64,000 nucleotides of DNA from Natronomonas halophila (GTDB lineage: Archaea > Halobacteriota > Halobacteria > Halobacteriales > Haloarculaceae). Shown here piece by piece: positions 1-64,000 of this stretch (positions are counted from its first letter, which is position 1; each line of letters starts with the position of its first letter). The position numbers were made by a program, and so were the translations under genes. The stretch is from the NCBI RefSeq assembly GCF_013391085.1, contig NZ_CP058334.1:1054001-1118000 (forward strand), written 5' to 3'. Below the pieces are notes generated by a model. It was not told where the DNA came from and made no database searches. It saw nothing but the letters and a program-made list of their open reading frames with translations.

Positions 1-1
1 C

Positions 2-583
2 ATCGAGGGCCACGACGACGAGGGCAACGAAATCGTCGTCGAGAAGGACGAAGGCCTCCGCCCCGGTACGACCGCCGAGAAACTCGCCGAACTGCCGACG
101 GTCTTCAAATCCGATGGGACGGTCACGCCCGGAAACGCCTCCCAGACGACCGACGGCGCCGCCGCGCTGCTCATCACCTCCGAGGAATACGCCGAGGAGC
201 AGGGCTTCGAAATCCTCGCCGAACTCGGTAACAACGCCATCGCCGGCGTCGAACCCGAAGTGATGGGCATCGGTCCCATCCCGGCCTGTGAGAACCTCTT
301 CGAGCGCTCCGGCACGACGGCCGACGACTACGACCTCGTCGAACTCAACGAGGCCTTCGCCTCCCAGTGTGTCTACTGTCGTGACCAGCTCGGCTTCGAC
401 AACGACAGCTACAACGTCAACGGCGGCGCAATCGCCATCGGCCACCCCCTCGGTGCCACCGGCGCGCGCCTCCCCGTGACGCTCATCCACGAGATGCAGA
501 AGCGCGACGACGCCGAGCGCGGCATCGCGACCGAGTGTGTCGGCTTCGGTCAGGGCGCCGCCATCGAGATCTTCTCGCGATAA
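2..583 (+). CDS. Acetyl-CoA acyltransferase (thiolase), C-terminal part
   Basis: Thiolases condense or cleave acyl-CoA in fatty-acid, polyhydroxyalkanoate or mevalonate metabolism. The gene is cut by the window edge; the frame is open from base 2 to the TAA at 581-583, so about the last 193 residues are present. Visible family motifs are the NEAFA block, the [16 protein letters not shown] block carrying the active-site His, and the C-terminal CVGFGQGAA block with the proton-donor Cys. The CVGFGQ form departs from the usual CxGGGxG but keeps the Cys. The nucleophilic Cys lies in the missing N-terminal half. The exact substrate cannot be told from this part. Confidence 0.93.
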
Positions 584-671
584 CACGGCCAACTCCCGCA
601 TTTCTTTCGCGTCGCTACATCCCACAGCCACGGCGCCAGCGTTTTGCCCGACTGGACCGTCCGTCTACCCG

Positions 672-893
672 ATGAACCCACTGGAGAGCGACCTCGGCGT
701 CTACGTCGTCTCGGGGCTTTTCGCCCTCGTCGTCTTCGCCGTCGCGATGACCGTGCTGGTCACTCGGACGGCCGTCGACCTCTCGGTCGGGACGGTCGCC
801 ATGTTCTCGGTCGGGTTTCTGCTCTTCGTCGGCGTCTATTTCACCGCGATGGCGGTCTATCGAGGCATCGACAGTCGAGAAGAAGTGCGGTAA
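672..893 (+). CDS. Small two-helix membrane protein
   Basis: A 73-residue protein of unknown function. Two hydrophobic segments (about residues 11-33 and 40-63) predict a hairpin membrane protein with short charged ends. The ATG at 672 is preferred over an upstream in-frame ATG at 537 because that one lies inside the thiolase gene and would add a non-membrane, non-conserved-looking stretch. It follows the thiolase by 88 bases on the same strand and converges on hisB. No family is recognised. Confidence 0.7.
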   Translation: MNPLESDLGVYVVSGLFALVVFAVAMTVLVTRTAVDLSVGTVAMFSVGFLLFVGVYFTAMAVYRGIDSREEVR

Positions 894-899
894 TCGGCG

Positions 900-1487
900 T
901 TACAGTTCGCCTTTCGTGCTCGGCGTGTCGCTGCGCCGCTCGTCGACCCGCGTCGCGTCGTCCAGCGTCCGGGCCAGCCCTTTGAATAGCGCCTCGACCT
1001 CGTGGTGGGCGTTCTCGCCCTCTATCGAGGCGTGCAGCGTCAGACCGGCGTTCAGCGCCAGCGATTCGGCGAAGTGTCGGGCCATGTCGCTGGTGAAATC
1101 GCCAATCGAGGGCTGGCTGAACTCGCCGTCGAAGTAGAAGCGCGGCCGCCCCGAAACGTCGACGACGACCTCGGCGACGGCCTCGTCCAGCGGCACCTTT
1201 CGGTCGGCATAGCGGACGATGCCCCGCTTGTCGCCGAGTGACTCCTCGAAGGCCTCGCCCAAGGTGATACCGACGTCCTCGACGGTGTGGTGGTCGTCGA
1301 TATCCAAATCGCCGTCACAGCGGACCGTGAGGTCGAAGAGGCCGTGCTTGGCGAGGGCTTCGAGCATGTGGTCGAAAAAGCCGATTCCGGTGTCGACGGT
1401 GCTGTCGCCGTCGCCGTCCAAATCGAGAGTCACCTCGATATCCGTCTCGGCCGTCTCGCGGGTCACGGCCGCCGTCCGGTCGGTCAT
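900..1487 (-). CDS. hisB: Imidazoleglycerol-phosphate dehydratase
   Basis: Catalyses dehydration of imidazole-glycerol phosphate to imidazole-acetol phosphate in histidine biosynthesis. The 195-residue length is that of the monofunctional archaeal enzyme. Metal-binding signatures are clear: the [13 protein letters not shown] block near residue 38, the [13 protein letters not shown] block near residue 62, and the [10 protein letters not shown] block near residue 160. It stands alone here, with no other his gene next to it. A TATA-like TTTAAGG at 1509-1515 lies 22-28 bases before the ATG, so the message is probably leaderless. Confidence 0.97.
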
Positions 1488-1508
1488 GGCTGTGTATTTG
1501 CGCGCTCG

Positions 1509-1515
1509 TTTAAGG
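1509..1515 (-). promoter_or_regulatory. TATA-like box of hisB
   Basis: On the minus strand CCTTAAA precedes the hisB ATG (1487) by about 22-28 bases, the spacing of an archaeal TATA box for a leaderless transcript. Inferred from spacing and composition only. Confidence 0.5.
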
Positions 1516-1570
1516 TGATTGCGGCGCTAGGAGGCCTTGTTTTTGAGGGTGGCATCCGTCCGAACCACAA

Positions 1571-2078
1571 CACCTCCGAAGCCCTCAGCCGGCTGGCGGT
1601 CGCTAAGCGGGATATCCTCGCTCCGCTCGGATAGGGCCCGCTTAGCGACTAAACTGAACGCCACCCGGCTTCGCCCTTCGATTCCGCCAAGGAACCGCAC
1701 CACACGCCTCCCCAGCCGACTCCTTCCCTCACTCCGTTCGGTCAGTCGTCCCTCGCGCGCTGGCTGGCCGGACCCCCGCTCGCTGTCGCTCGCGAGGTCG
1801 GCCAGCGCGCGCCATTTAAATAATCAATCGGCCGGGAGCGCGTGCGGCCCCTTGGGCCGTCGCGCGACCCGGGGAAGGGCAGGGCTGTGCAGTTCCTGGT
1901 GTCCTCGTGAGCGACCGAAGGGAGCGAACGAGGGCTCAGGAGAGCTTGCTCTCCTGGTGGACTGAAAGGGCGAGGTGCGGAGGCGTTCAGTTTAGTCGCT
2001 ACTCAGGCCCTATCCGAGCGAGCGGAGCGAGCGAGGATATCCTGAGTAGCGACCGCCTCCGCGCCGAGGGCTTTCTAC
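1571..2078 (+). repeat. Long non-coding hairpin-rich element, copy 1
   Basis: This fills the gap between hisB and the helicase gene and has no credible reading frame. It starts CACCTCCGAAGCCCTCAGCC, and its right end, read on the minus strand, is an inverted version (GAAAGCCCTCGG...). Just inside each end is a long hairpin: 1599-1649 (arms GTCGCTAAGCGGG and CCCGCTTAGCGAC) and 1995-2053 (arms GTCGCTACTCAGG and CCTGAGTAGCGAC), with GAGCGAGCG-type inner stems. The interior has further hairpins, for example about 1758-1812, 1837-1867 and 1937-1957, and an AT-rich ATTTAAATAAT box at about 1813-1823 directly after GCGCGCC. Copy 2 at 48883-49416 has the same order. I do not recognise a named family; no transposase lies nearby and no target duplication is evident. 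Confidence 0.88.
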
Positions 2079-2142
2079 ATCATCGTGGTCAGCGAGTCGC
2101 CACGCTCGAGGTAGAAAGAAACGCGGAGATACCCATTCAATC

Positions 2143-4170
2143 CTAGTGCTCGTCCCGCAACTCAATCTCGGCAACGAGTTCGTAGGGGTCCTTCCCCTTC
2201 CGAATCGCGTCGAGCATCGCGAAGGCCTCGTCGGGTTCGAGGAAGTGCTCGGTGACGGCCCGACCGATGGGTGTCGGGGTGAAGCCGTCGATGAAGTCGT
2301 ATTCGAGCAGTTTCCCGACGGCGTGTTTCGTCGGCACCTCGCCGACCATCCGGTCGTTGAGGCGCTTGGCACCCTTCCCAGCGACGGTGATGTTGGCCAG
2401 CGTCTCCTCGATGGCCGAGGTCTCGTCGTAACGGGTGATGACCGGCTCCATCTCGCCCTTGAGGAGTTTGAAGGCAACCTCGTCCTCGCTCATTTCCATC
2501 GAGTTGTGGTAGGTGGTATCCGGTTCGACCAGCATGTACATCGTCCCCTGGTCGTGGTAGTCCGGCCGGCCCGCACGCCCGAGCATCTGCTCGAACTCCT
2601 GAACGTTGAGCCACTCGATGCCCATCGCCAGCGAGTCGAAGACGACCTGCGAGGCAGGGAAGTCGACACCCGCAGCGAGCGCGGCAGTAGTGACGACCGC
2701 GGCGAGGTCCTGATTACCGAACTGGCGTTCGACCTTCTTCCGGCGGCCGTAATCGAGGCCGGCGTGGTACGGCGCGGAATCGTATTCCAGTTTCCGCGAA
2801 ATCTCGTGGCAGCGCCGCCGCGAGTTCGTGAAGATGATGGTCTGACCGCGATAGCCCATCGAGGATTTCGAGTCGAAAGCGCGTTTGACCAGTTTGTTCT
2901 CGATATCGAGTTTCTCCTGGCCGTCCGCGAAGGTGACGTGGCGTTCGATGGGCACCGGCCGCTCCTCGAACTCGATGCATTTGGCGCCGAGTTTTCTGGC
3001 GAGTTCGCCGGGGTTGCCGACCGTCGCCGAGAGGTAGACCCACTGCGTATCGCAGCGGTTCGTCTCGCAGTAGTGTTTCAGGCGGGAGATGAGGCCGTCG
3101 AGGCGGTGGCCGCGGCCCTCCTCGCCGAGGTTGTGGACTTCGTCGATGACGACGGTGCCGATGTCGCCCATGTCCTTGCCCGTCCGGAGGGCGTGGTCGA
3201 TGCCCTCGTAGGTGCCGACGATGACGTCGGCGTGGGGGTCGAAGCGGTTGCCGTCGTCGCGGATGCGCGAGGACCCGACCCGAATCGAGACGTCGAGCAG
3301 GTCGCCGTAATCGTCCTCGAAGTCCTCGTGTTTCTGGTTGGCCAGCGCCACGAGGGGGACGAGAAAGAGCATCTTCCCCTCGCCTTTCAGCGCGCGGTCA
3401 ATGCCGGCCAGTTCGCCGACGAGCGTCTTCCCGGTCGCCGTCGCGGAGACGACCAGTTGGTCGTCGCCGTCCAGCAGGCCGTTTTCGACGGCCAGACTCT
3501 GGACCGGCAGGAGTTCGTCGAACTTCTGGAGTTGGGATTTCAGGTCGCCGTGGACGTCGATATCGCGCGTGGAGACGAGGTCGATATCGTCCGTCGTGGC
3601 GCTGATTTCGTCGAACTTCGTGAGTTCGGGGTCGAGTTGCCCCGACAGCAGGTTCTTGACGCGTTCGAGGTCGCCGACTTCCAGCAGGAGGTCTTCGAGG
3701 CGGTCGCGGGCCCCCGACCGGAGGCCGCGGTAGTTGGCCTCACGTTCGAGTTCGCGGCGGGCACAGTCCGGGCAGATGTGCTCGTCGTCGGCCTGAATGG
3801 CCGTCTCGGAGGTCAGCGGCGAGTAGCGGCCCTTGCCGGCGCAGTACCGGCAGGTCCGGACCTGCTTGGCGTCGAGTTGGTAGCCGTCGAGCATCGCTTC
3901 GAGTTCCCGCCGTCCGTCGCGGGAGGTCTGCTCGGAGATGCGGATACGGCGAGCACGGCGGGCCATCTCGACGAACTGTTCGGGGCGGCGCGGCACCTCG
4001 TCGTCGCCGTCCTTGACGCGGAAGCGGCCGGGTCGCGGGCCGGCGCTCGTCTGCTTCATCTCGAGGCGCCCGCGGAGCAGTCGCTCGCCATCGCGGCGGA
4101 CGACGACGGTGTACTCGTCGCGACCCTCATGCAGGAAGAGGGTATCGACGTCGGCGACCTGCTGTGACAC
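2143..4170 (-). CDS. Ski2-type DEAD/DEVH-box helicase with zinc finger
   Basis: An SF2 nucleic-acid helicase of about 675 residues, probably in DNA repair or RNA surveillance; the substrate is unknown. From N to C: an N-terminal domain, a zinc-binding CRYC...CPDC pair (residues about 105-135), Walker A ATATGKT (about 243), motif II DEVH (about 345), motif III LSAT, and in the second RecA domain FTNSRR, AGVDFP and the QMLGRAGRP motif VI typical of Ski2/Hel308/Lhr relatives. It lacks the long C-terminal helical domains of Hel308. I favour the GTG at 4170 (VSQQVADVDTL). A GTG at 4230 and an ATG at 4341 are in frame, but the first is only about 15 bases from the TATA box and the second lies upstream of it. 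Confidence 0.88.
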   Translation of the reverse strand: MSQQVADVDTLFLHEGRDEYTVVVRRDGERLLRGRLEMKQTSAGPRPGRFRVKDGDDEVPRRPEQFVEMARRARRIRISEQTSRDGRRELEAMLDGYQLDAKQVRTCRYCAGKGRYSPLTSETAIQADDEHICPDCARRELEREANYRGLRSGARDRLEDLLLEVGDLERVKNLLSGQLDPELTKFDEISATTDDIDLVSTRDIDVHGDLKSQLQKFDELLPVQSLAVENGLLDGDDQLVVSATATGKTLVGELAGIDRALKGEGKMLFLVPLVALANQKHEDFEDDYGDLLDVSIRVGSSRIRDDGNRFDPHADVIVGTYEGIDHALRTGKDMGDIGTVVIDEVHNLGEEGRGHRLDGLISRLKHYCETNRCDTQWVYLSATVGNPGELARKLGAKCIEFEERPVPIERHVTFADGQEKLDIENKLVKRAFDSKSSMGYRGQTIIFTNSRRRCHEISRKLEYDSAPYHAGLDYGRRKKVERQFGNQDLAAVVTTAALAAGVDFPASQVVFDSLAMGIEWLNVQEFEQMLGRAGRPDYHDQGTMYMLVEPDTTYHNSMEMSEDEVAFKLLKGEMEPVITRYDETSAIEETLANITVAGKGAKRLNDRMVGEVPTKHAVGKLLEYDFIDGFTPTPIGRAVTEHFLEPDEAFAMLDAIRKGKDPYELVAEIELRDEH

Positions 4171-4242
4171 GGGCGTCTGTAGTGTATCAGGGTATTTCAG
4201 TCGTCCGGGATTGGTGTGGACGGATGACACAGCGAGGCCCGC

Positions 4243-4250
4243 CTTATAAG
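4243..4250. promoter_or_regulatory. Palindromic TATA box shared by divergent genes
   Basis: CTTATAAG is its own reverse complement and sits between the helicase (minus) and the GYD-domain gene (plus). It lies about 73 bases from each start codon, leaving short leaders on both sides. One TATA box could seat TFB/TBP in either orientation. Inferred. Confidence 0.45.
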
Positions 4251-4323
4251 ACGGATCGTGTGTAATATTACCATACTGTCCTCCCCGCAGGCGCGGCGCG
4301 AGGGGGACGGCGAGGGGAGCACA

Positions 4324-4620
4324 ATGCCAACCTACGTCCACCTGATGGAACTCGGCAAGGAGAGCCTCGAAACGATGGAGAAAAGCCCGGACCGACGGCA
4401 GGCGGCACGGGAGATGATTACCGGGGAGGGCGGCGAGTTACTGGCCATCTACTACACGTTCGGCCGCTACGACGTCGTCGCCGTGGCCGAATACCCGGAC
4501 GACGGCGCGGCCGCCCGGGCGGCAATCACGTTCCGCGGCGAGGGCAACACGAGCGTCGAGACGCTACCGGCCTTCACCGAAGGCGAGTGGGACGAAGAGG
4601 TGGTCGAAAAGATGGAGTAG
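4324..4620 (+). CDS. GYD-domain protein
   Basis: A 98-residue protein of the GYD family, small alpha/beta-barrel-like proteins of unknown function named for a Gly-Tyr-Asp motif, seen here as FGRYDVVAVAEYPDD near residue 45. The N-terminal PTYVHLMELGKES strand is also typical. It is divergent from the helicase and convergent with the cupin gene. The ATG at 4324 is used because the longer upstream frame runs through the promoter. Confidence 0.85.
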   Translation: MPTYVHLMELGKESLETMEKSPDRRQAAREMITGEGGELLAIYYTFGRYDVVAVAEYPDDGAAARAAITFRGEGNTSVETLPAFTEGEWDEEVVEKME

Positions 4621-4638
4621 GCCAGTCGCCCCGACCGC

Positions 4639-5064
4639 CTACTCGTCGACCAGTTCGATGCTGTCGTCGCCGGTCGGCACCGCACAGATAAAGGAACCCT
4701 GCTGGTCGCTTTCGTTGCGGTACCAGTGGACCGTTCCGGCCGGGATGAGCAGCGAGTCGCCGGCGCTGACAGTGTGTTCTTCGTCGCCGCTCACGGCTTC
4801 GCCGTTCGCCCGAGGCGTCTCCGACGCCTCGCTGATCCCGACGACGTACTTGCCTTCGAGAACGTACTGCTCGTGTTCGATGTCGTTGGTGTGTTTCGGC
4901 ACCTCGGCGCCCGCTTCGAGGACGAACCGGCGGATGGCGAGGTTCGGCGCGCCGTGTTCGGGGCCGACGAGCACGCCCTTTTTCATGCCCTCGGCGGCGT
5001 CGACGGCTTCGTAGTCGATGTCCTCCGCACGACGGAGCAGCGGCTTGGGTTCGGATGCGGTCAT
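4639..5064 (-). CDS. Cupin-domain protein
   Basis: A 141-residue single cupin. Metal-binding motif 1 is seen as a spaced H...HEQYVLEG block around residues 60-70, and motif 2 as PAGTVHWYRN near residue 115. Such proteins bind a metal and act as small dioxygenases, isomerases or sensors; the ligand is not known. The ATG at 5064 is chosen because the frame further upstream is antisense to the protease gene and low in conserved features. Divergent from the protease gene, 93 bases apart. Confidence 0.9.
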   Translation of the reverse strand: MTASEPKPLLRRAEDIDYEAVDAAEGMKKGVLVGPEHGAPNLAIRRFVLEAGAEVPKHTNDIEHEQYVLEGKYVVGISEASETPRANGEAVSGDEEHTVSAGDSLLIPAGTVHWYRNESDQQGSFICAVPTGDDSIELVDE

Positions 5065-5126
5065 ACCGTCACCTACCGCGGCAACCACTACGAAACCCCC
5101 GGTCCGACCGCGGGCGACCGGTCGGG

Positions 5127-5133
5127 CTTTAAG
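5127..5133 (+). promoter_or_regulatory. TATA-like box of the site-2 protease gene
   Basis: CTTTAAG lies 25-31 bases before the ATG at 5158, as expected for a leaderless haloarchaeal transcript. Inferred from position. Confidence 0.5.
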
Positions 5134-5157
5134 GAGACGGCGGCCCGACGGTGGGAT

Positions 5158-6429
5158 ATGAAGGGTTTTCGCGTCGGGAGCGCCTTCGGTATCCCGATCC
5201 GGCTTGACCTGACGTTTCTGCTCGTGTTGCCGGTGTTTGCCTACATTATCGGCGCCCAGATCGGCGAGTTGGTCGTCCTGCTCAACGACTCGGTCGCACT
5301 CGGTATCGACCCCGACGCGCTGACCGGGTCGGGACTGGCCCGCTACGGCATCGGCACTATCACCGCCATCGGCCTCTTCGTCTGTGTCGTCGCCCACGAA
5401 TTCGGCCACTCGCTCGTGGCCCGGCGATACGACGTCCCCATCGAATCCATCACGCTGTGGCTGCTCGGCGGCGTCGCACAGATGGAGGAAATCCCCGAAG
5501 ACTGGAAGACGGAGTTCAACATCGCCATCGCCGGCCCCATCGTCTCGGTTCTTCTCGGCATCGGTGCCTACGCCGCCTTCCAGTTCGTGCCGAGCGACGG
5601 CTTCCTGCTGGCGGCGACCCGCTTCATCCTCGCGTATCTCGCTCTCATGAACGTCGTGTTGGCCGGATTCAACCTGCTGCCCGGCTTCCCGATGGACGGC
5701 GGCCGAATCCTTCGGGCGTTTCTGGCCCGCGACCGCCCGCACGCGCAGGCGACCCAGCAGGCCGCGAAGGTCGGCCAGGCTTTCGCCGTCATGCTGGGCC
5801 TCTTCGGCCTGCTCGCCGGCTTCAACATCCTCCTCATCCTGCTGGCCTTCTTCATCTACATCGCCGCCGCCTCCGAATCCAAGCGGACGGTTATGAACGC
5901 CGCCTTCGAGGGAGTCACCGTCGGCGACGTGATGACCCCGCGGGACCGCCTCGACACGGTGTCCCCGAAGACGTCGGTCGCCGAGTTCATGGACCGAATG
6001 TTCCGCGAGCGCCACACCGGCTATCCCGTTACTGAGGGCGGGGCGGGAACCGCCCCGGACAGTGCGAGCGGCGACAAGCCGCGAGCGGGCGGCCGCCCCG
6101 TCGGCGTCGTCACCCTCTCGGACGCACAGCAAATCGACGAGGTCGAACGCGACGCCTACCGCGTCGAGGACGTGATGAGTCGCGACCTCCAGGCGGTCAC
6201 GCCGGACACGCCGGTCATGGACGCCTTCGAGACGATGCAGCGCAACGACATCGGCCGCCTACTGGTCGTCGACGACGCCGAGGACCCGAACAGCCTCGTC
6301 GGCCTCCTTTCCCGGACCGACGTGATGACGGCGCTGGAAATCATCAAATCCGGCGGCCAACCGGGCGCTCAGCGACTCCGCAACGAAAGCCCGATGCCCG
6401 CCGAAACCATCGACAGAGAGCGCACCTAG
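5158..6429 (+). CDS. Site-2 protease (M50 family) with CBS pair
   Basis: An intramembrane zinc metalloprotease of 423 residues, integral to the cell membrane. About six hydrophobic segments carry the HEFGH zinc motif (residues about 80-84) and the NLLPGFPMDGGR motif (about 171) with the third zinc ligand. The C-terminal cytoplasmic part has two CBS domains (GVTVGDVMTPRD near 257; YRVEDVMSRDL near 333), which probably bind an adenine nucleotide and tune activity. Odd feature: CBS1 contains a Gly/Pro/Ser-rich insert (about residues 292-313) coded by GC-rich hairpin DNA at 6035-6099. The 3' end overlaps the opposing zinc-ribbon gene by 4 bases. Confidence 0.95.
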   Translation: MKGFRVGSAFGIPIRLDLTFLLVLPVFAYIIGAQIGELVVLLNDSVALGIDPDALTGSGLARYGIGTITAIGLFVCVVAHEFGHSLVARRYDVPIESITLWLLGGVAQMEEIPEDWKTEFNIAIAGPIVSVLLGIGAYAAFQFVPSDGFLLAATRFILAYLALMNVVLAGFNLLPGFPMDGGRILRAFLARDRPHAQATQQAAKVGQAFAVMLGLFGLLAGFNILLILLAFFIYIAAASESKRTVMNAAFEGVTVGDVMTPRDRLDTVSPKTSVAEFMDRMFRERHTGYPVTEGGAGTAPDSASGDKPRAGGRPVGVVTLSDAQQIDEVERDAYRVEDVMSRDLQAVTPDTPVMDAFETMQRNDIGRLLVVDDAEDPNSLVGLLSRTDVMTALEIIKSGGQPGAQRLRNESPMPAETIDRERT

Positions 6430-6563
6430 AACTCACGCAGGTAGCCGCACTGCCGGCATTTCCATTTTCCCTCCTCGATTTTCTCGAACTGGGTTTTCTC
6501 GAACGGCCCGCCGAGGTCGTCCGGGCAGTCCGGGTTCGGACATCTATCCGGTGGCGCCCTCAT
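6426..6563 (-). CDS. Small zinc-ribbon protein
   Basis: A 45-residue protein with two Cys pairs (CPNPDC at 8-13 and CRQC at 36-39) spaced for one zinc ribbon, with a Lys/Glu-rich middle. Tiny zinc-finger proteins of this type are common in haloarchaea, mostly of unknown role. ATG at 6563; the stop overlaps the stop of the site-2 protease. Confidence 0.7.
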   Translation of the reverse strand: MRAPPDRCPNPDCPDDLGGPFEKTQFEKIEEGKWKCRQCGYLREF

Positions 6564-6625
6564 ATGTTATCACCCATCACGGTCGGTTGCCATATAATAC
6601 CCCGTCGGACGCCCGACCGCCGCTG

Positions 6626-7339
6626 TCAGTCCGCCAACTCGACGTTCGAGGAGAGCCACGCCTCGGCCTCCTCGAGCGCGTCGACGTCGGAAGCCGTCAG
6701 TTTCAACCGATTGTGGCCGGCCTCCTGGTCGGGATAACAGCCGACCCTGACGTCGAAGCGGTCGCGTACCTCGTCGAGGCGACTCAGCAGTTTTGCCTCG
6801 GGTTCGTCCGTGTAGACGAACCGCGATTCGACGTCTCCCGAGAACTCGCCGTCGACCTCCTCGAACATCCGCTTCATCTCCGCGGGGATGCCGGGGAAGA
6901 CGTAGACGTTTTCGAGAACACAGCCCGGCGACAGCCCCGCGTGATTGATGAGCGGCCGAGAGCCCTCCGGCAGGGTCGCCTCCTCCGCTGCGTCGACATC
7001 GAGGTCCGGATACTCCCCGGCGATGGCCTCCAGCGTCCGCTCGACGTCCGCGAGCGCGAGGTCGTCGACGGCGAGTTCGCGGTCGAAGGCCGCCGCGACG
7101 GCGTCCATCGTCACGTCGTCCGGCGTCCGGCCGAGGCCCCCCGTCACGATGACGGCGTCGAAGGCGTCGCTGTACCGCTGGACTGCCTCGACGATGGCCG
7201 CCTCGTCGTCGGGAACCGTCAGAATCCGCGCGACGGAGACGCCGCGTTCGGTCAACTGCGTCGCCAGCCACGTCGCGTTGGTGTTCTCCGTGTCGCCGGC
7301 GAGAAGTTCGTCACCGACCGTCAGAAGTGCCGCCTGCAT
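6626..7339 (-). CDS. CinA-type competence/damage-inducible domain protein (MoCF-biosynthesis fold)
   Basis: A 237-residue protein of the COG1058 type, the N-terminal domain of CinA with the molybdopterin-binding MoaB/MogA fold. It shows the opening LTVGDELLAGDTENTNA, the GGLGRTPDDVT motif (near residue 66) and FPGIPAEMK (near 155). The C-terminal nicotinamide-nucleotide amidase domain of bacterial CinA is absent. Homologues may act on ADP-ribose or on molybdopterin; which applies here is not known. ATG at 7339. Confidence 0.9.
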   Translation of the reverse strand: MQAALLTVGDELLAGDTENTNATWLATQLTERGVSVARILTVPDDEAAIVEAVQRYSDAFDAVIVTGGLGRTPDDVTMDAVAAAFDRELAVDDLALADVERTLEAIAGEYPDLDVDAAEEATLPEGSRPLINHAGLSPGCVLENVYVFPGIPAEMKRMFEEVDGEFSGDVESRFVYTDEPEAKLLSRLDEVRDRFDVRVGCYPDQEAGHNRLKLTASDVDALEEAEAWLSSNVELAD

Positions 7340-7399
7340 GCCCGTTCGTCGGGGGCGCTGACGGTTAGGCCTTCTCACCGATGAGGCTCGACGGCCTTG

Positions 7400-8197
7400 T
7401 CAGGTCGCCGCTTCCAGTTGTGCGCGGTCGACATGTCCAAACTCCGCCTTCCGGTGGCAGGACGGACACAGCGAGACGACGTTTTCGAGGTAGTGGGCGT
7501 CTGCTTCGGTCGTGACTGGCGTCTCGACGAACGCCCGGACCGGCACGATATGGTGGACGTCCGGGTTCCGGCCGAGTTCTTCTTTCGACGTACCGCAGAG
7601 GACACACTGGTAGCCATCCCGTTCGAGCGCCTGCCTGCGGACGCGGTTCCATCCCCTGCCGTAGTTGGCCTCGACGCCGCCCTTCCAGTTCGGATGGCCC
7701 TTACCGGTGAACTCCTCGGATATCCATTCGTACTGACACTCGTCGCTACAAAAGACGTGTTCGCTGTTGATGTTGTTCTGCTGGCGGACGACCTTGGCAT
7801 TACACCAGTCGCAAGCGAGTTCCTGTTTTCCTCCGGACCAGCGGGGGTTCCTTTCCCCTGAGACGTCCGGTCGATACCGCCAGTTCGCCTCTTCAACGCA
7901 GTCGCCACAGTATAAGCCCGTTTTCTCCGACGGATAGTAGTCGAATTCCGTACGACAGATTATACACTCGGTCGTTTCCTTCCCGCCGCTGTAATTGGGA
8001 TTGTTTGCTCCAGCGAACGAGACGACCGCATCGCGACACTCGTCGCTACAGTATTTCCGTTTCGTCTCGGAGTAGAATTCGGTACGACAGTGGCTACACG
8101 TTCTATTCGGCAACGGTTCGTCATGGCCCTGACTGTGATGAACCCGAAGGCCACGCTCAGTGTCGAACGCTCGGTTACAGGTCGGACACCGATGCAT
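7400..8197 (-). CDS. Zinc-finger HNH endonuclease of homing type
   Basis: A 265-residue DNA endonuclease. From N to C: a C2H2 finger (residues 4-25), a CSHC...CSDEC ribbon, a CIIC...CGDC ribbon, a CDWC...CSDEC ribbon, then an HNH domain (CVLCG...DVHHIVPVRAF...NVVSLCPSCHRKAEFGH, residues about 197-258). Between the ribbons are three similar NPxW/YxGG modules (NNPNYSGGKE, RNPRWSGGKQ, GHPNWKGGVE) that resemble the NUMOD3 DNA-binding modules of intron- and phage-encoded homing nucleases. It starts 84 bases downstream of tRNA-His on the same strand. The tRNA has no intron, so this is probably a free-standing homing nuclease. Confidence 0.9.
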   Translation of the reverse strand: MHRCPTCNRAFDTERGLRVHHSQGHDEPLPNRTCSHCRTEFYSETKRKYCSDECRDAVVSFAGANNPNYSGGKETTECIICRTEFDYYPSEKTGLYCGDCVEEANWRYRPDVSGERNPRWSGGKQELACDWCNAKVVRQQNNINSEHVFCSDECQYEWISEEFTGKGHPNWKGGVEANYGRGWNRVRRQALERDGYQCVLCGTSKEELGRNPDVHHIVPVRAFVETPVTTEADAHYLENVVSLCPSCHRKAEFGHVDRAQLEAAT

Positions 8198-8281
8198 AAA
8201 TCCGGATTCTTCCCGATATCACAAATAGTAACGCACCGTGGAGAAAGAACTCACCGAGCGAATATTACCAAGGATAATTAG

Positions 8282-8353
8282 GTCCGGGTGCGGAAATTGA
8301 ATCCGCCTCACAGCCGCCACAGGGCTGTAGGATGCCACTACCCCAACCCGGAC
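8282..8353 (-). tRNA. tRNA-His (anticodon GUG)
   Basis: Read on the minus strand, a full cloverleaf folds: acceptor TCCGGGT/ACCCGGA with the extra G-1 paired to C73 that marks tRNA-His, D arm GGGT/TCCT, anticodon stem CAGCC/GGCTG with loop CTGTGGC (anticodon GTG), a 4-base variable loop, and T arm GCGGA-TTCAATT-TCCGC. No intron. CCA is not fully encoded (only the first C follows). Confidence 0.96.
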
Positions 8354-8470
8354 ACGCATGTAAATCTAAGCGCACTCCGCTTCATATACGTTACGACTTT
8401 TCCAACCTGTGCAACGTCTACGCATACCTGTCAGTCCATTTTTAAGCGCCGACCGACTAGCACCGATACC

Positions 8471-8926
8471 GTGGCGATTACGGACAAAATCTACGTGAAG
8501 AACCACCGGCAGTTGGCCTCCCAACTGGAGACGTCCTTCCCCAAGAGCGCCTTCTCCGGGGCGACGCTGGATATCCTCTTTACCGGCGACGCCCTCGCCA
8601 AACTCGACGACGCCTCCCGGGACCGTGCCCTGGAGTTCGCCGAGGATTTCCTGGACTGTGACTGCCAGTCCAATCCCCACTGTGGCTGTCCCCAGCGGAA
8701 GTTCATCGCCTACCTGCTGGAGTTACGCGCGGAGGGACTCGGTCCCGATGCCATCGTCGACGTGATGGGCGACGATTACATGCTGTATGCGTATCCCGGT
8801 GACGTCCTATCGTTCCTCGATAACGGCGTTCGGACGCTGGAGGCCGCCGAGCAACTGGCCGATGTCGACGAACGGCAGGAGATGGCCGAGAAGATTCGGC
8901 AGAAGAAACGCGAACTATCGGGCTAG
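8471..8926 (+). CDS. Conserved-looking protein with Cys cluster
   Basis: A 151-residue soluble protein of unknown function. It has a Cys cluster, CDCQSNPHCGCPQRK, near residues 63-78 that could bind zinc or an iron-sulfur cluster, and a Lys/Glu-rich C-terminal helix. I choose the GTG at 8471 (VAITDKIYVKNHRQL). The frame is open further upstream, but that part would run through the tRNA-His region and reads like non-coding sequence. Divergent from the tRNA-His/HNH pair. No family name is assigned. Confidence 0.8.
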   Translation: MAITDKIYVKNHRQLASQLETSFPKSAFSGATLDILFTGDALAKLDDASRDRALEFAEDFLDCDCQSNPHCGCPQRKFIAYLLELRAEGLGPDAIVDVMGDDYMLYAYPGDVLSFLDNGVRTLEAAEQLADVDERQEMAEKIRQKKRELSG

Positions 8927-8944
8927 GGTCGCCGAGGCGACGAA

Positions 8945-9370
8945 TCAGCCGAGGCGGAACGGTTCTTCTTCGTTTTCCTCGCTATCGAGGTCTTCGAGCT
9001 GGATGACGTCTTCGGCTTCCTGCTCTTCCACCTGCTGGCTGAGTTTGGTGACGTACTGCTTGTACTCGTCGAGCTGCTCGCGGAGGTGTTCGGCTTCCAG
9101 TTCCAGCCGCTCGTGTTCGCGGACGAAGCTCTTCGGCACCTCGACTTTCGGCGGGAAGCTCTCGGCCGGCGAGGAGGTTTCGGTGGCGCTGCCCTGCTTG
9201 AGTTCGTGTTCGGGGACGACGCGCACCTGCCCGTCGTGAGCAACCAGCGTGTCGACGTAGTCCCGGAACACGGCTGAAAGCGAGATGTCCCGCTCCTCGG
9301 CTATCTCCCGGAGGGTCTCGAACGCGTCCTCGTTGACCCGAAAGGAGATAGTTTTGTTCTTGTTGCCCAT
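8945..9370 (-). CDS. Ribbon-helix-helix protein with coiled coil
   Basis: A 141-residue protein. The N-terminal 45 residues (NKTISFRVNEDAFETLREIA...) match the beta strand plus two helices of a CopG/MetJ-type ribbon-helix-helix DNA-binding domain. Residues about 80-125 are a Leu/Glu heptad region likely to form a coiled coil, and the tail is acidic. It is probably a dimeric transcription regulator or DNA-bound scaffold; the target is unknown. It converges on the Cys-cluster gene with 18 bases between stops. Confidence 0.8.
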   Translation of the reverse strand: MGNKNKTISFRVNEDAFETLREIAEERDISLSAVFRDYVDTLVAHDGQVRVVPEHELKQGSATETSSPAESFPPKVEVPKSFVREHERLELEAEHLREQLDEYKQYVTKLSQQVEEQEAEDVIQLEDLDSEENEEEPFRLG

Positions 9371-9537
9371 AGCTAATCCCTAACTGAACGGTCCATCCAT
9401 ATAAGGGTTTGTCAGACGCACGCAAGCCTACTTTTACGGGCCAGTATGCAGCCAAGCGCTGACCCCTCAAAAGGAAATTTCCGAGTCCAGAATGTCGAAT
9501 CTTGAACGTTCTTAATGCTACCAACGAATCGCCACCT

Positions 9538-10113
9538 ATGCGCCGCCGCGCATTCCTCGCGTCCGCCCTGACCGCCGCCTCCACCATCGCTGCGGGATGT
9601 GGTGCTGTCGAATCACGAACCGAACACACGGACCCAACGATAAAAACCGATGACAATCCCCGGGATAACGCGAAGTACCTCGAATTTCGCGGAGAGAGCG
9701 GGGAACTCGCCACCGTGGGCGTCGACCCCAGGTTCGACCCCCTGCCGAGCAATCTCTTCACGACGATTTCGCACCGTGAGGACACCGAACTGCAGTCGTT
9801 AACACAACGGTTCGCGGCACCGGACGGTGACGGCACGCCGCCGCGACTCTCGCTCCGAGGGCCGTTTATGGGCGACCGCGAACCCCACCCGTCCGTATCA
9901 CTGTATCGGGAGGGAGCGGCCGCAGTTGTCGAAGTCCACCGGTTCGGCGAACTCGCCGACGAGACCGTGTTCATAGACCTCCCGGTCACTCGATGGCCTG
10001 AGTCGGCCCGCCGACTCGTCGTCGAGAGTACCGTCGAACTCACCGAGCCGGGGCTAACAGACCGGACGCACGTCCTCGATGGCCGATTCGAATTCGAGTT
10101 CGACGATGAATGA
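9538..10113 (+). CDS. Tat-exported lipoprotein, unknown function
   Basis: A 191-residue protein. The N-terminus RRRAFLASALTAASTIAAGCG has a twin-arginine motif followed by a hydrophobic stretch and a lipobox ending in Cys, so it should be exported folded and lipid-anchored outside the cell. The mature part is polar with no recognised domain. The ATG at 9538 places the RR pair correctly; an upstream in-frame start at 9502 would add 12 residues before it. Confidence 0.8.
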   Translation: MRRRAFLASALTAASTIAAGCGAVESRTEHTDPTIKTDDNPRDNAKYLEFRGESGELATVGVDPRFDPLPSNLFTTISHREDTELQSLTQRFAAPDGDGTPPRLSLRGPFMGDREPHPSVSLYREGAAAVVEVHRFGELADETVFIDLPVTRWPESARRLVVESTVELTEPGLTDRTHVLDGRFEFEFDDE

Positions 10114-10257
10114 ACGGCGTTCGATTGGTTCGGCGCTGTCGACGTAGCTTCGTCGCGAGAGCCTCGTGAACTGTAAATAGCGCGCTTAAAAGGGAGACAC
10201 GCCAGCCCGTACCAGCGAACGAAAACGGGTTTACCGACGGCCGACTCACCCACACCC

Positions 10258-11091
10258 ATGATACTCCCGGGCTCCGCCTCACAGGACCTCGCCGCGGCGC
10301 TTGCGGCCGAACTCGACGAGCCGCTCGCCGCCGTCGAGTACGACCGCTTCGCCGACGGCGAGCAAATCGTCCGCGTCCCCGAGTCGGCCGACCGTGCGGT
10401 CGTCGTCGCCTCGACCGTCTCCGATGCCGCCCACGTCCAGTTGCTCCAGTTGCAGGACGCCGCCCGCCAGCAGGCCGACGAGGTCGTGACCGTCCTACCG
10501 TACATGGGCTATGCCCGGCAGGACGAACCCTTCGAGGAGGGCCAGCCGGTCTCGGCCCGCGCGATGGCGAAGGCGATTTCGACCGGCACCGACCGCGTAC
10601 TGACGGTCAATCCCCACGAGGACGCCGTCTGTGACTTCTTCGACGCCCCCTGCGAGTCGGTCGACGCGGCAGGCCGCCTCGCCGAACCGCTGCCCGACCT
10701 CACCAGACCCCTCTTTCTCTCACCCGACGCCGGGGCCATCGACCTCGCTGAGACCGTCCGGGACGCCTACGGGGCCGGTGAGACAGACTACTTCGAGAAA
10801 CACCGCGTTTCCGATACCGAAGTCGAAATCCAGCCCAGCGACGCCGACACGACGGGCCGGGACGTCGTCTTGGTCGACGACATCATCGCCACGGGGTCGA
10901 CGATGAGCAGCGCTATCGCCCAACTGTCGGGGCCATCCCACATCTTCGTCACCTGCATCCACCCGATGTTGGCCGCCAGCGCCCGGACGAAACTGGCCAA
11001 CGCGGGCGTGGATGCGGTCTACGGCACCGACACCATCGAACGCGCCGTCTCGGCGGTCAGCGCCGCGCCGGCAATCGCCGAGCACCTCTAA
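10258..11091 (+). CDS. prs: Ribose-phosphate diphosphokinase (PRPP synthetase)
   Basis: Makes phosphoribosyl pyrophosphate from ribose 5-phosphate and ATP for nucleotide, His and Trp synthesis. The 277-residue protein has the N-terminal G/ADGE block (DRFADGEQIVRVPE), the YMGYARQDEPF loop (near residue 80) and the PRPP-binding signature VLVDDIIATGSTM (near residue 203). It is a little shorter than bacterial Prs, as in other archaea. The stop overlaps the opposing metalloprotease stop by 4 bases. CTTAAAAG near 10184 is a likely TATA box. Confidence 0.95.
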   Translation: MILPGSASQDLAAALAAELDEPLAAVEYDRFADGEQIVRVPESADRAVVVASTVSDAAHVQLLQLQDAARQQADEVVTVLPYMGYARQDEPFEEGQPVSARAMAKAISTGTDRVLTVNPHEDAVCDFFDAPCESVDAAGRLAEPLPDLTRPLFLSPDAGAIDLAETVRDAYGAGETDYFEKHRVSDTEVEIQPSDADTTGRDVVLVDDIIATGSTMSSAIAQLSGPSHIFVTCIHPMLAASARTKLANAGVDAVYGTDTIERAVSAVSAAPAIAEHL

Positions 11092-13043
11092 GACCGCCGC
11101 GCGAGAAGAAGGCTGCCCGCGAGCACGAGTGCCGCGAGGCCGGCGCCGAGGCCGGACCCGCTGCCTTCGGTGGGCGTGGCTCCGTCCCCCTGCCGGGAAG
11201 TGCCGCCGGGTCCAGCCGTCGACGTTTCGGGAGCGGCCGTCTCGTCGCGGACCGTCACCGTCGTCGACCGGTCCCCGGCAGCAACTGTGTACTCGCCCGG
11301 GCTATCGAAACGCGTCGTCGTGGCGACTGTCGTCGTTCCGTCGTCGATTTCTACCGCTTTCGCGTCGATTCGCTGGCCGTCGACCGAGAACTCGACGTTG
11401 CCAGCGGCCGGCCGGTCGGCCGACGATTCGACGGTCGCTTCTATCGTCACCTGCTCGCCGAGCGCGGCATCGGTCGGTGCGACGCTGAGGCCGGTCACTA
11501 CGGGGTCGGCGGGCGCCTCGACGGTGACCGTATCGGTGGCGCCGCCGACGCTGATGGCGTAGTCGCCGGTCGCATCGAAGGCTCGTGAGAACTCGACGGT
11601 CGTCTCCTCGTCGGGCGCGAGCGTCCCGGTTTCGGTCGCGACGGTCTCGCCGTCGACGGTGAACTCAGCCGTGAAGTCGCCCTCCTGACTGCCGACGTTC
11701 CGGATACGGACCGTCGGCCGAAGCGTCTCGCCGGTCACGATACGCGGCTCGTCGAGAGCGGTCGTCCGGTAGGGGCCGTCGACGCCGAAGCCGACGAACG
11801 CATAGCGCATCTGGGGGCCGCCGAAGGCCGCGACGTGTTCCTCGCGGCTCCAGACCGGCGGCGTGTCCGTCGTCTGGGTGAAGCGTTCGGCATCCGACCG
11901 GATATCGACGTTGCCCGCCTGCTCGATGGCATCGAGAAAGGTCTGCTGGGTCAACTCCTCGTTCGGTTGGTTGAACTCACGGATGGCCGCATCGAGGGAG
12001 CTATCGGCGTCGGTTCGAAGCCGCCGGTCGAGGTGGCCGAAGACGAGCGCCCCCTTCTTGTAGTTGCCGCGCGTGCCCTCCCACGTCGCGGGGTCGGTGA
12101 GTTGGACGTCGTCGTAGCGGTCCGTGGTCCCATCCTTCATGGCGCGGCGGAAGTCCTCGTAGTCGATGTAGCCCTGTTCGTAGGAGATGAGCGCCGCATA
12201 GTAGTTGGCCATCCCCTCGATAGTCCAGCGGGTCTTCTCGGTCCGGTCGTAATCCTGCCGGGTGTGGACGTACTCGTGAACCCACGTGTTCGAGGGGGTA
12301 TCGAGCCGTTCGACGTCGCGAACCCACATATCCGAATCGCCGCGCTGGAGGCCGGTCGCGGCCCAGTCGACGGTCGAGGGGACGGTGAACACGAGCACCT
12401 CGGCATCGCGTTCGCCGCCCACGATACGCCGCGAGGAGGCTTCGAAGGCGTCGAGTACGTCATCTGGCGACTCCCGCATATCGCTGTGGTCCGAGACGAT
12501 GAGCCGGAACCGCTGGCCTGCGGCCGTCCGGTCGTGTTCGGTGTACGGCCCGAGATAGGCCATGTGGGAGCCGGCGATTCCCTCGCCGTCGACGGTGTAG
12601 GTCCGGTCGACCTCCGCCTGCACGCCGGACCACTGGACGCCGATGTTCGGCGTTCGGACGATGGCCCACTCGTCGGTGACCGCGTAGACGTACTCCGAAC
12701 CCTGCCCGCGGTCGACGGTGTCGTTGCCCTCGTAAGCGTAGCGAAGCGACGGCTGGTCGGTCTCACGCGTCCACTCGTAGGTGTTCGGGTCGCTCGCCGA
12801 CTGCTGGAAGCCGTTCGTCTCGTAGACGTCGGTCCCCTCGGGAATCGTGATTTGCAGGGAGGTAATGCCGGTCGGGACCGTCGCCTGAGTACGAACGTCG
12901 ACCGTTCCGGAGTCCGGCGACTCCGACAGCGTGCTGTCGATATCGATGGTCTCGGCGGCGGCCGGCGCGGCGAAAAGGGCGCTTCCCGCGAGCAGCACGC
13001 AGACGAGCAGCGTCGCGACGACGACCGGCCGGCCTGTCCTCAT
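11088..13043 (-). CDS. Secreted surface metalloprotease-like protein (HEYVH gluzincin) with adhesion-type domains
   Basis: A 651-residue exported protein. It has a Sec-type signal peptide (residues 1-30, ending AAPAAAE), a protease-like domain with HEYVH (HExxH, residues about 256-260) and a downstream WTIEGMANYY Glu about 20 residues later, as in gluzincin (M1/M61-like) peptidases. Two beta-sandwich CARDB-like domains follow (about 370-580), then a Thr/Ser/Gly-rich linker and a C-terminal hydrophobic helix ending LLLARRS, which suggests S-layer-style anchoring. Its ATG abuts the stop of ileS, so the two are probably cotranscribed. Substrate unknown. Confidence 0.85.
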   Translation of the reverse strand: MRTGRPVVVATLLVCVLLAGSALFAAPAAAETIDIDSTLSESPDSGTVDVRTQATVPTGITSLQITIPEGTDVYETNGFQQSASDPNTYEWTRETDQPSLRYAYEGNDTVDRGQGSEYVYAVTDEWAIVRTPNIGVQWSGVQAEVDRTYTVDGEGIAGSHMAYLGPYTEHDRTAAGQRFRLIVSDHSDMRESPDDVLDAFEASSRRIVGGERDAEVLVFTVPSTVDWAATGLQRGDSDMWVRDVERLDTPSNTWVHEYVHTRQDYDRTEKTRWTIEGMANYYAALISYEQGYIDYEDFRRAMKDGTTDRYDDVQLTDPATWEGTRGNYKKGALVFGHLDRRLRTDADSSLDAAIREFNQPNEELTQQTFLDAIEQAGNVDIRSDAERFTQTTDTPPVWSREEHVAAFGGPQMRYAFVGFGVDGPYRTTALDEPRIVTGETLRPTVRIRNVGSQEGDFTAEFTVDGETVATETGTLAPDEETTVEFSRAFDATGDYAISVGGATDTVTVEAPADPVVTGLSVAPTDAALGEQVTIEATVESSADRPAAGNVEFSVDGQRIDAKAVEIDDGTTTVATTTRFDSPGEYTVAAGDRSTTVTVRDETAAPETSTAGPGGTSRQGDGATPTEGSGSGLGAGLAALVLAGSLLLARRS

Positions 13044-16000
13044 TTACTGGCCGGCTACGGGTTCGATAGTTATCCGCATGTCGGTGCCTTCGACGTCCCA
13101 GTCGCGTTCGTGGCCGTCGGCGACGTCGCCGAACTCCGCGGCCCGCACCTCGCTGGCGATGAGGTCGCGATGTTCGTCGACGAGGCCGGCCACCCGGTCA
13201 TCGTCGATGTCGAGGTCGACGCGGATTTCGGCCTCGATATCGAGGTCGAGGTCCTTGCGCATCTCCTGGACGCGGCGGATGACCTCGCGGGCGTAGCCCT
13301 CCGACTCGATGTCCTCGGTCAGCGACGTGTCGACGTAGACGACGCCGCGGTCGTCGCCGTCGACGGTGAAGGCCGTCCCCTCAACCGTTTCGGGGGTGTC
13401 GGTGTTGAACGTCACCATCTCCTCGGTGAGTTCGACCTCGCGACCGAGTTCCTCGACGACGGCTTCCTGCAGCGTGTCGACGCGCTGTTCGGTGACGGTG
13501 ACGGCGTTGATGGCGTTCATCACGTCGCCGGCCTCGTCGCCGAACTTCGGCCCGAGGACGGACATGTCCGCGCGGGCGCTGTAACTGAGTTCTTCCCAGT
13601 CGGCGCCGGGTTCGACCAACTCGATTTCGCGGGCGTTCAGGCGGTCACGGAGCAGGTCGCGGTGCCGGTCGACGGCCTGTGCTGCCTCGTCGTCGTCCGC
13701 GGCCACGACCACGCGCGTGACGGGCCAGCGGAGTTTCCGCTCGGCCTGCTGGCGGGCGTTCGAGCCGGCTTCCTCGACGGCGTCGACGACCTCGATATCG
13801 GATTCGAGTTGCGGGTCGTGGAACCGTGCGTCGACCTCCGGCCAGTCGCACATGTGAACCGTCTCGTGGCCGGCATCGCCGGTCAGCGTGCCGTAAATCT
13901 CCTCGGCGACGAAGGGCGCGTAGGGCGCCAGCAGCTTCGTCGTCTCACGGAGGACGTGATACAGCGTCGCGTAGGCGGCCTGCTTGCTCTTGGAGTCTTC
14001 CTCCTCCCACATCCGCTCGCGGACGACCTGAATGTAGAACCGCGAGACGTCCTCGACGATGAACGAAAGCAGTTCGTCGAGACCCTTGTCCTGTCGGCGT
14101 TCCTCCCATTGGGTAGTCATCTCCCCGGTGACCGACTGGAGCCGCGAGAGGACCCACTCGTCGACGGTTTCGAGTTCGGCGTCGTCCAGCGAGACCGCCT
14201 CGGGGTCGAAGTCGTCCAGTCGCATGTACGGCAGCGGGAACCGGAAGACGTTCCAGAGGATGTTGAGGTCCCGCTGGCGGTTCTCCAGTTCGTCCCACGA
14301 GAAGCGCATGTCGTCGCCCTGCGGGGTCTGCCCGAGCAGGAACAGCCGCATCGGGTCGACGCCGTGCTGGTCGATGACCTCCTGGGGTTCGACGAGGATA
14401 CCCTTCGATTTGGACATCGTCCGGCCGTCGGGCATCAGCGCCCAGCCGTGCATCAGCACCTCCTTGTACGGAATCTCGCCGAGTGCGGCCGACCCCATGC
14501 CGAGTTGCGACCAGAACCACCCGCGGGTCTGGTCGTGGGCCTCCATGATGAGGTCCGCGGGCCACAGGTCCTCGAATTGCTCCTCGTCGCTCGGGTAGCC
14601 GAGCGTACCCCACGAGGCCACCGAGGAGTCGAGCCAGACGTCGAAGACGTCGGGGACGCGGGTGTAGGTCGTCCCGTCCTCGGTGATGGTCAACTCGTCG
14701 ACGGTGTCCTTGTGCAGGTCGACCGACTCGGGGTCGACGTCCTGGTCGACCCGCTCGGCGAGTTCCTCGCGCGTGCCGACGACGAGGGCGTCCTCGACGT
14801 CGCCCGACCAGTCCTCAGGAACCCAGATGGGGATGGGAATGCCCCAGTAGCGCTGCCGGGAGACGTTCCAGTCCGGCGACCCCTCGACGAAGTCACGGAA
14901 GCGGTTGTCGCGGGCCTCCTGAGGGTGCCATTCGCTGTCCTCGATGTTTTCGAGGAGTTCGTCTTTGATATCGGAGACGGTGATGAACCACTGGTCGGTC
15001 ACCATCTGGATGATGCCCGTATCGCAGCGCCAACAGTGGCCGTAGTCGTGGTGGACCGTCCCGCGCGAGAGGAGCAGGCCCTTCGCCTCGAGGTCGTCCA
15101 TGATCTCGTCGTCGGCGTCCTTGACGAACTGACCGGCGTACTTGCCGGCCTCGTCCTCGTAGACCCCGTCCGGGCCGACCGGACAGAAGATGTCGAGTCC
15201 GAGTTCGCGGCCGCGCTCGAAGTCGACCTCACCGTGGCCGGGCGCGGAGTGCACGAGACCGGTTCGGTCGGCTTCGACGTAGTCGGCCGTGTAGACCTGC
15301 AGGGCGTCGGCTTCGTTCGGTGAGTCCGGCACCTCGTCGGCCAGCGGGTGGTCGTACTCCCAGCCGACCATCTCCTCGCCCGAAACCTCCTCGACGATTT
15401 CGTAGTCGCCGTAGCCGCCCTCCTCGAGGACGTCCTCGACGCAGGACTCCTCGAGATAGAGCGTCTCCGTCTCGCCGCCGCGGTCGGCCTCGACGGCCAC
15501 GTAGGTCATCTCCTCGTCGACGGCGACGAAGGTGTTGGCGGGTACCGTCCACGGGGTCGTCGTCCAGATGACGAGATAGCCGTCGCGGTCCCGAAGGGGG
15601 AACTTCACGTAGATGGAGGGGTCCTCGACGTGGTCGTATTCGACCTCGTTGTTGGCGATGGCCGTCTCACACCGGGGACACTGGCTGATGGACCGCTGGC
15701 CCTGCTCGACGAGGTCGCGGTCGTGGGCCTGCTGGAAACCCCACCACGCGGCCTCCATGTACTCGGGGTCGACCGTCTTGTAGGGGTCGTCCCAGTCCAT
15801 CCAGACGCCGAAGGACTGGAAGTCCTCCTGAAGGCCGTCGAGTTGCTCCTCGGCGAAGGACTTGCACTCCTCGATGAACTTCTCCTCGCCGAAGGCCTCG
15901 ATGTCCTTCTTGTTCTCGAAGCCGAGTTCCTCCTCGACGCGCGTCTCGATCGGGAGGCCGTGCATGTCGTAGCCCGGCCGGTCGGTGACGTTGTACCCCT

Positions 16001-16229
16001 GCATCCGGTGATAGCGGATGTAAGCGTCCTTGAGGGTCTTGTTCCAGGTCGTCCCCATGTGGGCCGCACCGGAGGTGTAGGGCGGGCCGTCCACGAAGAA
16101 GAAATCCTCGCCGTCCGCGCGGTGCTGCTTCGTCTTTTCGTAGGCGTCGACCGCATCCCAGTAGTCGAAGACCTCGTCTTCGACCTCGTCGGGGTCGTAC
16201 TGGTCGTCCACCTCGGCGAACCTGCTCAT
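13044..16229 (-). CDS. ileS: Isoleucine-tRNA ligase
   Basis: Charges tRNA-Ile in the cytoplasm. The 1061-residue length and domain order fit the archaeal/eukaryotic-type class I enzyme. The HIGH motif appears as AAHMGT in PPYTSGAAHMGT (near residue 57) and KMSKS as MSKSKG (near residue 603). The editing (CP1) domain lies between, containing the TTPWTVPANTFVAV block. The C-terminal anticodon-binding and extension domains are present. Leaderless or short-leader start at 16229. The downstream surface-protease gene follows without a gap. Confidence 0.98.
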   Translation of the reverse strand: MSRFAEVDDQYDPDEVEDEVFDYWDAVDAYEKTKQHRADGEDFFFVDGPPYTSGAAHMGTTWNKTLKDAYIRYHRMQGYNVTDRPGYDMHGLPIETRVEEELGFENKKDIEAFGEEKFIEECKSFAEEQLDGLQEDFQSFGVWMDWDDPYKTVDPEYMEAAWWGFQQAHDRDLVEQGQRSISQCPRCETAIANNEVEYDHVEDPSIYVKFPLRDRDGYLVIWTTTPWTVPANTFVAVDEEMTYVAVEADRGGETETLYLEESCVEDVLEEGGYGDYEIVEEVSGEEMVGWEYDHPLADEVPDSPNEADALQVYTADYVEADRTGLVHSAPGHGEVDFERGRELGLDIFCPVGPDGVYEDEAGKYAGQFVKDADDEIMDDLEAKGLLLSRGTVHHDYGHCWRCDTGIIQMVTDQWFITVSDIKDELLENIEDSEWHPQEARDNRFRDFVEGSPDWNVSRQRYWGIPIPIWVPEDWSGDVEDALVVGTREELAERVDQDVDPESVDLHKDTVDELTITEDGTTYTRVPDVFDVWLDSSVASWGTLGYPSDEEQFEDLWPADLIMEAHDQTRGWFWSQLGMGSAALGEIPYKEVLMHGWALMPDGRTMSKSKGILVEPQEVIDQHGVDPMRLFLLGQTPQGDDMRFSWDELENRQRDLNILWNVFRFPLPYMRLDDFDPEAVSLDDAELETVDEWVLSRLQSVTGEMTTQWEERRQDKGLDELLSFIVEDVSRFYIQVVRERMWEEEDSKSKQAAYATLYHVLRETTKLLAPYAPFVAEEIYGTLTGDAGHETVHMCDWPEVDARFHDPQLESDIEVVDAVEEAGSNARQQAERKLRWPVTRVVVAADDDEAAQAVDRHRDLLRDRLNAREIELVEPGADWEELSYSARADMSVLGPKFGDEAGDVMNAINAVTVTEQRVDTLQEAVVEELGREVELTEEMVTFNTDTPETVEGTAFTVDGDDRGVVYVDTSLTEDIESEGYAREVIRRVQEMRKDLDLDIEAEIRVDLDIDDDRVAGLVDEHRDLIASEVRAAEFGDVADGHERDWDVEGTDMRITIEPVAGQ

Positions 16230-16338
16230 ATCCCATCCAATTCGCGCCGTTGTTAAAGGACAATCGGTACTGTGCGAGGGGTTCTACCGGGGACACAGCG
16301 GCGTACCGCTACCGAAAACTGCGACTTAAAAAAACGTC

Positions 16339-16566
16339 TCAGGCCGTCAGTTCGCGCAGTCGGGGCAGGACCTTCTCGGTGCCGACCGAATAGGCGGCGT
16401 ACAGCGCGAGCGCGCCGATGACCACCAGCCACCCGGCGAAGAGGTGGTTGCCGGCCGAGAGGTAGGACAGACTGTTCAACTCCGCGAAGAGGCCGACGAC
16501 GGCGAAGACGACGGTCCCGAGCAGGTAGCCGCCGAGTTCGAGCGCCGCGACCAGTAGTTCGCGCAT
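16339..16566 (-). CDS. Small two-helix membrane protein
   Basis: A 75-residue protein with two hydrophobic segments (about 8-30 and 43-62) and a basic C-terminal end. Function unknown. The ATG at 16566 gives the compact membrane protein; the upstream frame is not membrane-like. Divergent from another small membrane gene 80 bases away. Confidence 0.72.
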   Translation of the reverse strand: MRELLVAALELGGYLLGTVVFAVVGLFAELNSLSYLSAGNHLFAGWLVVIGALALYAAYSVGTEKVLPRLRELTA

Positions 16567-16646
16567 AGCACCACTCGGCCGGTCAGTGAGATAGGCCTTT
16601 CGGACGGACCGAAAGGACTTCAACCGTCGATAAGCAACCGCGGACA

Positions 16647-16883
16647 ATGAGTTACGGCGGGCGACAGCAGAACCTCGATTACGGACGCATCGCAAAACTC
16701 GGCTTCTTCGCGGGAGCCGCCATGTTCATCATCGGCGCCGTCGGCGGCGTCATCGGCCGCTCGCTGGCCGCGGGAATGCCGGACGTTGCCGGCCAGTTGT
16801 TCATCAGCCTCGAAGTCGTCGGCGTCCTCGTCGGGCTGCTCGTCCCGCTGGTGTTCGGTATCGTCCTCCCACTCGTCGAGTAA
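16647..16883 (+). CDS. Small two-helix membrane protein
   Basis: A 78-residue protein: a polar N-terminus (SYGGRQQNLDYGRIAK), then two long hydrophobic Gly/Ala/Val-rich helices (about 17-42 and 50-76). Function unknown. The ATG lies about 20 bases after a weak TATA-like GATAAGC, fitting leaderless expression. Confidence 0.75.
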   Translation: MSYGGRQQNLDYGRIAKLGFFAGAAMFIIGAVGGVIGRSLAAGMPDVAGQLFISLEVVGVLVGLLVPLVFGIVLPLVE

Positions 16884-16901
16884 CGCTTCTACCGATCCGT
16901 A

Positions 16902-17075
16902 TCAGGCCGACACGTCGACCACGAGGTCCGACTGCAGCCACGTCTCGGTCCCCTCCCGGTCGAAAATGACGTAATCCCCGTTATCCAGCAGCAACGACGA
17001 ATAGCGGCCGCTATCCAGGGCCGTCGACGACGCCTCGAAGGGCGAACCGGCATCCGGGGCAGGTGTGTCGTTCAT
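16902..17075 (-). CDS. Short conserved-looking haloarchaeal protein
   Basis: A 57-residue acidic protein on the minus strand. The core SSLLLDNGDYVIFDRE...TWLQSD looks like a small beta-rich domain. It has a clean ATG at 17075 and TGA at 16902-16904 in a gap that otherwise has no gene, and its composition is that of haloarchaeal coding DNA. I believe I have seen this motif in a haloarchaeal DUF family but cannot name it with certainty. Confidence 0.65.
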   Translation of the reverse strand: MNDTPAPDAGSPFEASSTALDSGRYSSLLLDNGDYVIFDREGTETWLQSDLVVDVSA

Positions 17076-17176
17076 CCTACCACCCAGAGGCTATTGGGGG
17101 ATTTAAGCGTTCGCCAGAAAGCTACCCGGAAGCGGGACCCGAAGACTGACAGCACCCGAAGCCACACTACCGCCGG

Positions 17177-17818
17177 ATGGCGACGTTTCCGGACCCCGAG
17201 GACCGTAACCCCCTGACAGCGGACTGCCGGCGCTGTCCCGCCCTCGTGGAGGACCGCACCTGCATCTCGTGGGGCGTCGGGTCGCTCGGTGCCACGCTCG
17301 TCGTCGTGGGCGAAGCGCCGGGCGCCGGCAACCCCGAGGCCGACCGCTGGCAGGGCGGCAACCACACGGGAATGGCCTACACCGCCCGCCACAGCGGCCG
17401 CCGGGTGCGTGACCTCTTCGAGGGACTGGGCTACGCGCCCGAGGAACTCTATTTCACGAACGCCGTCAAGTGCTTCCCAAGTGACGGTGAAGGCTCGAAT
17501 CGCGAACCAACACCCGAAGAACGCGCGAACTGCCGGCCCTACCTGCTAGAGGAACTCCGAGAAATCGACCCCGCCTGCGTCGTGCCGACGGGCCGACACG
17601 CCACCGAATCGCTGCTGGCGGCGACCGACCGGCGCCTCGACGGCTTCCTCGATAGCGTCCTCACGCCCATCGAAACCGACGAACTGCCGCCGCTGTTGCC
17701 GATTCTTCACCCATCGTATCAGGACGTCTGGGTGTCGCGACTGAGCTACGAACCCGATGAGTACCGACAGGCCATCGGCAAGGCACTGGCTGACCTCGAT
17801 GCCGGACCGCCCGCGTAG
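17177..17818 (+). CDS. Uracil-DNA glycosylase family protein (Fe-S type)
   Basis: Removes uracil from DNA at the start of base-excision repair. The 213-residue protein has motif A as GEAPGAGNPEADRW (near residue 41) and the C-terminal HPSYQD motif. It also has the four Cys of the 4Fe-4S cluster typical of family 4/5 enzymes: two in DCRRCP near the N-terminus, then KCFPS and NCRPYL near residues 97-120. The TNAVKC strand is also conserved. ATG at 17177. Confidence 0.9.
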   Translation: MATFPDPEDRNPLTADCRRCPALVEDRTCISWGVGSLGATLVVVGEAPGAGNPEADRWQGGNHTGMAYTARHSGRRVRDLFEGLGYAPEELYFTNAVKCFPSDGEGSNREPTPEERANCRPYLLEELREIDPACVVPTGRHATESLLAATDRRLDGFLDSVLTPIETDELPPLLPILHPSYQDVWVSRLSYEPDEYRQAIGKALADLDAGPPA

Positions 17819-17824
17819 CGTGTC

Positions 17825-17832
17825 TTTATAAG
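17825..17832 (+). promoter_or_regulatory. TATA-like box of the PQQ-repeat lipoprotein gene
   Basis: TTTATAAG lies 25-32 bases before the ATG at 17857. This spacing supports the ATG at 17857 over an in-frame GTG at 17839, which would be upstream of the expected transcript start. Confidence 0.5.
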
Positions 17833-17856
17833 CGAGCGGTGAGCACTCGTCGCCGA

Positions 17857-19104
17857 ATGGCCCCGACAGAGCCGACCCGGCGTGCGGTTCTCGCCAGCGG
17901 GGTCGCCGGACTCACTTCGCTCGGCGGCTGTCTGGGCCGCTCGTCAGCCGACCCCGTGCCGCCGGGCAGCGACTACCCGATGGACCGATACTCCCCCGGG
18001 CGGGCCGCGAGAGTCGAGAACGCGCTTACACCGCCGGAGTCGCTGGCGGCCTCGTGGTCGCTGTCCGTCCCTGCCACGTCGACGCCGCCGCCGAGCATCC
18101 ACGACGGGCGCGCCTACGTCAACGACTGGGAAGGCACCCTGTTCGCGCTGGATGCCACCGAGGGCACGACCGAGTGGTCGGCCAGCCTCGGCGACGACCG
18201 GGCAGGGGGTACCCGACCCACCGTCGACGATAGCGGTATCTACACCGCGACGCGGTACGGCCTGTTCGCCCACGACCACGACGGCACCCAGCGCTGGCAC
18301 GCCGAGGACGTCAGCAGCGCCCGCGGTTCGCCCATCATCTCCGATGGAACGGTCTATATCACCTACGTCTCGACGGTCAAGGCCTTCGACGCCGCCAGCG
18401 GCGACCTCCGCTGGAGTCGCAAGCCGGGCGAGGCCTACGGCTCCGGTAACGTCACGCTGAATCGCACGCTCGCAGTTGCCGACGACACGGTCTATGCCGT
18501 CCGGGAACGCGGCGGCTACGACGTCCCCGACGTCTTCGCGCTCGATGCCGCCGACGGCGACGAGTTGTGGCACGCCGGAACGAATCTCGTCTACCACCGA
18601 CCTGCCGTCACTCCCGGAGGTGACCTCGTGACCGTCGGCCAGCGGCAGGTCGAACCCGACGACCCCGACGAGCACATCGACGCGTGGGACGTCGTGGTCC
18701 GCTGGAGCGACGACGGCACCCCCGCGTGGCGAACCGAACTCGACGGCTACCGGACCTACACCCAACCCGCAGTCGATGGCGAGCGCGTCTACGCGCCGAC
18801 GACGGAGGGCATCGAAGCCGTGTCGCTGTCCGATGGCGACCCGCTGTGGCAAGTCGGCGATGGACTCACCGGCGCGCCCGTCGTCGCCGGCGACCACGTC
18901 TGGGTCCGGGTCGGGGACACCAGCGATGGCGAACTCCGGGTCTACACACGCAACGGCGAGGCGGTCGCAACCTACGGCGACGTCCGCGCACGGCCCGCTG
19001 TGACCGCGAACGCAGTGTATCTGGTCAGGCCCGCGTCGGCCATCGAAACGCTACTCGGTGATACGAGCGAAATCGTCGCGCTGGTTCCGACATCGGGGGC
19101 CTGA
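17857..19104 (+). CDS. PQQ-repeat beta-propeller lipoprotein
   Basis: A 415-residue exported protein. The N-terminus has a Tat-like TRRAVLASG motif and a lipobox SLGGC, so it is probably lipid-anchored outside the cell. The rest is a chain of PQQ-like (quinoprotein-type) blades: LFALDATEGTTEWSASLGD, VKAFDAASGDLRWSR, VFALDAADGDELWHAG, IEAVSLSDGDPLWQVGD. Such proteins may bind PQQ or simply act as beta-propeller scaffolds like BamB; no catalytic residues are evident. Confidence 0.88.
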   Translation: MAPTEPTRRAVLASGVAGLTSLGGCLGRSSADPVPPGSDYPMDRYSPGRAARVENALTPPESLAASWSLSVPATSTPPPSIHDGRAYVNDWEGTLFALDATEGTTEWSASLGDDRAGGTRPTVDDSGIYTATRYGLFAHDHDGTQRWHAEDVSSARGSPIISDGTVYITYVSTVKAFDAASGDLRWSRKPGEAYGSGNVTLNRTLAVADDTVYAVRERGGYDVPDVFALDAADGDELWHAGTNLVYHRPAVTPGGDLVTVGQRQVEPDDPDEHIDAWDVVVRWSDDGTPAWRTELDGYRTYTQPAVDGERVYAPTTEGIEAVSLSDGDPLWQVGDGLTGAPVVAGDHVWVRVGDTSDGELRVYTRNGEAVATYGDVRARPAVTANAVYLVRPASAIETLLGDTSEIVALVPTSGA

Positions 19105-19163
19105 CTCGCTACCCGGCGCCCTCGGGGTGAACGTTGATAGGCCCGCCGCCCACAGACACGCGT

Positions 19164-19598
19164 ATGTCCGAGCGAACCATCTTCGAGAAAATCGTCGACG
19201 GGGACATCCCCGCCCGCGTCGTCCACGAAACCGACACCACGCTGGCCTTCCTCGATGCCAACCCGCTGGCGCCGGGTCACACGCTCGTCATCCCGAAGGA
19301 GCGCTACAAGCGCCTGCGCGATACGCCGCCGGAACTCTCGGCTGACGTCTTCGAGACCGTCCGCGAACTCGCGCCCGTCATCGAGGACGCCGTCGAGGCC
19401 GACGCGACGAACATCGGCGTCAACGACGGCCCCGATGCCGGTCAGGAGGTCCCGCACCTCCACGTCCACATCGTCCCCCGATTCAAGGACGACGGCGGCG
19501 GCCCCATCCACGCCGTCGCCGGGGCGCCGCCGGACCTCGACGACGACGAACTGGACGTCATTGCCGAGGAGATTTCGACGGCCGCCAAGGACGCCTGA
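19164..19598 (+). CDS. HIT-family hydrolase
   Basis: A 144-residue histidine-triad nucleotide hydrolase or transferase, cytoplasmic, probably acting on adenosine phosphoramidate or dinucleotide phosphates. It has the HIT signature HLHVHIVPR (residues about 97-105), preceded by the FEKIVDGDIPARVV opening and the GHTLVIPKE block. The ATG at 19164 fits the family length. Confidence 0.95.
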   Translation: MSERTIFEKIVDGDIPARVVHETDTTLAFLDANPLAPGHTLVIPKERYKRLRDTPPELSADVFETVRELAPVIEDAVEADATNIGVNDGPDAGQEVPHLHVHIVPRFKDDGGGPIHAVAGAPPDLDDDELDVIAEEISTAAKDA

Positions 19599-19637
19599 CT
19601 CGCTGAACGACCCGGTCGCGTCAGTATCGGCCAACTC

Positions 19638-20474
19638 TCAGGACTCGTCGCGGGCGTCGTCGACCCACGCCGGACGGTCGAGGTTGGAATCACCGGGGAC
19701 GAACTCGTAGGAAATCTCGTAGACCCGCGGGTCTGGACCCGTGAGACGTGCGAGTAGGTATTCGGCGTAAGACCCGGCGGGGTCGGTCACCGCCCACGAG
19801 ACCGACGCCGATTCGACCGCGGCGGTGCCGGCATCGGTGCGGACGGTCCCCGAGGCGTCCGTAATGCGATACGGCTGAGTCCCCTCGTACCAGCCGTTTT
19901 GCGGCTCGTAGACGGCCGTTTCGGTCGAATTGCCGTCGACTCGTTCGTAGCGGGTAACGTGGAGGCTCCGGACGATAACCGACGCCGACCCGGGAATCTC
20001 GTCGGCCACGTCGGTCCCGTTCGACGCGACGACGAGGGAAACCCGCTCCGTCGTGGATTCCTCGCTGAGAAGTCGGCGGTCTTCGGTCTCCAGAATCTGG
20101 TTTTTCAGCCGTTCGGCGTCCGCTGCGTCGTCGATTTCGAGTCGCTCGTAGACGGTGGCGTTCGGCGACGCCTGATACTGTTCGGAACGAACTCCCGCCT
20201 CCTGGAGCGAGTGATAGCGCGCGCCATCGGCTGTCACCACGCCGTCGAACGCCAGTCGTTTCTCGCCGTCAACGACGATGCGGCCGCTCGCGCGGTAGGC
20301 ATCGGCATCAGCGTCGCCGACCGTAAACCGCTCCTCGGCCGGCGCCGCGGCGTGCGGTTCTGCCGTGGTACCGGGATAGACGGCCGCGAGGACGAACGCG
20401 AGACAACACAGGGCCAGCACGCCGATGATGGCGCCGGCCGTCCGGGGTTCCATACCCAGGCGCACTTCCCGCAT
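19638..20474 (-). CDS. Membrane-anchored extracellular protein, unknown
   Basis: A 278-residue protein with one N-terminal hydrophobic helix (about residues 12-32) and a long polar extracellular part of mixed alpha/beta character. No domain is recognised. The ATG at 20474 follows a TATA box by about 40 bases; a TTG two codons upstream is less likely. It is divergent from a membrane gene that shares the promoter region. Confidence 0.75.
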   Translation of the reverse strand: MREVRLGMEPRTAGAIIGVLALCCLAFVLAAVYPGTTAEPHAAAPAEERFTVGDADADAYRASGRIVVDGEKRLAFDGVVTADGARYHSLQEAGVRSEQYQASPNATVYERLEIDDAADAERLKNQILETEDRRLLSEESTTERVSLVVASNGTDVADEIPGSASVIVRSLHVTRYERVDGNSTETAVYEPQNGWYEGTQPYRITDASGTVRTDAGTAAVESASVSWAVTDPAGSYAEYLLARLTGPDPRVYEISYEFVPGDSNLDRPAWVDDARDES

Positions 20475-20512
20475 GGTCAAAAAGGTCGTTCCCCGAAGTT
20501 CGACGCCAATCG

Positions 20513-20520
20513 CTTATAAA
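20513..20520. promoter_or_regulatory. TATA box between divergent genes
   Basis: CTTATAAA sits about 40 bases from the starts of both divergent membrane-protein genes (20474 minus, 20562 plus). It can be read as a TATA box in both directions. Inferred. Confidence 0.45.
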
Positions 20521-20561
20521 CGGGAGAAGATAGATAGCGTCGGCGGCACACACGGTTCGTG

Positions 20562-21434
20562 ATGCCCTCCATACGCTCCATTGCGGTCAGCCTGCTCGCC
20601 GGGCTGTTGCACGCGGCGGCACTCCTCGTCGTCGCGCTCGAACTCGGATACGCCGTCGGTCCCGCCGAATACTCACTTCTCGGTGCCGCGTGGCGATACG
20701 GCGGCCTCGTCGTCCTCGCCGCCGTTCCCGTCTGGCTCGCGGTTCGACATCGCCTCGTCACTCCCCTCGTGGCGCTGGTTCTGACGACTGGCTACGTGCT
20801 CGGTATGGAACTGACGCCGCCCGGCCCGACCTTCCGTGACGTCGCGGAACTGGAAGGCCTCGCCGAACCGACCGGCTACATCGTCGTCGAAAACGGCCTC
20901 TACATCGTTCGGTACATGGTGAACGCGTCGGTCTGGACGGTCGGCTTCCTGTTTGCCGGGCTGGTCGAACACGCCATCCGGTCGAGATGGGACCGGCTTC
21001 CGACAGTACCCGACGTCCCGTCGTGGCTGTCGGTGCCCGCGTCCAGCCGGGATGCCGCTGCTATCGCCACCGGGGGCGGGCTACTCCACGCGGCCGCCAT
21101 GACGTGGTTCGCGGTTCGCCTCGGCGTCTCGGTTTCGGGCGGGTTCGCGTGGGCCATCTACGCCTTCGGCGCCATGGGGATGTTCGTCCTTGCCGCCGTC
21201 CCGCTGTACCTGCTGGTTCGTCGGGAGTTGCTCGCGCCGATGACGCTTCTGACCGCGTTCGTGTTCCTCGACGCCCGCGCGGAGTTCACCGCGAGCGTTG
21301 AGGACCCACACGCGCTGTACTTCGGTGCCTGGTTCTTCTATCTCGGCATCCTGCTCATCGCGGCGGGTATCGAATACGGGATCTACCGCGTCGATGCCGC
21401 GCGACGGGTGCGTTCGCTACTGAAACCTAACTAG
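20562..21434 (+). CDS. Multi-pass membrane protein with internal duplication
   Basis: A 290-residue protein with about eight hydrophobic segments. The two halves resemble each other: a GLLHAAALL / GGGLLHAAAMT helix, then VLAAVPVWLAVRHRLVTP / VLAAVPLYLLVRRELLAP, which suggests tandem duplication of a four-helix unit. Function unknown. The ATG at 20562 is chosen over the GTG one codon before. It is the last ordinary gene before the accessory island. Confidence 0.78.
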   Translation: MPSIRSIAVSLLAGLLHAAALLVVALELGYAVGPAEYSLLGAAWRYGGLVVLAAVPVWLAVRHRLVTPLVALVLTTGYVLGMELTPPGPTFRDVAELEGLAEPTGYIVVENGLYIVRYMVNASVWTVGFLFAGLVEHAIRSRWDRLPTVPDVPSWLSVPASSRDAAAIATGGGLLHAAAMTWFAVRLGVSVSGGFAWAIYAFGAMGMFVLAAVPLYLLVRRELLAPMTLLTAFVFLDARAEFTASVEDPHALYFGAWFFYLGILLIAAGIEYGIYRVDAARRVRSLLKPN

Positions 21435-21465
21435 AATGGGAAACCAGTAAGGAGATTCGCCAAGT

Positions 21466-22626
21466 TTAGCAGCTATCGTCTACTGTATCGTTCAAACCGA
21501 GTTTGAAGATGTTATTCCGGTAGACGGGTTCGATATCCGCATAGTACGTGTGTAGGTAGCTATCGATCGTTTCTCGGCCACGGTCTTCCATCACCTGTGG
21601 CGTATCTCCCCGCATATACTTCACGAGTTCTCTGTTCAGATCCTGTTCGATCCGCCAGTACGTGGAGAACCGATGACGACCGAAGTGGCTCGTCACAGCA
21701 CGATGTTCGTCAGTTTCAGCGTATTCCGGCCGGAAGACGTCAGTCCAGAGTTCGTTCGTATATTCCTGTGTAAGCTGGCTGTGAGTCGTCTGAGAGAGGA
21801 ACACCCACGAACTACCGATATCTGGTCGCACCAGTAGATACCGGGATAGCAATTGGTCGAGTTCCTCGTCGATCGGCAGAACTCGTGGCTTCCGAGATTT
21901 GTTCCCCTCTCTTTCTTCCCGTGTTGCGATATACACCGCATTCGGCCGGTCGGAGACTGCGCTATGAGTGCCTAGCTCCGGATAGGCTTGTTTCAGTTCC
22001 GCGCTTTCGAGGTTGAAATCGCCAATCTGCAGATTACACAACTCGGAGGCTCGAAGGCCGAGCTTCAATTGGGTCGCGATTATAGCGCGGTCACGTAGGT
22101 GTGTGACCGAGGCAAGCATCGTCCGCAGTTTCGGAATGGGGATACGTGGTGGATCTTTCACTTCGGGGCGCTGAAGATCCATCTTCGACAGAACGACCAC
22201 GAACGGGTTGAAATCCCGCGGATGCGGAAACACGCTGTCACTCTGCCAATACTGATAGATATTGGTCAGGCGACGGAGTTTGGTTCTGACCGTATCCGGC
22301 TGATTCTCTCGTTCTTCGAGGCAGTATTCGGCGAATGACCGGACATGTTTCTCGTTGGGACACGCAGGATGCCGCCCGTGTTCAGCCATATGATCACGCC
22401 ACTGGCCGATAAGCCGTCGATACCCCGCCCGTGTACTCTCCCTGTAGTTCTGTCTCTGAAGGATTTCTACCTGAAAAAGTTCGAACGGGTCAACGTCACT
22501 TTCGGTGAACTTCTCGGCGTGTTTCGCAAGAGGATCCAGATTACGGTCAAAGGTCTCCGCTAGCTCTGCCCGCCGGTCTTCCACGGATGGCGCTTCGTCC
22601 GCATCACTCATCGATACCACCTCCAA
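21466..22626 (-). CDS. Tyrosine recombinase / integrase
   Basis: A 386-residue site-specific recombinase of the XerC/phage-integrase type. The N-terminal SAM-like core-binding domain (about residues 55-165) precedes a catalytic domain with the first Arg in LGLRASELCNL (near 204), the HxxR-type box in SHFGRHRFS (near 327) and a nucleophile-candidate Tyr in SYLHTYYADIEP near the C-terminus. It overlaps the upstream small gene by 23 bases, so the two are translated from one message. It lies at the edge of an island with plasmid-like remnants, so integration or excision of that island is its likely role. Confidence 0.9.
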   Translation of the reverse strand: MEVVSMSDADEAPSVEDRRAELAETFDRNLDPLAKHAEKFTESDVDPFELFQVEILQRQNYRESTRAGYRRLIGQWRDHMAEHGRHPACPNEKHVRSFAEYCLEERENQPDTVRTKLRRLTNIYQYWQSDSVFPHPRDFNPFVVVLSKMDLQRPEVKDPPRIPIPKLRTMLASVTHLRDRAIIATQLKLGLRASELCNLQIGDFNLESAELKQAYPELGTHSAVSDRPNAVYIATREEREGNKSRKPRVLPIDEELDQLLSRYLLVRPDIGSSWVFLSQTTHSQLTQEYTNELWTDVFRPEYAETDEHRAVTSHFGRHRFSTYWRIEQDLNRELVKYMRGDTPQVMEDRGRETIDSYLHTYYADIEPVYRNNIFKLGLNDTVDDSC

Positions 22627-23092
22627 GAGTGTCGTCGTTCCTACCCATTTTCACCCACCACATGGATTTTGCAATCTCGTGATTGGCTGCCGCCATGAGA
22701 CACGGATTATAGACGTGTGGGTGGTCCGTATGCCACAACAGCCACCTGTAGAACTCCTCAAGCCGAACCCAATACTCCTTATACACGGTCATTAGCGTCC
22801 GGTCCGGGACGAGTTTCGCACACCAGAGTTCGATATCGTACGGATTCGCCAGCGCATGGTGACGTCCACGATCGGAGATATGTGTCTTCCAAGAGCGCTC
22901 CGTTTTCTGGAAGGTCTGTTTGTAGTGTTCGGAATCGGATGGTTCTATTTTCGCTTGCTGGAAATCGCTCCAGACATCATATCCCTCGTATTCCGAACGG
23001 TAACGCTGGAGACGATGCTTCGAAGGCACCGCATCAAGCTGTTTGTATGCACCTAATCGTCGCTCCGGTTTCGGGGATTTTCGTCTTGGCAT
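22604..23092 (-). CDS. Recombinase partner protein with SAM-like core-binding features
   Basis: A 162-residue basic protein. The middle (YKQTFQKTERSWKTHISDRGRHHA...PYDIELWCAKL) resembles the N-terminal core-binding region of tyrosine recombinases, also seen in the downstream gene (GYRRLIGQWRDHMAEHGRHPA...). There is no catalytic domain. It may be a split or duplicated DNA-binding half that works with the integrase. ATG at 23092; a perfect 12-bp inverted repeat lies just upstream. Confidence 0.7.
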   Translation of the reverse strand: MPRRKSPKPERRLGAYKQLDAVPSKHRLQRYRSEYEGYDVWSDFQQAKIEPSDSEHYKQTFQKTERSWKTHISDRGRHHALANPYDIELWCAKLVPDRTLMTVYKEYWVRLEEFYRWLLWHTDHPHVYNPCLMAAANHEIAKSMWWVKMGRNDDTLGGGIDE

Positions 23093-23111
23093 CGGTATCT
23101 AACCCGGCTCT

Positions 23112-23137
23112 GTCAGCCGCCACCCGTGGCGGCTGAC
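23112..23137. repeat. Perfect 12-bp inverted repeat upstream of the recombinase operon
   Basis: Arms GTCAGCCGCCAC and GTGGCGGCTGAC are separated by two bases. It sits 20 bases upstream of the start of the recombinase pair. It could be an operator, a recombinase site, or a terminator for sequence entering from the right on the minus strand (T-rich after the arm on that strand is weak). Confidence 0.75.
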
Positions 23138-23227
23138 GAAAAACACCACCAGCGACGTTTCTCTCGGAGATTCCCGCTTACGAACGAAGAGTTCAGTTAG
23201 TCGAAGAGGTGGCACTGAACAACCCCT

Positions 23228-23491
23228 TCAGTCATCGTCCGCGTGGACCGGGGAGCCCTCTTCTTTATTCACTTGGGGGAGTTGAGAGGTTTCGTTCTCG
23301 ATAACAGCCGTTTCCTGTGGTAACGCCCGAACCTCGATGCCCCGCCATTCCCCATCGATACCGAGTAATGCCTGCGAGTAGCCCTTCTCTTTGTCCCCCG
23401 TCACCGCATTCTGAACGAACCGCATCTGGGCGTGGTTCAGGTCGAATTTCTCCGCGATATTCGGATCCCTCTTGAAGGAACCAGAAAGCCC
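23228..23491 (-). pseudogene. C-terminal remnant of a VirB4-like conjugation ATPase
   Basis: The frame is open directly after the CopB-type ATPase stop and ends at 23228. Its product (RDPNIAEKFDLNHAQ... GYSQALLGIDGEW... ALPQETAVIE) resembles the extreme C-terminus of VirB4/TraE-type ATPases of archaeal conjugative elements, as I recall that family. No ATPase core (Walker A/B) is left and there is no good start codon except an internal ATG at 23425. I read it as a stub left after deletion or insertion. The family assignment is from memory and moderately uncertain. Confidence 0.45.
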
Positions 23492-25774
23492 TCAGTCAGT
23501 GGGTTGTGCCTCCGTAGATGGTGTCCTGCCTGGAAGATCGGGGAGGGACAGATCCACGCGGCGAAGCAACTGGGCGTTGATGGCGACGATGACCGTACTT
23601 AGCGACATCAGGAGCGCGCCCACAGCGGGCGACAGTAGAATCCCGATCGGCGCCAACACGCCTGCAGCCAGCGGAATCGCGAAGACGTTATAGCCGGCTG
23701 CCCAGACGATGTTCTCCTGCATCTTCCGGTAGCTCGCCTTGCTCAATTTCACGAGGCGAACGACGTCCATCGGATTATTCTGCACGAGGATGACATCTGC
23801 TGACTGGACGGCGACGTCGGTGCCGCTTCCGATGGCGATCCCCACGTCTGCTCGCGTCAGCGCCGGCGCGTCGTTAACGCCGTCGCCAACCATCCCCACG
23901 AGCTTCCCCTCGTCCTGGAGTTCCTGCACTTTCTTGTCCTTGTCCCCAGGAAGAACCTCCGCGAACACCGTGTCGATACCCAGTTCGTCGGCGACAGCGT
24001 CAGCGACGTCTTGGGAGTCACCAGTCAGCATCGCCACCTCGATATCGAGGTCGTGCAGTGCGTCGACGACGGCGTAGCTTTCCTCACGAATCACGTCAGC
24101 CATCGCGAACGCGGCGATCAACTCCCCTCCGCGGACGAGATACACCACGGTCTGGGCGTTCTGGCCGGCTTCGTCAGCGAAGCGCTGGAGGTGGTCGGGG
24201 ACCTCGCTGTCGAGCTGGGTCAGTAAATTCGGCCCGCCGACGTACACCTCGTCTCCGTTGACGTTCGCACAGACGCCTCGGCCTTTGATTGCCTCGAAGC
24301 CGGACGCGTCAGGTGAGGTAAGGTTTCGCTCGTTGGCGGCCTCGCGGATAGCTCGCGCGATCATGTGTTCGGAGTCGCTCTCGACGGCCGCCGCCAGCGC
24401 GAGTGCATCGTCCTCGTCGACGCCGTTGACAGTCGCCATATCGACGACGCCGTGCTCGCCTTCGGTGAGCGTCCCTGTCTTGTCAAAGATGATGGCGTCC
24501 AGATTCCGTGCGTCCTCCATCGCGATGCGGTCGCGGACGAGCATCCCATTACGAGCAGCGAGTGATGTGTTAATCGCGACGACTAGCGGGATGGCGAGTC
24601 CGAGGGCGTGCGGGCAGGCGATGACGAGTACCGTTACGACGCGCTCGATAACCGTTGCGTTGAACGAGACCGCAATCGTCCACGCGATTGCTGTCACGAC
24701 TGCCGCCGCGAGGGCAACGTAGAACAGCCAGCCGGCAGCCCGGTCGGCCAGCACCTGCGTCTTGGACTTGCTCTGCTGGGCTTCCTCGACGAGTCGCATG
24801 ATGCCCGCAAGCGTCGTCTCCTCGCCCGTCGCACCGACGCGGACGCGGAGACTGCCGTCGCCGTTGATCGTCCCGCCGATGACCTCGTCGCCGGGTTCTT
24901 TCGAGACCGGTTTCGACTCGCCGGTAATCATCGCCTCTTCGACGTCCGAATCTCCCTCCTCAACGATGCCATCAGCAGGCACACTCGCGCCCGGGCGGAT
25001 GAGCACGAGGTCGCCCTCGGAGAGTTCACTAACGGGGACATCTTCGGTGTCACCGTCATCGGTGATCCGCTCAGCGGTATCGGGCATCAGCTTCGCCAAC
25101 TCGTCGACTGCGCTTGAGGCGCGTCGAACGGATCGCATTTCGATCCAGTGGCCCAGCAGCATAATGTCGATCAGGGTAACGAGTTCCCAGAAGAACGCTG
25201 ACTGCGTCGGGAAGACCACGCTCGCGAGGCTGTAGACGAACGCGACGGTGATCGCCATCGAAATCAGCGTCATCATCCCCGGCGACCGGTCTTTCAGCTC
25301 CGGGACCGCCATCTGGAGGAACGGAATCCCACCGTACGCGAAGACGATTATCGCGAAGACGGGGTTGATCCACTCGCTACCCGGGAATGCGGGGACGGAG
25401 AACCCGAGCCACTCCTGGAGCATTTCGCTGTACAGGAGGACCGGGATCGACAGGAGCGTCGAAACGAAAAAGCGCCGCCGGAACATCTGTTCATGGCCCT
25501 CGTGCATCCCGCCATGCCCCTCACCGTGCCCCTCGTGTGACCCGTGACCGTGCCCTTCGCCTTCGTCTCCGGCGTGCTCGTGCTGTTCGTGGAGCGCAGC
25601 CTCCCCTTCTGCAGTAGGATGAGCCTCTTCCTCCAGTAACTCCTGTTCTACCCGTTGCTCGTCGGACTCGACGACCGCTTCGTCGGACTCGCCGTGTCCG
25701 TGCTGGTGACTGCTGTCATCCTGCTGGTCTTCCTCTCTCGGGGGATTCTCATTTGTGTCTTTGTGGTCGTCCAT
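23492..25774 (-). CDS. copB: Copper-exporting P1B-type ATPase (CopB type, CPH motif)
   Basis: A 760-residue integral membrane pump that exports copper using ATP. The first 95 residues are His- and acid-rich, a metal-binding tail instead of HMA domains. Then come eight membrane helices with the CPH ion-site motif ([11 protein letters not shown], near residue 387), the actuator TGES motif (MITGES), the phosphorylation site DKTGTLTEG (near 431) and the hinge [13 protein letters not shown] is the mark of the CopB subgroup (Cu2+/Cu+), as opposed to CPC in CopA. It is part of a cluster with CopZ and the TRASH regulator. The gene symbol rests on subgroup only. Confidence 0.93.
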
Positions 25775-25925
25775 AGATCATGTTCTCTTTAGAAGTGGAT
25801 TCGCTTGCTTCCTGAATGTTCGGACCCTGAGACCGTGCAACGGAGTCAGTGTGGACAAGCCCCGAAGAGAACGGTTGAATCGTTCACTTAAGAGCGTTCT
25901 ATGTTATCCTCTGATCGGGATATAC

Positions 25926-26123
25926 TCAGGTCTCAACGGTGTATCCGGCGTCTTCGACGGCTTCCACGAGGGTTGCGGTATCTGCGTCACCATCAACCTC
26001 CACCTGATCGTCCTCTTGATCTGCGGTCGCGTCGGTCACACCGGGTACATTTTGAAGTGCTTCTTCTACTGTCTGTTCACAGTGGCCACAGGTCATCCCT
26101 TCAACGCTGATAGTCGTCGTCAT
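25926..26123 (-). CDS. copZ: CopZ-like copper chaperone (HMA domain)
   Basis: A 65-residue single heavy-metal-associated domain. The VEGMTCGHCEQTVEEAL motif (residues 7-23) supplies the two Cys that bind Cu(I). It would carry copper in the cytoplasm to the ATPase encoded 151 bases downstream on the same strand. The ATPase itself has no HMA domain, so the chaperone supplies the only one in this cluster. A TATA-like CTAAAGG lies about 28 bases before the ATG. Confidence 0.93.
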   Translation of the reverse strand: MTTTISVEGMTCGHCEQTVEEALQNVPGVTDATADQEDDQVEVDGDADTATLVEAVEDAGYTVET

Positions 26124-26138
26124 ACGAGTGTACGTATG
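26121..26138. promoter_or_regulatory. Inverted repeat over the copZ start, candidate operator
   Basis: CATACG-6-CGTATG overlaps the copZ start codon and lies between copZ and the divergent HTH-TRASH regulator. Position suggests an operator for that regulator; there is no direct proof. Confidence 0.4.
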
Positions 26139-26253
26139 GTCCCTCCCTTTAGCGGATTTCTCCTTTGGTCGATTGGTTCGAGAGCCAGGTTGACTTTAGA
26201 ATCAAAACGGATATCGCCGTATACATTTATTTACCCGATAGTATCGTACTACC

Positions 26254-26853
26254 ATGCGCGACCTGGATGAAACTGACCTCGAGATCATTCAGCTACTGAT
26301 GTTGGACGCTCGTCGACCGTACAGTGAGATAGCGGATGTTGTAGACCTCTCTGCGCCGGCTGTGTCGGATCGAGTCGAACGACTACAGGAGATGGGGATT
26401 ATTAATCGTTTCACGCTTGACGTCGATCGCTCACAGCTCCGAGGCGGAATTCCGGTACTGATTACGCTCGATGTCGAATCAGACAGCCATAGCGCTGCAT
26501 CGATCAAAGACGATCTCATCAACGAAGGCGCCATCGAACACGTATTCACCACGGCCGAAGCTGACCTAGTCCTGTACGCCAGAGTTCCAGATACTGACAT
26601 CGCAGGCTGGCTTGCTGATACCATCGACACCGGAGCAGTCGACGACTTTGAGGTAACGCTTCTCGCAGGCGCTAACTGGGCACCAGAATTGGGGGAAATG
26701 GAGTTCGCGCTCTCCTGCGCTCAATGTGGAAATACAGTTGACAGTGAAGGAACAGCCACCCGCATCGATGGAGAGCTGTACCAGTTCTGTTGTCCATCGT
26801 GTGAGGCTCGGTTTGAAGAGAAATACGAGCAACTCCGAGAAGAGGCTGACTGA
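26254..26853 (+). CDS. Lrp/AsnC-type regulator with TRASH metal-sensing domain
   Basis: A 199-residue transcription regulator. Residues about 4-55 form an AsnC-type winged HTH (ETDLEIIQLLMLDARRPYSEIADVV). A middle domain follows, and then a C-terminal TRASH domain with CAQCGNTV and FCCPSCEARF Cys motifs (about 149-185) that bind soft metals such as copper. Divergent from copZ/copB, so it probably senses copper and controls that operon. A TATA-like ATTTATTTA lies about 25 bases before the ATG. Confidence 0.92.
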   Translation: MRDLDETDLEIIQLLMLDARRPYSEIADVVDLSAPAVSDRVERLQEMGIINRFTLDVDRSQLRGGIPVLITLDVESDSHSAASIKDDLINEGAIEHVFTTAEADLVLYARVPDTDIAGWLADTIDTGAVDDFEVTLLAGANWAPELGEMEFALSCAQCGNTVDSEGTATRIDGELYQFCCPSCEARFEEKYEQLREEAD

Positions 26854-27027
26854 CTCGGGCGCGCCCGCACCCGCTTCGTAATCGGGAGTTTTGCTACTGA
26901 TTAACTGAACCCCTGAGTGGGAGCGACAGAATACGGAACCCGTGTATATGGTTGTAGCCGCAGACCTACGTCTGCAACGACGCGTTCCCAGTGTCGGCTC
27001 ACGCCGACGAAAACGATCTCACTCCGA

Positions 27028-27762
27028 TCACTCAACGTCCGTCGCCTGATAGAAGACCAGCACGCCGACGACGAGGAGGGTGACGGCATATACGACGGCA
27101 CCGCCGAAGTCCCACGCGTCGATGCTCGACGTGAATGCCGCGTCGAAGAGCGCGTTCGTCGCGTAGTGGCTCGGCAGTAGTGTCGTCCACTCGGGCGCGT
27201 CGGTCGCGAGCGGAGTCTGGAACAGGAGAACGTCGACCATCGGCGAGAACAGCATCACGTACACCCCGCCCAGCCGACCCAGAACGATGCCGACGACAAC
27301 GCCGAGGATACCGTACGTGAGCCCAACCACCAGCGTCGCGGCGACGAACGGAACGATCGATTCGGGCGTAAACGCGAACACGGCGACGAGGACCGACGCC
27401 ATCGTGACGACGACGATACCGAGTCCGAGCGTGCCGACCCGTGAGACGACGAGGTCAGTCGCGGTATAGCCGGCCAGCCGGAGCCTGTCGTCGGCCGCTT
27501 GCGACGTCTGGACGAGGAACAATCCGACGATTCCCGAGAGAATGGCGAAGGTTACGGGCGTCATGAATGCCGCCGCGAAGTCCGTCATGGGGACAGTGAT
27601 CCTCGTTCCGTCAATGGTCGCGGGGACGTCGACATCCGGGACGAGCAGGACGAACGCGCCGATGATGTACGCCGGCAGGAACACGAGCTGCGCCAGTAGG
27701 ACCGGTGTCCGGCGGAACTCTCGAACGCTCATCCTCATTGCGGTCGTGACGCGGCGGTTCAT
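27028..27762 (-). CDS. ABC-2 type transporter permease
   Basis: A 244-residue membrane protein with six predicted helices and a cytoplasmic RRVTTAMRMSVREFRRTP start, as in ABC-2 export permeases. It follows and overlaps a second permease (stop TGA and ATG share one base). No ATP-binding subunit is next to it, which is unusual. Substrate unknown. Confidence 0.85.
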   Translation of the reverse strand: MNRRVTTAMRMSVREFRRTPVLLAQLVFLPAYIIGAFVLLVPDVDVPATIDGTRITVPMTDFAAAFMTPVTFAILSGIVGLFLVQTSQAADDRLRLAGYTATDLVVSRVGTLGLGIVVVTMASVLVAVFAFTPESIVPFVAATLVVGLTYGILGVVVGIVLGRLGGVYVMLFSPMVDVLLFQTPLATDAPEWTTLLPSHYATNALFDAAFTSSIDAWDFGGAVVYAVTLLVVGVLVFYQATDVE

Positions 27763-28508
27763 CAGGCGTCACCTCCTGACTCGATCTGGTATGTGTACGC
27801 GGCCACACTCAGGAGGGCAAATAGCGAGAGGTGGCCGAGAGCTGGGACGAGGTGTTCGGTCGCTAGCGAGCCCTCGACGACGGCCTGCGTCACGATGGCG
27901 TGAGGGTGCGCGAGCGGTGCGAACTGCGTGATGCTATCCTCGATGCCGAACAGGCCACTCGCGAAGACGTTGTCCACGTCGGCCAGGATGACGAGCAGGA
28001 GTGAGCCCTCGAGTTCCCTGGGGAGCATGCTGCCGACGACGATGCCGAGCAGGCCGTATATGGCACCGGCTATCGCGAGCCCGCTGAACGTGGCGATTGG
28101 TGCTGTGATCGGATCGTCGACGAGAACAACCAGAGAAAGCGTGGCGACCACCCCGACGACGGCGCTCGCTACGGCAACGGTCGCGAACCGTGCGGTGACG
28201 AGTTCGACGCCGCGAAAGCCACAGATGGCGAGTCTACGGTCGGCGTGGCGGGCGCTAATCATCTGGAAGAGGCCTAGGACGCCCGCGAGCGCGCCAGTGG
28301 CGAACACGGCGCCGGTGATTCGTCCGACTGTCGCGACCGACCCGCTCACCGCAAAGATCCCGACGTCGGGGAACTGCCCCATGCCGACGCCGTAAATCTG
28401 GATCGACAGCGCCGGTAGGACGACCAGCAACACGACGGTGAACGGCTCCCGGATAAACGAACGCGCGCTCGCTTGGATTCCCGCAAGGGTCCGGTGAACG
28501 CCGCTCAT
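27762..28508 (-). CDS. ABC-2 type transporter permease
   Basis: A 248-residue six-helix membrane protein (N-terminal HRTLAGIQASARSFIREPF, as in ABC-2 permeases). It is related in length and layout to its downstream neighbour, and the two probably form a heterodimer. The ATG at 28508 begins just after a GGAGGAGAG stretch, a good ribosome binding site. The sequence upstream, where an ATPase gene would be expected, is a truncated primase fragment instead. Confidence 0.82.
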   Translation of the reverse strand: MSGVHRTLAGIQASARSFIREPFTVVLLVVLPALSIQIYGVGMGQFPDVGIFAVSGSVATVGRITGAVFATGALAGVLGLFQMISARHADRRLAICGFRGVELVTARFATVAVASAVVGVVATLSLVVLVDDPITAPIATFSGLAIAGAIYGLLGIVVGSMLPRELEGSLLLVILADVDNVFASGLFGIEDSITQFAPLAHPHAIVTQAVVEGSLATEHLVPALGHLSLFALLSVAAYTYQIESGGDA

Positions 28509-28632
28509 TTGCTCTCCTCCTGGCCGGCGGTCGCTCGCTGACCGCTCCGGCGCCAGCCTCGTCGACAAAGGAGGCGGTCCGCTCACAGGCGACGCCGTCG
28601 TCTGTCGGGTCCGGGTTGAGGCTTTCGTCGTC

Positions 28633-28884
28633 GCCGACAATTGGGTCCGAATCGGTGAACACGAAGCCGAGGCCGTCCTCCTGCCCGAACTGTACTTGCT
28701 CACGGGCCGTCTCGAAGGCCGCCCACGTCTCCGGGTCGGTCGTCGACGCGAACTCTCCGCTGGTCGGGTCGATCGGTATCTTCGTCGTCTTCCCATCGCG
28801 TTCCTCCGCGTGCCAACAGAGCCATTGGTCGTACGCCAAGAGGGTATCCGGGATTGCATCTTGACTTGGTGGCGATTCGACCAT
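28633..28884 (-). pseudogene. N-terminal fragment of a plasmid/virus-type primase-polymerase
   Basis: About 84 residues with a clear start (MVESPPSQDAIPDTLL) and the conserved-looking core AYDQWLCWHAEERDGKTTK...TDPETWAAFETA...GLGFVFTDSDPIVG. This resembles the N-terminus of primase-polymerase proteins of haloarchaeal plasmids and viruses (NrS-1-like), as I recall them. Similarity ends after residue 84. The frame runs on into the permease gene in a different frame, so the catalytic body is lost. It marks a deletion or recombination joint. Confidence 0.6.
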
Positions 28885-28945
28885 TTATTTTCAAGTTCTA
28901 GTACGTATGCTAAGATATTCGGTTCACGGCGGTAGTTGCAGTTCC

Positions 28946-29480
28946 TACACCCCCTCATGGAAGAAGGATATAGGGTGTAAACGCTCCGTACAAACCGATC
29001 CGGTGGGTGTACATGCATCCGAAATCCCCGCAATATAGCTGTAATCTAGGTGTGTAGAACTTCCAAACGTCCCCAGCTAATCAACATCATAGCGATACCA
29101 GTCTCCATCATTCCCCACTGTTTCGGGTCGAACGCCACGATACTGAGAGTCAACGCCCGTTTTTGAGGATTCAGAGAAGGGTGTAGACTGACGACAAATC
29201 GCGTCTCGCTACAGGTATCGGTATTTCTGAAAGCCGCCTACACCCCCTGAAGTATGGGGGTGTATCGCCGTTTTTCCAGAATTGAGATATGGAATGCTCG
29301 GCGACTCGTCGTCATCGTATTCGCTTCGTGAAATCAGATTTTCCGCGAAGAACCCCTCTGACAGCGAGTTACGAATTGCGTCCTGCTCTCGCTTCGGTGA
29401 GTTCCAGATGCTGTTTCGCAAACCGGGTTTACACCCTTGCTCACGACTCCTATTGCGGACAAATTGCTGTATGTACACCC
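28946..29480. repeat. Array of TACACCC/GGGTGTA motifs, possible relic origin or operator field
   Basis: This AT-richer region without a credible gene lies between the primase fragment and MCM (28885-29604). It holds at least seven copies of TACACCC or its complement, at about 28946, 28973, 29005, 29179, 29239, 29258, 29430 and 29474. Two are joined in a near-perfect palindrome at 29239-29264, TACACCCCC-8-GGGGGTGTA. The spacing is irregular. Placement upstream of a primase relic fits iterons of a plasmid or viral origin, or binding sites for a repressor of that primase. Confidence 0.6.
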
Positions 29481-29604
29481 GGGCAGACGCCGCTCAAATC
29501 CTCTTTAACCCAGAGACTTCGATATAGAGGGATGTACTTCGTTTATAAAAGGAAAGAGAGGATGACCAACCACCGTCCGAGTTGGACTCGCTCGATTCGC
29601 GTTT

Positions 29605-32600
29605 TCAGACCGTCCGTAGGTGGTCCGTCTTCGGTTCGTAGACGTCACCCTTCTGCCGCAGTTTCTCGATTTCGTGTTCGGCCTTCGAGCGCTCGGTGCC
29701 CATCTCCTCGGCGCGGTCCAACACTTCCTCGATGGGCGCGCCCTCGTCGTACTCCTCCTCGATTTCGCTGATGAGGGATTTGATGTCCTTGATGCGGTCG
29801 CGCTGGCTCTTGGATTGACCCGTCTCGACGACATCGGCGTCGAACTCCCCCGTCTCGGGGTCGACGCCGATGTCCTGCAGACACGACCGGACGATTTCGA
29901 TGACCCGCGTCGCGTCTTCCTGCTCGACGGAATCCGCGAGGCGCATCCGGGCGGACGCCTCCGCGAGGCGAACCAGCGCCTCCAGTTTCCGGGCCGTCAC
30001 GGGAACTGGCGCGTCGTCGTCCTGCCCGCGGGCCCGCAGGTCGACGTAGAAGTCCCGAATCTCCTTTTTGGCCTCCTCGGTCATCGTCGGATAGCAGTTC
30101 CGCTTGGCGTAGGCGATGTACTTCCGGAGGAGTTCGGCCTCGATGGTCGGTTCGACCTCCTCGGTGACGTTGGCGACCTCCTCCTCGGTGACGTTCGAGG
30201 TGGCGGTGTTCTCCCGATGGGTGTGCAACTCGCCGGCGTAGTTGGTGTTGATGATGTGCTCGGCGAGGTTGGCGTCCTCCTCCTCGTCGGGCTGGTCCGT
30301 GACGGTGAATATGAGGTCGAACCGGGAGACGAGCGCGGGTTCGAGATCGATTTGCTCGCCGATGGGTTCGTACTGGTCGAACCGGCCGTATTTCGGGTTC
30401 GCCGCGCCGAGCAGCGAACAGCGGGATTTCAGGGTTGCGTTGATACCAGCTTTTGACACGCTGATGGAGTTGTGGAGCACGACACCTTGACTGACGAACG
30501 TGTTCGTCGGTTCGACGGTCACGTCGTAGACCCACTCGCAGGCGTCTTCACCTTCGTTCGGGACCGTCTCGACGTCACGAACGCGGTAGTATCGTAGGTC
30601 ACACCGCTTTTCGAGCGCGGCGGCACGACGGTCGAACTCGTCGAGGGCCTCATATACGGCTTCGCGGGCGCGGTTCGTCAAATCAGCACGTCGTGCGGCG
30701 TCGTAGCCGTCGTCCTCGGCGTAGTGAATCGCGCTAGAAGTTTCGTCGTCGAGACGCTCCGCGAGTTGTCGACCCGACCAGCCGACGGCCTCGCGGACCG
30801 AAGCGAGGTCATCAGCACCTCCGAGCGCGTCCTCGATTTCCTCGGCGTGCTTCCGCAAATCCGTGAGTTCCCGCTCGACCGTCTCGACCTGCACACCGAA
30901 TTCCTCATCGAGATGGGAGCGGAATTTTCCCGTCAGACTGACGCCAAGCAGGCGTTTCAAATCACGAATCTCACGTGCCGCACTCGTCGGCAACACGTCG
31001 TGGTGGCGCTTCGTCTCGTTGCTCCGCTCGACGAAAGCCATCGCGTCGTCATGTCGGTCATCGGCAGGTTCGACGACGCGCTCGACGAACCGCTCGGTCG
31101 AATCACCCATCACGTAGATCTTCCACGAATCCTCGACGCTGTCGTGATGAATCCGCGAGGCGACACCGATCTTCGAAAGCGCGTCGGCGTAGTCCTGCGC
31201 GAGGCCTTCGGAGGCAGTCGAGAACGACATCGCCTCGCTTTCGACACCGCCATCACCGGCAAATGCCCCCACGAGGAACCGTCTGATTTCCTCCTCCGAT
31301 GCACCGAGCACGCGTGACGGAATCCGCTTGTCCCGTGCCGTATGCATGAACTCGGGGAAGTTGCTCTCGAACCAGCGATACAGTTTCGTCGAAACCCACC
31401 GCTTTGTCACCGTACCGGCCTCGTTCGTGGTATCGGTGCTCTCCATGCCGAACACCGACTGCATCAGGCCATCCATCCGCTCCAGCAAACGTTCGTCCTG
31501 ATTCGAGAAGCCGATTTCGTGAGCCGAACCGGCATAGGAGTGGCCTTCGGCAATCAGGAACCCGAGGATCTCCGCGAGGTCACCGGAGAGTTCCGATGGT
31601 AGGTCGATGTCCTTCTCCTTGCCGACGTGGGGCTCACTGGCGAGTTCGACCGCCGCGCTCGAATTCGGTAACTTCCGGGGCGCAGGTACGAAGGCACCTT
31701 CCTCGATATCTCGTGCTTCGACGGTGCCGACCTCGCCACCGTCGTCGACGAACATCGGGTGTTCGGGCGTCACGGTGACTTCCCGGCCGTTCGAGAACGT
31801 CACCCGGACGAACTCGTCGGGCGCCTCGTGACGGCTCACGCGGTCGACCGGCAGTTTCGTCGTCTCGTTGGTCTCGAAGTCAACCGAGTGCACGCCGATA
31901 TCGTCGACCGGGAGGATTTCGCAGTTCACTCCATCCACCACTTCATCGGAGTTCGTCGCCATCTGGCTGTCGACGAATTCCCCAATATCGACCCGACGTC
32001 CGTCGGAAAGTAGAACCTCAGTATCCGGATGATAGGACTGCTGCTCTAGTGCTTCGTGCATGGCAGAACGGTCCTCCGGGCGCATCTTGTCGAGTTCGTC
32101 CACCGCCGCAATCCCCTGGTCCGCGAGCACGAGCGCGCCGGCTTCCAGCGTCCATTGCTGGCCGTCGCCGAAGTCGTCGCGAACCGCGGCAGCGGTCAGA
32201 CCCGCACTCGATGAACCCTTACCGGAGGTGTAGACCGAGCGTGGTGCGAGGTTTCGGACGTACTGAAGCAGCTGCGATTTCCCCGTACCGGGGTCACCGA
32301 TAAGAAGCATGTGCAGGTCGCCACGAATCCGGGAGCCGTCCGGCAGGTGTTTCGTAACGCCGGAGAACAACTGCATGATGATGGCGAGTTTCTGCTGTTC
32401 GTAGCCGTAGATGGAGGGCGCCATCGACCCGACCATCTTCTCGTAGATGTCGTCGTCGTTGGAGAGTTCGATGATTTCCTTCTTGTCCTCGTCGGTGATG
32501 TTCATGTCCTCGAACTGCTCGTCTTCGATTTCCACCGAGAGGCCGTCCATGTAGACGTCGAAGATGGGCGATTTCTCCTGATTGGATTCCTGCTGGTCGA

Positions 32601-33270
32601 GGTGGAGAATCCCCGAGACGCGGACGTGGTCGCCGGCGGTCACCTGCCCCGTGATGTCGTCCTCGATGTGAATGTCGATGCTCTGGGGCGTTTCGCCACC
32701 GCGGAGGCCTTCGGGGGATTCCTGCACGCGGAGTTTCTGGGCGTCGACGAACTCCGATTGGTCGAAGTTGATGTTGAACGGCCCCTGGCGTTCACACCCC
32801 TGACACTCGTGGGGTTCGTGGAACTCCCCGGAGGTCTGGGGGATGCGCGTGAGGGTGCCACAGCGCTGACACTCGAAGGCTGCCTCGGTGACCTTCGGGC
32901 GGACGTCGGTCGCTTTGCGGACGATACCGGAGACGGAGATGAGTTGGCCGCGGTGGCGCGCTCGGATATCACGGATGGCGGTGGACGTCTGGAGGTTCTG
33001 GACGCGAACGTGGGCCTGCCCGAGTTTGACGTCGACCGGGAGGTCGTAGAGTCGGAGCGCCTCCTCGGCGTAATCGCGCATCTGCTCGGGTTGGGCGATG
33101 AAGTCGTCGGCGAGGTCCGGGTCGAAGCGGTAGAGGTCGTCCCAGTCGATGTACAGCGAGCGCTGTTCGTTCGGGTACTTCTGGGCGAGTTCCCCGATTT
33201 CGTTGCGATAGTAATCGCGGTAGAACTGCTCGAACTTGTCAATGACTTCCGTGTTCTCCGCGCGCGCCAT
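29605..33270 (-). CDS. mcm: MCM replicative DNA helicase precursor, intein-containing
   Basis: The ring helicase that unwinds DNA at archaeal replication forks. The precursor has 1221 residues; without the 523-residue intein the host protein is 698, normal for haloarchaea. The N-domain has a zinc motif (CQRC...CQGC, near residues 130-155), the AAA+ core has Walker A GDPGTGKSQ, Walker B AAVDELDKM just before the intein and the arginine-finger SRFDLIF after it. The C-terminal winged helix is present. I use the ATG at 33270 (ARAENTEVIDKFEQF); 15 extra codons upstream are less likely. The TATA box at 33339-33349 gives a leader of about 45 bases. Confidence 0.97.
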   Translation of the reverse strand: MARAENTEVIDKFEQFYRDYYRNEIGELAQKYPNEQRSLYIDWDDLYRFDPDLADDFIAQPEQMRDYAEEALRLYDLPVDVKLGQAHVRVQNLQTSTAIRDIRARHRGQLISVSGIVRKATDVRPKVTEAAFECQRCGTLTRIPQTSGEFHEPHECQGCERQGPFNINFDQSEFVDAQKLRVQESPEGLRGGETPQSIDIHIEDDITGQVTAGDHVRVSGILHLDQQESNQEKSPIFDVYMDGLSVEIEDEQFEDMNITDEDKKEIIELSNDDDIYEKMVGSMAPSIYGYEQQKLAIIMQLFSGVTKHLPDGSRIRGDLHMLLIGDPGTGKSQLLQYVRNLAPRSVYTSGKGSSSAGLTAAAVRDDFGDGQQWTLEAGALVLADQGIAAVDELDKMRPEDRSAMHEALEQQSYHPDTEVLLSDGRRVDIGEFVDSQMATNSDEVVDGVNCEILPVDDIGVHSVDFETNETTKLPVDRVSRHEAPDEFVRVTFSNGREVTVTPEHPMFVDDGGEVGTVEARDIEEGAFVPAPRKLPNSSAAVELASEPHVGKEKDIDLPSELSGDLAEILGFLIAEGHSYAGSAHEIGFSNQDERLLERMDGLMQSVFGMESTDTTNEAGTVTKRWVSTKLYRWFESNFPEFMHTARDKRIPSRVLGASEEEIRRFLVGAFAGDGGVESEAMSFSTASEGLAQDYADALSKIGVASRIHHDSVEDSWKIYVMGDSTERFVERVVEPADDRHDDAMAFVERSNETKRHHDVLPTSAAREIRDLKRLLGVSLTGKFRSHLDEEFGVQVETVERELTDLRKHAEEIEDALGGADDLASVREAVGWSGRQLAERLDDETSSAIHYAEDDGYDAARRADLTNRAREAVYEALDEFDRRAAALEKRCDLRYYRVRDVETVPNEGEDACEWVYDVTVEPTNTFVSQGVVLHNSISVSKAGINATLKSRCSLLGAANPKYGRFDQYEPIGEQIDLEPALVSRFDLIFTVTDQPDEEEDANLAEHIINTNYAGELHTHRENTATSNVTEEEVANVTEEVEPTIEAELLRKYIAYAKRNCYPTMTEEAKKEIRDFYVDLRARGQDDDAPVPVTARKLEALVRLAEASARMRLADSVEQEDATRVIEIVRSCLQDIGVDPETGEFDADVVETGQSKSQRDRIKDIKSLISEIEEEYDEGAPIEEVLDRAEEMGTERSKAEHEIEKLRQKGDVYEPKTDHLRTV
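30469..32037 (-). other. Intein with LAGLIDADG endonuclease inside MCM
   Basis: A 523-residue protein intron, residues 412-934 of the precursor. It is inserted after ALEQQ, with Ser as first residue (SYHPDTEVLLSDGRRV) and HN as last, followed by Ser of the host SISVSKAG. The N-splicing block and TPEHPMFV (block B) are present, and the C-block is NTFVSQGVVLHN. Two dodecapeptide-type helices, LGFLIAEG and FLVGAFAGDGG, indicate a LAGLIDADG homing nuclease. About 130 residues between the nuclease and the C-block (LKRLLGVSL...AALEKRCDLR) look helical and HTH-like. Confidence 0.93.
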
Positions 33271-33338
33271 GAGAGTACTCCGTCTTGGCGCCTCACCGAA
33301 TAAGAAGTTTCGCAACCGGGGTGAAAGTAGAAGGTACG

Positions 33339-33349
33339 TATTTATATAG
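33339..33349. promoter_or_regulatory. TATA-rich box between mcm and the HTH regulator
   Basis: TATTTATATAG can act as a TATA box for mcm (minus, start 33270). It may also serve the divergent HTH gene (plus, start 33456). Inferred from sequence and position. Confidence 0.45.
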
Positions 33350-33455
33350 AGGCAATCGTCCCGGATTCCGGTCCGAAGCGAACCGGCTCTCGAAGAGGTG
33401 CTGTCAGGCCCGAAGTTTCATATCTCGATAGGTGGTAGCACTCAACGAGCAACTC

Positions 33456-34160
33456 ATGAGCAAAACTCCGTCTCGCAGCCGGCACTCGTCCGTCATCGAA
33501 GCGGAATTTTCGCTTCAGGGGTCGAAGTACCCGTTCGTAGGCGTCTCCGAGACGGAATCCTGCACGTTCGAACTCGCCAAGATACTGCCCCGCTGCGGCG
33601 GCGAATACTCGGAGTTCTTCAACGTTACCGACGTCCGTCCGGGCCGTATCATGGATGCTGCGGCCGGCAACGAACTGGTCGAGGTTGACCTCCTCAACGA
33701 ATACGACGATGGCGGCCTCTTCGAGTTCCAGGTAGGGACCAGCTGTCCGGCCGTGACGCTCGCCGAACTCGGCGCCCACCCGCGGGAGGTCCACAGCAGC
33801 GACGGTGACGGCCGCATCGTCGCCGAGATCCCGCCGCAAAACGAACCCCCGGAAGTCATCAAAGCGTTCCTCGATGAGGTTCCGGAGGCGGAGTTCACCG
33901 GAAAACGGACGAAGGAGACCATCACGCCGCTTTTCACCCCGGAAGCGATTCAGCAGGTGCTCCATTCCCAGTTGACCGACCGACAGCTCGAACTGCTGGA
34001 AGCCGCCTTCGAGGCGGGCTACTACGACTGGCCGCGGCGCTGTACGGGCGAGGAACTCGCCGAGGAGTTCGACATCTCGTCGGCGACCTTCTCCGAACAC
34101 ATCCACACCGCCGAACGGCGACTGCTTACCGTGCTGTTCGATGGGTTGAATTCACCCTGA
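33456..34160 (+). CDS. Bat-type HTH regulator (HTH_10)
   Basis: A 234-residue transcription regulator of the bacterio-opsin-activator class. The C-terminal HTH_10 domain is clear (LTDRQLELLEAAFEAGYYDWPR, then GEELAEEFDISSATFSEHIHTAERRL, residues about 175-230). The N-terminal part is a sensor-like alpha/beta domain without recognised ligand residues. Divergent from mcm. The target is unknown. Confidence 0.9.
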   Translation: MSKTPSRSRHSSVIEAEFSLQGSKYPFVGVSETESCTFELAKILPRCGGEYSEFFNVTDVRPGRIMDAAAGNELVEVDLLNEYDDGGLFEFQVGTSCPAVTLAELGAHPREVHSSDGDGRIVAEIPPQNEPPEVIKAFLDEVPEAEFTGKRTKETITPLFTPEAIQQVLHSQLTDRQLELLEAAFEAGYYDWPRRCTGEELAEEFDISSATFSEHIHTAERRLLTVLFDGLNSP

Positions 34161-34202
34161 AAGTGAGGCTACCCGAAGGGTTCGGACGTTTCGGTTTCGC
34201 GA

Positions 34203-34535
34203 TCAGGATTCGTCGGAATCGAGCCGTGAGACGGTCGTTCGGCCGTCCGCATACACCGTTACCTCAGTGCCTTCGTAGCGGAATCTGGCGAAGCCATCCG
34301 AAAGCGCCGTCCCGTGGGGGTCCTCCCGGGCGAACAATTGGTCGAGCGCGTCCGAATCGATTACCTCGTAGAGCGGTTGCATCTCATCGGGCGCCGTCGC
34401 CGTTGCTTGGGAAACGGCCTTGATGACGCTATAAGACGGCGACAGGTCCGCTTCGGCTCGGTTGATAATGTACACCTGCGTCTCCGGGTCGAATTCCGCA
34501 ACGGCGTCGACTCCAAGGCGCTCGGGTATTGCCAT
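34203..34535 (-). CDS. HalOD1 output-domain protein
   Basis: A 110-residue stand-alone HalOD1 domain, a haloarchaeal output module otherwise fused to receiver or sensor domains. Family marks are PSYSVIKAVSQATATAPDEM, the PLYEVIDSDALDQLF helix and FRYEGTEVTVY. Probably a signalling partner of unknown target. It converges on the HTH gene. Confidence 0.88.
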   Translation of the reverse strand: MAIPERLGVDAVAEFDPETQVYIINRAEADLSPSYSVIKAVSQATATAPDEMQPLYEVIDSDALDQLFAREDPHGTALSDGFARFRYEGTEVTVYADGRTTVSRLDSDES

Positions 34536-34682
34536 GATAGAGGACTAGTAAGGATTGGCAATAGCCATGGTCCCTAAGCATCAAGGGTTGGATAGAGATG
34601 TAGGCGTCGTGAGACGTCGATTTAGCCGGGGATTCTGCGGAGAGCAAGAAGGACAGCAACCAACGCGGGGGGTGGGTCCCGC

Positions 34683-35471
34683 TTAGAACGGGAACAGCGA
34701 GTCGGCGTCGGTATCGCGCTCGATGAGTTCGATTTCGTGGCCGTCCTGGTCCTTCGTGAACGCGTAGAGGTCGTCACAGTCGGCGGGGTCCCGGTAGTCG
34801 TCGGCCTCCCGTGTCACGAGCGTCTCCCAGTCGTCGTGGAGGTCGTCGATGCGGACACAGAGGTGGCCCCACGCGTCGCCGAACTCGTAGGAGCGGCCGT
34901 CGTAGTTGTAGGTCAACTCGACGGACATCTCCTCGGGGGCGGCGTCCCGCGGTTCGACGAAGTAGTTGGCGAAGGTGTCGGCTTCCCAGCGGCCGACCTC
35001 GTCGTACTCGAACTTGCGGGTCCAGAAGCCGAGCGCCTCGTCGGCGTTCTCGACGCGAATCATGGTGTGGTCGAGGCTCCAGCGGGCGCCGTGGTCGCGC
35101 TGTACGATTTCGATTTCGTGGCCGTCGGGGTCCTTGACGAACGCATAGCGGCCGCCGCAGGATTCGGGGTCCCGGTAGTCCTCGACGCCGCCCTCCATCA
35201 GACCGTCGTAGGCGGCTTCGAGTTCGCCCTCCGGAACGCGGACGGCGATGTGACCCCACGCATCGCCGACTTCCGGTTCTTCGCCCTCGTTGTGCGTGAG
35301 TTCGAGCAGGGCGCCGTCCTCGTGCATGTCCTCGGGGCCGAGATAGACGATGGTGAAGCCGTCGCCCTCGTAGCGGTCCTTCTCCTCGTAGTCGAAGTGC
35401 GTTCCGTACCAGTCGAGGGATTCCTCGAGGTCCGAGACGCGAAGCATCACGTGGTCGAGCGTACCGTCCAT
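34683..35471 (-). CDS. Glyoxalase/VOC superfamily protein with two domains
   Basis: A 262-residue protein with two tandem vicinal-oxygen-chelate domains (residues 1-125 and 130-262). Each starts LDHxMxRV and ends DPDGHEIEI or DQDGHEIELIE, the metal-binding strand. Members act as lactoylglutathione lyase or extradiol dioxygenases; the substrate is not known. The paired-domain layout matches single-chain glyoxalase-I-like enzymes. ATG at 35471. Confidence 0.92.
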   Translation of the reverse strand: MDGTLDHVMLRVSDLEESLDWYGTHFDYEEKDRYEGDGFTIVYLGPEDMHEDGALLELTHNEGEEPEVGDAWGHIAVRVPEGELEAAYDGLMEGGVEDYRDPESCGGRYAFVKDPDGHEIEIVQRDHGARWSLDHTMIRVENADEALGFWTRKFEYDEVGRWEADTFANYFVEPRDAAPEEMSVELTYNYDGRSYEFGDAWGHLCVRIDDLHDDWETLVTREADDYRDPADCDDLYAFTKDQDGHEIELIERDTDADSLFPF

Positions 35472-35560
35472 AGCTACCCGATCGTTGCCTCGGGACGGGC
35501 AAAAACATGCTGAAAGGCCAACTTCCGGGGGACTACCGAAAGCAGGCGGTGGGGAGCCGA

Positions 35561-38230
35561 CTACTCGTCGCCGCGGCCGATGCGGAGCGTCTCCTCGCCG
35601 TCGACCTCCCGGACCTGCTGGCCGCGCAAGGCGTTGGTCATGACGAGGTGGCCGAAATACGTCGCCGCGTAGTCGGTCATGCCGAATGGATGGAGGTTGC
35701 CCTGCCACGCCGGCGGCAGGAGACTGCCGATGACCTGTATCTCGCCGGCCTCCGACCCGGCGTCGATGGTCCCGACGACCACGTCGCCACCGGTCGTCCC
35801 CGCGACGGTGCCGCCCGAACTCTCGAAGGCCGCGTTATCGAGTCCGTAGATGGGCGCCTCGTCCTCCGAGTAGCCGACCGGCGCGATATACCAGAGGTGG
35901 TCCTGAATCGGCCGCCGGTCGGTGACCAGCGGGTGGTCGTCGTTGACGTCGTCGAGTTGGCCGACGTAGGCCGTCTGCTGGGTGATATCGCCAGCGCCGA
36001 GGCCGACGTCGAGGTCGGCGAGCAGGTTCAACCCCTCGTCGGTCAGGACGAGATTACCACCGTCGTCGACGAACCGCTGGATGGCGTTGCGGTATTTTTG
36101 CGGCTTGTTTCCGGTGTCGTCGTGGATGACGACCAGATGGTCGTATCCCTTGAGACGGCCGGGGTTGAGGTCCTCGGGCGCGTACGCGTCCACGTCGACA
36201 TCCGCGTCCTCGTCGAGGTCCTCGAAGTACCGCAGCGGCGTCACCTCGTAATCCCGCTGTGCGTAACCGAGTTCCTTGCGTGGGTCGGGCGCCTCGCCGG
36301 CGCCGCGAGCGGTGACGAACCGCGCCTCCGCGTTGCTTTCGGTCGGCAGGACGTTCGTCAGTTCGAGGGTCCACTCGCCGGCCGCGGGGTCCGAGACTTC
36401 CCACGTCGGCAGGCCGCAGCAGGCGCCGCCGAGCGCGCGTCCGTCCTCCGCGTCGAACTCCCGAACCACCTCGCCGTCGGGGTCGAGCAAGCGCGCGCTC
36501 GCGACCGATTCGTGGACGTGCGGGTGAACCGCGAGACTACCGATGTCGTCTTCAACCGTGTAAGCCACAGCAGTCGTCCCCGCCGATGGGACCGTCGTTT
36601 CGGTCGTCGTCGCATCGCCGGAGGGGTCGTACGTCACTGCTTCACTGTCCTCTCCGCCGACGTACGGCAGGTCCTCGGCGCTGGCAGTCAGCTCGTCGGT
36701 CGTCACGTAGGCGACGTCGCCGCTGCCTTCGAAGCGGCCCTCGACGTCGCGGGTCGCGTAGTCGATAGCACCCAGAATCGACCCCCGGTAGCCGTCGGCC
36801 TGCATCCCGACCCGAACCGGGTCGAAGACGTTGCCACCGACGGTGTTCGAGTAGGCCATCTCCATCGTCAGACTCGGGATGCCGAGCCCGCCCAGTTCCT
36901 CGGGGAAGGCCATCCACTCGTCGACGAAGCCGGTGCCCGAATAGCCGATGGTCTCGACGGGCGTCCCGTAGTTGAACGCCTGCTCGGGCAGCACCGACAG
37001 CGTGGAGACGCTCGGGTTGGCCTGCTCGGTTATCGGCGACAGCGCCTGCCCCAGTTGCTCCCACTCCGGCAGGTTCTCCGTCACCCGCTCGTCGATGGCC
37101 TCGATGAGTTCGAAGCTGTTTTGCAACTCCGAGGTCGACGATTGGGAGGCCCCATCGAGCGCGAGCACGAAGTCCTTCGAACTCAACATCCCGTGGAGGT
37201 CGATGCCGCATTCGAGGTTCTCGTAACTCCGACAGTGGTCGACGAACGCCAGCATATCCGGCGTCGTATCGACGACGTAATCCGGCGCCGGCGTCTCCCC
37301 GTCCAGCGTCGCCCCGAGCGGTTCCGCGATGGTGTGGGCCGCCGATACCCACCCCGGGTTCGGGAACTGCCGGTTGGTGTCACCGCCCGCGTTCCCGCGT
37401 TCGTGCAGCGGCGCGCCCGGCACGCCGTTGCTCGCGTACTGCGGCCGCCGCGCGGCCCATCCGTCGGGGTTCGTAAACGCGAAAATCAGTGCGATATCGT
37501 CGAGGAGCGTATCGACCTCCGGATACTCCCCGCGAAGCACTTGCTCGATGAAGCGCGTCGCCGCCTCTCCGCCCGCGCGCTCGTTGCCGTGGATGGTGCA
37601 GTTGACCAACACCCCCTTCTTCTCGGCGAAGGCCTCGCGGTCCTCAACGTCGTTTGTCACCTCCACGAACAGCACGTCCCGCGGGTCCGGCCGGTCGGAG
37701 ACGTAGTTGTACTTGCCGGCGCTTTCGCCCACCGAGAACACGCGCATCCGGTCGTCGTGCTCGTCGGCGAGGTGGTCGAACCCTGCCGCTACCTCCTCGT
37801 AATCGAGGAAGTCGACGCTCCGTTCCGGCTCCGGGAAGACGCCCAGCGGGTAGTATCCCAGTCGCCAGAACGGGTTCGCACCCGGCGAGAAATGGATGGT
37901 TTCGGCGGTCGGCAACGCCGCGACCTCCTCGGCCTGCGTCGTCGACAGTTGCGCGTACGCCGCCGGCTCCGGGCTGGTCGTGGTGCGGACGTCCGACGCG
38001 ATGGACTCCATCGTGCCCATCGAAGCCGTATCGCTGAACTCGACCAGCGTCGGCACCTCGTATTCCTCCGGCGTGTGGTTCAGTACGTACTCGTATTCGG
38101 CGTCGAACGCCGCCGACGATACCTCGGCGCTCGCCGCGCCCGGCAGCGCCAGCGCCCCACCCGTCGCGGCCGACAGCCGGACGAACTGGCGGCGGGAAAT
38201 CGGCGACCCGTCGAATGGATTCTCGGACAT
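35561..38230 (-). CDS. Tat-exported M14 zinc carboxypeptidase
   Basis: An 889-residue exported metallopeptidase. The Tat signal ISRRQFVRLSAATGGALALPGAASA (residues about 10-35) directs folded export. The M14 domain has the HxxE zinc pair in IHGNERAGGE (near residue 213) and the second His in GIDLHGML (near 340). The remaining 400 residues hold beta-sandwich and ThuA-like or dehydrogenase-like folds (DHLVVIHDDTGNKPQKYRNAIQRFVDDGG). The ATG at 38230 puts the RR motif at the right place. Probably degrades extracellular peptides. Confidence 0.9.
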   Translation of the reverse strand: MSENPFDGSPISRRQFVRLSAATGGALALPGAASAEVSSAAFDAEYEYVLNHTPEEYEVPTLVEFSDTASMGTMESIASDVRTTTSPEPAAYAQLSTTQAEEVAALPTAETIHFSPGANPFWRLGYYPLGVFPEPERSVDFLDYEEVAAGFDHLADEHDDRMRVFSVGESAGKYNYVSDRPDPRDVLFVEVTNDVEDREAFAEKKGVLVNCTIHGNERAGGEAATRFIEQVLRGEYPEVDTLLDDIALIFAFTNPDGWAARRPQYASNGVPGAPLHERGNAGGDTNRQFPNPGWVSAAHTIAEPLGATLDGETPAPDYVVDTTPDMLAFVDHCRSYENLECGIDLHGMLSSKDFVLALDGASQSSTSELQNSFELIEAIDERVTENLPEWEQLGQALSPITEQANPSVSTLSVLPEQAFNYGTPVETIGYSGTGFVDEWMAFPEELGGLGIPSLTMEMAYSNTVGGNVFDPVRVGMQADGYRGSILGAIDYATRDVEGRFEGSGDVAYVTTDELTASAEDLPYVGGEDSEAVTYDPSGDATTTETTVPSAGTTAVAYTVEDDIGSLAVHPHVHESVASARLLDPDGEVVREFDAEDGRALGGACCGLPTWEVSDPAAGEWTLELTNVLPTESNAEARFVTARGAGEAPDPRKELGYAQRDYEVTPLRYFEDLDEDADVDVDAYAPEDLNPGRLKGYDHLVVIHDDTGNKPQKYRNAIQRFVDDGGNLVLTDEGLNLLADLDVGLGAGDITQQTAYVGQLDDVNDDHPLVTDRRPIQDHLWYIAPVGYSEDEAPIYGLDNAAFESSGGTVAGTTGGDVVVGTIDAGSEAGEIQVIGSLLPPAWQGNLHPFGMTDYAATYFGHLVMTNALRGQQVREVDGEETLRIGRGDE

Positions 38231-38299
38231 AGACGTTGCTCTACCGGCCCGTGGCCGACACCGATACAAAAGGTTCTGACAAGGCCGTCCAAACGACGG

Positions 38300-39094
38300 C
38301 TATGGCGGCCACCGCTCGTCGAAAGCGTAGTCCGACGCCCAATTTATCGAGGCGTCAGGTTGGTCGGGAGCTTCGACGCGGAGGGAAAACGACTGGTCGA
38401 ACGCATCGTCCGGGACGAGATAAATCTCGCCTGTTTCGGAGCAATGGACACAGTAGGCGTCGATAGAAGGAGATTCTGCTGTCGGAAACAGTACTCTTCC
38501 GTTTACGATACTTCCCGAACAGGCCCGCAGGCCGTAGTCATCACCTGATGGACCGCGGACTGTGAAATGATGGTCTTTGTCGGTCTCTTGAATAAAGGGG
38601 ATACCACGTTCCTGTAGTAGCTCGCCAACTGGTTTGACGGCTGGACTACGTCCGCCAGTGACCGAGCGAATCCGCTGGTTTTCTGGGGGCCACCGGGCAT
38701 CGTAGGCGTACTCATCGGCCCAGTTCGTGGAAGCGTGGTGTTGCTCCGGGTCCTCGATTCGAATCGTCATATTCGTCTCTATTTCGTCTTCCCAGACGAG
38801 GAACAACCGCTCTACCTCATGGGCATAGACGAGAAAACAGTCGATACCATCGGTATACGGCTTGTAGGTGTTCCCCTCCGAGTTCGTATGCTGGCTGTAT
38901 CCTTTGAACTGCACGACACCGTCCCGTTTCCAGCCCGTCTTAATCTGAGCGCGGAGGAGTCGTCCGGCCGGCGTTTCGACGGCCACGTCGTAGCGTTCGT
39001 TATCACCGAACGGCAGGGAGACTGGCACCTCCCGACGCTTGAGTTCGGTGATGACGGCTGCTTCGGTCAAGTCACCTTTCCGATGAGATTCCAT
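38300..39094 (-). CDS. PD-(D/E)XK endonuclease, intron-nuclease-like, with duplicated domain
   Basis: A 264-residue protein. The first half has the PD-(D/E)XK layout of group I intron-associated nucleases: KGDLTEAAVITELKRREVPV (Glu), GDNERYDVAVE (Asp) and LLRAQIKTG (QxK). The second half repeats the frame (GELLQERGIPF..., IDAYCVHCSETGEIYLV..., WASDYAFDERWPP against WADEYAYDARWPP) but has lost the QxK Lys. It lies downstream of tRNA-Pro on the same strand with its own TATA box. It may be a homing nuclease or a host protein derived from one. Confidence 0.82.
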   Translation of the reverse strand: MESHRKGDLTEAAVITELKRREVPVSLPFGDNERYDVAVETPAGRLLRAQIKTGWKRDGVVQFKGYSQHTNSEGNTYKPYTDGIDCFLVYAHEVERLFLVWEDEIETNMTIRIEDPEQHHASTNWADEYAYDARWPPENQRIRSVTGGRSPAVKPVGELLQERGIPFIQETDKDHHFTVRGPSGDDYGLRACSGSIVNGRVLFPTAESPSIDAYCVHCSETGEIYLVPDDAFDQSFSLRVEAPDQPDASINWASDYAFDERWPP

Positions 39095-39119
39095 GGTTCA
39101 CGGATACTGCTGCCGGTAT

Positions 39120-39130
39120 AGTATAAAAGT
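39120..39130 (-). promoter_or_regulatory. TATA box of the PD-(D/E)XK nuclease gene
   Basis: On the minus strand ACTTTTATACT lies 26-36 bases before the ATG at 39094, giving a leaderless transcript separate from the tRNA. Confidence 0.55.
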
Positions 39131-39262
39131 CGAGCCATGGGCAGAGTGGAAGTAAAGACGCGGGGTGGACGTATTCACTCGTTAAACGGGGAGAAACACC
39201 ATCCCCACTATTACTTAAAGAGAGAATGCCCGATAGAGGTCTCTCGTCGGTATAGAACGAAG

Positions 39263-39337
39263 TGGGATCGCCCGGATTTGAACCGGGGTGACGGGCACCC
39301 AAGGCCCGAAGTATAGACCAAGCTAACCCACGATCCC
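39263..39337 (-). tRNA. tRNA-Pro (anticodon UGG)
   Basis: Read on the minus strand: acceptor GGGATCG/CGATCCC with discriminator A, D arm with TAGCTTGGT, anticodon stem CGGGC/GCCCG with loop CTTGGGT (anticodon TGG), and T arm CCCGG-TTCAAAT-CCGGG. No intron, CCA not encoded. Confidence 0.97.
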
Positions 39338-39419
39338 GTACCGATTCCTACCCCCTGCCCCCGTGAAAACGTTTCGTTCCGGCCGGAACGGCTTTTTGTC
39401 ACCCCTGAGAACTGTCGCT

Positions 39420-39704
39420 ATGGTCACACCTGTCGAAATCGGCTTGCTCGTGCTCGTGTTGGCGCTGCTGTTCGGTGCCTACCGGATTATCAAGGCGGTC
39501 AAGCCGCTCATCGTCAACGCAATCGTCGGGGTTATCATCCTCTTTATCGCCAACTACCTCGGCATCGCGGGGGGCATCGACATATCAGTGATAGCCATCC
39601 TCGTCTGTGCAGTCGGCGGGATTCCGGGCGCGATACTGGTCATCATCCTCGCGTATCTGGACATCGCGTTCGTCGGGATGATGGCGCCGCTCGCGTTGCT
39701 CTAA
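39420..39704 (+). CDS. BofA-like membrane protein
   Basis: A 94-residue protein with three hydrophobic helices. The pattern KPLIVNAIVGVIILFIANYLG followed by VCAVGGIPGAILVIIL matches the pro-sigmaK-processing inhibitor BofA family. In archaea, which have no sigma factor, its partner is unknown. Regulation of a site-2 protease, as BofA does in Bacillus, is one idea. ATG at 39420; the upstream in-frame ATG at 39363 adds a non-hydrophobic stretch. Confidence 0.85.
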   Translation: MVTPVEIGLLVLVLALLFGAYRIIKAVKPLIVNAIVGVIILFIANYLGIAGGIDISVIAILVCAVGGIPGAILVIILAYLDIAFVGMMAPLALL

Positions 39705-39722
39705 GCGAGCAGTAAGCCGACC

Positions 39723-40991
39723 TTACTCGATGCCGAAGGCCGAGAGGTCGGTCTGAATGCCGGCGGCCATCGTCGACTTTCTGCGGAGGTCGTTCAGCGA
39801 GACGGGCAGTTGCGGCACCAGTTGGCGGACGGCGTCGTGGAAGGTTTCGGCGACGGCCGGTTCGGTATCGAAGGCGTCGCGAACCGATTCGCGAATCTGC
39901 CAGACGCCGACGGGCGCCCAGTATTCGTTGGTAGCGTGGCGGATGACGAACACCTTGGCCTGTCGGCCGCGGTCGGCGAGTTCTTCGAGGACGCCGAGCC
40001 GGGAGGCGTAGTAGGCGCCGGAGGTCTCGTCGACGTACTCCGTTCGGCCCTCGAAGCCCTCGCTGTCAGCAGCCATGTAGAGTTGGCCGTTCGGGTCGGG
40101 ATTCCAGATAGAGCCGGGGGCTTTCAGTTCGACCAACTCGAACTCCCAGTCGCCGGGCGCCGCGATGACCCAGTAGTCGTTGCCGATGTAGCTGTTGTGC
40201 CACACGAGCGTCTCGTTGATGGTGGGGGCGTTGCGGATGGTGCCACGGAGGTATTTCCCGACAGTGTCGTCGACTGCGGTAATCGACCAGCGCGTGGGGA
40301 CGAGTCGGCGGTTGTCGCCCTGCCCTAAGGCACCGACCGAGAGGACGTTGTTGATGTCGTAGACGTCGAAGCCCTTGCGGTAGAGGTAGGTCATCGCGCC
40401 CTCGGCGCGCCAGTCGTCATCCGAGAGGGTTTTCTCGATGGCGCGGGGGACGTGTGGGTTCTCGGTTAGCTGTGCGGATTCCGCGCTGGCGCGGGGGCCG
40501 CGCGGCGCGGCGATGTCCTCTAAGGTGCCGTCGAGGTCGAATCCGGGCGTCTCGTCCAATCCGAGTTCCACGTCAACCGGGCGGTCCGCGATGGCGACCT
40601 CTCGCTGGGTGCCGACGAAGCCGTCCCAGACGTCGTCGACGTCGACGTTCGAGCGCCGGGTGGAATTGAGCAGGTTGGTCCGGCGCTGGAAGACGTCGTC
40701 GATGGAGTAGCCCTGCTGGTACCACTTGCCGGAGGTGACGTACTGTTCGGCGTCGTCCTCGTCGCCGACGGGCGCCAGCAGGCCGGCGGAGACGCTGGGA
40801 TAGGAGCCGCTGCCGACGAATACCGAGGGAGCGGTCGAGCCGACCAGCGTGTCGTCCGAGAGGGTCTCGTCGAGGCGTGTCTTGGCCGAATCGAGGTGGT
40901 CGGTGATGGCGTAGGATTTCTCCTCGGCGAGTTTCCGCAACTCGACCGACTCGTCGCGGTCGAGGTCGTCGACGTACTCGTCGAGGCGCAT
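39723..40991 (-). CDS. nreA: DNA repair protein NreA
   Basis: A 422-residue protein of the archaeal Nre family, linked in haloarchaea to repair of DNA damage with PCNA. The body matches the family in order and length (GLLAPVGD..., RRTNLLNSTRR..., WSITAVDDTVGKYLR..., YIGNDYWVIAAPGDWEFE). The C-terminus ends QTDLSAFGIE, a PCNA-interacting (QxxLxxF) motif typical of Nre proteins. A TATA box (TCTTTATTAG on the minus strand) lies 20-29 bases before the ATG. Confidence 0.92.
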   Translation of the reverse strand: MRLDEYVDDLDRDESVELRKLAEEKSYAITDHLDSAKTRLDETLSDDTLVGSTAPSVFVGSGSYPSVSAGLLAPVGDEDDAEQYVTSGKWYQQGYSIDDVFQRRTNLLNSTRRSNVDVDDVWDGFVGTQREVAIADRPVDVELGLDETPGFDLDGTLEDIAAPRGPRASAESAQLTENPHVPRAIEKTLSDDDWRAEGAMTYLYRKGFDVYDINNVLSVGALGQGDNRRLVPTRWSITAVDDTVGKYLRGTIRNAPTINETLVWHNSYIGNDYWVIAAPGDWEFELVELKAPGSIWNPDPNGQLYMAADSEGFEGRTEYVDETSGAYYASRLGVLEELADRGRQAKVFVIRHATNEYWAPVGVWQIRESVRDAFDTEPAVAETFHDAVRQLVPQLPVSLNDLRRKSTMAAGIQTDLSAFGIE

Positions 40992-41010
40992 GGCGGACCT
41001 TACGGGTGGA

Positions 41011-41020
41011 CTAATAAAGA
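41011..41020 (-). promoter_or_regulatory. TATA box of nreA
   Basis: On the minus strand TCTTTATTAG lies 20-29 bases before the nreA ATG at 40991, as for a leaderless transcript. Confidence 0.55.
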
Positions 41021-41065
41021 CTGTTCGGACGGCGAGGGGAGAACGGAGGCGTCGGACGACTCAGG

Positions 41066-42031
41066 TCAGGAGTGGATGCCCATCGCTTCGATCTGCTCTT
41101 GATACCGGTTGCGGATGGTGACCTCGGTCACCTGCGCGACGTCGGCGACTTCGCGTTGGGTCTTCTTCTCGTTGCAGAGCAGCGAGGCGGCGTAGATGGC
41201 CGCGGCGGCGTAGCCGGTCGGGGATTTGCCGGAGAGCAGGCCCTTCTCGGCGGTCGTTTCGATGATTTCGTTGGCTTTGGTCTGGACTTCTTCGGAGAGT
41301 TCGAGTTCGGAGCAAAAGCGTGGGACGTACTTCTTGGGGTCGACGGGTTCCATCTCGAGGCCGAGTTCCTGTGAGATATAGCGGTAGGTCCGGCCGATTT
41401 CCTTCCGTTCGACCCGTGAGACTTCGCTGATTTCCTCCAGCGAGCGGGGGATGCCTTCCTTCCGACAGGCGGCATAGAGGGCGGCGGTGGCGACGCCCTC
41501 GATGGAGCGGCCACGAATCAGGTCGTCGTCGAGGGCGCGCCGGTAGATGACGGAGGCGACTTCGCGTACCGAGCGGGGAACGCCCAGCGCGGAGGCCATC
41601 CGGTCGATTTCGCTGAGGGCGAACTGGAGGTTGCGTTCGCCGGCGTCCTTGGTCCGGATGCGTTCCTGCCATTTCCGGAGGCGGTGCATCTGGCTGCGTT
41701 TCTTCGAGGAGATGGAGCGACCGTAGGCGTCCTTGTCCTTCCAGTCGATGGTGGTCGTCAGCCCCTTGTCGTGCATCGTCTGGGTGGTCGGCGCGCCGAC
41801 GCGGGATTTCTCCTGACGCTCCGAGTGGTTGAACGCCCGCCACTCCGGGCCGGGGTCGATGTGGTCTTCCTCAACGACGAGCCCACAGTCGTCGCAGACC
41901 ATCTCACCCCTGTCAGCATCCTTAACGATATTGTCAGATGAACACTCCGGACAGGTCGTCCCTTCGTCCTGTTCGGCGGTTTCCCCCTCGGATTCGGTCT
42001 CGCGCTCCCGTTGACGGGTGGGCCGTGTCAT
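41066..42031 (-). CDS. tfb: Transcription initiation factor TFB
   Basis: The archaeal TFIIB homologue, which bridges TBP-DNA and RNA polymerase. The 321-residue protein has an N-terminal zinc ribbon (CPECSSDNI...MVCDDCG, residues about 24-45), the B-finger and linker (DPGPEWRAF...[15 protein letters not shown]), and two cyclin-like repeats. The HTH of the second repeat ends [21 protein letters not shown]. Haloarchaea carry several TFBs; this is one of them. The leaderless start at 42031 has a TATA-like TTTAAG about 30 bases upstream. Confidence 0.97.
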
Positions 42032-42192
42032 CGCATTTTTATACTGATAGGAGCATGTGACTTAAACCCTCGCAAACCTATTATTAATTCTGACATGAAC
42101 CGGCAGAAGGCGGCGTCCCGTAATCTGTCGCCTCGGTGGAAACGGGTCGGAAACCGGAAGGGCTAAAACCGGGACGATGGGAAGCGGGAACG

Positions 42193-42783
42193 ATGCCCGT
42201 CATCGACTGCGACCCCGAAACCGCGCGCGAACGGCTCGAAGACGCCGGTATCGACGTCGAGCCGGGGAACACGGAACACGAACTGTGGCGTGCGAGCCAC
42301 GCGGGCGCGACGGCGGTCGCCTACGAGGACAAGGTCGTCGTTCAGGGCGGGTCGGCGGGCCGACTCGTCGGCGTCATCGAGGGGGGTGGCGGGCGCGCCC
42401 ACGTCTACTTCGACGGCGGGTCTCGGGGGAATCCCGGGCCCGCCGCCATCGGGTGGGTCATCGTCACCAGCGACGGTATCGCCGCCGAAGGGTCCGAACG
42501 CATCGGCAAGGCGACGAACAATCAGGCCGAATACGAGGCCCTGATTCGGGCGCTGGAAGCGGCCGCCGACATCGGCTTCGAGGAACTCATCGTCAAGGGC
42601 GATTCCCAACTCATCGTCAAACAGGTTCGCGGGGAATGGGACACGAACGACCCGACGCTCCGCGAGAAACGCGTCCGGGCCCGCGAGTTGTTCCGGCAGT
42701 TCGACGAGTGGTCCATCGACCACGTTCCGCGGGAGATAAACGAACGCGCCGACGAACTAGTCAACGAAGCACTCGATGGTTGA
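42193..42783 (+). CDS. rnhA: Ribonuclease HI
   Basis: Cuts RNA in RNA-DNA hybrids. The 196-residue protein has an N-terminal 65-residue haloarchaeal extension and then the RNase H fold: YFDGGSRGNPGPAAIG (first Asp), EYEALIRALE (Glu), KGDSQLIVKQV (Asp) and INERADEL (last acidic residue). ATG at 42193 is preceded by GGGAACG; an upstream ATG at 42136 is possible but less likely. The 3' end overlaps the next gene by 8 bases. Confidence 0.95.
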   Translation: MPVIDCDPETARERLEDAGIDVEPGNTEHELWRASHAGATAVAYEDKVVVQGGSAGRLVGVIEGGGGRAHVYFDGGSRGNPGPAAIGWVIVTSDGIAAEGSERIGKATNNQAEYEALIRALEAAADIGFEELIVKGDSQLIVKQVRGEWDTNDPTLREKRVRARELFRQFDEWSIDHVPREINERADELVNEALDG

Positions 42784-43372
42784 CGAACGCTCAGACAGCA
42801 CTCAAACCGACGACGGCGACGCTCCGGACGACAGCCCCCCGGCCACGGTCATCGACCGCGTCGTGACGCTCACACGGCGCGCACGCGAGGCCGTCGACGA
42901 CAACGAACGCGAGGCGTACCTCGACGAACGGGAGGCCCTGCTCGCCGACCACGATTACGTCCCTCGCGTCCGCGAGGAAGACACCGGCGAGACGCTCGTC
43001 ATGTACCCGGAAGAATGGGTCGAGGAGGGCGTCGTCCAGATAGAACGCATCGAGGACACGGACCGCGCGGTCGAGGTGTCGCTGTCGGGCGTCGGCGACC
43101 CCGACGACTGGGACGCCGTCGCCGAGCACAACCGCCGCGTGGCCGACAAAATCGAGACCGAACACGGCGAGCCACACGGGGCGACCGCCCACGCCTTTGC
43201 GGATTTCATGAGCAACCACTACGCCAAACGCGTCGAGGAAGCCACCGAGAGCGAACGCGAGGAGTTCACCGCCGAGTATCTGCCGCGGAACGCGTGGCCG
43301 ACCGACGAACAGCTCGATGCCGTCGCTGCGTCGCTCGAACTGGTCGAAGAAGTCGGTCAGTCGCTGCGTTAG
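42776..43372 (+). CDS. rnhA operon protein, unknown function
   Basis: A 198-residue acidic, soluble protein. Its start overlaps rnhA by 8 bases, so the two are translationally coupled. It has helical segments with conserved-looking blocks (VTLTRRAREAVDDNER, EDTGETLVMYPEEWVEEG, SNHYAKRVEEATESEREEF). In haloarchaea this partner of rnhA is recurrent, but its function is not known to me. Confidence 0.85.
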   Translation: MVDERSDSTQTDDGDAPDDSPPATVIDRVVTLTRRAREAVDDNEREAYLDEREALLADHDYVPRVREEDTGETLVMYPEEWVEEGVVQIERIEDTDRAVEVSLSGVGDPDDWDAVAEHNRRVADKIETEHGEPHGATAHAFADFMSNHYAKRVEEATESEREEFTAEYLPRNAWPTDEQLDAVAASLELVEEVGQSLR

Positions 43373-43728
43373 ACGCGCTGGTCGACGAGGTCGTGGAGCC
43401 GCTCGGCGCGCTCCTCGTCGGTCGCGACGTTCGCGAAGACCCACGAGAGCTGGTCGAGGACCGCTTCGAGGCCCTCGTCGGTGAGGGCGTACTCGTTGGT
43501 CCGCTTGTCGAGTTCGCTCTTCTCGACGAGACCCATCTCGACGAGGTCATCGAGGTTGGGGTAGAGCCGCCCGTGGTTTACCTCGCTGCCGTAGTAGGAT
43601 TCGAGTTCGCGCTTGATGGCGAGGCCGTATCGTGCGTCCTCCGCGAGGATGGTCAAAATGTTCTGCTGGAACGCCGTGAGCTCCCGAGCGATGCCCGGAT
43701 CGGGAACAGTTGTCTGTGCCTCTGACAT
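43369..43728 (-). CDS. PadR-family transcription regulator
   Basis: A 119-residue winged-HTH regulator. Core features are LTAFQQNILTILAEDARYGLAIKRELE and the wing GRLYPNLDDLVEMGLVEKSE...EYALTDEGLEAV, as in PadR proteins that respond to phenolics or drugs; the signal here is unknown. The ATG at 43728 lies about 25 bases from a TATA-like GATAAATG at 43757. Its stop overlaps the rnhA-operon gene stop by 4 bases. Confidence 0.92.
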   Translation of the reverse strand: MSEAQTTVPDPGIARELTAFQQNILTILAEDARYGLAIKRELESYYGSEVNHGRLYPNLDDLVEMGLVEKSELDKRTNEYALTDEGLEAVLDQLSWVFANVATDEERAERLHDLVDQRV

Positions 43729-43963
43729 ACCAATCAACACGATGGGAACACACTTAACATTTATCGAACATCACGGAAACGGCCGGAACTGCCCCGATAC
43801 GTCCCAATTCGTGCGTCCGAGTTATAAAACTTCGAACGATAGAGAGGTGTCAGACGCCTGTTGGCCAGTTCCGGGACGAACACCCAGCAAGTCGACGGCC
43901 GTCAAATCCCGCTGTCGACCGCGTGTCGAAAGCTCTTTGCGGGCGTCACACCCATCGCCGAAT

Positions 43964-44503
43964 ATGGCTGGAGCGAACCTCTGGGAAGACCTCGAAACGG
44001 GCCCGAACGCCCCCGACGAGATTTACGCCGTCGTTGAGTGTCTGAAAGGCGAGCGCAACAAATACGAGTACGACAAGGACATCCCCGGCGTCGTGCTGGA
44101 CCGCGTGCTCCACTCGAACGTCCACTACCCCTCGGACTACGGCTTCATCCCGCAGTCCTACTACGACGACGAGGACCCCTTCGACGTGCTCGTGCTGGTC
44201 GAAGACCAGACCTTCCCCGGCTGTGTCATCGAGGCCCGCCCCGTCGCCCTCATGAAGATGGACGACGACGGCGAGCAGGACGACAAGGTCATCGCCGTCC
44301 CCACCGAGGACCCCCGCTACGACCACATCGAGGACCTCGAGGACATCCCCCAGCAGCAACTCGACGAGATCGACGAGTTCTTCTCGACCTACAAGAACCT
44401 CGAGGAGGGCAAGGAAGTCGAAACGCTGGGCTGGGAGGACAAGCAGGCGGCCAAGGACGCCATCGAACACGCCCAGGACCTCTACGAAGAGCACTTCGAA
44501 TAA
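43964..44503 (+). CDS. ppa: Inorganic pyrophosphatase
   Basis: A soluble family I enzyme that splits pyrophosphate and pulls biosynthetic reactions forward. The 179-residue protein has the substrate-binding Lys/Glu (NKYEYDKD, near residue 31), YPSDYGFIP (near 56) and the metal-binding DEDPFDVLVLVE block (near 66-77, signature DxDPxD). A typical acidic haloarchaeal form. ATG at 43964. Confidence 0.97.
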   Translation: MAGANLWEDLETGPNAPDEIYAVVECLKGERNKYEYDKDIPGVVLDRVLHSNVHYPSDYGFIPQSYYDDEDPFDVLVLVEDQTFPGCVIEARPVALMKMDDDGEQDDKVIAVPTEDPRYDHIEDLEDIPQQQLDEIDEFFSTYKNLEEGKEVETLGWEDKQAAKDAIEHAQDLYEEHFE

Positions 44504-44573
44504 CGCGGCCGACGAATCACCGATTTCTTACCCGACGAACCCACCCGATAGCCACGGCGCCGGGGTCCGTCGG

Positions 44574-44616
44574 ACGACGTGTCTCGCCCGCGCGAAGCGA
44601 GCGCCGAACACGTCGT
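44574..44616. repeat. Inverted repeat downstream of ppa
   Basis: Arms ACGACGTGT and ACACGTCGT enclose a 25-base loop that itself can pair (CGCGCGAAGCGAGCG). It lies 70 bases after the ppa stop in a 286-base gap that otherwise holds only AT-rich promoter-like sequence (44640-44789). It may be a terminator or processing hairpin. Confidence 0.55.
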
Positions 44617-44789
44617 TGGATTCGCTTGGGACATACGAATGCCCTGTATATACCTTGAAGTAATTACAAGAAAACCGTCCGAAGTAACGCGTTTTTCCCA
44701 CCTATTATGCCCACAGAGCATACCCAGTATGAGGACCATACATTATGTTTATGGTGTGATATATGTGGGTTGAAGCCGTTCAGTCGTGT

Positions 44790-44888
44790 ATGAGCACCCA
44801 AGAGGAGGTTCCGATGGGGATGAACCACATGACCGTCGTTCCGGAGAACTTCGAGGTGCCGGCGGACGACGACGAGGACGACGAATAG
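44790..44888 (+). CDS. Possible 32-residue peptide
   Basis: ATG at 44790, TAG at 44886-44888. The product is short (STQEEVPMGMNHMTVVP..., ending in a run of Asp/Glu). A TATA-like GATATATG (44758-44765) lies 25-32 bases upstream, which fits a leaderless small gene. Third-position GC and the acidic tail look haloarchaeal. Function unknown; could be a chance frame. Confidence 0.45.
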   Translation: MSTQEEVPMGMNHMTVVPENFEVPADDDEDDE

Positions 44889-44981
44889 CGGTTCGGCGAC
44901 GCCTTTGCCGGTTTCCGCGAGCGGTGCCGGTTTTGGCACGGGAAACGAAGCTTCTTGTAGCCGCCTGTCCCACACGCGTGT

Positions 44982-46325
44982 ATGGGACTGTTCGACCGGC
45001 TTCGCGGCGGTGAGGGACCGCGAGTCGCCTTTTTCGGTATCGACGGTGTGCCGTATAGCCTCATTTCGGACAACGAGGAAGTCTTCGAGAACCTCAACGA
45101 GCTTCAGGCCGCCGGCAGCGGCGGCCCCATCGACTCCATCGTGCCGCCGGAATCCAGCGCCTGCTGGCCGGCGTTGACCACGGGCGTCAACCCCGGCGAG
45201 ACGGGTGTCTACGGCTTCCAGGACCGCGAAGTCGGCAGTTACGACACCTACGTCCCGATGGGTCGTGACGTCCAGGCCACCCGCCTGTGGAGTCGCGTCG
45301 ACGACGCCGGCCGCGAGGCAACGGTGATGAACGTCCCCGTCACGTTCCCACCCGACCGCGACATCCAGCGGATGGTTTCGGGCTTCCTCTCGCCCGGCGT
45401 CGAGAAGGCCGCCTACCCCGACGAACTCCGCGAGACGCTCGAGGACCTCGAATACAAAATCGACGTCAACGCCAAACTGGGCCACAAGGAGGACAAAGAG
45501 GAGTTCATCGAGGACGCCCACCGCACCCTCGACGCCCGGTTCGACGCGTTCAAACACTACATCCAAGAGGACGACTGGAACCTCTTTTTCGGCGTCTTCA
45601 TGACGACCGACCGGGTCAACCACTTCCTGTTCAAACATTACACCCAGGACGGCGAGTACAAACAGGAGTTCCTGGACTTCTACGAGAAGGTCGACCAGTA
45701 CCTCGGCGAACTGCGCGACATGCTCGACGACGAGACGACGATGGTCGTCGCCTCCGACCACGGATTCACCCAACTCGACCACGAGGTCAAATGCAACGTC
45801 TGGCTGGAGGAGAACGACTGGCTCTCCTACGAGGACGACGACCACGACAGCCTCGGCGACATCAGCGACGACACCACGGCCTACTCCCTAATTCCGGGTC
45901 GCTTCTACATCAATCTCGAAGGCCGCGAACCGCGCGGGTCCGTCCCCGAAGACGAATACGAGGAGGTCCGTGCCGAACTCAAGGCCGAACTCGAAGAACT
46001 GGAAGGCCCCGACGGCCGCAAGGTCGCCGACCGCGTCGTCACCAAGGAGAAGGCTTTCCGCGGCGACCACGACGACATCGCCCCGGACCTCGTGGTCATC
46101 CCGAACCACGGCTTCGACCTCAAATCCGGCTTCAAGGGCGGCGACGACGTGTTCACGACCGGCCCCCGAAACGGCATGCACAGCTTCGACAACGCGTGTC
46201 TGTTCATCGATGACGACGACGCGACCGTCTCGGATTCGGACCTCTACGACATCGCGCCGACCATCCTCGACTTGCTGGATATCGAAACCGACCGCAAGGA
46301 GTTCGACGGCGCGAGCCTCATCTAA
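44982..46325 (+). CDS. Alkaline-phosphatase-superfamily phosphodiesterase (nucleotide pyrophosphatase type)
   Basis: A 447-residue protein of the type I phosphodiesterase/nucleotide pyrophosphatase class. Metal-binding Asp near the N-terminus is in FFGIDGVPY, the nucleophile region is SACWPALTTGVNPGETG (near residue 60), and the C-terminal metal sites are ASDHGF (near 252) and NGMHSFDN (near 407). No signal peptide, so it is probably cytoplasmic. The substrate (a nucleotide or phosphonate ester) is not known. ATG at 44982. Confidence 0.92.
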   Translation: MGLFDRLRGGEGPRVAFFGIDGVPYSLISDNEEVFENLNELQAAGSGGPIDSIVPPESSACWPALTTGVNPGETGVYGFQDREVGSYDTYVPMGRDVQATRLWSRVDDAGREATVMNVPVTFPPDRDIQRMVSGFLSPGVEKAAYPDELRETLEDLEYKIDVNAKLGHKEDKEEFIEDAHRTLDARFDAFKHYIQEDDWNLFFGVFMTTDRVNHFLFKHYTQDGEYKQEFLDFYEKVDQYLGELRDMLDDETTMVVASDHGFTQLDHEVKCNVWLEENDWLSYEDDDHDSLGDISDDTTAYSLIPGRFYINLEGREPRGSVPEDEYEEVRAELKAELEELEGPDGRKVADRVVTKEKAFRGDHDDIAPDLVVIPNHGFDLKSGFKGGDDVFTTGPRNGMHSFDNACLFIDDDDATVSDSDLYDIAPTILDLLDIETDRKEFDGASLI

Positions 46326-46420
46326 GCCGGTCCCGAAACGCGGCTGGTTTTTCTGCCTTTCATCCTCGTTCTACCGCCCCGTTCGACACGTCTTTAGGTG
46401 AAGGCGCGTCAGTTCGCGGT

Positions 46421-48817
46421 GTGTCCTCCGAGGGTGACGAGGCGGCCGCAACCGCCGACGACGAGACGAGTGCTCGCCCCGACTGGCGGCCGATTTTCGG
46501 CCACGACGAGCCCTACGGCGACCAGATAGACGGCATCGAGACGGCCATCGAGACCGCCGAAGACGGCGGCTTTCTCGCCTTAGAAGGTGCCTGCGGGACG
46601 GGCAAGACGATGCTGGCGCTGACCGCCGGCATCCACCTCGTTCGGGACCCCGACTCGAAATTCGAGCGCGTGTTCGTCCTCACGAGCGTCAAACAGCAAC
46701 TCCGGCAGTTCGAGGAGGACCTCGAAACCATCAACGCCAACCTGCCCGACGACTGGCAGCCGATTTCGGCGATGACGCTCGTCGGCAAGGCCGACGTCTG
46801 CCCGTACAACCTCGCCAACGCCGGCGATATCGACGATACGAACGTCTACGAACGGTGTGAGGGCCTCCGCGAGCGCACGCGAGGGCTAGCCGATGAGACG
46901 ACGCCCGGGTCGTTGGTCGACCAGGCCCGAAGCCAGCAGGTCGGCCTCGCCGACTCCGGCGCCCAAAACAACGGCGCGAGTTTTCTGGAAGCCGCGGGTG
47001 AACCGACACCGTATCCCCACGACACGCCCGAATCCGGGGAGCACGACGTCGAATACTGCCCCTTCTACGCGCAGTACCTCGATGACCTGCCCGAGGACGG
47101 CGACCCCGTCGAGGCCGTTCCCTTCGACCACACCGAGATGGGTCTCATCGAAAGCGAGGACCTCGTCCGGCGGGCGGGCAGCCACGGCTCCTGCCCCCAC
47201 TCGGTGATGGGCGCGCTCCTGCCGCACGTCGAGGTCCTCGTGGGCAACTACTACCACGCCTTCGACCCGACGACCGTCGAATCCTTCACCGGCGCGCTCA
47301 TCGACGACGAGACGTTCGTCGTCTGTGACGAGGCCCACATGCTGGAACCCCGCGTCCGGGACCTCGTCGGCGACAGCGTCTCCGACCGGGCGCTGCAGGA
47401 CGCCGAAAACGAACTCTCGCGTGTCATCCAGCCCGTCGCAGCCATCGAGGAAGCCGGGCAAGGCGCCCAGCACGGCGCCGAAGCAAAGCAGAAAGCCCAG
47501 ACGATTCGGGAGGAACTTCAGGAGACCGAGGTCTCGCTCTCGGAGTTGCGCGACACGCGTCGCTTCTTCACCGCGCTCGGCGACGAACTCGACCGCCGGG
47601 TGACCGACCATCTGGACGAGGAACGACCGGGCTGGAAACGGAACCTGACGGACCTCGAGGACGACGAGATTCCGCTTCGGGACCCCGAGACGCCCGGCAC
47701 CGACGAGTTGACGCGGTGGGCCGAGCGCAACGGCTTCGACGCGCGGGTCTGGACGCGCGCGGAGACGGTCTGTGCGGTCGCCAAGCACGTCCTGGATACC
47801 ATCGATGACGACGACAAGCGCCGCGCGGTCTCGGGCGTCGGCCGCACGCTGGCGACGTGGTACCGGGTCGACCACACCGACTTCTTCCGGGAAATCGACC
47901 TCGAACGGACGTGGGACGACACCCAACCGGCCGAATCCTGGAAGCGGGTCTACACCGCCAGTTTCTCGCTGCACAACTGTCTGCCGGCGGGTGCCATCGG
48001 CGAGCAGTTAGGGGAGTTCGGCGCGGGCGTGCTGATGAGCGCGACGCTGGAGCCGCTGGACGTCTTCACCGAAGTGACGGGCCTCCAGCATCTCGAAGAG
48101 GAGGAAGACCGACCCGTCGTCGAGCGGACGTACGGCCTCGAATTCCCCGAGGACAACCGCGCCTCCTTCGCGCTATCGGCGCCGAAGTTCACCTACTCGA
48201 ACCGAGGGGACCCCGGCGAGGAGACCGACACGCGGCGGGCCCACGCCACGGCGATACAGCGGGTCGCCGACTCGCCGGGCAACGTCCTCGTCGGGATGCC
48301 CTCCTATCGGGAAGCCGAGTGGGCCGCCTCGGTGCTGGAGGACTGCGACAAGGAAGTCCTGCTCGACGAGGCGACCGACGACGTGGCCACGGAGAACCTC
48401 AAACAGGAGTTCTTCGAGGGCGACCCGAAGGTGCTGGTGACCAGTCTTCGGGGCACGCTGACTGAGGGCGTCGACTACAAGGGCGACCGCCTCTCGGCGG
48501 CCATCGTCTGCGGCGTCCCGATTATCAACACCGCCAGCCCCCGGACGCGGGCCGTTCGGACGGCCTACGACCGGGCCTTCGGGGACGGCTTCAAATACGC
48601 GCTGTCGGTGCCCGCCGTCCGGAAGGCCCGACAGGCAATCGGCCGCGTGATTCGTGGCCCCGAGGAGACGGGCGTGCGGGTGCTCTGCGATGAGCGGTTC
48701 GCCCGCGACTCCTGGGACAGCGTTCGGGGGTTGCTCGGCGAGGCCGAACGGGAGGAATTCCAGCCCGTCAGCACCGATATGTTCGATTTCGCGCTAGACA
48801 GGTTCTGGTCGGGATAG
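46421..48817 (+). CDS. XPD/DinG-type Fe-S DNA helicase
   Basis: A 798-residue SF2 helicase that unwinds DNA 5'-3' in repair. Walker A is EGACGTGKTML (near residue 60), the DEAH box is CDEAHMLEPRV (near 303), motif VI is RKARQAIGRVIRG near residue 745. Four spaced Cys (ADVCPYN, YERCEG, EYCPFY, HGSCPHS, residues about 127-265) form the Fe-S site of XPD relatives, with a longer insert between the second and third Cys than in XPD. The GTG at 46421 is about 27 bases from a TATA-like CTTTAGG. Confidence 0.93.
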   Translation: MSSEGDEAAATADDETSARPDWRPIFGHDEPYGDQIDGIETAIETAEDGGFLALEGACGTGKTMLALTAGIHLVRDPDSKFERVFVLTSVKQQLRQFEEDLETINANLPDDWQPISAMTLVGKADVCPYNLANAGDIDDTNVYERCEGLRERTRGLADETTPGSLVDQARSQQVGLADSGAQNNGASFLEAAGEPTPYPHDTPESGEHDVEYCPFYAQYLDDLPEDGDPVEAVPFDHTEMGLIESEDLVRRAGSHGSCPHSVMGALLPHVEVLVGNYYHAFDPTTVESFTGALIDDETFVVCDEAHMLEPRVRDLVGDSVSDRALQDAENELSRVIQPVAAIEEAGQGAQHGAEAKQKAQTIREELQETEVSLSELRDTRRFFTALGDELDRRVTDHLDEERPGWKRNLTDLEDDEIPLRDPETPGTDELTRWAERNGFDARVWTRAETVCAVAKHVLDTIDDDDKRRAVSGVGRTLATWYRVDHTDFFREIDLERTWDDTQPAESWKRVYTASFSLHNCLPAGAIGEQLGEFGAGVLMSATLEPLDVFTEVTGLQHLEEEEDRPVVERTYGLEFPEDNRASFALSAPKFTYSNRGDPGEETDTRRAHATAIQRVADSPGNVLVGMPSYREAEWAASVLEDCDKEVLLDEATDDVATENLKQEFFEGDPKVLVTSLRGTLTEGVDYKGDRLSAAIVCGVPIINTASPRTRAVRTAYDRAFGDGFKYALSVPAVRKARQAIGRVIRGPEETGVRVLCDERFARDSWDSVRGLLGEAEREEFQPVSTDMFDFALDRFWSG

Positions 48818-48882
48818 TACGGGCTATCGAATCGTTTCGGCTGTGTTCTTTTATAAATAGAGCGTGTCATCTCATCCGTTAA

Positions 48883-49416
48883 CACCACCTCCGAAGCCCT
48901 CAGCCGGCGGGCGGTCGCTGAGCGACATATCCTCGCTCCCTGCGGTCGCTCGGATAGTGGTCGCTCAGACGACCAAGCAAGCGCCTGCCGGTCGTCCGAA
49001 AGGCGCTTCGCGCCTTTCGTGATGACGAGAGAGCTTCGCTCTCTCGAACCACTTCGCCCTTCGAGTCCGCCAAGGACCGCAGCCACATGCCTCCCCAACC
49101 GACTCCCTCAGCCTCGCATTGCTCGGCTTCGGTCGTCCCTCGCGCGCGGGCACCCGACCGCCGTTCGCGAGGGCGCTCACGGCGGTCGGCCAGCGCGCGC
49201 CATTTATAAAAGACAGTTGGCCGGGAGGATGGGTCGGCCGCACGGCCGACCATCCGACCCGGGGAAGGGCAGGCCTGTGTGGTCCTGGCGGAATGAAAGG
49301 GCGAGGCCCGTCTGGCGTTTATATAGTCGCTAAGCGGGCCCTATCCGAGCGAGCGAAGCGAGCGAGGATATCCCGCTTAGCGACCGCCAGCGGGCTGAGG
49401 GCTTTCAAGGTGGTTG
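48883..49416 (+). repeat. Long non-coding hairpin-rich element, copy 2
   Basis: Same design and orientation as copy 1. Left end CACCACCTCCGAAGCCCTCA; right end on the minus strand CAACCACCTTGAAAGCCCTC. End hairpins are at about 48911-48972 (core CTGAGCGAC/GTCGCTCAG) and 49326-49384 (GTCGCTAAGCGGG/CCCGCTTAGCGAC). Interior hairpins are at about 48997-49019 and 49026-49047 (absent or different in copy 1), 49145-49199 and 49227-49255, with ATTTATAAA at 49202-49210. No credible gene. Confidence 0.88.
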
Positions 49417-49439
49417 CAGTCAGGAAGTCGCCCCCACGA

Positions 49440-49447
49440 GTTATAAA
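49440..49447 (+). promoter_or_regulatory. TATA box of the L18a-prefoldin-ftsY operon
   Basis: GTTATAAA lies between repeat copy 2 and the operon, giving a leader of about 65 bases before 49537. Inferred. Confidence 0.5.
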
Positions 49448-49536
49448 CAGATGTCGAGACGAATTTCCCAATCCACACGGGCTTCAACAGAGTCGGGTTA
49501 GGAAGATACTTCCCGCTCGCGCGCCGTGTCTCGTGT

Positions 49537-49710
49537 ATGAGTGAGTTTACTGTCCGCGGTTCCTTCCCCGCTCGCTTCGGCGAGCAGGACTTCGAAAAGC
49601 AGATCGACGCACCGAACGAGAACGTCGCCGTCGAGCGTGTCTACACGAACTTCGGCTCCCAGCACGGTCTGAAGCGCACCCAGATCGACATCGCTGAGGT
49701 GGACGCATGA
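49537..49710 (+). CDS. 50S ribosomal protein L18a/LX
   Basis: A 57-residue ribosomal protein, the archaeal LX (eukaryotic L18a/L20). The opening SEFTVRGSFPARFGEQDFEK and the ending VERVYTNFGSQHGLKRTQIDI are typical. It is first in the conserved archaeal order LX-pfdA-ftsY; its ATGA overlaps the prefoldin start. Confidence 0.93.
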   Translation: MSEFTVRGSFPARFGEQDFEKQIDAPNENVAVERVYTNFGSQHGLKRTQIDIAEVDA

Positions 49711-50165
49711 GCCTCGGTGGCGGCGGTGGCGGCGGCGCAATGCAGCAGATTCAGCAGCAGATGCAGGCCCTCGAAGAGGAGAAGGAGGCCATCGAGGCCG
49801 AAATCGAGAGCGTCGAGCAAGAGCAGGACGAGATCGACGAGGCCATCGAGGCCATCGAGACGCTCGAAACCGACTCGACCGTGCAGGTCCCCCTCGGCGG
49901 CGGCGCCTACGTCCGCGCAGAGGTTCAGGACATGGACGAGGTCGTCGTCGGCCTCGGCGGCGGCTACGCGGCCGAACGAGACAGCGAGGGCGCCATCGAA
50001 TCCCTCAAGACCAAGAAGGACACGCTCGACGACCGCATCGCGGAACTCGAAGCCGAAATCGAGGAAGTCGAAGAGGAGTCCTCGGAACTCGAGGAGCGCG
50101 CCCAGGAGATGCAGCAGCAGCAGATGCAGCAGATGCAGCAGCAGATGCAGCAGGAAGACGAGTAG
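49707..50165 (+). CDS. pfdA: Prefoldin alpha subunit
   Basis: A 152-residue co-chaperone that hands unfolded proteins to the thermosome. Two long coiled coils (residues about 10-55 and 95-152) flank a beta-hairpin with VPLGGGAYVRAEV and VVVGLGGGYAAE, the alpha-subunit pattern. The C-terminus ends in a Gln/Met-rich run. Second gene of the operon, overlapping LX by 4 bases and 5 bases before ftsY. Confidence 0.95.
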   Translation: MSLGGGGGGGAMQQIQQQMQALEEEKEAIEAEIESVEQEQDEIDEAIEAIETLETDSTVQVPLGGGAYVRAEVQDMDEVVVGLGGGYAAERDSEGAIESLKTKKDTLDDRIAELEAEIEEVEEESSELEERAQEMQQQQMQQMQQQMQQEDE

Positions 50166-50170
50166 GGTAG

Positions 50171-51223
50171 ATGTTCGACGGACTGAAGGACAAACTCGGC
50201 CGGTTCAAGGACGACGTCGAGGAGGACGCCGACGAACCCGAAGCGGAAGCCGAGGGCGAGGCGACCACCGAAGAGCCGACGGAATCGGCCGAGGAGCCGG
50301 CCGCAGAAGCCGAGGAAGGCGAGGACGAGGACGGCCCCGGCCTCGCGAAGAAGGCCGCCCTCGCGGCGACCGGCAAGACCATCATCACCGAAGAGGAGCT
50401 CGAAGAGCCCCTCGAACAGCTCGAACTCGAACTCCTGCAGGGCGACGTGGAGATGAGCGTCGCCCGCGAAATCACCGAACGCATCCGCGAGGAACTGGTC
50501 GGTGAAACCCGCAAGCAGGTCGAGTCGGGCGAGCAGGTGGTCGAACGCGCCATCGCCGACGCGCTCCGGGACGTCATCAGCGTCGGCCAGTTCGACTTCG
50601 AGCAGCGACTCGCCGACACCGACAAGCCCGCCGTCGTCGTCTTCACCGGCGTCAACGGCGTCGGCAAGACCACCACCATCGCGAAGATGTCCCGGTGGCT
50701 CGAGGAGCGCGGCTACTCGTCGGTCATCGCCAACGGCGACACCTACCGGGCGGGCGCCAACGAGCAAATCGAGGAACACGCCGACGCCCTCGACAAGAAG
50801 ATTATCACCCACGAGCAGGGCGGCGACCCGGCGGCGGTCATCTACGACGCCGTCGAGTACGCCGAGGCCAACGACGTCGACGTCGTGTTGGGCGACACCG
50901 CCGGTCGCCTGCATACCTCCAACGACCTGATGGCCCAACTGGAGAAAATCGACCGCGTCGTCGACCCCGATATGACGCTGTTCGTCGACGAGGCCGTCGC
51001 CGGCCAAGACGCGACCAACCGCGCCAAGGAGTTCAACGACGCCGCCGAAATCGACGGCGTCGTGCTGACGAAGGCCGACGCCGACTCACAGGGCGGCGCG
51101 GCCATCTCTATCGCCCACGTCACCGGCAAGCCGATTCTGTTCCTCGGCACCGGGCAGGGCTACGACCACCTCGAACGGTTCGACCCCGACGAAATCGTCA
51201 ATCGCCTGCTCCGCGAGGAGTAG
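50171..51223 (+). CDS. ftsY: Signal recognition particle receptor FtsY
   Basis: The SRP GTPase receptor at the membrane, needed for co-translational insertion. An acidic N-terminal A domain (residues 10-60, Glu/Ala-rich) is followed by the N helical bundle and the G domain: GVNGVGKTTTIAKM (P-loop, near 155), DTYRAGANEQ, DTAGRLHTS and TKADADSQGG. 350 residues, typical for haloarchaea. Confidence 0.97.
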   Translation: MFDGLKDKLGRFKDDVEEDADEPEAEAEGEATTEEPTESAEEPAAEAEEGEDEDGPGLAKKAALAATGKTIITEEELEEPLEQLELELLQGDVEMSVAREITERIREELVGETRKQVESGEQVVERAIADALRDVISVGQFDFEQRLADTDKPAVVVFTGVNGVGKTTTIAKMSRWLEERGYSSVIANGDTYRAGANEQIEEHADALDKKIITHEQGGDPAAVIYDAVEYAEANDVDVVLGDTAGRLHTSNDLMAQLEKIDRVVDPDMTLFVDEAVAGQDATNRAKEFNDAAEIDGVVLTKADADSQGGAAISIAHVTGKPILFLGTGQGYDHLERFDPDEIVNRLLREE

Positions 51224-51235
51224 CGAGACGCTCGA

Positions 51236-51625
51236 ATGCGTCGCGTTCCCGCGGTCGCGCTGCTTTTGGTCGTCGTCGCCGCGGTCGGACTCTGGTTACT
51301 GCCCGCGTTTCTTCAGGCCCCGCCCGAGGCCGTCCCGAACGCTTCCTTCGACGTGAGTGGCGACCCTACCGAGGACCGACTCGTCGTCGAACACGCCGGC
51401 GGCGAAACCTTCGAATCCGGCGAACTCGCCGTGCTCGTCTACGAGGACCGGCCGGTCGTCCCCGACCGCACGGTCCACCGGACGACGTGGGAGACGAACA
51501 CGACGGTTCGGCCCGGCGACCGACTGGAACTCGAGGATACCCGGTTCGAACCGAAACAGCGCGTCGTCGTTCGATGGTTCGGCGAGGCCGGACAGGCGAA
51601 CCTCCACGAAACCGTCCTTAAATAG
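51236..51625 (+). CDS. Pilin-like or membrane-anchored small protein
   Basis: A 129-residue protein: a short basic start (RRVPA), one hydrophobic helix (about 5-24) and a beta-rich extracellular domain whose last strands (RVVVRWFGEAGQANLHETVLK) resemble the C-terminal fold of archaeal type IV pilin-like proteins. No clear class III cleavage site, so the pilin idea is weak. It follows ftsY by 12 bases and may be in the same transcript. Confidence 0.7.
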   Translation: MRRVPAVALLLVVVAAVGLWLLPAFLQAPPEAVPNASFDVSGDPTEDRLVVEHAGGETFESGELAVLVYEDRPVVPDRTVHRTTWETNTTVRPGDRLELEDTRFEPKQRVVVRWFGEAGQANLHETVLK

Positions 51626-51647
51626 TATAGTGCATACTCGGGGCAAT

Positions 51648-51656
51648 CCTTTTTTC
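51648..51656 (+). terminator. T-run terminator after the pilin-like gene
   Basis: A run of six T in CCTTTTTTCC follows a short inverted repeat AGTAT...ATACT (51624-51638), as in archaeal intrinsic termination. It would close the LX-pfdA-ftsY-pilin transcript. Confidence 0.5.
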
Positions 51657-51734
51657 CGAGACTGTGGGAAAGGGACACATGATTCGACAGGAGCGTGCGC
51701 TTCCGGGTCGGGCCGCGCCCGGAGGTGAGCAGTG

Positions 51735-52358
51735 ATGTCGACGGGGCGAAAGGGACCGGTCGACTGGTCGGAACTCCGCGAACGGGCCAACGAGTTCTAC
51801 GAATACGCCTTCCTTCCGCCGAGTTACACGAACGACGACTTCGACGCCGAGACGTCCTCGGAAGCCGGTATCGAGACTGACCCTGACGACTTCGACGGAT
51901 TCGTCTTCACCGACTGGCTCGAGGCCGCCCGGCCGACCGGGCCCACGAAACCGCCCGCGGAGCCACGGGTCGTCTCCGAGGCCACCCCAACCGAGACGAC
52001 CATCGACCAGGACCGGCGCTTCGAGTTCGTCGAGTGGCTCGAAAGCGAGGAACCCGACGTTGGAACGGCGACCCCGCCGACGCCCGAACCGACCGCCGAG
52101 GCGGAGTACGGCGAGTTCGCGTTCACCGAATGGCTCGATTCCGGCGAGTCGGACTTCGAACCCCTCAGCATCAGCGAGGAACCCGCCGAACCGACCGAAC
52201 CCACGTCCCCGGACCCCGCTACGCCACGCCTCGGCATCAAGCCGCATCCCGCGAAAGCGGCCACCTACGCCCTCTTCTTGGCGGTGTTGACCCTCTCAGT
52301 TCTCACAGTCGTCGGCTACGCACCCATACTCGGCCCGGCAACCGGACTGGGCGGCTAA
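51735..52358 (+). CDS. Membrane protein with three acidic WL repeats
   Basis: A 207-residue protein of unknown function. It has a long acidic cytoplasmic or external part, then one C-terminal membrane helix (about 175-195). Three similar blocks stand out: FDGFVFTDWLEAARP, RRFEFVEWLESEEP and GEFAFTEWLDSGES, spaced by Pro/Thr-rich linkers. The pattern is FxF(T/V)(D/E)WL(E/D). The repeats look like short linear docking motifs. ATG at 51735 (an adjacent GTG at 51732 is possible). Confidence 0.8.
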   Translation: MSTGRKGPVDWSELRERANEFYEYAFLPPSYTNDDFDAETSSEAGIETDPDDFDGFVFTDWLEAARPTGPTKPPAEPRVVSEATPTETTIDQDRRFEFVEWLESEEPDVGTATPPTPEPTAEAEYGEFAFTEWLDSGESDFEPLSISEEPAEPTEPTSPDPATPRLGIKPHPAKAATYALFLAVLTLSVLTVVGYAPILGPATGLGG

Positions 52359-52396
52359 CGGCGCCGAGGCCCCGACGTTTCTCGTCTCGCCTCGGG

Positions 52397-53149
52397 TTAT
52401 TCCTCGTCAGGCACACCCTCACCGCTTCGTCCTTCGCCGCCAGCGAAGCGGTCGGCCCCCTCGCGTGCGGTTTCCATCGCCCGTGAGCCATGCCAGCCCT
52501 CGACCGATAGGCCCCGTTCGAGGGTCGTCCCGAGGCCGTCGTAGACCGCTTGCCGGTCGGTTCGGACCGTTTCCTGGGGGAATCCCGCGATTACCTCGCC
52601 GAGTTCGACGGCCGTATCGAGCGCCTCGCCCTCCTCGGCAAGGCGGTTGACCAACCCCCACTCCTTGGCGGTCTCGGGGTCCAACTCGCGGCCGGTGAGG
52701 ATGAGTTCGAGGGCGCGGCCCAGCCCCACGATATGAGGGAGTCGCTGGGTGCCACCATCGACGAGCGGAACACCGAAACGGCGCTCGAAACAGCCGAACG
52801 TGGCCGACTCGCTGGCAACGCGCAGGTCACACCACAGCGCCATCTCCAGACCACCGGCGACACAATGGCCCTCGATGGCGGCGATGGTCGGCTTCGAGAC
52901 GCGCGTGCGGGTGAACCCGAGCCACCCCTCGGGGCGGTCCTGCAGGTCCATCGCTTTCAGGTCCGCGCCCGCCGAGAACGTGCCCTCGCTACCGGTCAAC
53001 ACGCCGACGAGGGCATCCTCGTCTTCGTCGAACCGCTCCCACGCCTCGCCGAGTCGCTCGGCAGTCGCGTTGTCGATAGCGTTGCGCCGCTCCGGCCGGT
53101 CGACTCTGATGACGGCGACCGGACCCGCTCGCTCGTAGTGAACGGTCAT
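52397..53149 (-). CDS. Enoyl-CoA hydratase/isomerase family protein
   Basis: A 250-residue crotonase-fold enzyme, probably hydrating enoyl-CoA in fatty-acid or amino-acid breakdown. It has the oxyanion-hole blocks FSAGADLKAMD (near residue 58) and IEGHCVAGGLEMALWCD (near 95), and FGVPLVDGGTQRLPHIVG with an Asp in the second catalytic position (Glu in classical hydratases). The reaction may therefore be an isomerase or other crotonase step. TATA box at 53171-53180, leaderless start. Confidence 0.93.
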   Translation of the reverse strand: MTVHYERAGPVAVIRVDRPERRNAIDNATAERLGEAWERFDEDEDALVGVLTGSEGTFSAGADLKAMDLQDRPEGWLGFTRTRVSKPTIAAIEGHCVAGGLEMALWCDLRVASESATFGCFERRFGVPLVDGGTQRLPHIVGLGRALELILTGRELDPETAKEWGLVNRLAEEGEALDTAVELGEVIAGFPQETVRTDRQAVYDGLGTTLERGLSVEGWHGSRAMETAREGADRFAGGEGRSGEGVPDEE

Positions 53150-53170
53150 GGCCCGCTGAACGACCGATAT

Positions 53171-53180
53171 AGGTATAAAA
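53171..53180 (-). promoter_or_regulatory. TATA box of the enoyl-CoA hydratase gene
   Basis: On the minus strand TTTTATACCT lies 22-31 bases before the ATG at 53149. Confidence 0.55.
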
Positions 53181-53552
53181 GGAGGGCAGCGGAACGAAAA
53201 TAAACCATATTCCACGATATGAAATTCGACATCAGCGTGAACCGCCGGCCACAGATTACAACACGGAACCGGTGAGTCAGTCGTGCAAGCGGCGTGCGAT
53301 GGGTTTCGAGACGGGATGAAGGAGGGAGAGGTACCACGGACCGTCGCGACGCGCGGCTCGGTTTCGTAGGCGAAACCGCTGGCTGCAGTTCGTTCGGCGA
53401 TGAAAAACGACCTGAGCGCCGCGACGGCCGACTCGCCATAATCGGCATCAGCGTCCGGCATCGACACGTACTATTCGGAGGAGAAATACGGATTATCTAG
53501 CGACTTGCCCATAGCATTATCCGTGCCGCTGAGTTCGCTGCCGCTGTCCCTT
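53181..53552. other. Intergenic stretch without a convincing gene
   Basis: Between enoyl-CoA hydratase and the VTT membrane protein. Short frames exist on both strands (for example 53294-53500 plus) but have no motif, no promoter at the right spacing and uneven codon use. An upstream extension of the membrane-protein frame from a TTG at 53505 is possible. Nothing else is seen. Confidence 0.4.
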
Positions 53553-54062
53553 ATGGGGAGTGTGGAGACGCTCGTCGAGTCAGCGACCGGGTGGCCCGGT
53601 ATGGGCATCGTATTCGTGTACTCGTTTCTGATTGCGTTCGTACTTCCCGGCCCGAGCGAGGTCGTTCTCGTCGCGCCGCTGGATCTCGGGATTCCGGCGT
53701 GGGCCAGTCTCGGGAGTATCATGCTCGTGAGCGCCGTCGGGAAGGCCGCCGGAAGCGTGTTGGCCTTCCACATCGGCCAAGAGGTCAAACGCGCCGGGCC
53801 GATCGTTCGGTGGTTACGCCGGTCGCGGTGGAATATACTCGAATGGTCGGAGCGGCGTTCCGTCCAACTCGCACAACGCTACGGATACGGCGGCCTCGCT
53901 ATCGCGCTCTCGGTTCCGTTCTTCCCCGACACTATCTCGATATACGCCTTCGCCGTGCTCGAACGGGACTACGTCCGGTTCGCTGCGGCGACCTTCGTCG
54001 GGAGCCTCGGGCGACTCATCGTCACGGTCGGCCTCTTTGGAAGCATCTCGCTCGCGTTTTGA
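53553..54062 (+). CDS. VTT/DedA-like membrane protein
   Basis: A 169-residue protein with four to five membrane helices and the VTT (SNARE-associated) layout: a FVLPGPSEVVLVAPLDLGIP re-entrant loop near residue 28, then a GKAAGSVLAFHIGQEV helix and ALSVPFFPDTISIYAFAV. Family members act in lipid flipping or small-molecule transport. ATG at 53553 is used; a TTG at 53505 in frame would lengthen the N-terminus by 16 residues. Confidence 0.8.
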   Translation: MGSVETLVESATGWPGMGIVFVYSFLIAFVLPGPSEVVLVAPLDLGIPAWASLGSIMLVSAVGKAAGSVLAFHIGQEVKRAGPIVRWLRRSRWNILEWSERRSVQLAQRYGYGGLAIALSVPFFPDTISIYAFAVLERDYVRFAAATFVGSLGRLIVTVGLFGSISLAF

Positions 54063-54095
54063 ACCAGTGGTCGGCACCCACCCGACAAACCCGCG

Positions 54096-55529
54096 TTACA
54101 ACTGTTCGCCGACGATACGGTCGGCGTGGTCGATGAACGCCTCCTCCTCACCGGCCGGAATCGTCGCGCCCGCCGCGACGTCGTGGCCGCCGCCGTCGCC
54201 GCCGACGGCCTGTGAGGCCTCCCGCATCACGACCGACAGGTCCAGCCCCTGACTCACCAGCGGGCCGGTGCCGCGGCCCGAAACCTTCGTCTCCTCGTCG
54301 TTCTTCCGGGCGAAGGCGACGATGGGCATATCGCGGGAGACGCCGTCCGCGCCCATCGACATGCCCGCGATGATGCCGACGATGGTCTCGCGAATCTCCT
54401 CGCCCGAATCGAACCACTGGAGGTGGTCTTCGGTCGTGACGCCGTGTTCTTCGACCCACTCGATGCCCTCCGAGAGGTTCCGGCGGTGGTTCCGCAGGAG
54501 TTCCTTCGCGCGGTCGTAGGCGCTTCCGCGGTCACCGAGACAGACGGCAAGGCCAACGTCAGCCCGTTCGTATCGGGCCGTCGCGTTCAACAGCGTCGAG
54601 AACTCGCTTGCGTCCCGCAGTTCCGTTCCGACCTCCTCCTCGCGGAGGACGTAGGTCGTCCCGACGAGGCGGTCGATTTTGAACGCCGGGACGCCGCGGC
54701 TGACGGCGTGCTGAACGAGGGCGCTGGCGACCGTCTGCCGTTCGTCGTCGGTGAGGTCGACCCACCGCTTCCAGGCACCGTCGGCCCGACACTCGACGTC
54801 GAGGTCATCGAGGAACGAGACGGCCCCGCGCTCGTCGTTGGTGATGCCCGGAATCCGCACGTCGGAGGCGAACTCCAGCAGTTTGGGGAGGGGACGCGTC
54901 TGCTTGCCGTAGACCGCGAGGTCCTTCGTTTCCTCCAGAACGCCCGCCTCGACGCCGTCGGCGACGATATCTTCGTTGGCGCCGTGGAGTTCACCGTCGG
55001 AAGCCTGCATGTCGCCGACGGCGCCGACGACCGCGAGGGCCGCAAGGTCGCGGTTATCGAGGCGCTCGTCCTGCCCGGAGTTGGCCGCCAGCGCCCGCGC
55101 GAGCACGTAGGCCGCGCCCGCGCCGGACATCTCGGAGGCGCCGTCGATGCCCTCAAGGAGGGGGTTGAGGTGGAACTCCGTTTCGGCGTCCGCGGGCTGG
55201 TGGTGGTCGGCGATGACCGGGATGAAATCGCCTGCCTGCTCGTGGTCAGCGATGATGTCGAGTTGGCCGCTCCCGAAGTCAGTGAAAAGCACCGTGTCGT
55301 AGTCCCGTTCGGCGATGCCCGCAATCGAGTCGGCATCGAGTTGTTTCTCGAAGACCGTCTCGAAGGGCAATCCGGCCCGTTCCAGCGCCGTCGACGCGAC
55401 GGCGGCGCTCGTCAGGCCGTCGGCGTCGATGTGTGAGGCGAGCAACACGCGGTCGGCCTGGAGGAGCCGCTCGGCACACGCCTCGGCGCGGGCCTGCAAC
55501 TTCGGAACGGGGACATCGGCGAGAGCCAT
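54096..55529 (-). CDS. DHH-family single-strand exonuclease (archaeal RecJ-like)
   Basis: A 477-residue phosphoesterase/exonuclease. The DHH domain shows SHIDADGLTS (near residue 32), FTDFGSGQ and ADHHQPAD (near 107); the DHHA1 domain at the C-terminus has SGRGTGPL and the GGDGGGHDVAAGATI loop (near 440). This is the order of archaeal RecJ-like/GAN proteins that work in repair and at the replication fork. Convergent with the VTT gene. Confidence 0.93.
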   Translation of the reverse strand: MALADVPVPKLQARAEACAERLLQADRVLLASHIDADGLTSAAVASTALERAGLPFETVFEKQLDADSIAGIAERDYDTVLFTDFGSGQLDIIADHEQAGDFIPVIADHHQPADAETEFHLNPLLEGIDGASEMSGAGAAYVLARALAANSGQDERLDNRDLAALAVVGAVGDMQASDGELHGANEDIVADGVEAGVLEETKDLAVYGKQTRPLPKLLEFASDVRIPGITNDERGAVSFLDDLDVECRADGAWKRWVDLTDDERQTVASALVQHAVSRGVPAFKIDRLVGTTYVLREEEVGTELRDASEFSTLLNATARYERADVGLAVCLGDRGSAYDRAKELLRNHRRNLSEGIEWVEEHGVTTEDHLQWFDSGEEIRETIVGIIAGMSMGADGVSRDMPIVAFARKNDEETKVSGRGTGPLVSQGLDLSVVMREASQAVGGDGGGHDVAAGATIPAGEEEAFIDHADRIVGEQL

Positions 55530-55583
55530 CGTGGGTTTCCTAATGCAGTATGGAATTTAAACCTCCGCACAGTCGACTCGCAC

Positions 55584-56060
55584 ATGCGTATCCGTCCGGC
55601 CGAACGCGGGGACTGCGAGTCGGTCATGCTCGTCCATGTCAGCGCTATCATCGAACACGGCCCGAAAGCGTACGACGACCGGCAGGTGGCAGCCTGGGCA
55701 GCCAAAACCGAGGGTGTCGCACGCTACGAGCGAGCAATCGAGGAACCGACGACCGACCTGCTTGTCGCGGAAATCGATAGTGAGATAGCAGGGTTCGCCG
55801 AACTCGACCGGGACGGTCCGGAAATCAAAGCGCTGTTCGTCGCTCCCGCGCACGGCGGGTCAGGTGTCGGAACCGCGCTCTTGGAGGAATGCGAAACGCG
55901 TCTGCAATCCCTCGGCGCCGAAACCAGTCGCCTCGAAGCGGTGCTGAACGCGGTCGGCTTCTACGAGGCGGCCGGCTACGAGCCGGTCGAACGGGTCACG
56001 AACACGACGACTGCCGACGTCGAGGTGGAGTCGATGAAAATGCGAAAGCCGCTCGATTAG
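55584..56060 (+). CDS. GNAT-family N-acetyltransferase
   Basis: A 158-residue acetyl-CoA-dependent acyltransferase. The start (MRIRPAERGDCESVM) and the acetyl-CoA loop (FVAPAHGGSGVGTALLEECE, near residue 90) are clear, followed by the GFYEAAGYEPVER strand. Substrate unknown. Divergent from the DHH gene; its 3' end overlaps hemD by 4 bases. Confidence 0.93.
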   Translation: MRIRPAERGDCESVMLVHVSAIIEHGPKAYDDRQVAAWAAKTEGVARYERAIEEPTTDLLVAEIDSEIAGFAELDRDGPEIKALFVAPAHGGSGVGTALLEECETRLQSLGAETSRLEAVLNAVGFYEAAGYEPVERVTNTTTADVEVESMKMRKPLD

Positions 56061-56773
56061 AGTCGCCGAGCGACTGCTTCTGCGAGTACTTCGAACTCCG
56101 CGATTTCGGGGACGACGTCGATTTGAATACCGTTCGCCTCGGCCGTCTCGGCGGTCGGGTCTCCGATAGCGCCGACGACGGCCTGATTCAGACCGGTTAC
56201 GGCCTCGGCCCGGATGCCGCGCTCGTCGGCCGCATCGAGGAAGTGTTCGACGGTTAGCGAGGAGGTAAAACAGACCCCAGCGAGTTCGCCTTCGGCAGCC
56301 AACTCGGCTGATTGCCCCGCTTCCGCCGGGCGAACCAGCCGATAGAGGACCGTTTCGTGGACGTACGCGCCAGCATCCTCCAGCCCGTCGGTCAGAACCG
56401 GCGACCCGTGGTCCGACCGGGCGACTTCGACGCGGGTACCGTCGACGGCATCGCGCAGGTGGGCGACGAGGCCCGTCGAGGAGAACTCCTCGGGGATGTG
56501 GTCGACGGCATAGCCCGCCGACCGCAAGGCTTCGGCGGTTGGCGAGCCGATGGCAGCCACCTCCCCGGACGGTTCCCATCCGGCCTCGGCGGCGAGTTCG
56601 ACGCCCGTCTTGCTCGTCAACACCGTGTAGTCGGCGTCGGTTCGAGGCGATTCGTCCGTCGGGTCGACTTCGAGCATCGGGTCCGAAACCGGCTCGTGGC
56701 CAAGTCCTCGGACGATTTCGGCCGCCTCGGCCGCGCGGTCGTCGTCGGGACGGAAGAAGGCGAGTTTACTCAT
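56057..56773 (-). CDS. hemD: Uroporphyrinogen-III synthase
   Basis: Closes and inverts ring D of the linear tetrapyrrole to give uroporphyrinogen III. The 238-residue protein shows the loose HemD pattern: RPDDDRAAEAAEIVRGLGHEP at the start, TSKTGVELAAEAG, IGSPTAEALRSAG, and VCFTSSLTVEHFLDAADERG. The family has few invariant residues, so genomic context (third gene after hemC and SUMT, 57 bases apart) carries weight. Confidence 0.92.
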   Translation of the reverse strand: MSKLAFFRPDDDRAAEAAEIVRGLGHEPVSDPMLEVDPTDESPRTDADYTVLTSKTGVELAAEAGWEPSGEVAAIGSPTAEALRSAGYAVDHIPEEFSSTGLVAHLRDAVDGTRVEVARSDHGSPVLTDGLEDAGAYVHETVLYRLVRPAEAGQSAELAAEGELAGVCFTSSLTVEHFLDAADERGIRAEAVTGLNQAVVGAIGDPTAETAEANGIQIDVVPEIAEFEVLAEAVARRL

Positions 56774-56830
56774 TTGCTGTGGCCTCCGTGTAGCATGCCG
56801 GACGTATTTGATATAGCGACATGGGATATA

Positions 56831-57601
56831 TCACCTCTCGTCGGCCGCATCGCGGCCGTTTTGCAGGAACGCCGAAACGCGCTCGTGTGAGGCCGCAACG
56901 CCGCCAATAACGGTAATCGCCGGCGGTTCGATACCTTCCTCGTCGCGAACGTCGACAATGGTTTCCAGCGTGCCGACGGCGACCTGCTGGTCGGGCCAGG
57001 TCGCCCGTTCGACCAGCGCGACGGGCGTGTCAGGCGTCATCCCTGCCGAAAGCAGTTCGCCGGTGTACATCGGGAGTTTGCCGACACCCATCAGCACGAC
57101 GAGCGTTCCGCCCGTGGCCGCAAGGGCATCCCAGTCGACGGCCGACTCGTCTTTCGTCGGGTCCTCGTGGCCGGTGACGAAAGTCACCGACGAGGCGTGG
57201 TCGCGATGCGTGACCGGAACGCCAGCGACACCGGGGCCGGCGATGGCACTCGTCACGCCCGGCACGTACTCGAAGGGGATTTCGTTGGCCGCGAGATGTT
57301 CGGCTTCCTCGCCACCGCGACCGAAGACGAACGGGTCGCCGCCCTTGAGTCGGACGACGGTCTTGCCCGCCTCGGCCAACTCGACGAGGCGCTGGTTGGT
57401 GTATTCCTGGGAGGTGCGCTCGCCGCCGGCCCGTTTGCCCACGTCCTCGCGTTTTGCCTCGGGGATGGAGCCGAGAATTTCCGGGCCCGGCAGTTTGTCG
57501 TGAAGGACGACGTCGGCCTCGTCGATGAGGCGCTGGGCCTTCACGGTCAACAGTTCGGGGTCGCCGGGACCGCTGCCGACCAGATAGACTTTGCCAGTCA
57601 T
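56831..57601 (-). CDS. cobA: Uroporphyrinogen-III C-methyltransferase (SUMT)
   Basis: Adds two methyl groups to uroporphyrinogen III on the way to siroheme or cobalamin. The 256-residue protein has the VGSGPGDPELLTVKA motif at the start, DVVLHDKL, RLKGGDPFVFGRGGEE (near residue 90) and PGVTSAIAGP. Its ATG overlaps the hemC stop by 4 bases, so the genes are coupled. The symbol cobA (or sumT) is by family. Confidence 0.95.
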   Translation of the reverse strand: MTGKVYLVGSGPGDPELLTVKAQRLIDEADVVLHDKLPGPEILGSIPEAKREDVGKRAGGERTSQEYTNQRLVELAEAGKTVVRLKGGDPFVFGRGGEEAEHLAANEIPFEYVPGVTSAIAGPGVAGVPVTHRDHASSVTFVTGHEDPTKDESAVDWDALAATGGTLVVLMGVGKLPMYTGELLSAGMTPDTPVALVERATWPDQQVAVGTLETIVDVRDEEGIEPPAITVIGGVAASHERVSAFLQNGRDAADER

Positions 57602-58662
57602 TCGCCCGTCTCTTTGCGCGCCTGCTCGATAAGGTCGGCGGCGCCGCGGTCGGCCAGTTCCTCGGCGAACTCCCGGGCGGCCGAGGGATGCTTTTCGGCC
57701 GGAATATCCTCGGTCGCTTTGATTTCCTCGGTGCCGTCCTGCGAGAGGACGCGCACCCGCGTGTGAACGTACTCGCCCTGCAGGACCGCGTGGATGCCGA
57801 TGGGTGCGACACAACCGCCACCGAGCGTTCCGAGAATCGTCCGCTCGACGGTGGTTTCGACACGCGTTCGCGGATGGTCGAGGTCGGCGTGCAGTCGCTC
57901 GGCGAGTTCGTCGTCCCGGGCCGTCACCGCGATGGTGCCCTGCCCCGGGGCGGGGACGAACGTCTCCGGAAGGCGCTCGTAGTCGAGTTGCGAAAGCAGG
58001 TCGCTCCGTTCGAGACCGGCCTCAGCGAGGACGATGGCGTCGAATTCAGTATCGGGGTCGCGCTCCAGTGCCTGCCGTTCGAGTTCGGTAAGCCCGTCGA
58101 ACCAGTCATCGACGCTCTGGTCGAAGGTGGCCTCGCTGTCGCCCTCTTCGGCTTCGACCCGTCGCTCGTGTTCGGCTTGTAGGGTCGGCGCCAGCAGTTT
58201 CTGGACGCGCGTGTCGACGTTCCCCCGCAGGGGCTGGACGTCGAGGTCCGGGCGCGCAGCGAGCAGTTGTGCCTTCCGGCGGAGGCTCGAAGTGCCAACC
58301 ATCGCGCCGTCGGGCAGGTTTTCCAGCGTCGTGCCATCCGGCGTAAGGAGGACGTCACCCGGGGCAGCGCGTTCGGGCACGCCCGCGACGACGAGGTCCT
58401 CCGGGAACTCGGTCGGCATGTCCTTCAGCGAGTGGACCGCCGCGTCGACCTCGCCATCGAGGACTTTCTCGTCGAGACTGCGGACGAACGCGCCGGTTTT
58501 GCCGAGTCGATGGATGAGTTCGTCCCGTAACTCGTCGCCGGTCGTCGACACCTCCACGAGTTCGACCTCCCGGCGGCGGCTCCCCAACTGGTCGGCCACC
58601 GACTGGGCCTGCCGTAACGCGAGGTCGGACCCGCGAGTTGCCAGCCGTATCGTTTCTGTCAT
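57598..58662 (-). CDS. hemC: Hydroxymethylbilane synthase (porphobilinogen deaminase)
   Basis: Joins four porphobilinogen units into hydroxymethylbilane. The 354-residue protein has IRLATRGSDLALRQA at the start, SLKDMPTEFP (near 78), GTSSLRRKAQLLA (near 124), RGNVDTRVQKL, and the dipyrromethane-cofactor Cys in LGGGCVAPIGIHA (near 277). An acidic insertion after RVQKLLAPTL (about 45 residues) is a haloarchaeal trait. First gene of hemC-SUMT-hemD. Confidence 0.97.
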   Translation of the reverse strand: MTETIRLATRGSDLALRQAQSVADQLGSRRREVELVEVSTTGDELRDELIHRLGKTGAFVRSLDEKVLDGEVDAAVHSLKDMPTEFPEDLVVAGVPERAAPGDVLLTPDGTTLENLPDGAMVGTSSLRRKAQLLAARPDLDVQPLRGNVDTRVQKLLAPTLQAEHERRVEAEEGDSEATFDQSVDDWFDGLTELERQALERDPDTEFDAIVLAEAGLERSDLLSQLDYERLPETFVPAPGQGTIAVTARDDELAERLHADLDHPRTRVETTVERTILGTLGGGCVAPIGIHAVLQGEYVHTRVRVLSQDGTEEIKATEDIPAEKHPSAAREFAEELADRGAADLIEQARKETGE

Positions 58663-59036
58663 ACCCGAATCTCCGTTGCGCCGGTTGAAACGCCCTTCGG
58701 CTTCTCCGAAGGCAATGCTGTGTCACCGACTATCGCGCCAATAAACCATTGGTAGCTATATAGAATCGCCAGTAGTCGATCTCGATAGCCGATGCTAAGG
58801 CCACCATACCGTTCGCTACGTGCTCGTTTCTCGATTCTGAGCGATTCGAATTCCGGATTTAAACGGCAGAAACGTAGGTTTTCACGCTTCTAAGCCGATA
58901 GTACGTGAATCACGATTGGATTACCGTCGAGGAGGGGTGCGTATAACAATGCGCCTCCGGAGAAATCTCTCGGACGCGTACGCAGGTGCGTACGCGAACG
59001 CGTGGTCCGCTAAACGCCGGACAGAAACAGAGAACC
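58663..59036. other. Intergenic region with a palindrome before the Hsp20 gene
   Basis: It holds the hemC promoter (TTTATTGG-like around 58740 on the minus strand) and the upstream region of hsp20. At 58975-58996 lies a near-perfect palindrome, CGCGTACGC-AGGT-GCGTACGCG, about 40 bases before the Hsp20 start. It could be an operator or a 5'-leader hairpin. No other gene is seen. Confidence 0.5.
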
Positions 59037-60029
59037 ATGACACAGCAGCAGAACCCGAACCGTCAAGTACAGCAGGAGCCCTTCCAGTCCTCCTTCGGGG
59101 GCGGGACGCAACTAGGAACCGCGGCCCCACAGACACAACGACTCGGTCAACAGGGTCAATCACACCAGGTCGGAACACAGCAAACTCAGCCGCAGACGAC
59201 GCCACAGCAGCTGCCCCAGTTCGCACAGCAGATACCGCAACAGGCCCAACCCACACAGCAAGCCGAACGGACGCCGCAACCTTCCCAGCAGTACCTCCAA
59301 GAGCCCAAGCAGGTACACCAACCCCAGCAGTTCCCGCAACTGACGCAGCAACCGACACAACAGCCCGGCCAGTACTCACAGCCGCCGGAACAGCAGCCCC
59401 GAGGGTTCGGCTTCCCGGCACAGCAAGGATGGACCGCCACGGAGCAGCCTCAGTTGGAACCCCTTTCGGCGACCCGACTGCCGGTCCGGCAAGGTATCGG
59501 CACGTCGATGCAAGCGAGGCCCCAACCGGTGCAAGCCGGCCAGGCCTCTCTCGAAGCGACCGCTCCCACCGCGCCGCCACAGGAGATGACCGGCCAGCAG
59601 ACCCAGCCCACAGGTCAGGCCCAGTCTTTCGGCCAGCCGACAGGCGCGTTCGCCGGGGCGACGGGGGAACAGACCGTCCCCAATAAGGCCCCCTCGTCAC
59701 AGCTCGGGTCCTCGGAGATACCGCCGGTAGATATGTACGAGGGTGAAGACGAGTTCGTCCTGCTTGCGAACCTCGCCGGATACGGCAGCGACGAGATCGA
59801 TCTCGAAGCCTCCGGCGAGACGCTACGAATCGTGGCTGCACGGCAGGAGGCGCCCGACGAGGACCTTCGACCGGTTCAACGCGAACGGCTGAACCGCGCC
59901 GAGCGAGTCATCCAGCTCCCGTCATTGGTCGACATCGAAACCGCGGAAGCGACCTGCGAGAACGGAGTCTGTCGTATCACGCTACCGAAGGCAAAGGAAG
60001 GCAGCAACCGACGAATCGGCGTCGAGTAA
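59037..60029 (+). CDS. Hsp20/alpha-crystallin protein with Gln/Pro-rich N-terminus
   Basis: A 330-residue small-heat-shock-type chaperone. Residues about 232-330 form an alpha-crystallin domain (MYEGEDEFVLLANLAGYGSDEI, SGETLRIVAARQE, TCENGVCRITLPKAKEG). The first 225 residues are a low-complexity Gln/Pro/Thr-rich region (QQ, QPQ, PQQ throughout) with few charges, about twice the length of the usual sHsp and unlike the acidic proteome around it. It may form a disordered or phase-separating tail. ATG at 59037; other frames across the same DNA look like shadows. Confidence 0.85.
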   Translation: MTQQQNPNRQVQQEPFQSSFGGGTQLGTAAPQTQRLGQQGQSHQVGTQQTQPQTTPQQLPQFAQQIPQQAQPTQQAERTPQPSQQYLQEPKQVHQPQQFPQLTQQPTQQPGQYSQPPEQQPRGFGFPAQQGWTATEQPQLEPLSATRLPVRQGIGTSMQARPQPVQAGQASLEATAPTAPPQEMTGQQTQPTGQAQSFGQPTGAFAGATGEQTVPNKAPSSQLGSSEIPPVDMYEGEDEFVLLANLAGYGSDEIDLEASGETLRIVAARQEAPDEDLRPVQRERLNRAERVIQLPSLVDIETAEATCENGVCRITLPKAKEGSNRRIGVE

Positions 60030-60043
60030 CGGGGCCGCCTCTT

Positions 60044-60208
60044 TTATTCGAACCCGTAGTGGTCCCGGTTGACCACGGCGTCTCGGGTGTCGACGATCTC
60101 GATCGTTTTCGTTTCTGCGCCGCAATACCTACACGCCTCCGTTCGACGCTGGCGGTGGTAGCCACACGTCAGGCACCGCCTGCTCGATACGCCCGGTAAT
60201 CGGTTCAT
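60044..60208 (-). CDS. Small zinc-ribbon protein
   Basis: A 54-residue protein with two CxxC pairs (CLTC and CRYC at about residues 12-15 and 28-31) followed by a basic and acidic tail. Probably one zinc finger of unknown role. The TAA at 60044-60046 converges on the hsp20 stop. ATG at 60208. Confidence 0.65.
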   Translation of the reverse strand: MNRLPGVSSRRCLTCGYHRQRRTEACRYCGAETKTIEIVDTRDAVVNRDHYGFE

Positions 60209-60349
60209 ACCCGCGCTTGTTGGTATGCTAACTTATACCTACTGGCAGCAAACCGGGAGAAGCGTTCAAAATAGGCGTACATCGTGTGAAATCGAGTAGA
60301 GCGACCTTGCCGTGCTTCACGCGAGTTGGCAAAGAAGAGCCGATTCAGG

Positions 60350-61309
60350 TCAGGCCTGCATCTCCGCGCGCTCGCGGATGAGGTCTTCCAGTTCGTCGGG
60401 GTCAGTGATGTGCTCGATTTCCTCCCGTTCGATAAGGGCCGTCCCTTCGACGGAATCCTGTCGGGCCCGGTCGACGACGTACACCGACCGGGTTCGGGTG
60501 ACCTCGCCGACGGAGGACATGATACGAGCGCGCTTTTCGGCGGTGCGGTTGAAATCCGAGTGGCCGGTGAGCATCTTCCGTTCGCGCTGTTCGTCCTCGC
60601 TGACGGCCTTGAACGGCGCGCGCATCGTCGGGTGGACCTCGAAGCCGACGCGGGTGAGGACGGTGATGAGATGGGAGTCGTCGGGGTCAGCCTCCGGTTC
60701 GTCGGGGTCGTCCATCTCGTCCCGAACCTCGTCGGCGCCTTCGAGGACTTCCACGGGGCTGGCAAGCGGCCGGTCGAAGAGGTCCTCCAGTTCCGCGGCC
60801 ACCTCGACGGAGGCGTTCATGCCGTCCTCGTACTTCGAGACAGTGCGCCGCGAGACGCCGAGTTCGTTGGCGAGTTTGCCGAGCGACCAGTCCCGCTTCG
60901 AGCGGGCGTCCTCGAGCAATTCACCGTCGATGTTGACATAGAGGCCGCCGGGCGCGGCGTAGATGAGCGGTGGTACTTCCTCGATAAAGAGGTCCATCGC
61001 GGTCTCCGGCGAGAACACCGGGACGCCGTGCCGGAAGTAGACGACGCCCGGCTTCAGGTCCTCGTCGCGGGTCCGAAGCCCAATAACGAGCGGCGTGGCA
61101 TCGAGATACTCGCCGAGACGGCGCATCTCGGCGCCCGTGTAGCCATCGAAGGCGTCGATGTTCGCCAGGATTTTCAACAACAACACGTCGTCGCCGCGGC
61201 GAGCGGCGATGTCGAAACTCTTCGGCCGGATGGCACACCGGTCGCTCACCGTGAAGCCAGCGTCGTCGAGCATCGCGGTGATGTTGCCGACCAGTGCGGA
61301 CCGTGACAT
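60350..61309 (-). CDS. Haloarchaeal HTH regulator with nuclease-like N-domain (COG1395 type)
   Basis: A 319-residue predicted transcription regulator. The N-terminal 120 residues are an alpha/beta domain ([19 protein letters not shown] resembling the E...D...K core of restriction-like folds). Residues about 140-165 are an XRE-type HTH ([21 protein letters not shown]). The C-terminal part is mixed and ends in a helix rich in Glu/Arg. Conserved across archaea with unknown target. ATG at 61309 with a TATA-like ATTTAA about 25 bases before it. Confidence 0.88.
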
Positions 61310-61451
61310 AGTGGTATGTAAGCGTTTCGCCGGTTAAATGTGTTTCCCCGATTCAGACCGACGCTATCCGGCGGTTCTCCGCCCTTACCGAAGGTTCAAC
61401 TGAGCGAGACGGACCGAAACGCGGTTGGCCCGTCGTTCCCAACGGCCGACA

Positions 61452-62717
61452 GTGACCGTCCTCGGCCTCGATGACACGGATTCCCGAGAACGCGGGATGT
61501 GTACGACGTACGTCGCCGATACCGTCGCTCGCCGATTAGCCGACACCGGAGCAACCGTCGAACGCGTCCTCTTGATTCGGTGCAACCCCGCGGTCGAACA
61601 CAAGACCCGGGGGAACGCGGCGCTGGCGATCCACACCGACGCCGCCGTAGAGACGGCGTTCAACATTGCCGAAGGAATTGTCGACGACATCGCTGAAACC
61701 GCTGACGACCGGACCAACCCCGGCATCGTCGTTGCACCCGGGGGGCCCGACGGCGTTCCGGACGACATCGCCACCTTCGCTCGTGCGGCCGCTCGAAGCC
61801 ATCACACGCGTGAGGACGCCCGTGAACACGTCGATTCAGCCGGCTATCGAACCCGCGGCTGGAAGAACGGCCGCGGGGTCATCGGCGCGCTTGCGGCAGT
61901 CGGCGCCTGGCGCGCCTTCGATGACTGGACCTACGAACACATCGCCTACCGGGAGCCGAGTCGGTGGGGCACCGAACGCGATGTGGACTTCGATTCCGTC
62001 TTCGAGGCCGCGAACGCCTACTACCCGGAGGTGTGGGATACCGTCGACCGCGGAAGCGGAGAGGCCGTCTGCGTCCCGCGGACGCCGGGGCCTGTACTCT
62101 ACGGAATCCGTGGTGACGACCCCGATTCCTGTCATGCTGTGTCCGACCACATCGAAAGCGAGTCCGTCGACCGCGCACGGACCTTCGTGACGAATCAGGG
62201 CACCGATTCCCACATTCGGGCGGGCACCGTTTCGACTGCACGCGACGGACACTCCTACCATCTCGACGGGCGCGTCGCCGAATCCCCCGAGACGCGCCGC
62301 GGTGGCCACGTTTTCTTCAGCATCGAGGATGATGCGACACTCACCTGTGCGGCCTTCGAACCCACGAAGCGGTTCCGTGACCGGGTACGAAACCTCCGTG
62401 TCGGTGACTACCTCACCGTCTGTGGCGAGGTAAGCGACGGGACGCTGAAACTCGAGAAGTTCGCTGTCCGCGAGTTGAACCGGACGGAACCGGTGACACC
62501 GACCTGTCCCGACTGCGGTCGAACCATGAAATCAGCGGGTCGCGAACAGGGCTATCGCTGTCGGGACTGCGGCACCTCGACTGAGGGGAAAGCCGAACGC
62601 CGAATCGAGCGCGACCTGGAAATCGGCTGGTATGAGGTTCCACCACGGGCACGCCGGCACATCGCCAAACCCCTGATTCGCGGCGGGTTCGACGCGCCGA
62701 CGCACCCCGAGAAATGA
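61452..62717 (+). CDS. tiaS: tRNA(Ile2) 2-agmatinylcytidine synthetase TiaS
   Basis: Converts C34 of tRNA-Ile2(CAU) to agmatidine so that AUA is read as Ile; essential in archaea. 421 residues from the GTG at 61452: the opening VTVLGLDDTDSRERGMCTT carries the ATP/agmatine-binding Asp pair, RGNAALAIH and TRGWKNGRGVIGALAA follow, an OB-fold domain is near 270-335, and the C-terminal zinc ribbon is CPDCG...CRDCG (about 355-380). A TTG nine codons upstream is in frame, but the GTG fits the family start. Confidence 0.95.
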   Translation: MTVLGLDDTDSRERGMCTTYVADTVARRLADTGATVERVLLIRCNPAVEHKTRGNAALAIHTDAAVETAFNIAEGIVDDIAETADDRTNPGIVVAPGGPDGVPDDIATFARAAARSHHTREDAREHVDSAGYRTRGWKNGRGVIGALAAVGAWRAFDDWTYEHIAYREPSRWGTERDVDFDSVFEAANAYYPEVWDTVDRGSGEAVCVPRTPGPVLYGIRGDDPDSCHAVSDHIESESVDRARTFVTNQGTDSHIRAGTVSTARDGHSYHLDGRVAESPETRRGGHVFFSIEDDATLTCAAFEPTKRFRDRVRNLRVGDYLTVCGEVSDGTLKLEKFAVRELNRTEPVTPTCPDCGRTMKSAGREQGYRCRDCGTSTEGKAERRIERDLEIGWYEVPPRARRHIAKPLIRGGFDAPTHPEK

Positions 62718-62769
62718 CCCGTGTGAACGATACCCACTATTCACATCACAGGGGTGTTATTATCCCGAT

Positions 62770-62979
62770 ATGGCCCAGCGAACTGCCAGCCGAGAGCGAG
62801 TCGTCTGCAGCCAGTGTGACCTGCCGTACTACGGCGACAAGAGTGGCTGTCCGTACTGTCAGGAGGCCGGTCTCGCACGTGGCGCGGCGGACGAACCCAC
62901 CGCGGAGGCTACATCGGGCACCTCAGATACCGACCGAGAAAGCCTGCTCGGCCGTCTCAAACGAACGCTCGGGATGTGA
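62770..62979 (+). CDS. Small zinc-finger protein
   Basis: A 69-residue protein with CSQC and CPYC (residues about 13-31) spaced as one zinc ribbon, then a Thr/Ala-rich linker and a basic amphipathic C-terminal helix (SLLGRLKRTLGM) that may touch RNA, DNA or membrane. ATG at 62770. Convergent with the threonine-synthase-like gene (3 bases apart). Confidence 0.75.
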   Translation: MAQRTASRERVVCSQCDLPYYGDKSGCPYCQEAGLARGAADEPTAEATSGTSDTDRESLLGRLKRTLGM

Positions 62980-62981
62980 CC

Positions 62982-64000
62982 TCATCCCTTGAGGCCGCTT
63001 CCGGTGAGCGGGACGACGACGTCATCGTCGGCATCGACGACGCCTCGCTCTCGGTACTCACGGAGTCCGGCGGGAGCGACCGCACAGGTCGGCTCCGTGT
63101 AGAAGCCGGCCTCGTGAAGCCGGTCGAGTTCCGTCGCGACAGCCTGCTCCGAGAGGGCGATAGCATCGCCGTCGGTCCGGTCGATGGCCTCCATAATCCG
63201 ACCTTTCTGTACCGGTTCCCGAATCTGGATACCGTCGGCAATTTCGTTGTTTTCTCCCACAGCGCTTTCGCCGTGGAGTTCCGCAGCGATGGGCGCATAC
63301 CCCGCCGCCTGTGCCCCGAGAAGTTTCGGCAGCCGGTCGGTCCAGCCGGCGTCCCGGAGCGCTCGGAACCCGTAGTAGGCGCCGAGAAACAGCGTGCCGT
63401 GGCCAAGCGGCGTGACGACGGCATCGGGAACCGACCAGTCCCGCTGGTGGGCGACCTCGTAGGCGAAGGTCGCCGTCCCAGCGAAGAAGGCGGGTTTCCA
63501 CGCGTGGCTGGCGTACCAGCCATCACCGCTTTCGACGGCCTCGATGCAGGCGTCGGTGACGTCCTGTCGACTGCCCTCGACGCGGTTGACCGACGCACCG
63601 GCGCGGCGGATAGCCCTGACTTTCGACTCCTTGACGCCAGCAGGAACGTAGATTTCGGCCGGGATATCCGCGCGTGCGGCGTAGGTGGCGATGGCGGCGC
63701 CGGCGTTGCCGGAGGAGTCCTCGACGACGACGTCGGCGCCGACCTCCTTCGCGCGGGTGAGCGTCGTCGTCGCACCGCGGTCCTTGAACGACCCGGTTGG
63801 GAAGACGTACTCCAGTTTGAACGTCGCATCCCACTCGGGGGCTTCGACCAGCGGCGTGTAGCCCTCTCCGAGCGTGACGCGGTCCTCGACGTCCGCGCCG
63901 ACGGGCAGGAACTCCTCGAAGGTCCACAGGCCGTCTCGGGGGTCGATAGACGCTTCCTCGGGAGAATCGACCGACGGCAAGGGCTGGTCAGCAAATTCCA
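62982..64000 (-). CDS. thrC: Threonine-synthase-like PLP enzyme, partial
   Basis: A PLP-dependent fold II enzyme, probably threonine synthase (O-phosphohomoserine to threonine). The N-terminal end is cut off; the frame is open to the window edge and an apparent start at 63980 is only an internal TTG. Visible are the PLP Lys motif FPTGSFKDRGATT, the phosphate loop SSGNAGAA, the Ser/Thr-rich VVTPLGHGTLFLG and the C-terminal TGSGLKG. The symbol is by family and could instead be a close paralogue. Confidence 0.88.
   Translation of the reverse strand, partial: EFADQPLPSVDSPEEASIDPRDGLWTFEEFLPVGADVEDRVTLGEGYTPLVEAPEWDATFKLEYVFPTGSFKDRGATTTLTRAKEVGADVVVEDSSGNAGAAIATYAARADIPAEIYVPAGVKESKVRAIRRAGASVNRVEGSRQDVTDACIEAVESGDGWYASHAWKPAFFAGTATFAYEVAHQRDWSVPDAVVTPLGHGTLFLGAYYGFRALRDAGWTDRLPKLLGAQAAGYAPIAAELHGESAVGENNEIADGIQIREPVQKGRIMEAIDRTDGDAIALSEQAVATELDRLHEAGFYTEPTCAVAPAGLREYRERGVVDADDDVVVPLTGSGLKG

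Follow-up and report, generated by a model that had tools for sequence, protein, structure and literature searches.

Two inverted structured units form a multicopy intergenic element, probably mobile, in Natronomonas halophila, with related arms in other haloarchaea

The window analysed here is a stretch of 64,000 nucleotides (positions 1,054,001 to 1,118,000 of contig NZ_CP058334.1) from the haloarchaeon Natronomonas halophila, whose 3.21-Mb single-contig genome is called G000 below. At the L18a-pfdA-ftsY locus, a repeated element, copy 2, is situated 131 bp upstream of L18a, and its outer TATA-like box points toward that gene. A helicase gene lies to the left of L18a, and the motif GGAAGATACTTCC is found at about 49501-49513, some 30 bp before the start codon of L18a.

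In the preliminary description, 48883-49416 was read as the second copy of an element, with the same outer ends and conserved inner blocks as the first. Genome search, arm model and folding all confirm this, and the ends and inner blocks of copy 2 are indeed common to copy 1 and to the G000 loci found. The two copies of the window (copy 1 at 1576-2075, copy 2 at 48892-49406) are, however, two of about 20 loci in G000 that match this sequence, the next-best copy having an E value of 1.7e-165. Identity of the other copies to copy 2 is about 71-86%. Most copies are about 450-520 bp long, from GAAGCCC to GGGCTTTC; L044, L047, L049, L050 and L054 are partial. The ends first given were too short: in 17 right ends of G000, 47 nt past the core are still conserved, and conservation ends at TTTATAAA, therefore the true element is about 600 bp long and covers approximately 48850-49447. 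The conservation profile of the left end is weaker than that of the right.

The element is made of two homologous units in inverted orientation, joined at a TTTATAAA (TATA-like) box (Table 1). Each unit, read outward, consists of a 5' domain, a linker and a 118-nt hairpin arm, giving two arms of opposite orientation per element and left and right ends that are homologous and inverted, that is, terminal inverted repeats. The order within the arm, again outward, is CCTGGYGGAMT, outer stem GAARG, loop GG-C-GA, inner stems with the tip, GA-G-GG and CTTYS, and arms terminate in GAGGGCTTTC or GAGGGCTTCG. The 5' domain of the right unit is of R type (GGCCGGGAG, a hairpin, GACCCGGGGAAGGGCAGG), that of the left unit of L type, and L and R units standing alone exist in other genera. 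The arm model, R1, recovers both arms of both window copies with E values of 1e-14 to 3e-29, matches that are not independent, since these arms were among those used to build R1. A weak R1 match at 14713-14820, in a stretch devoid of the arm motif, reads as chance. Directly behind 42 of 218 arms, tandem repeats were observed with a unit of 48-63 bp starting GCGCGCCGAGGGCTTTC, the period of which differs by genus (L110, L132, L160, L166, L224 and others).

Table 1. Features of the two window copies (window coordinates) and loci holding related sequences
Feature	Position or loci	Strand	Basis
Full element of copy 2, both outer TATA-like boxes included	48850..49447		Right-end conservation stops at TTTATAAA; sequence
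Core, CGAAGCCC to GGGCTTTC, 515 bp	48892..49406		Sequence and copy comparison
Left outer TTTATAAA	48850..48857		Sequence; left-end profile weaker than right
Left arm, outward on minus strand, split by nested repeat	48888..49078	-	R1 match 48888-49021, E 1.1e-14; CCTTGG..GAAGGGCGAAG in sequence
Nested two-hairpin repeat, about 60 bp (the extra hairpins)	48992..49051		Clean insertion relative to other arms; free-standing in other families
L-type 5' domain, left unit	49080..49201	-	Homologous to stand-alone L units of Halosimplex
Central TTTATAAA box	49203..49210		Sequence
R-type 5' domain, right unit, to GGGGAAGGGCAGG	49219..49273	+	Stand-alone R units L123, L134, L170, L203, L218
Right arm, 118-position hairpin arm, type A tip	49284..49410	+	R1 match, E 4.3e-27; covariation
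Right outer TATA-like box (TTATAAA)	49441..49447		Sequence, right-end conservation
Copy 1 left arm	1573..1691	-	R1, E 3.1e-29
Copy 1 optional double-hairpin module at CCTGG site	1900..1955		Module and site also in L046, L128, L226, L144
Copy 1 right arm	1953..2079	+	R1, E 8.8e-27
Small two-hairpin repeat, occurrences	Window 48992-49051; L032, L046, L053, L060, L062, L064, L066-L068, L070, L072, L074, L075, L210, L212
RPA-like gene loci with element-type ends	L114, L118, L142, L153, L155, L162, L172, L183, L190, L195, L209, L214, L215, L223, L232, L234

The fold of the arm is conserved. On an alignment of 31 arms (25 from G000 and 6 from relatives), RNAalifold predicted 37 pairs, 22 of which display compensatory double changes. 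Paired cells amounted to 97.3%, against 83.1% in shuffled and 31-43% in slid alignments, double-change cells to 150 against 43 in shuffled ones, and the covariation score was 0.388 against 0.128 (0 of 500); the rows being kin and the structure coming from the same rows, these figures are not probabilities, and it is their margin that carries the argument. By covariation, the arms have a conserved fold such as structured RNAs have, with related rows and a structure derived from them. Hardly any variation is seen in the internal loop GG-C-GA / GA-G-GG (kept in 198 of 216 arms, which had been selected by near-match to this loop). Single-strand folding energy is also far below that of shuffled sequences (z = -14.3 as DNA and -16.3 as RNA, no shuffle out of 100 being as good). 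Seven elements carry two type A arms; here the pairs within an arm hold (71-73 of 74), while the two arms agree with each other at only 45-58 of 74 positions, therefore each arm, a local hairpin, is its own unit. A cruciform of the whole element, into which a single sequence does fold, was rejected as the conserved form, because the arms match each other too poorly. On the outward strand, G.U exceeded A.C by 18 to 3, and by 18 to 5 in 36 mostly new arms, the best rows, chosen after the first count was known; the initial count on 55 rows, which included type B arms aligned to the type A model, was 28 to 19 and not significant, and none of these counts are of independent events. This bias suggests that folding takes place in one of the strands, be it RNA or single-stranded DNA.

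Around this core, parts are exchanged and added. Arm tips are of exchangeable types, 96 being A, 86 B and 35 other by a motif rule. The two simple hairpins noted in the left flank of copy 2, near 48997-49019 and 49026-49047, are present; together they make up one insertion of about 60 bp, whose sequence occurs once in the window and which, in the left arm, is flanked by GAAGGGCGAAG and CCGGC. They are a separate repeat nested in that arm, a situation encountered inside arms only at L031, L032 and L210. The same small two-hairpin repeat (TGGTTCGAGAGAGC..GCTCTCTCGTCATCACGAAAGGCGC..) is free-standing across many haloarchaeal families and sometimes nested in arms (Table 1). The extra hairpins of copy 1 are an optional double-hairpin module at the CCTGG site, likewise found in L046, in Halosimplex (L128 and L226) and in HArc-gm2 (L144). 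Growth and loss of hairpins had been taken for an expandable scaffold around a fixed core; exchangeable tips and the use of the copy 1 module site in other genera agree with this, whereas the hairpins of copy 2 are foreign to the scaffold.

R1 matches were obtained in 131 of 292 Halobacteria genomes, belonging to 49 of 77 genera. Match numbers per genome often stand for at least that many, and R1 is blind to strongly elaborated arms, so that its counts are lower bounds. Within the genus, they fall between 39, in G000, and zero, in several genomes that are nearly complete. When the genome collection was scanned for the pattern, the matches listed were all haloarchaeal records, and 15 haloarchaeal plasmid records matched. 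Spread by viruses was rejected, as nothing matched the pattern in viral contigs and no hit was obtained in phages. No Rfam family reached the gathering threshold in the window, and six related loci compared to Rfam at E up to 1 produced a single match at chance level (E 0.65). The element family was not described in the literature searched; it apparently constitutes a large, undescribed family of structured mobile DNA.

None of the 22 copies checked was inside a gene (by an ORF heuristic), and flanking genes occur in all orientations. Upstream of serS, where G000 has copy L037, no arm is present in 13 congeners. Nine share the neighbours on both sides, and there the flanks CTTCGGTCTGTCGTCAAC and CGACACGACTTTGCC are close together, versus about 650 bp apart in G000. 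The serS site of the congeners is a clean empty site, and the element was inserted in G000. Other copies are older: the genes on both sides of L046 also flank loci in G009 and G015, and L050 has one neighbour in common with L197. No recent movement is apparent, as copies are so diverged from copy 2, and no target duplication was seen at the ends inspected, the copies being old and the exact junction uncertain.

No transposase was linked to the element, or found between similar ends in any locus read. Genes for RAYT-type Y1 transposases (PF01797) number one in G000, none in the arm-rich but incomplete genomes G010, G012 and G014, and three to four in G002, G017 and G019, all without R1 match; ten PF01797 loci had no arm within 1.5 kb. 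The arm-only copies L044, L049 and L050 had raised the idea of 5' truncation by target-primed reverse transcription. This was rejected, as no reverse transcriptase gene (PF00078, RVT_1) was detected in 40 relatives, G000 included, with positive controls, and reverse transcription is an unlikely route. In L061, at about 1440-1490, a GC-rich hairpin (CCCCGCCCTGAAGGGCGGGG) that resembles IS605-type right ends was observed just upstream of a half element.

The only gene found between similar ends in the loci read encodes an RPA-like OB-fold protein. Some 15 loci have an L-type left end separated by approximately 1.4-1.7 kb from a right-end arm, with this gene in antisense between them. A 1.5-kb "giant RNA" was rejected as a candidate because its conserved region contains the antisense gene. 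RPA-like OB-fold genes flanked by the same kinds of ends are listed in Table 1; many are on secondary replicons. In Haloarcula hispanica, plasmid pHH126 has an arm next to the RPA-like gene. The protein gave weak RPA/SSB matches in Pfam and NCBIfam, and among PDB entries the OB domain of MM0293 matched it best (2ken/2kbn, E 1.1e-15). Structure comparison, which covered residues 186-288 only, showed that this predicted C-terminal domain agrees with the MM0293 OB domain (Z 13.9 over 95 residues, the mean confidence of the predicted model being only 63.7). An arm (R1 E ≤ 0.03) accompanies the gene, on the opposite strand and in most cases about 440 bp upstream, at 19 of 30 loci chosen by protein profile, a proportion that overstates the link between arm and gene, the profile being derived from arm-linked proteins. 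The G000 gene has one in-frame stop, and several arm-rich genomes (for example G087, G139 and G294) lack any RPA-like gene other than that of the host. Long-form loci sometimes share right flanks beyond the arm, thus the long form need not be a discrete transposon. The protein, sole mobilising candidate found, may be a single-strand helper rather than a catalyst.

The element is probably mobile and non-autonomous, and belongs to a haloarchaeal family that extends over the class; the head-to-head units, each a 5' domain with an arm, would be moved in trans via a folded single strand. We commit to mobilisation in trans. The data show the conserved fold, the one-strand bias, the inverted pairs, the empty site and the intergenic position; recognition of the folded arm, a partner protein and the chemistry of movement we infer: a protein acting in trans would recognise the folded single strand of the arm, much as REP/REPIN and IS200/IS605-type hairpins are recognised, and would move, or have moved, the element. 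Selection would then preserve the fold while letters drift, and added hairpins would be tolerated outside the invariant loop and stems. Some positions are common to other species (L046 with G009 and G015), as for old or useful elements, which counts against a mobile element.

Such conserved positions, several of which are known, also speak for the strongest rival, a functional RNA family that happens to spread. The arms would be 3' domains of non-coding RNAs, each unit an RNA gene with TATA-like box, 5' domain and arm, and the G000 element two divergent RNA genes with a shared central promoter, the spread being incidental. Covariation and outward-strand bias, TATA-like boxes at centre and ends, and the nearly invariant internal loop (in arms selected by near-match to it) are in keeping with this. 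Yet the copy number varies from none to dozens inside one genus, sites are found empty, Rfam has no such family and the same arm is joined to different 5' domains, so that we hold this reading to be possible, although unlikely. A MITE of the ordinary kind, derived by deletion from a DDE transposon, with a target duplication and long inverted repeats at its termini, would also be small, intergenic and multicopy with inverted ends. It is improbable, given that neither a target duplication at the ends inspected nor a transposase between similar ends in the loci read was seen, and given the existence of single units with non-inverted ends, and the preservation of a local fold rather than of end sequence.

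A role at the promoter of L18a-pfdA-ftsY, for which the element would be conserved, had been proposed for copy 2. Its distance from L18a and the outer TATA-like box directed at this gene are as a regulator would have them, but GGAAGATACTTCC, seen also at L238-L254 and L256, is retained at the L18a start in G000 and in all 17 congeners read, although 15 of these have no arm in the 3 kb covered. Compared with serS, this site is less clear-cut: the helicase gene adjoins L18a in no congener. G014 has a weak arm remnant only, 1.4 kb upstream, and G010 a differently built two-arm member which ends about 330 bp upstream of L18a. It was a motif check that revealed the G010 member. At this G010 locus (L248, 380-1175), two family members are in tandem, with very elaborate arm tips that R1 does not recognise. 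A member upstream of L18a in G010 as well may reflect shared preference or ancestry, and would suit a regulator; other copies, however, adjoin unrelated genes in all orientations. The effect on the ftsY operon promoter thus finds no support, and a regulator conserved for that role is extremely improbable. Conservation of a core beyond the ends, which the preliminary description expected, was found; the conserved position in relatives that it also expected is mostly absent.

Among known systems, the REPINs and REP-RAYT of bacteria (PMC3116915, PMC2817692) are similar in having hairpin units, single or as inverted pairs, that are intergenic and multicopy with a conserved fold. The arm here is 118 nt long, versus 20-40 for theirs, and the present family is archaeal, has separate 5' domains and no linked RAYT-type Y1 transposase. 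In haloarchaea, the MITEs, PATEs and SMRs of Haloquadratum (PMC3119063) are likewise repeats without transposase. PATEs have near-terminal palindromes and no target duplication; by description they are descended from elements of IS605 type and are without inverted ends (PMC3119063), which the composite element has. SMRs are described as small, with inverted ends and no known mobiliser; their insertion sites are palindromes within other elements (PMC3119063), a habit seen here in the nested 60-bp repeat. In plants, Helitrons with RPA-like genes (PMC4683698) also carry along a single-strand-binding gene and have many gene-less relatives, but they are eukaryotic and no Rep/helicase was seen here, so that this is a resemblance only. 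Compared with RPA/SSB OB-fold proteins such as MM0293, the long-form protein is alike in its C-terminal domain; it also has a helical N-terminal part, and its gene is antisense between element ends. That the family represents a class of archaeal mobile element without known transposase or reverse transcriptase, in which the arm is recognised single-stranded, the RPA-like protein is the sole factor that the long form encodes and two-arm derivatives devoid of the gene spread through genomes, is a further conjecture that we regard as decidedly doubtful.

A repeat family of strong covariation, undescribed in the literature searched and found in 131 of the 292 haloarchaeal genomes sampled, would explain many intergenic hairpins of the class that so far have no explanation, and would be an archaeal counterpart to the REPIN-like populations of inverted hairpin pairs. 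With structured repeats linked to RPA-like genes on secondary replicons, what moves the transposase-free repeats of haloarchaea becomes a testable question.
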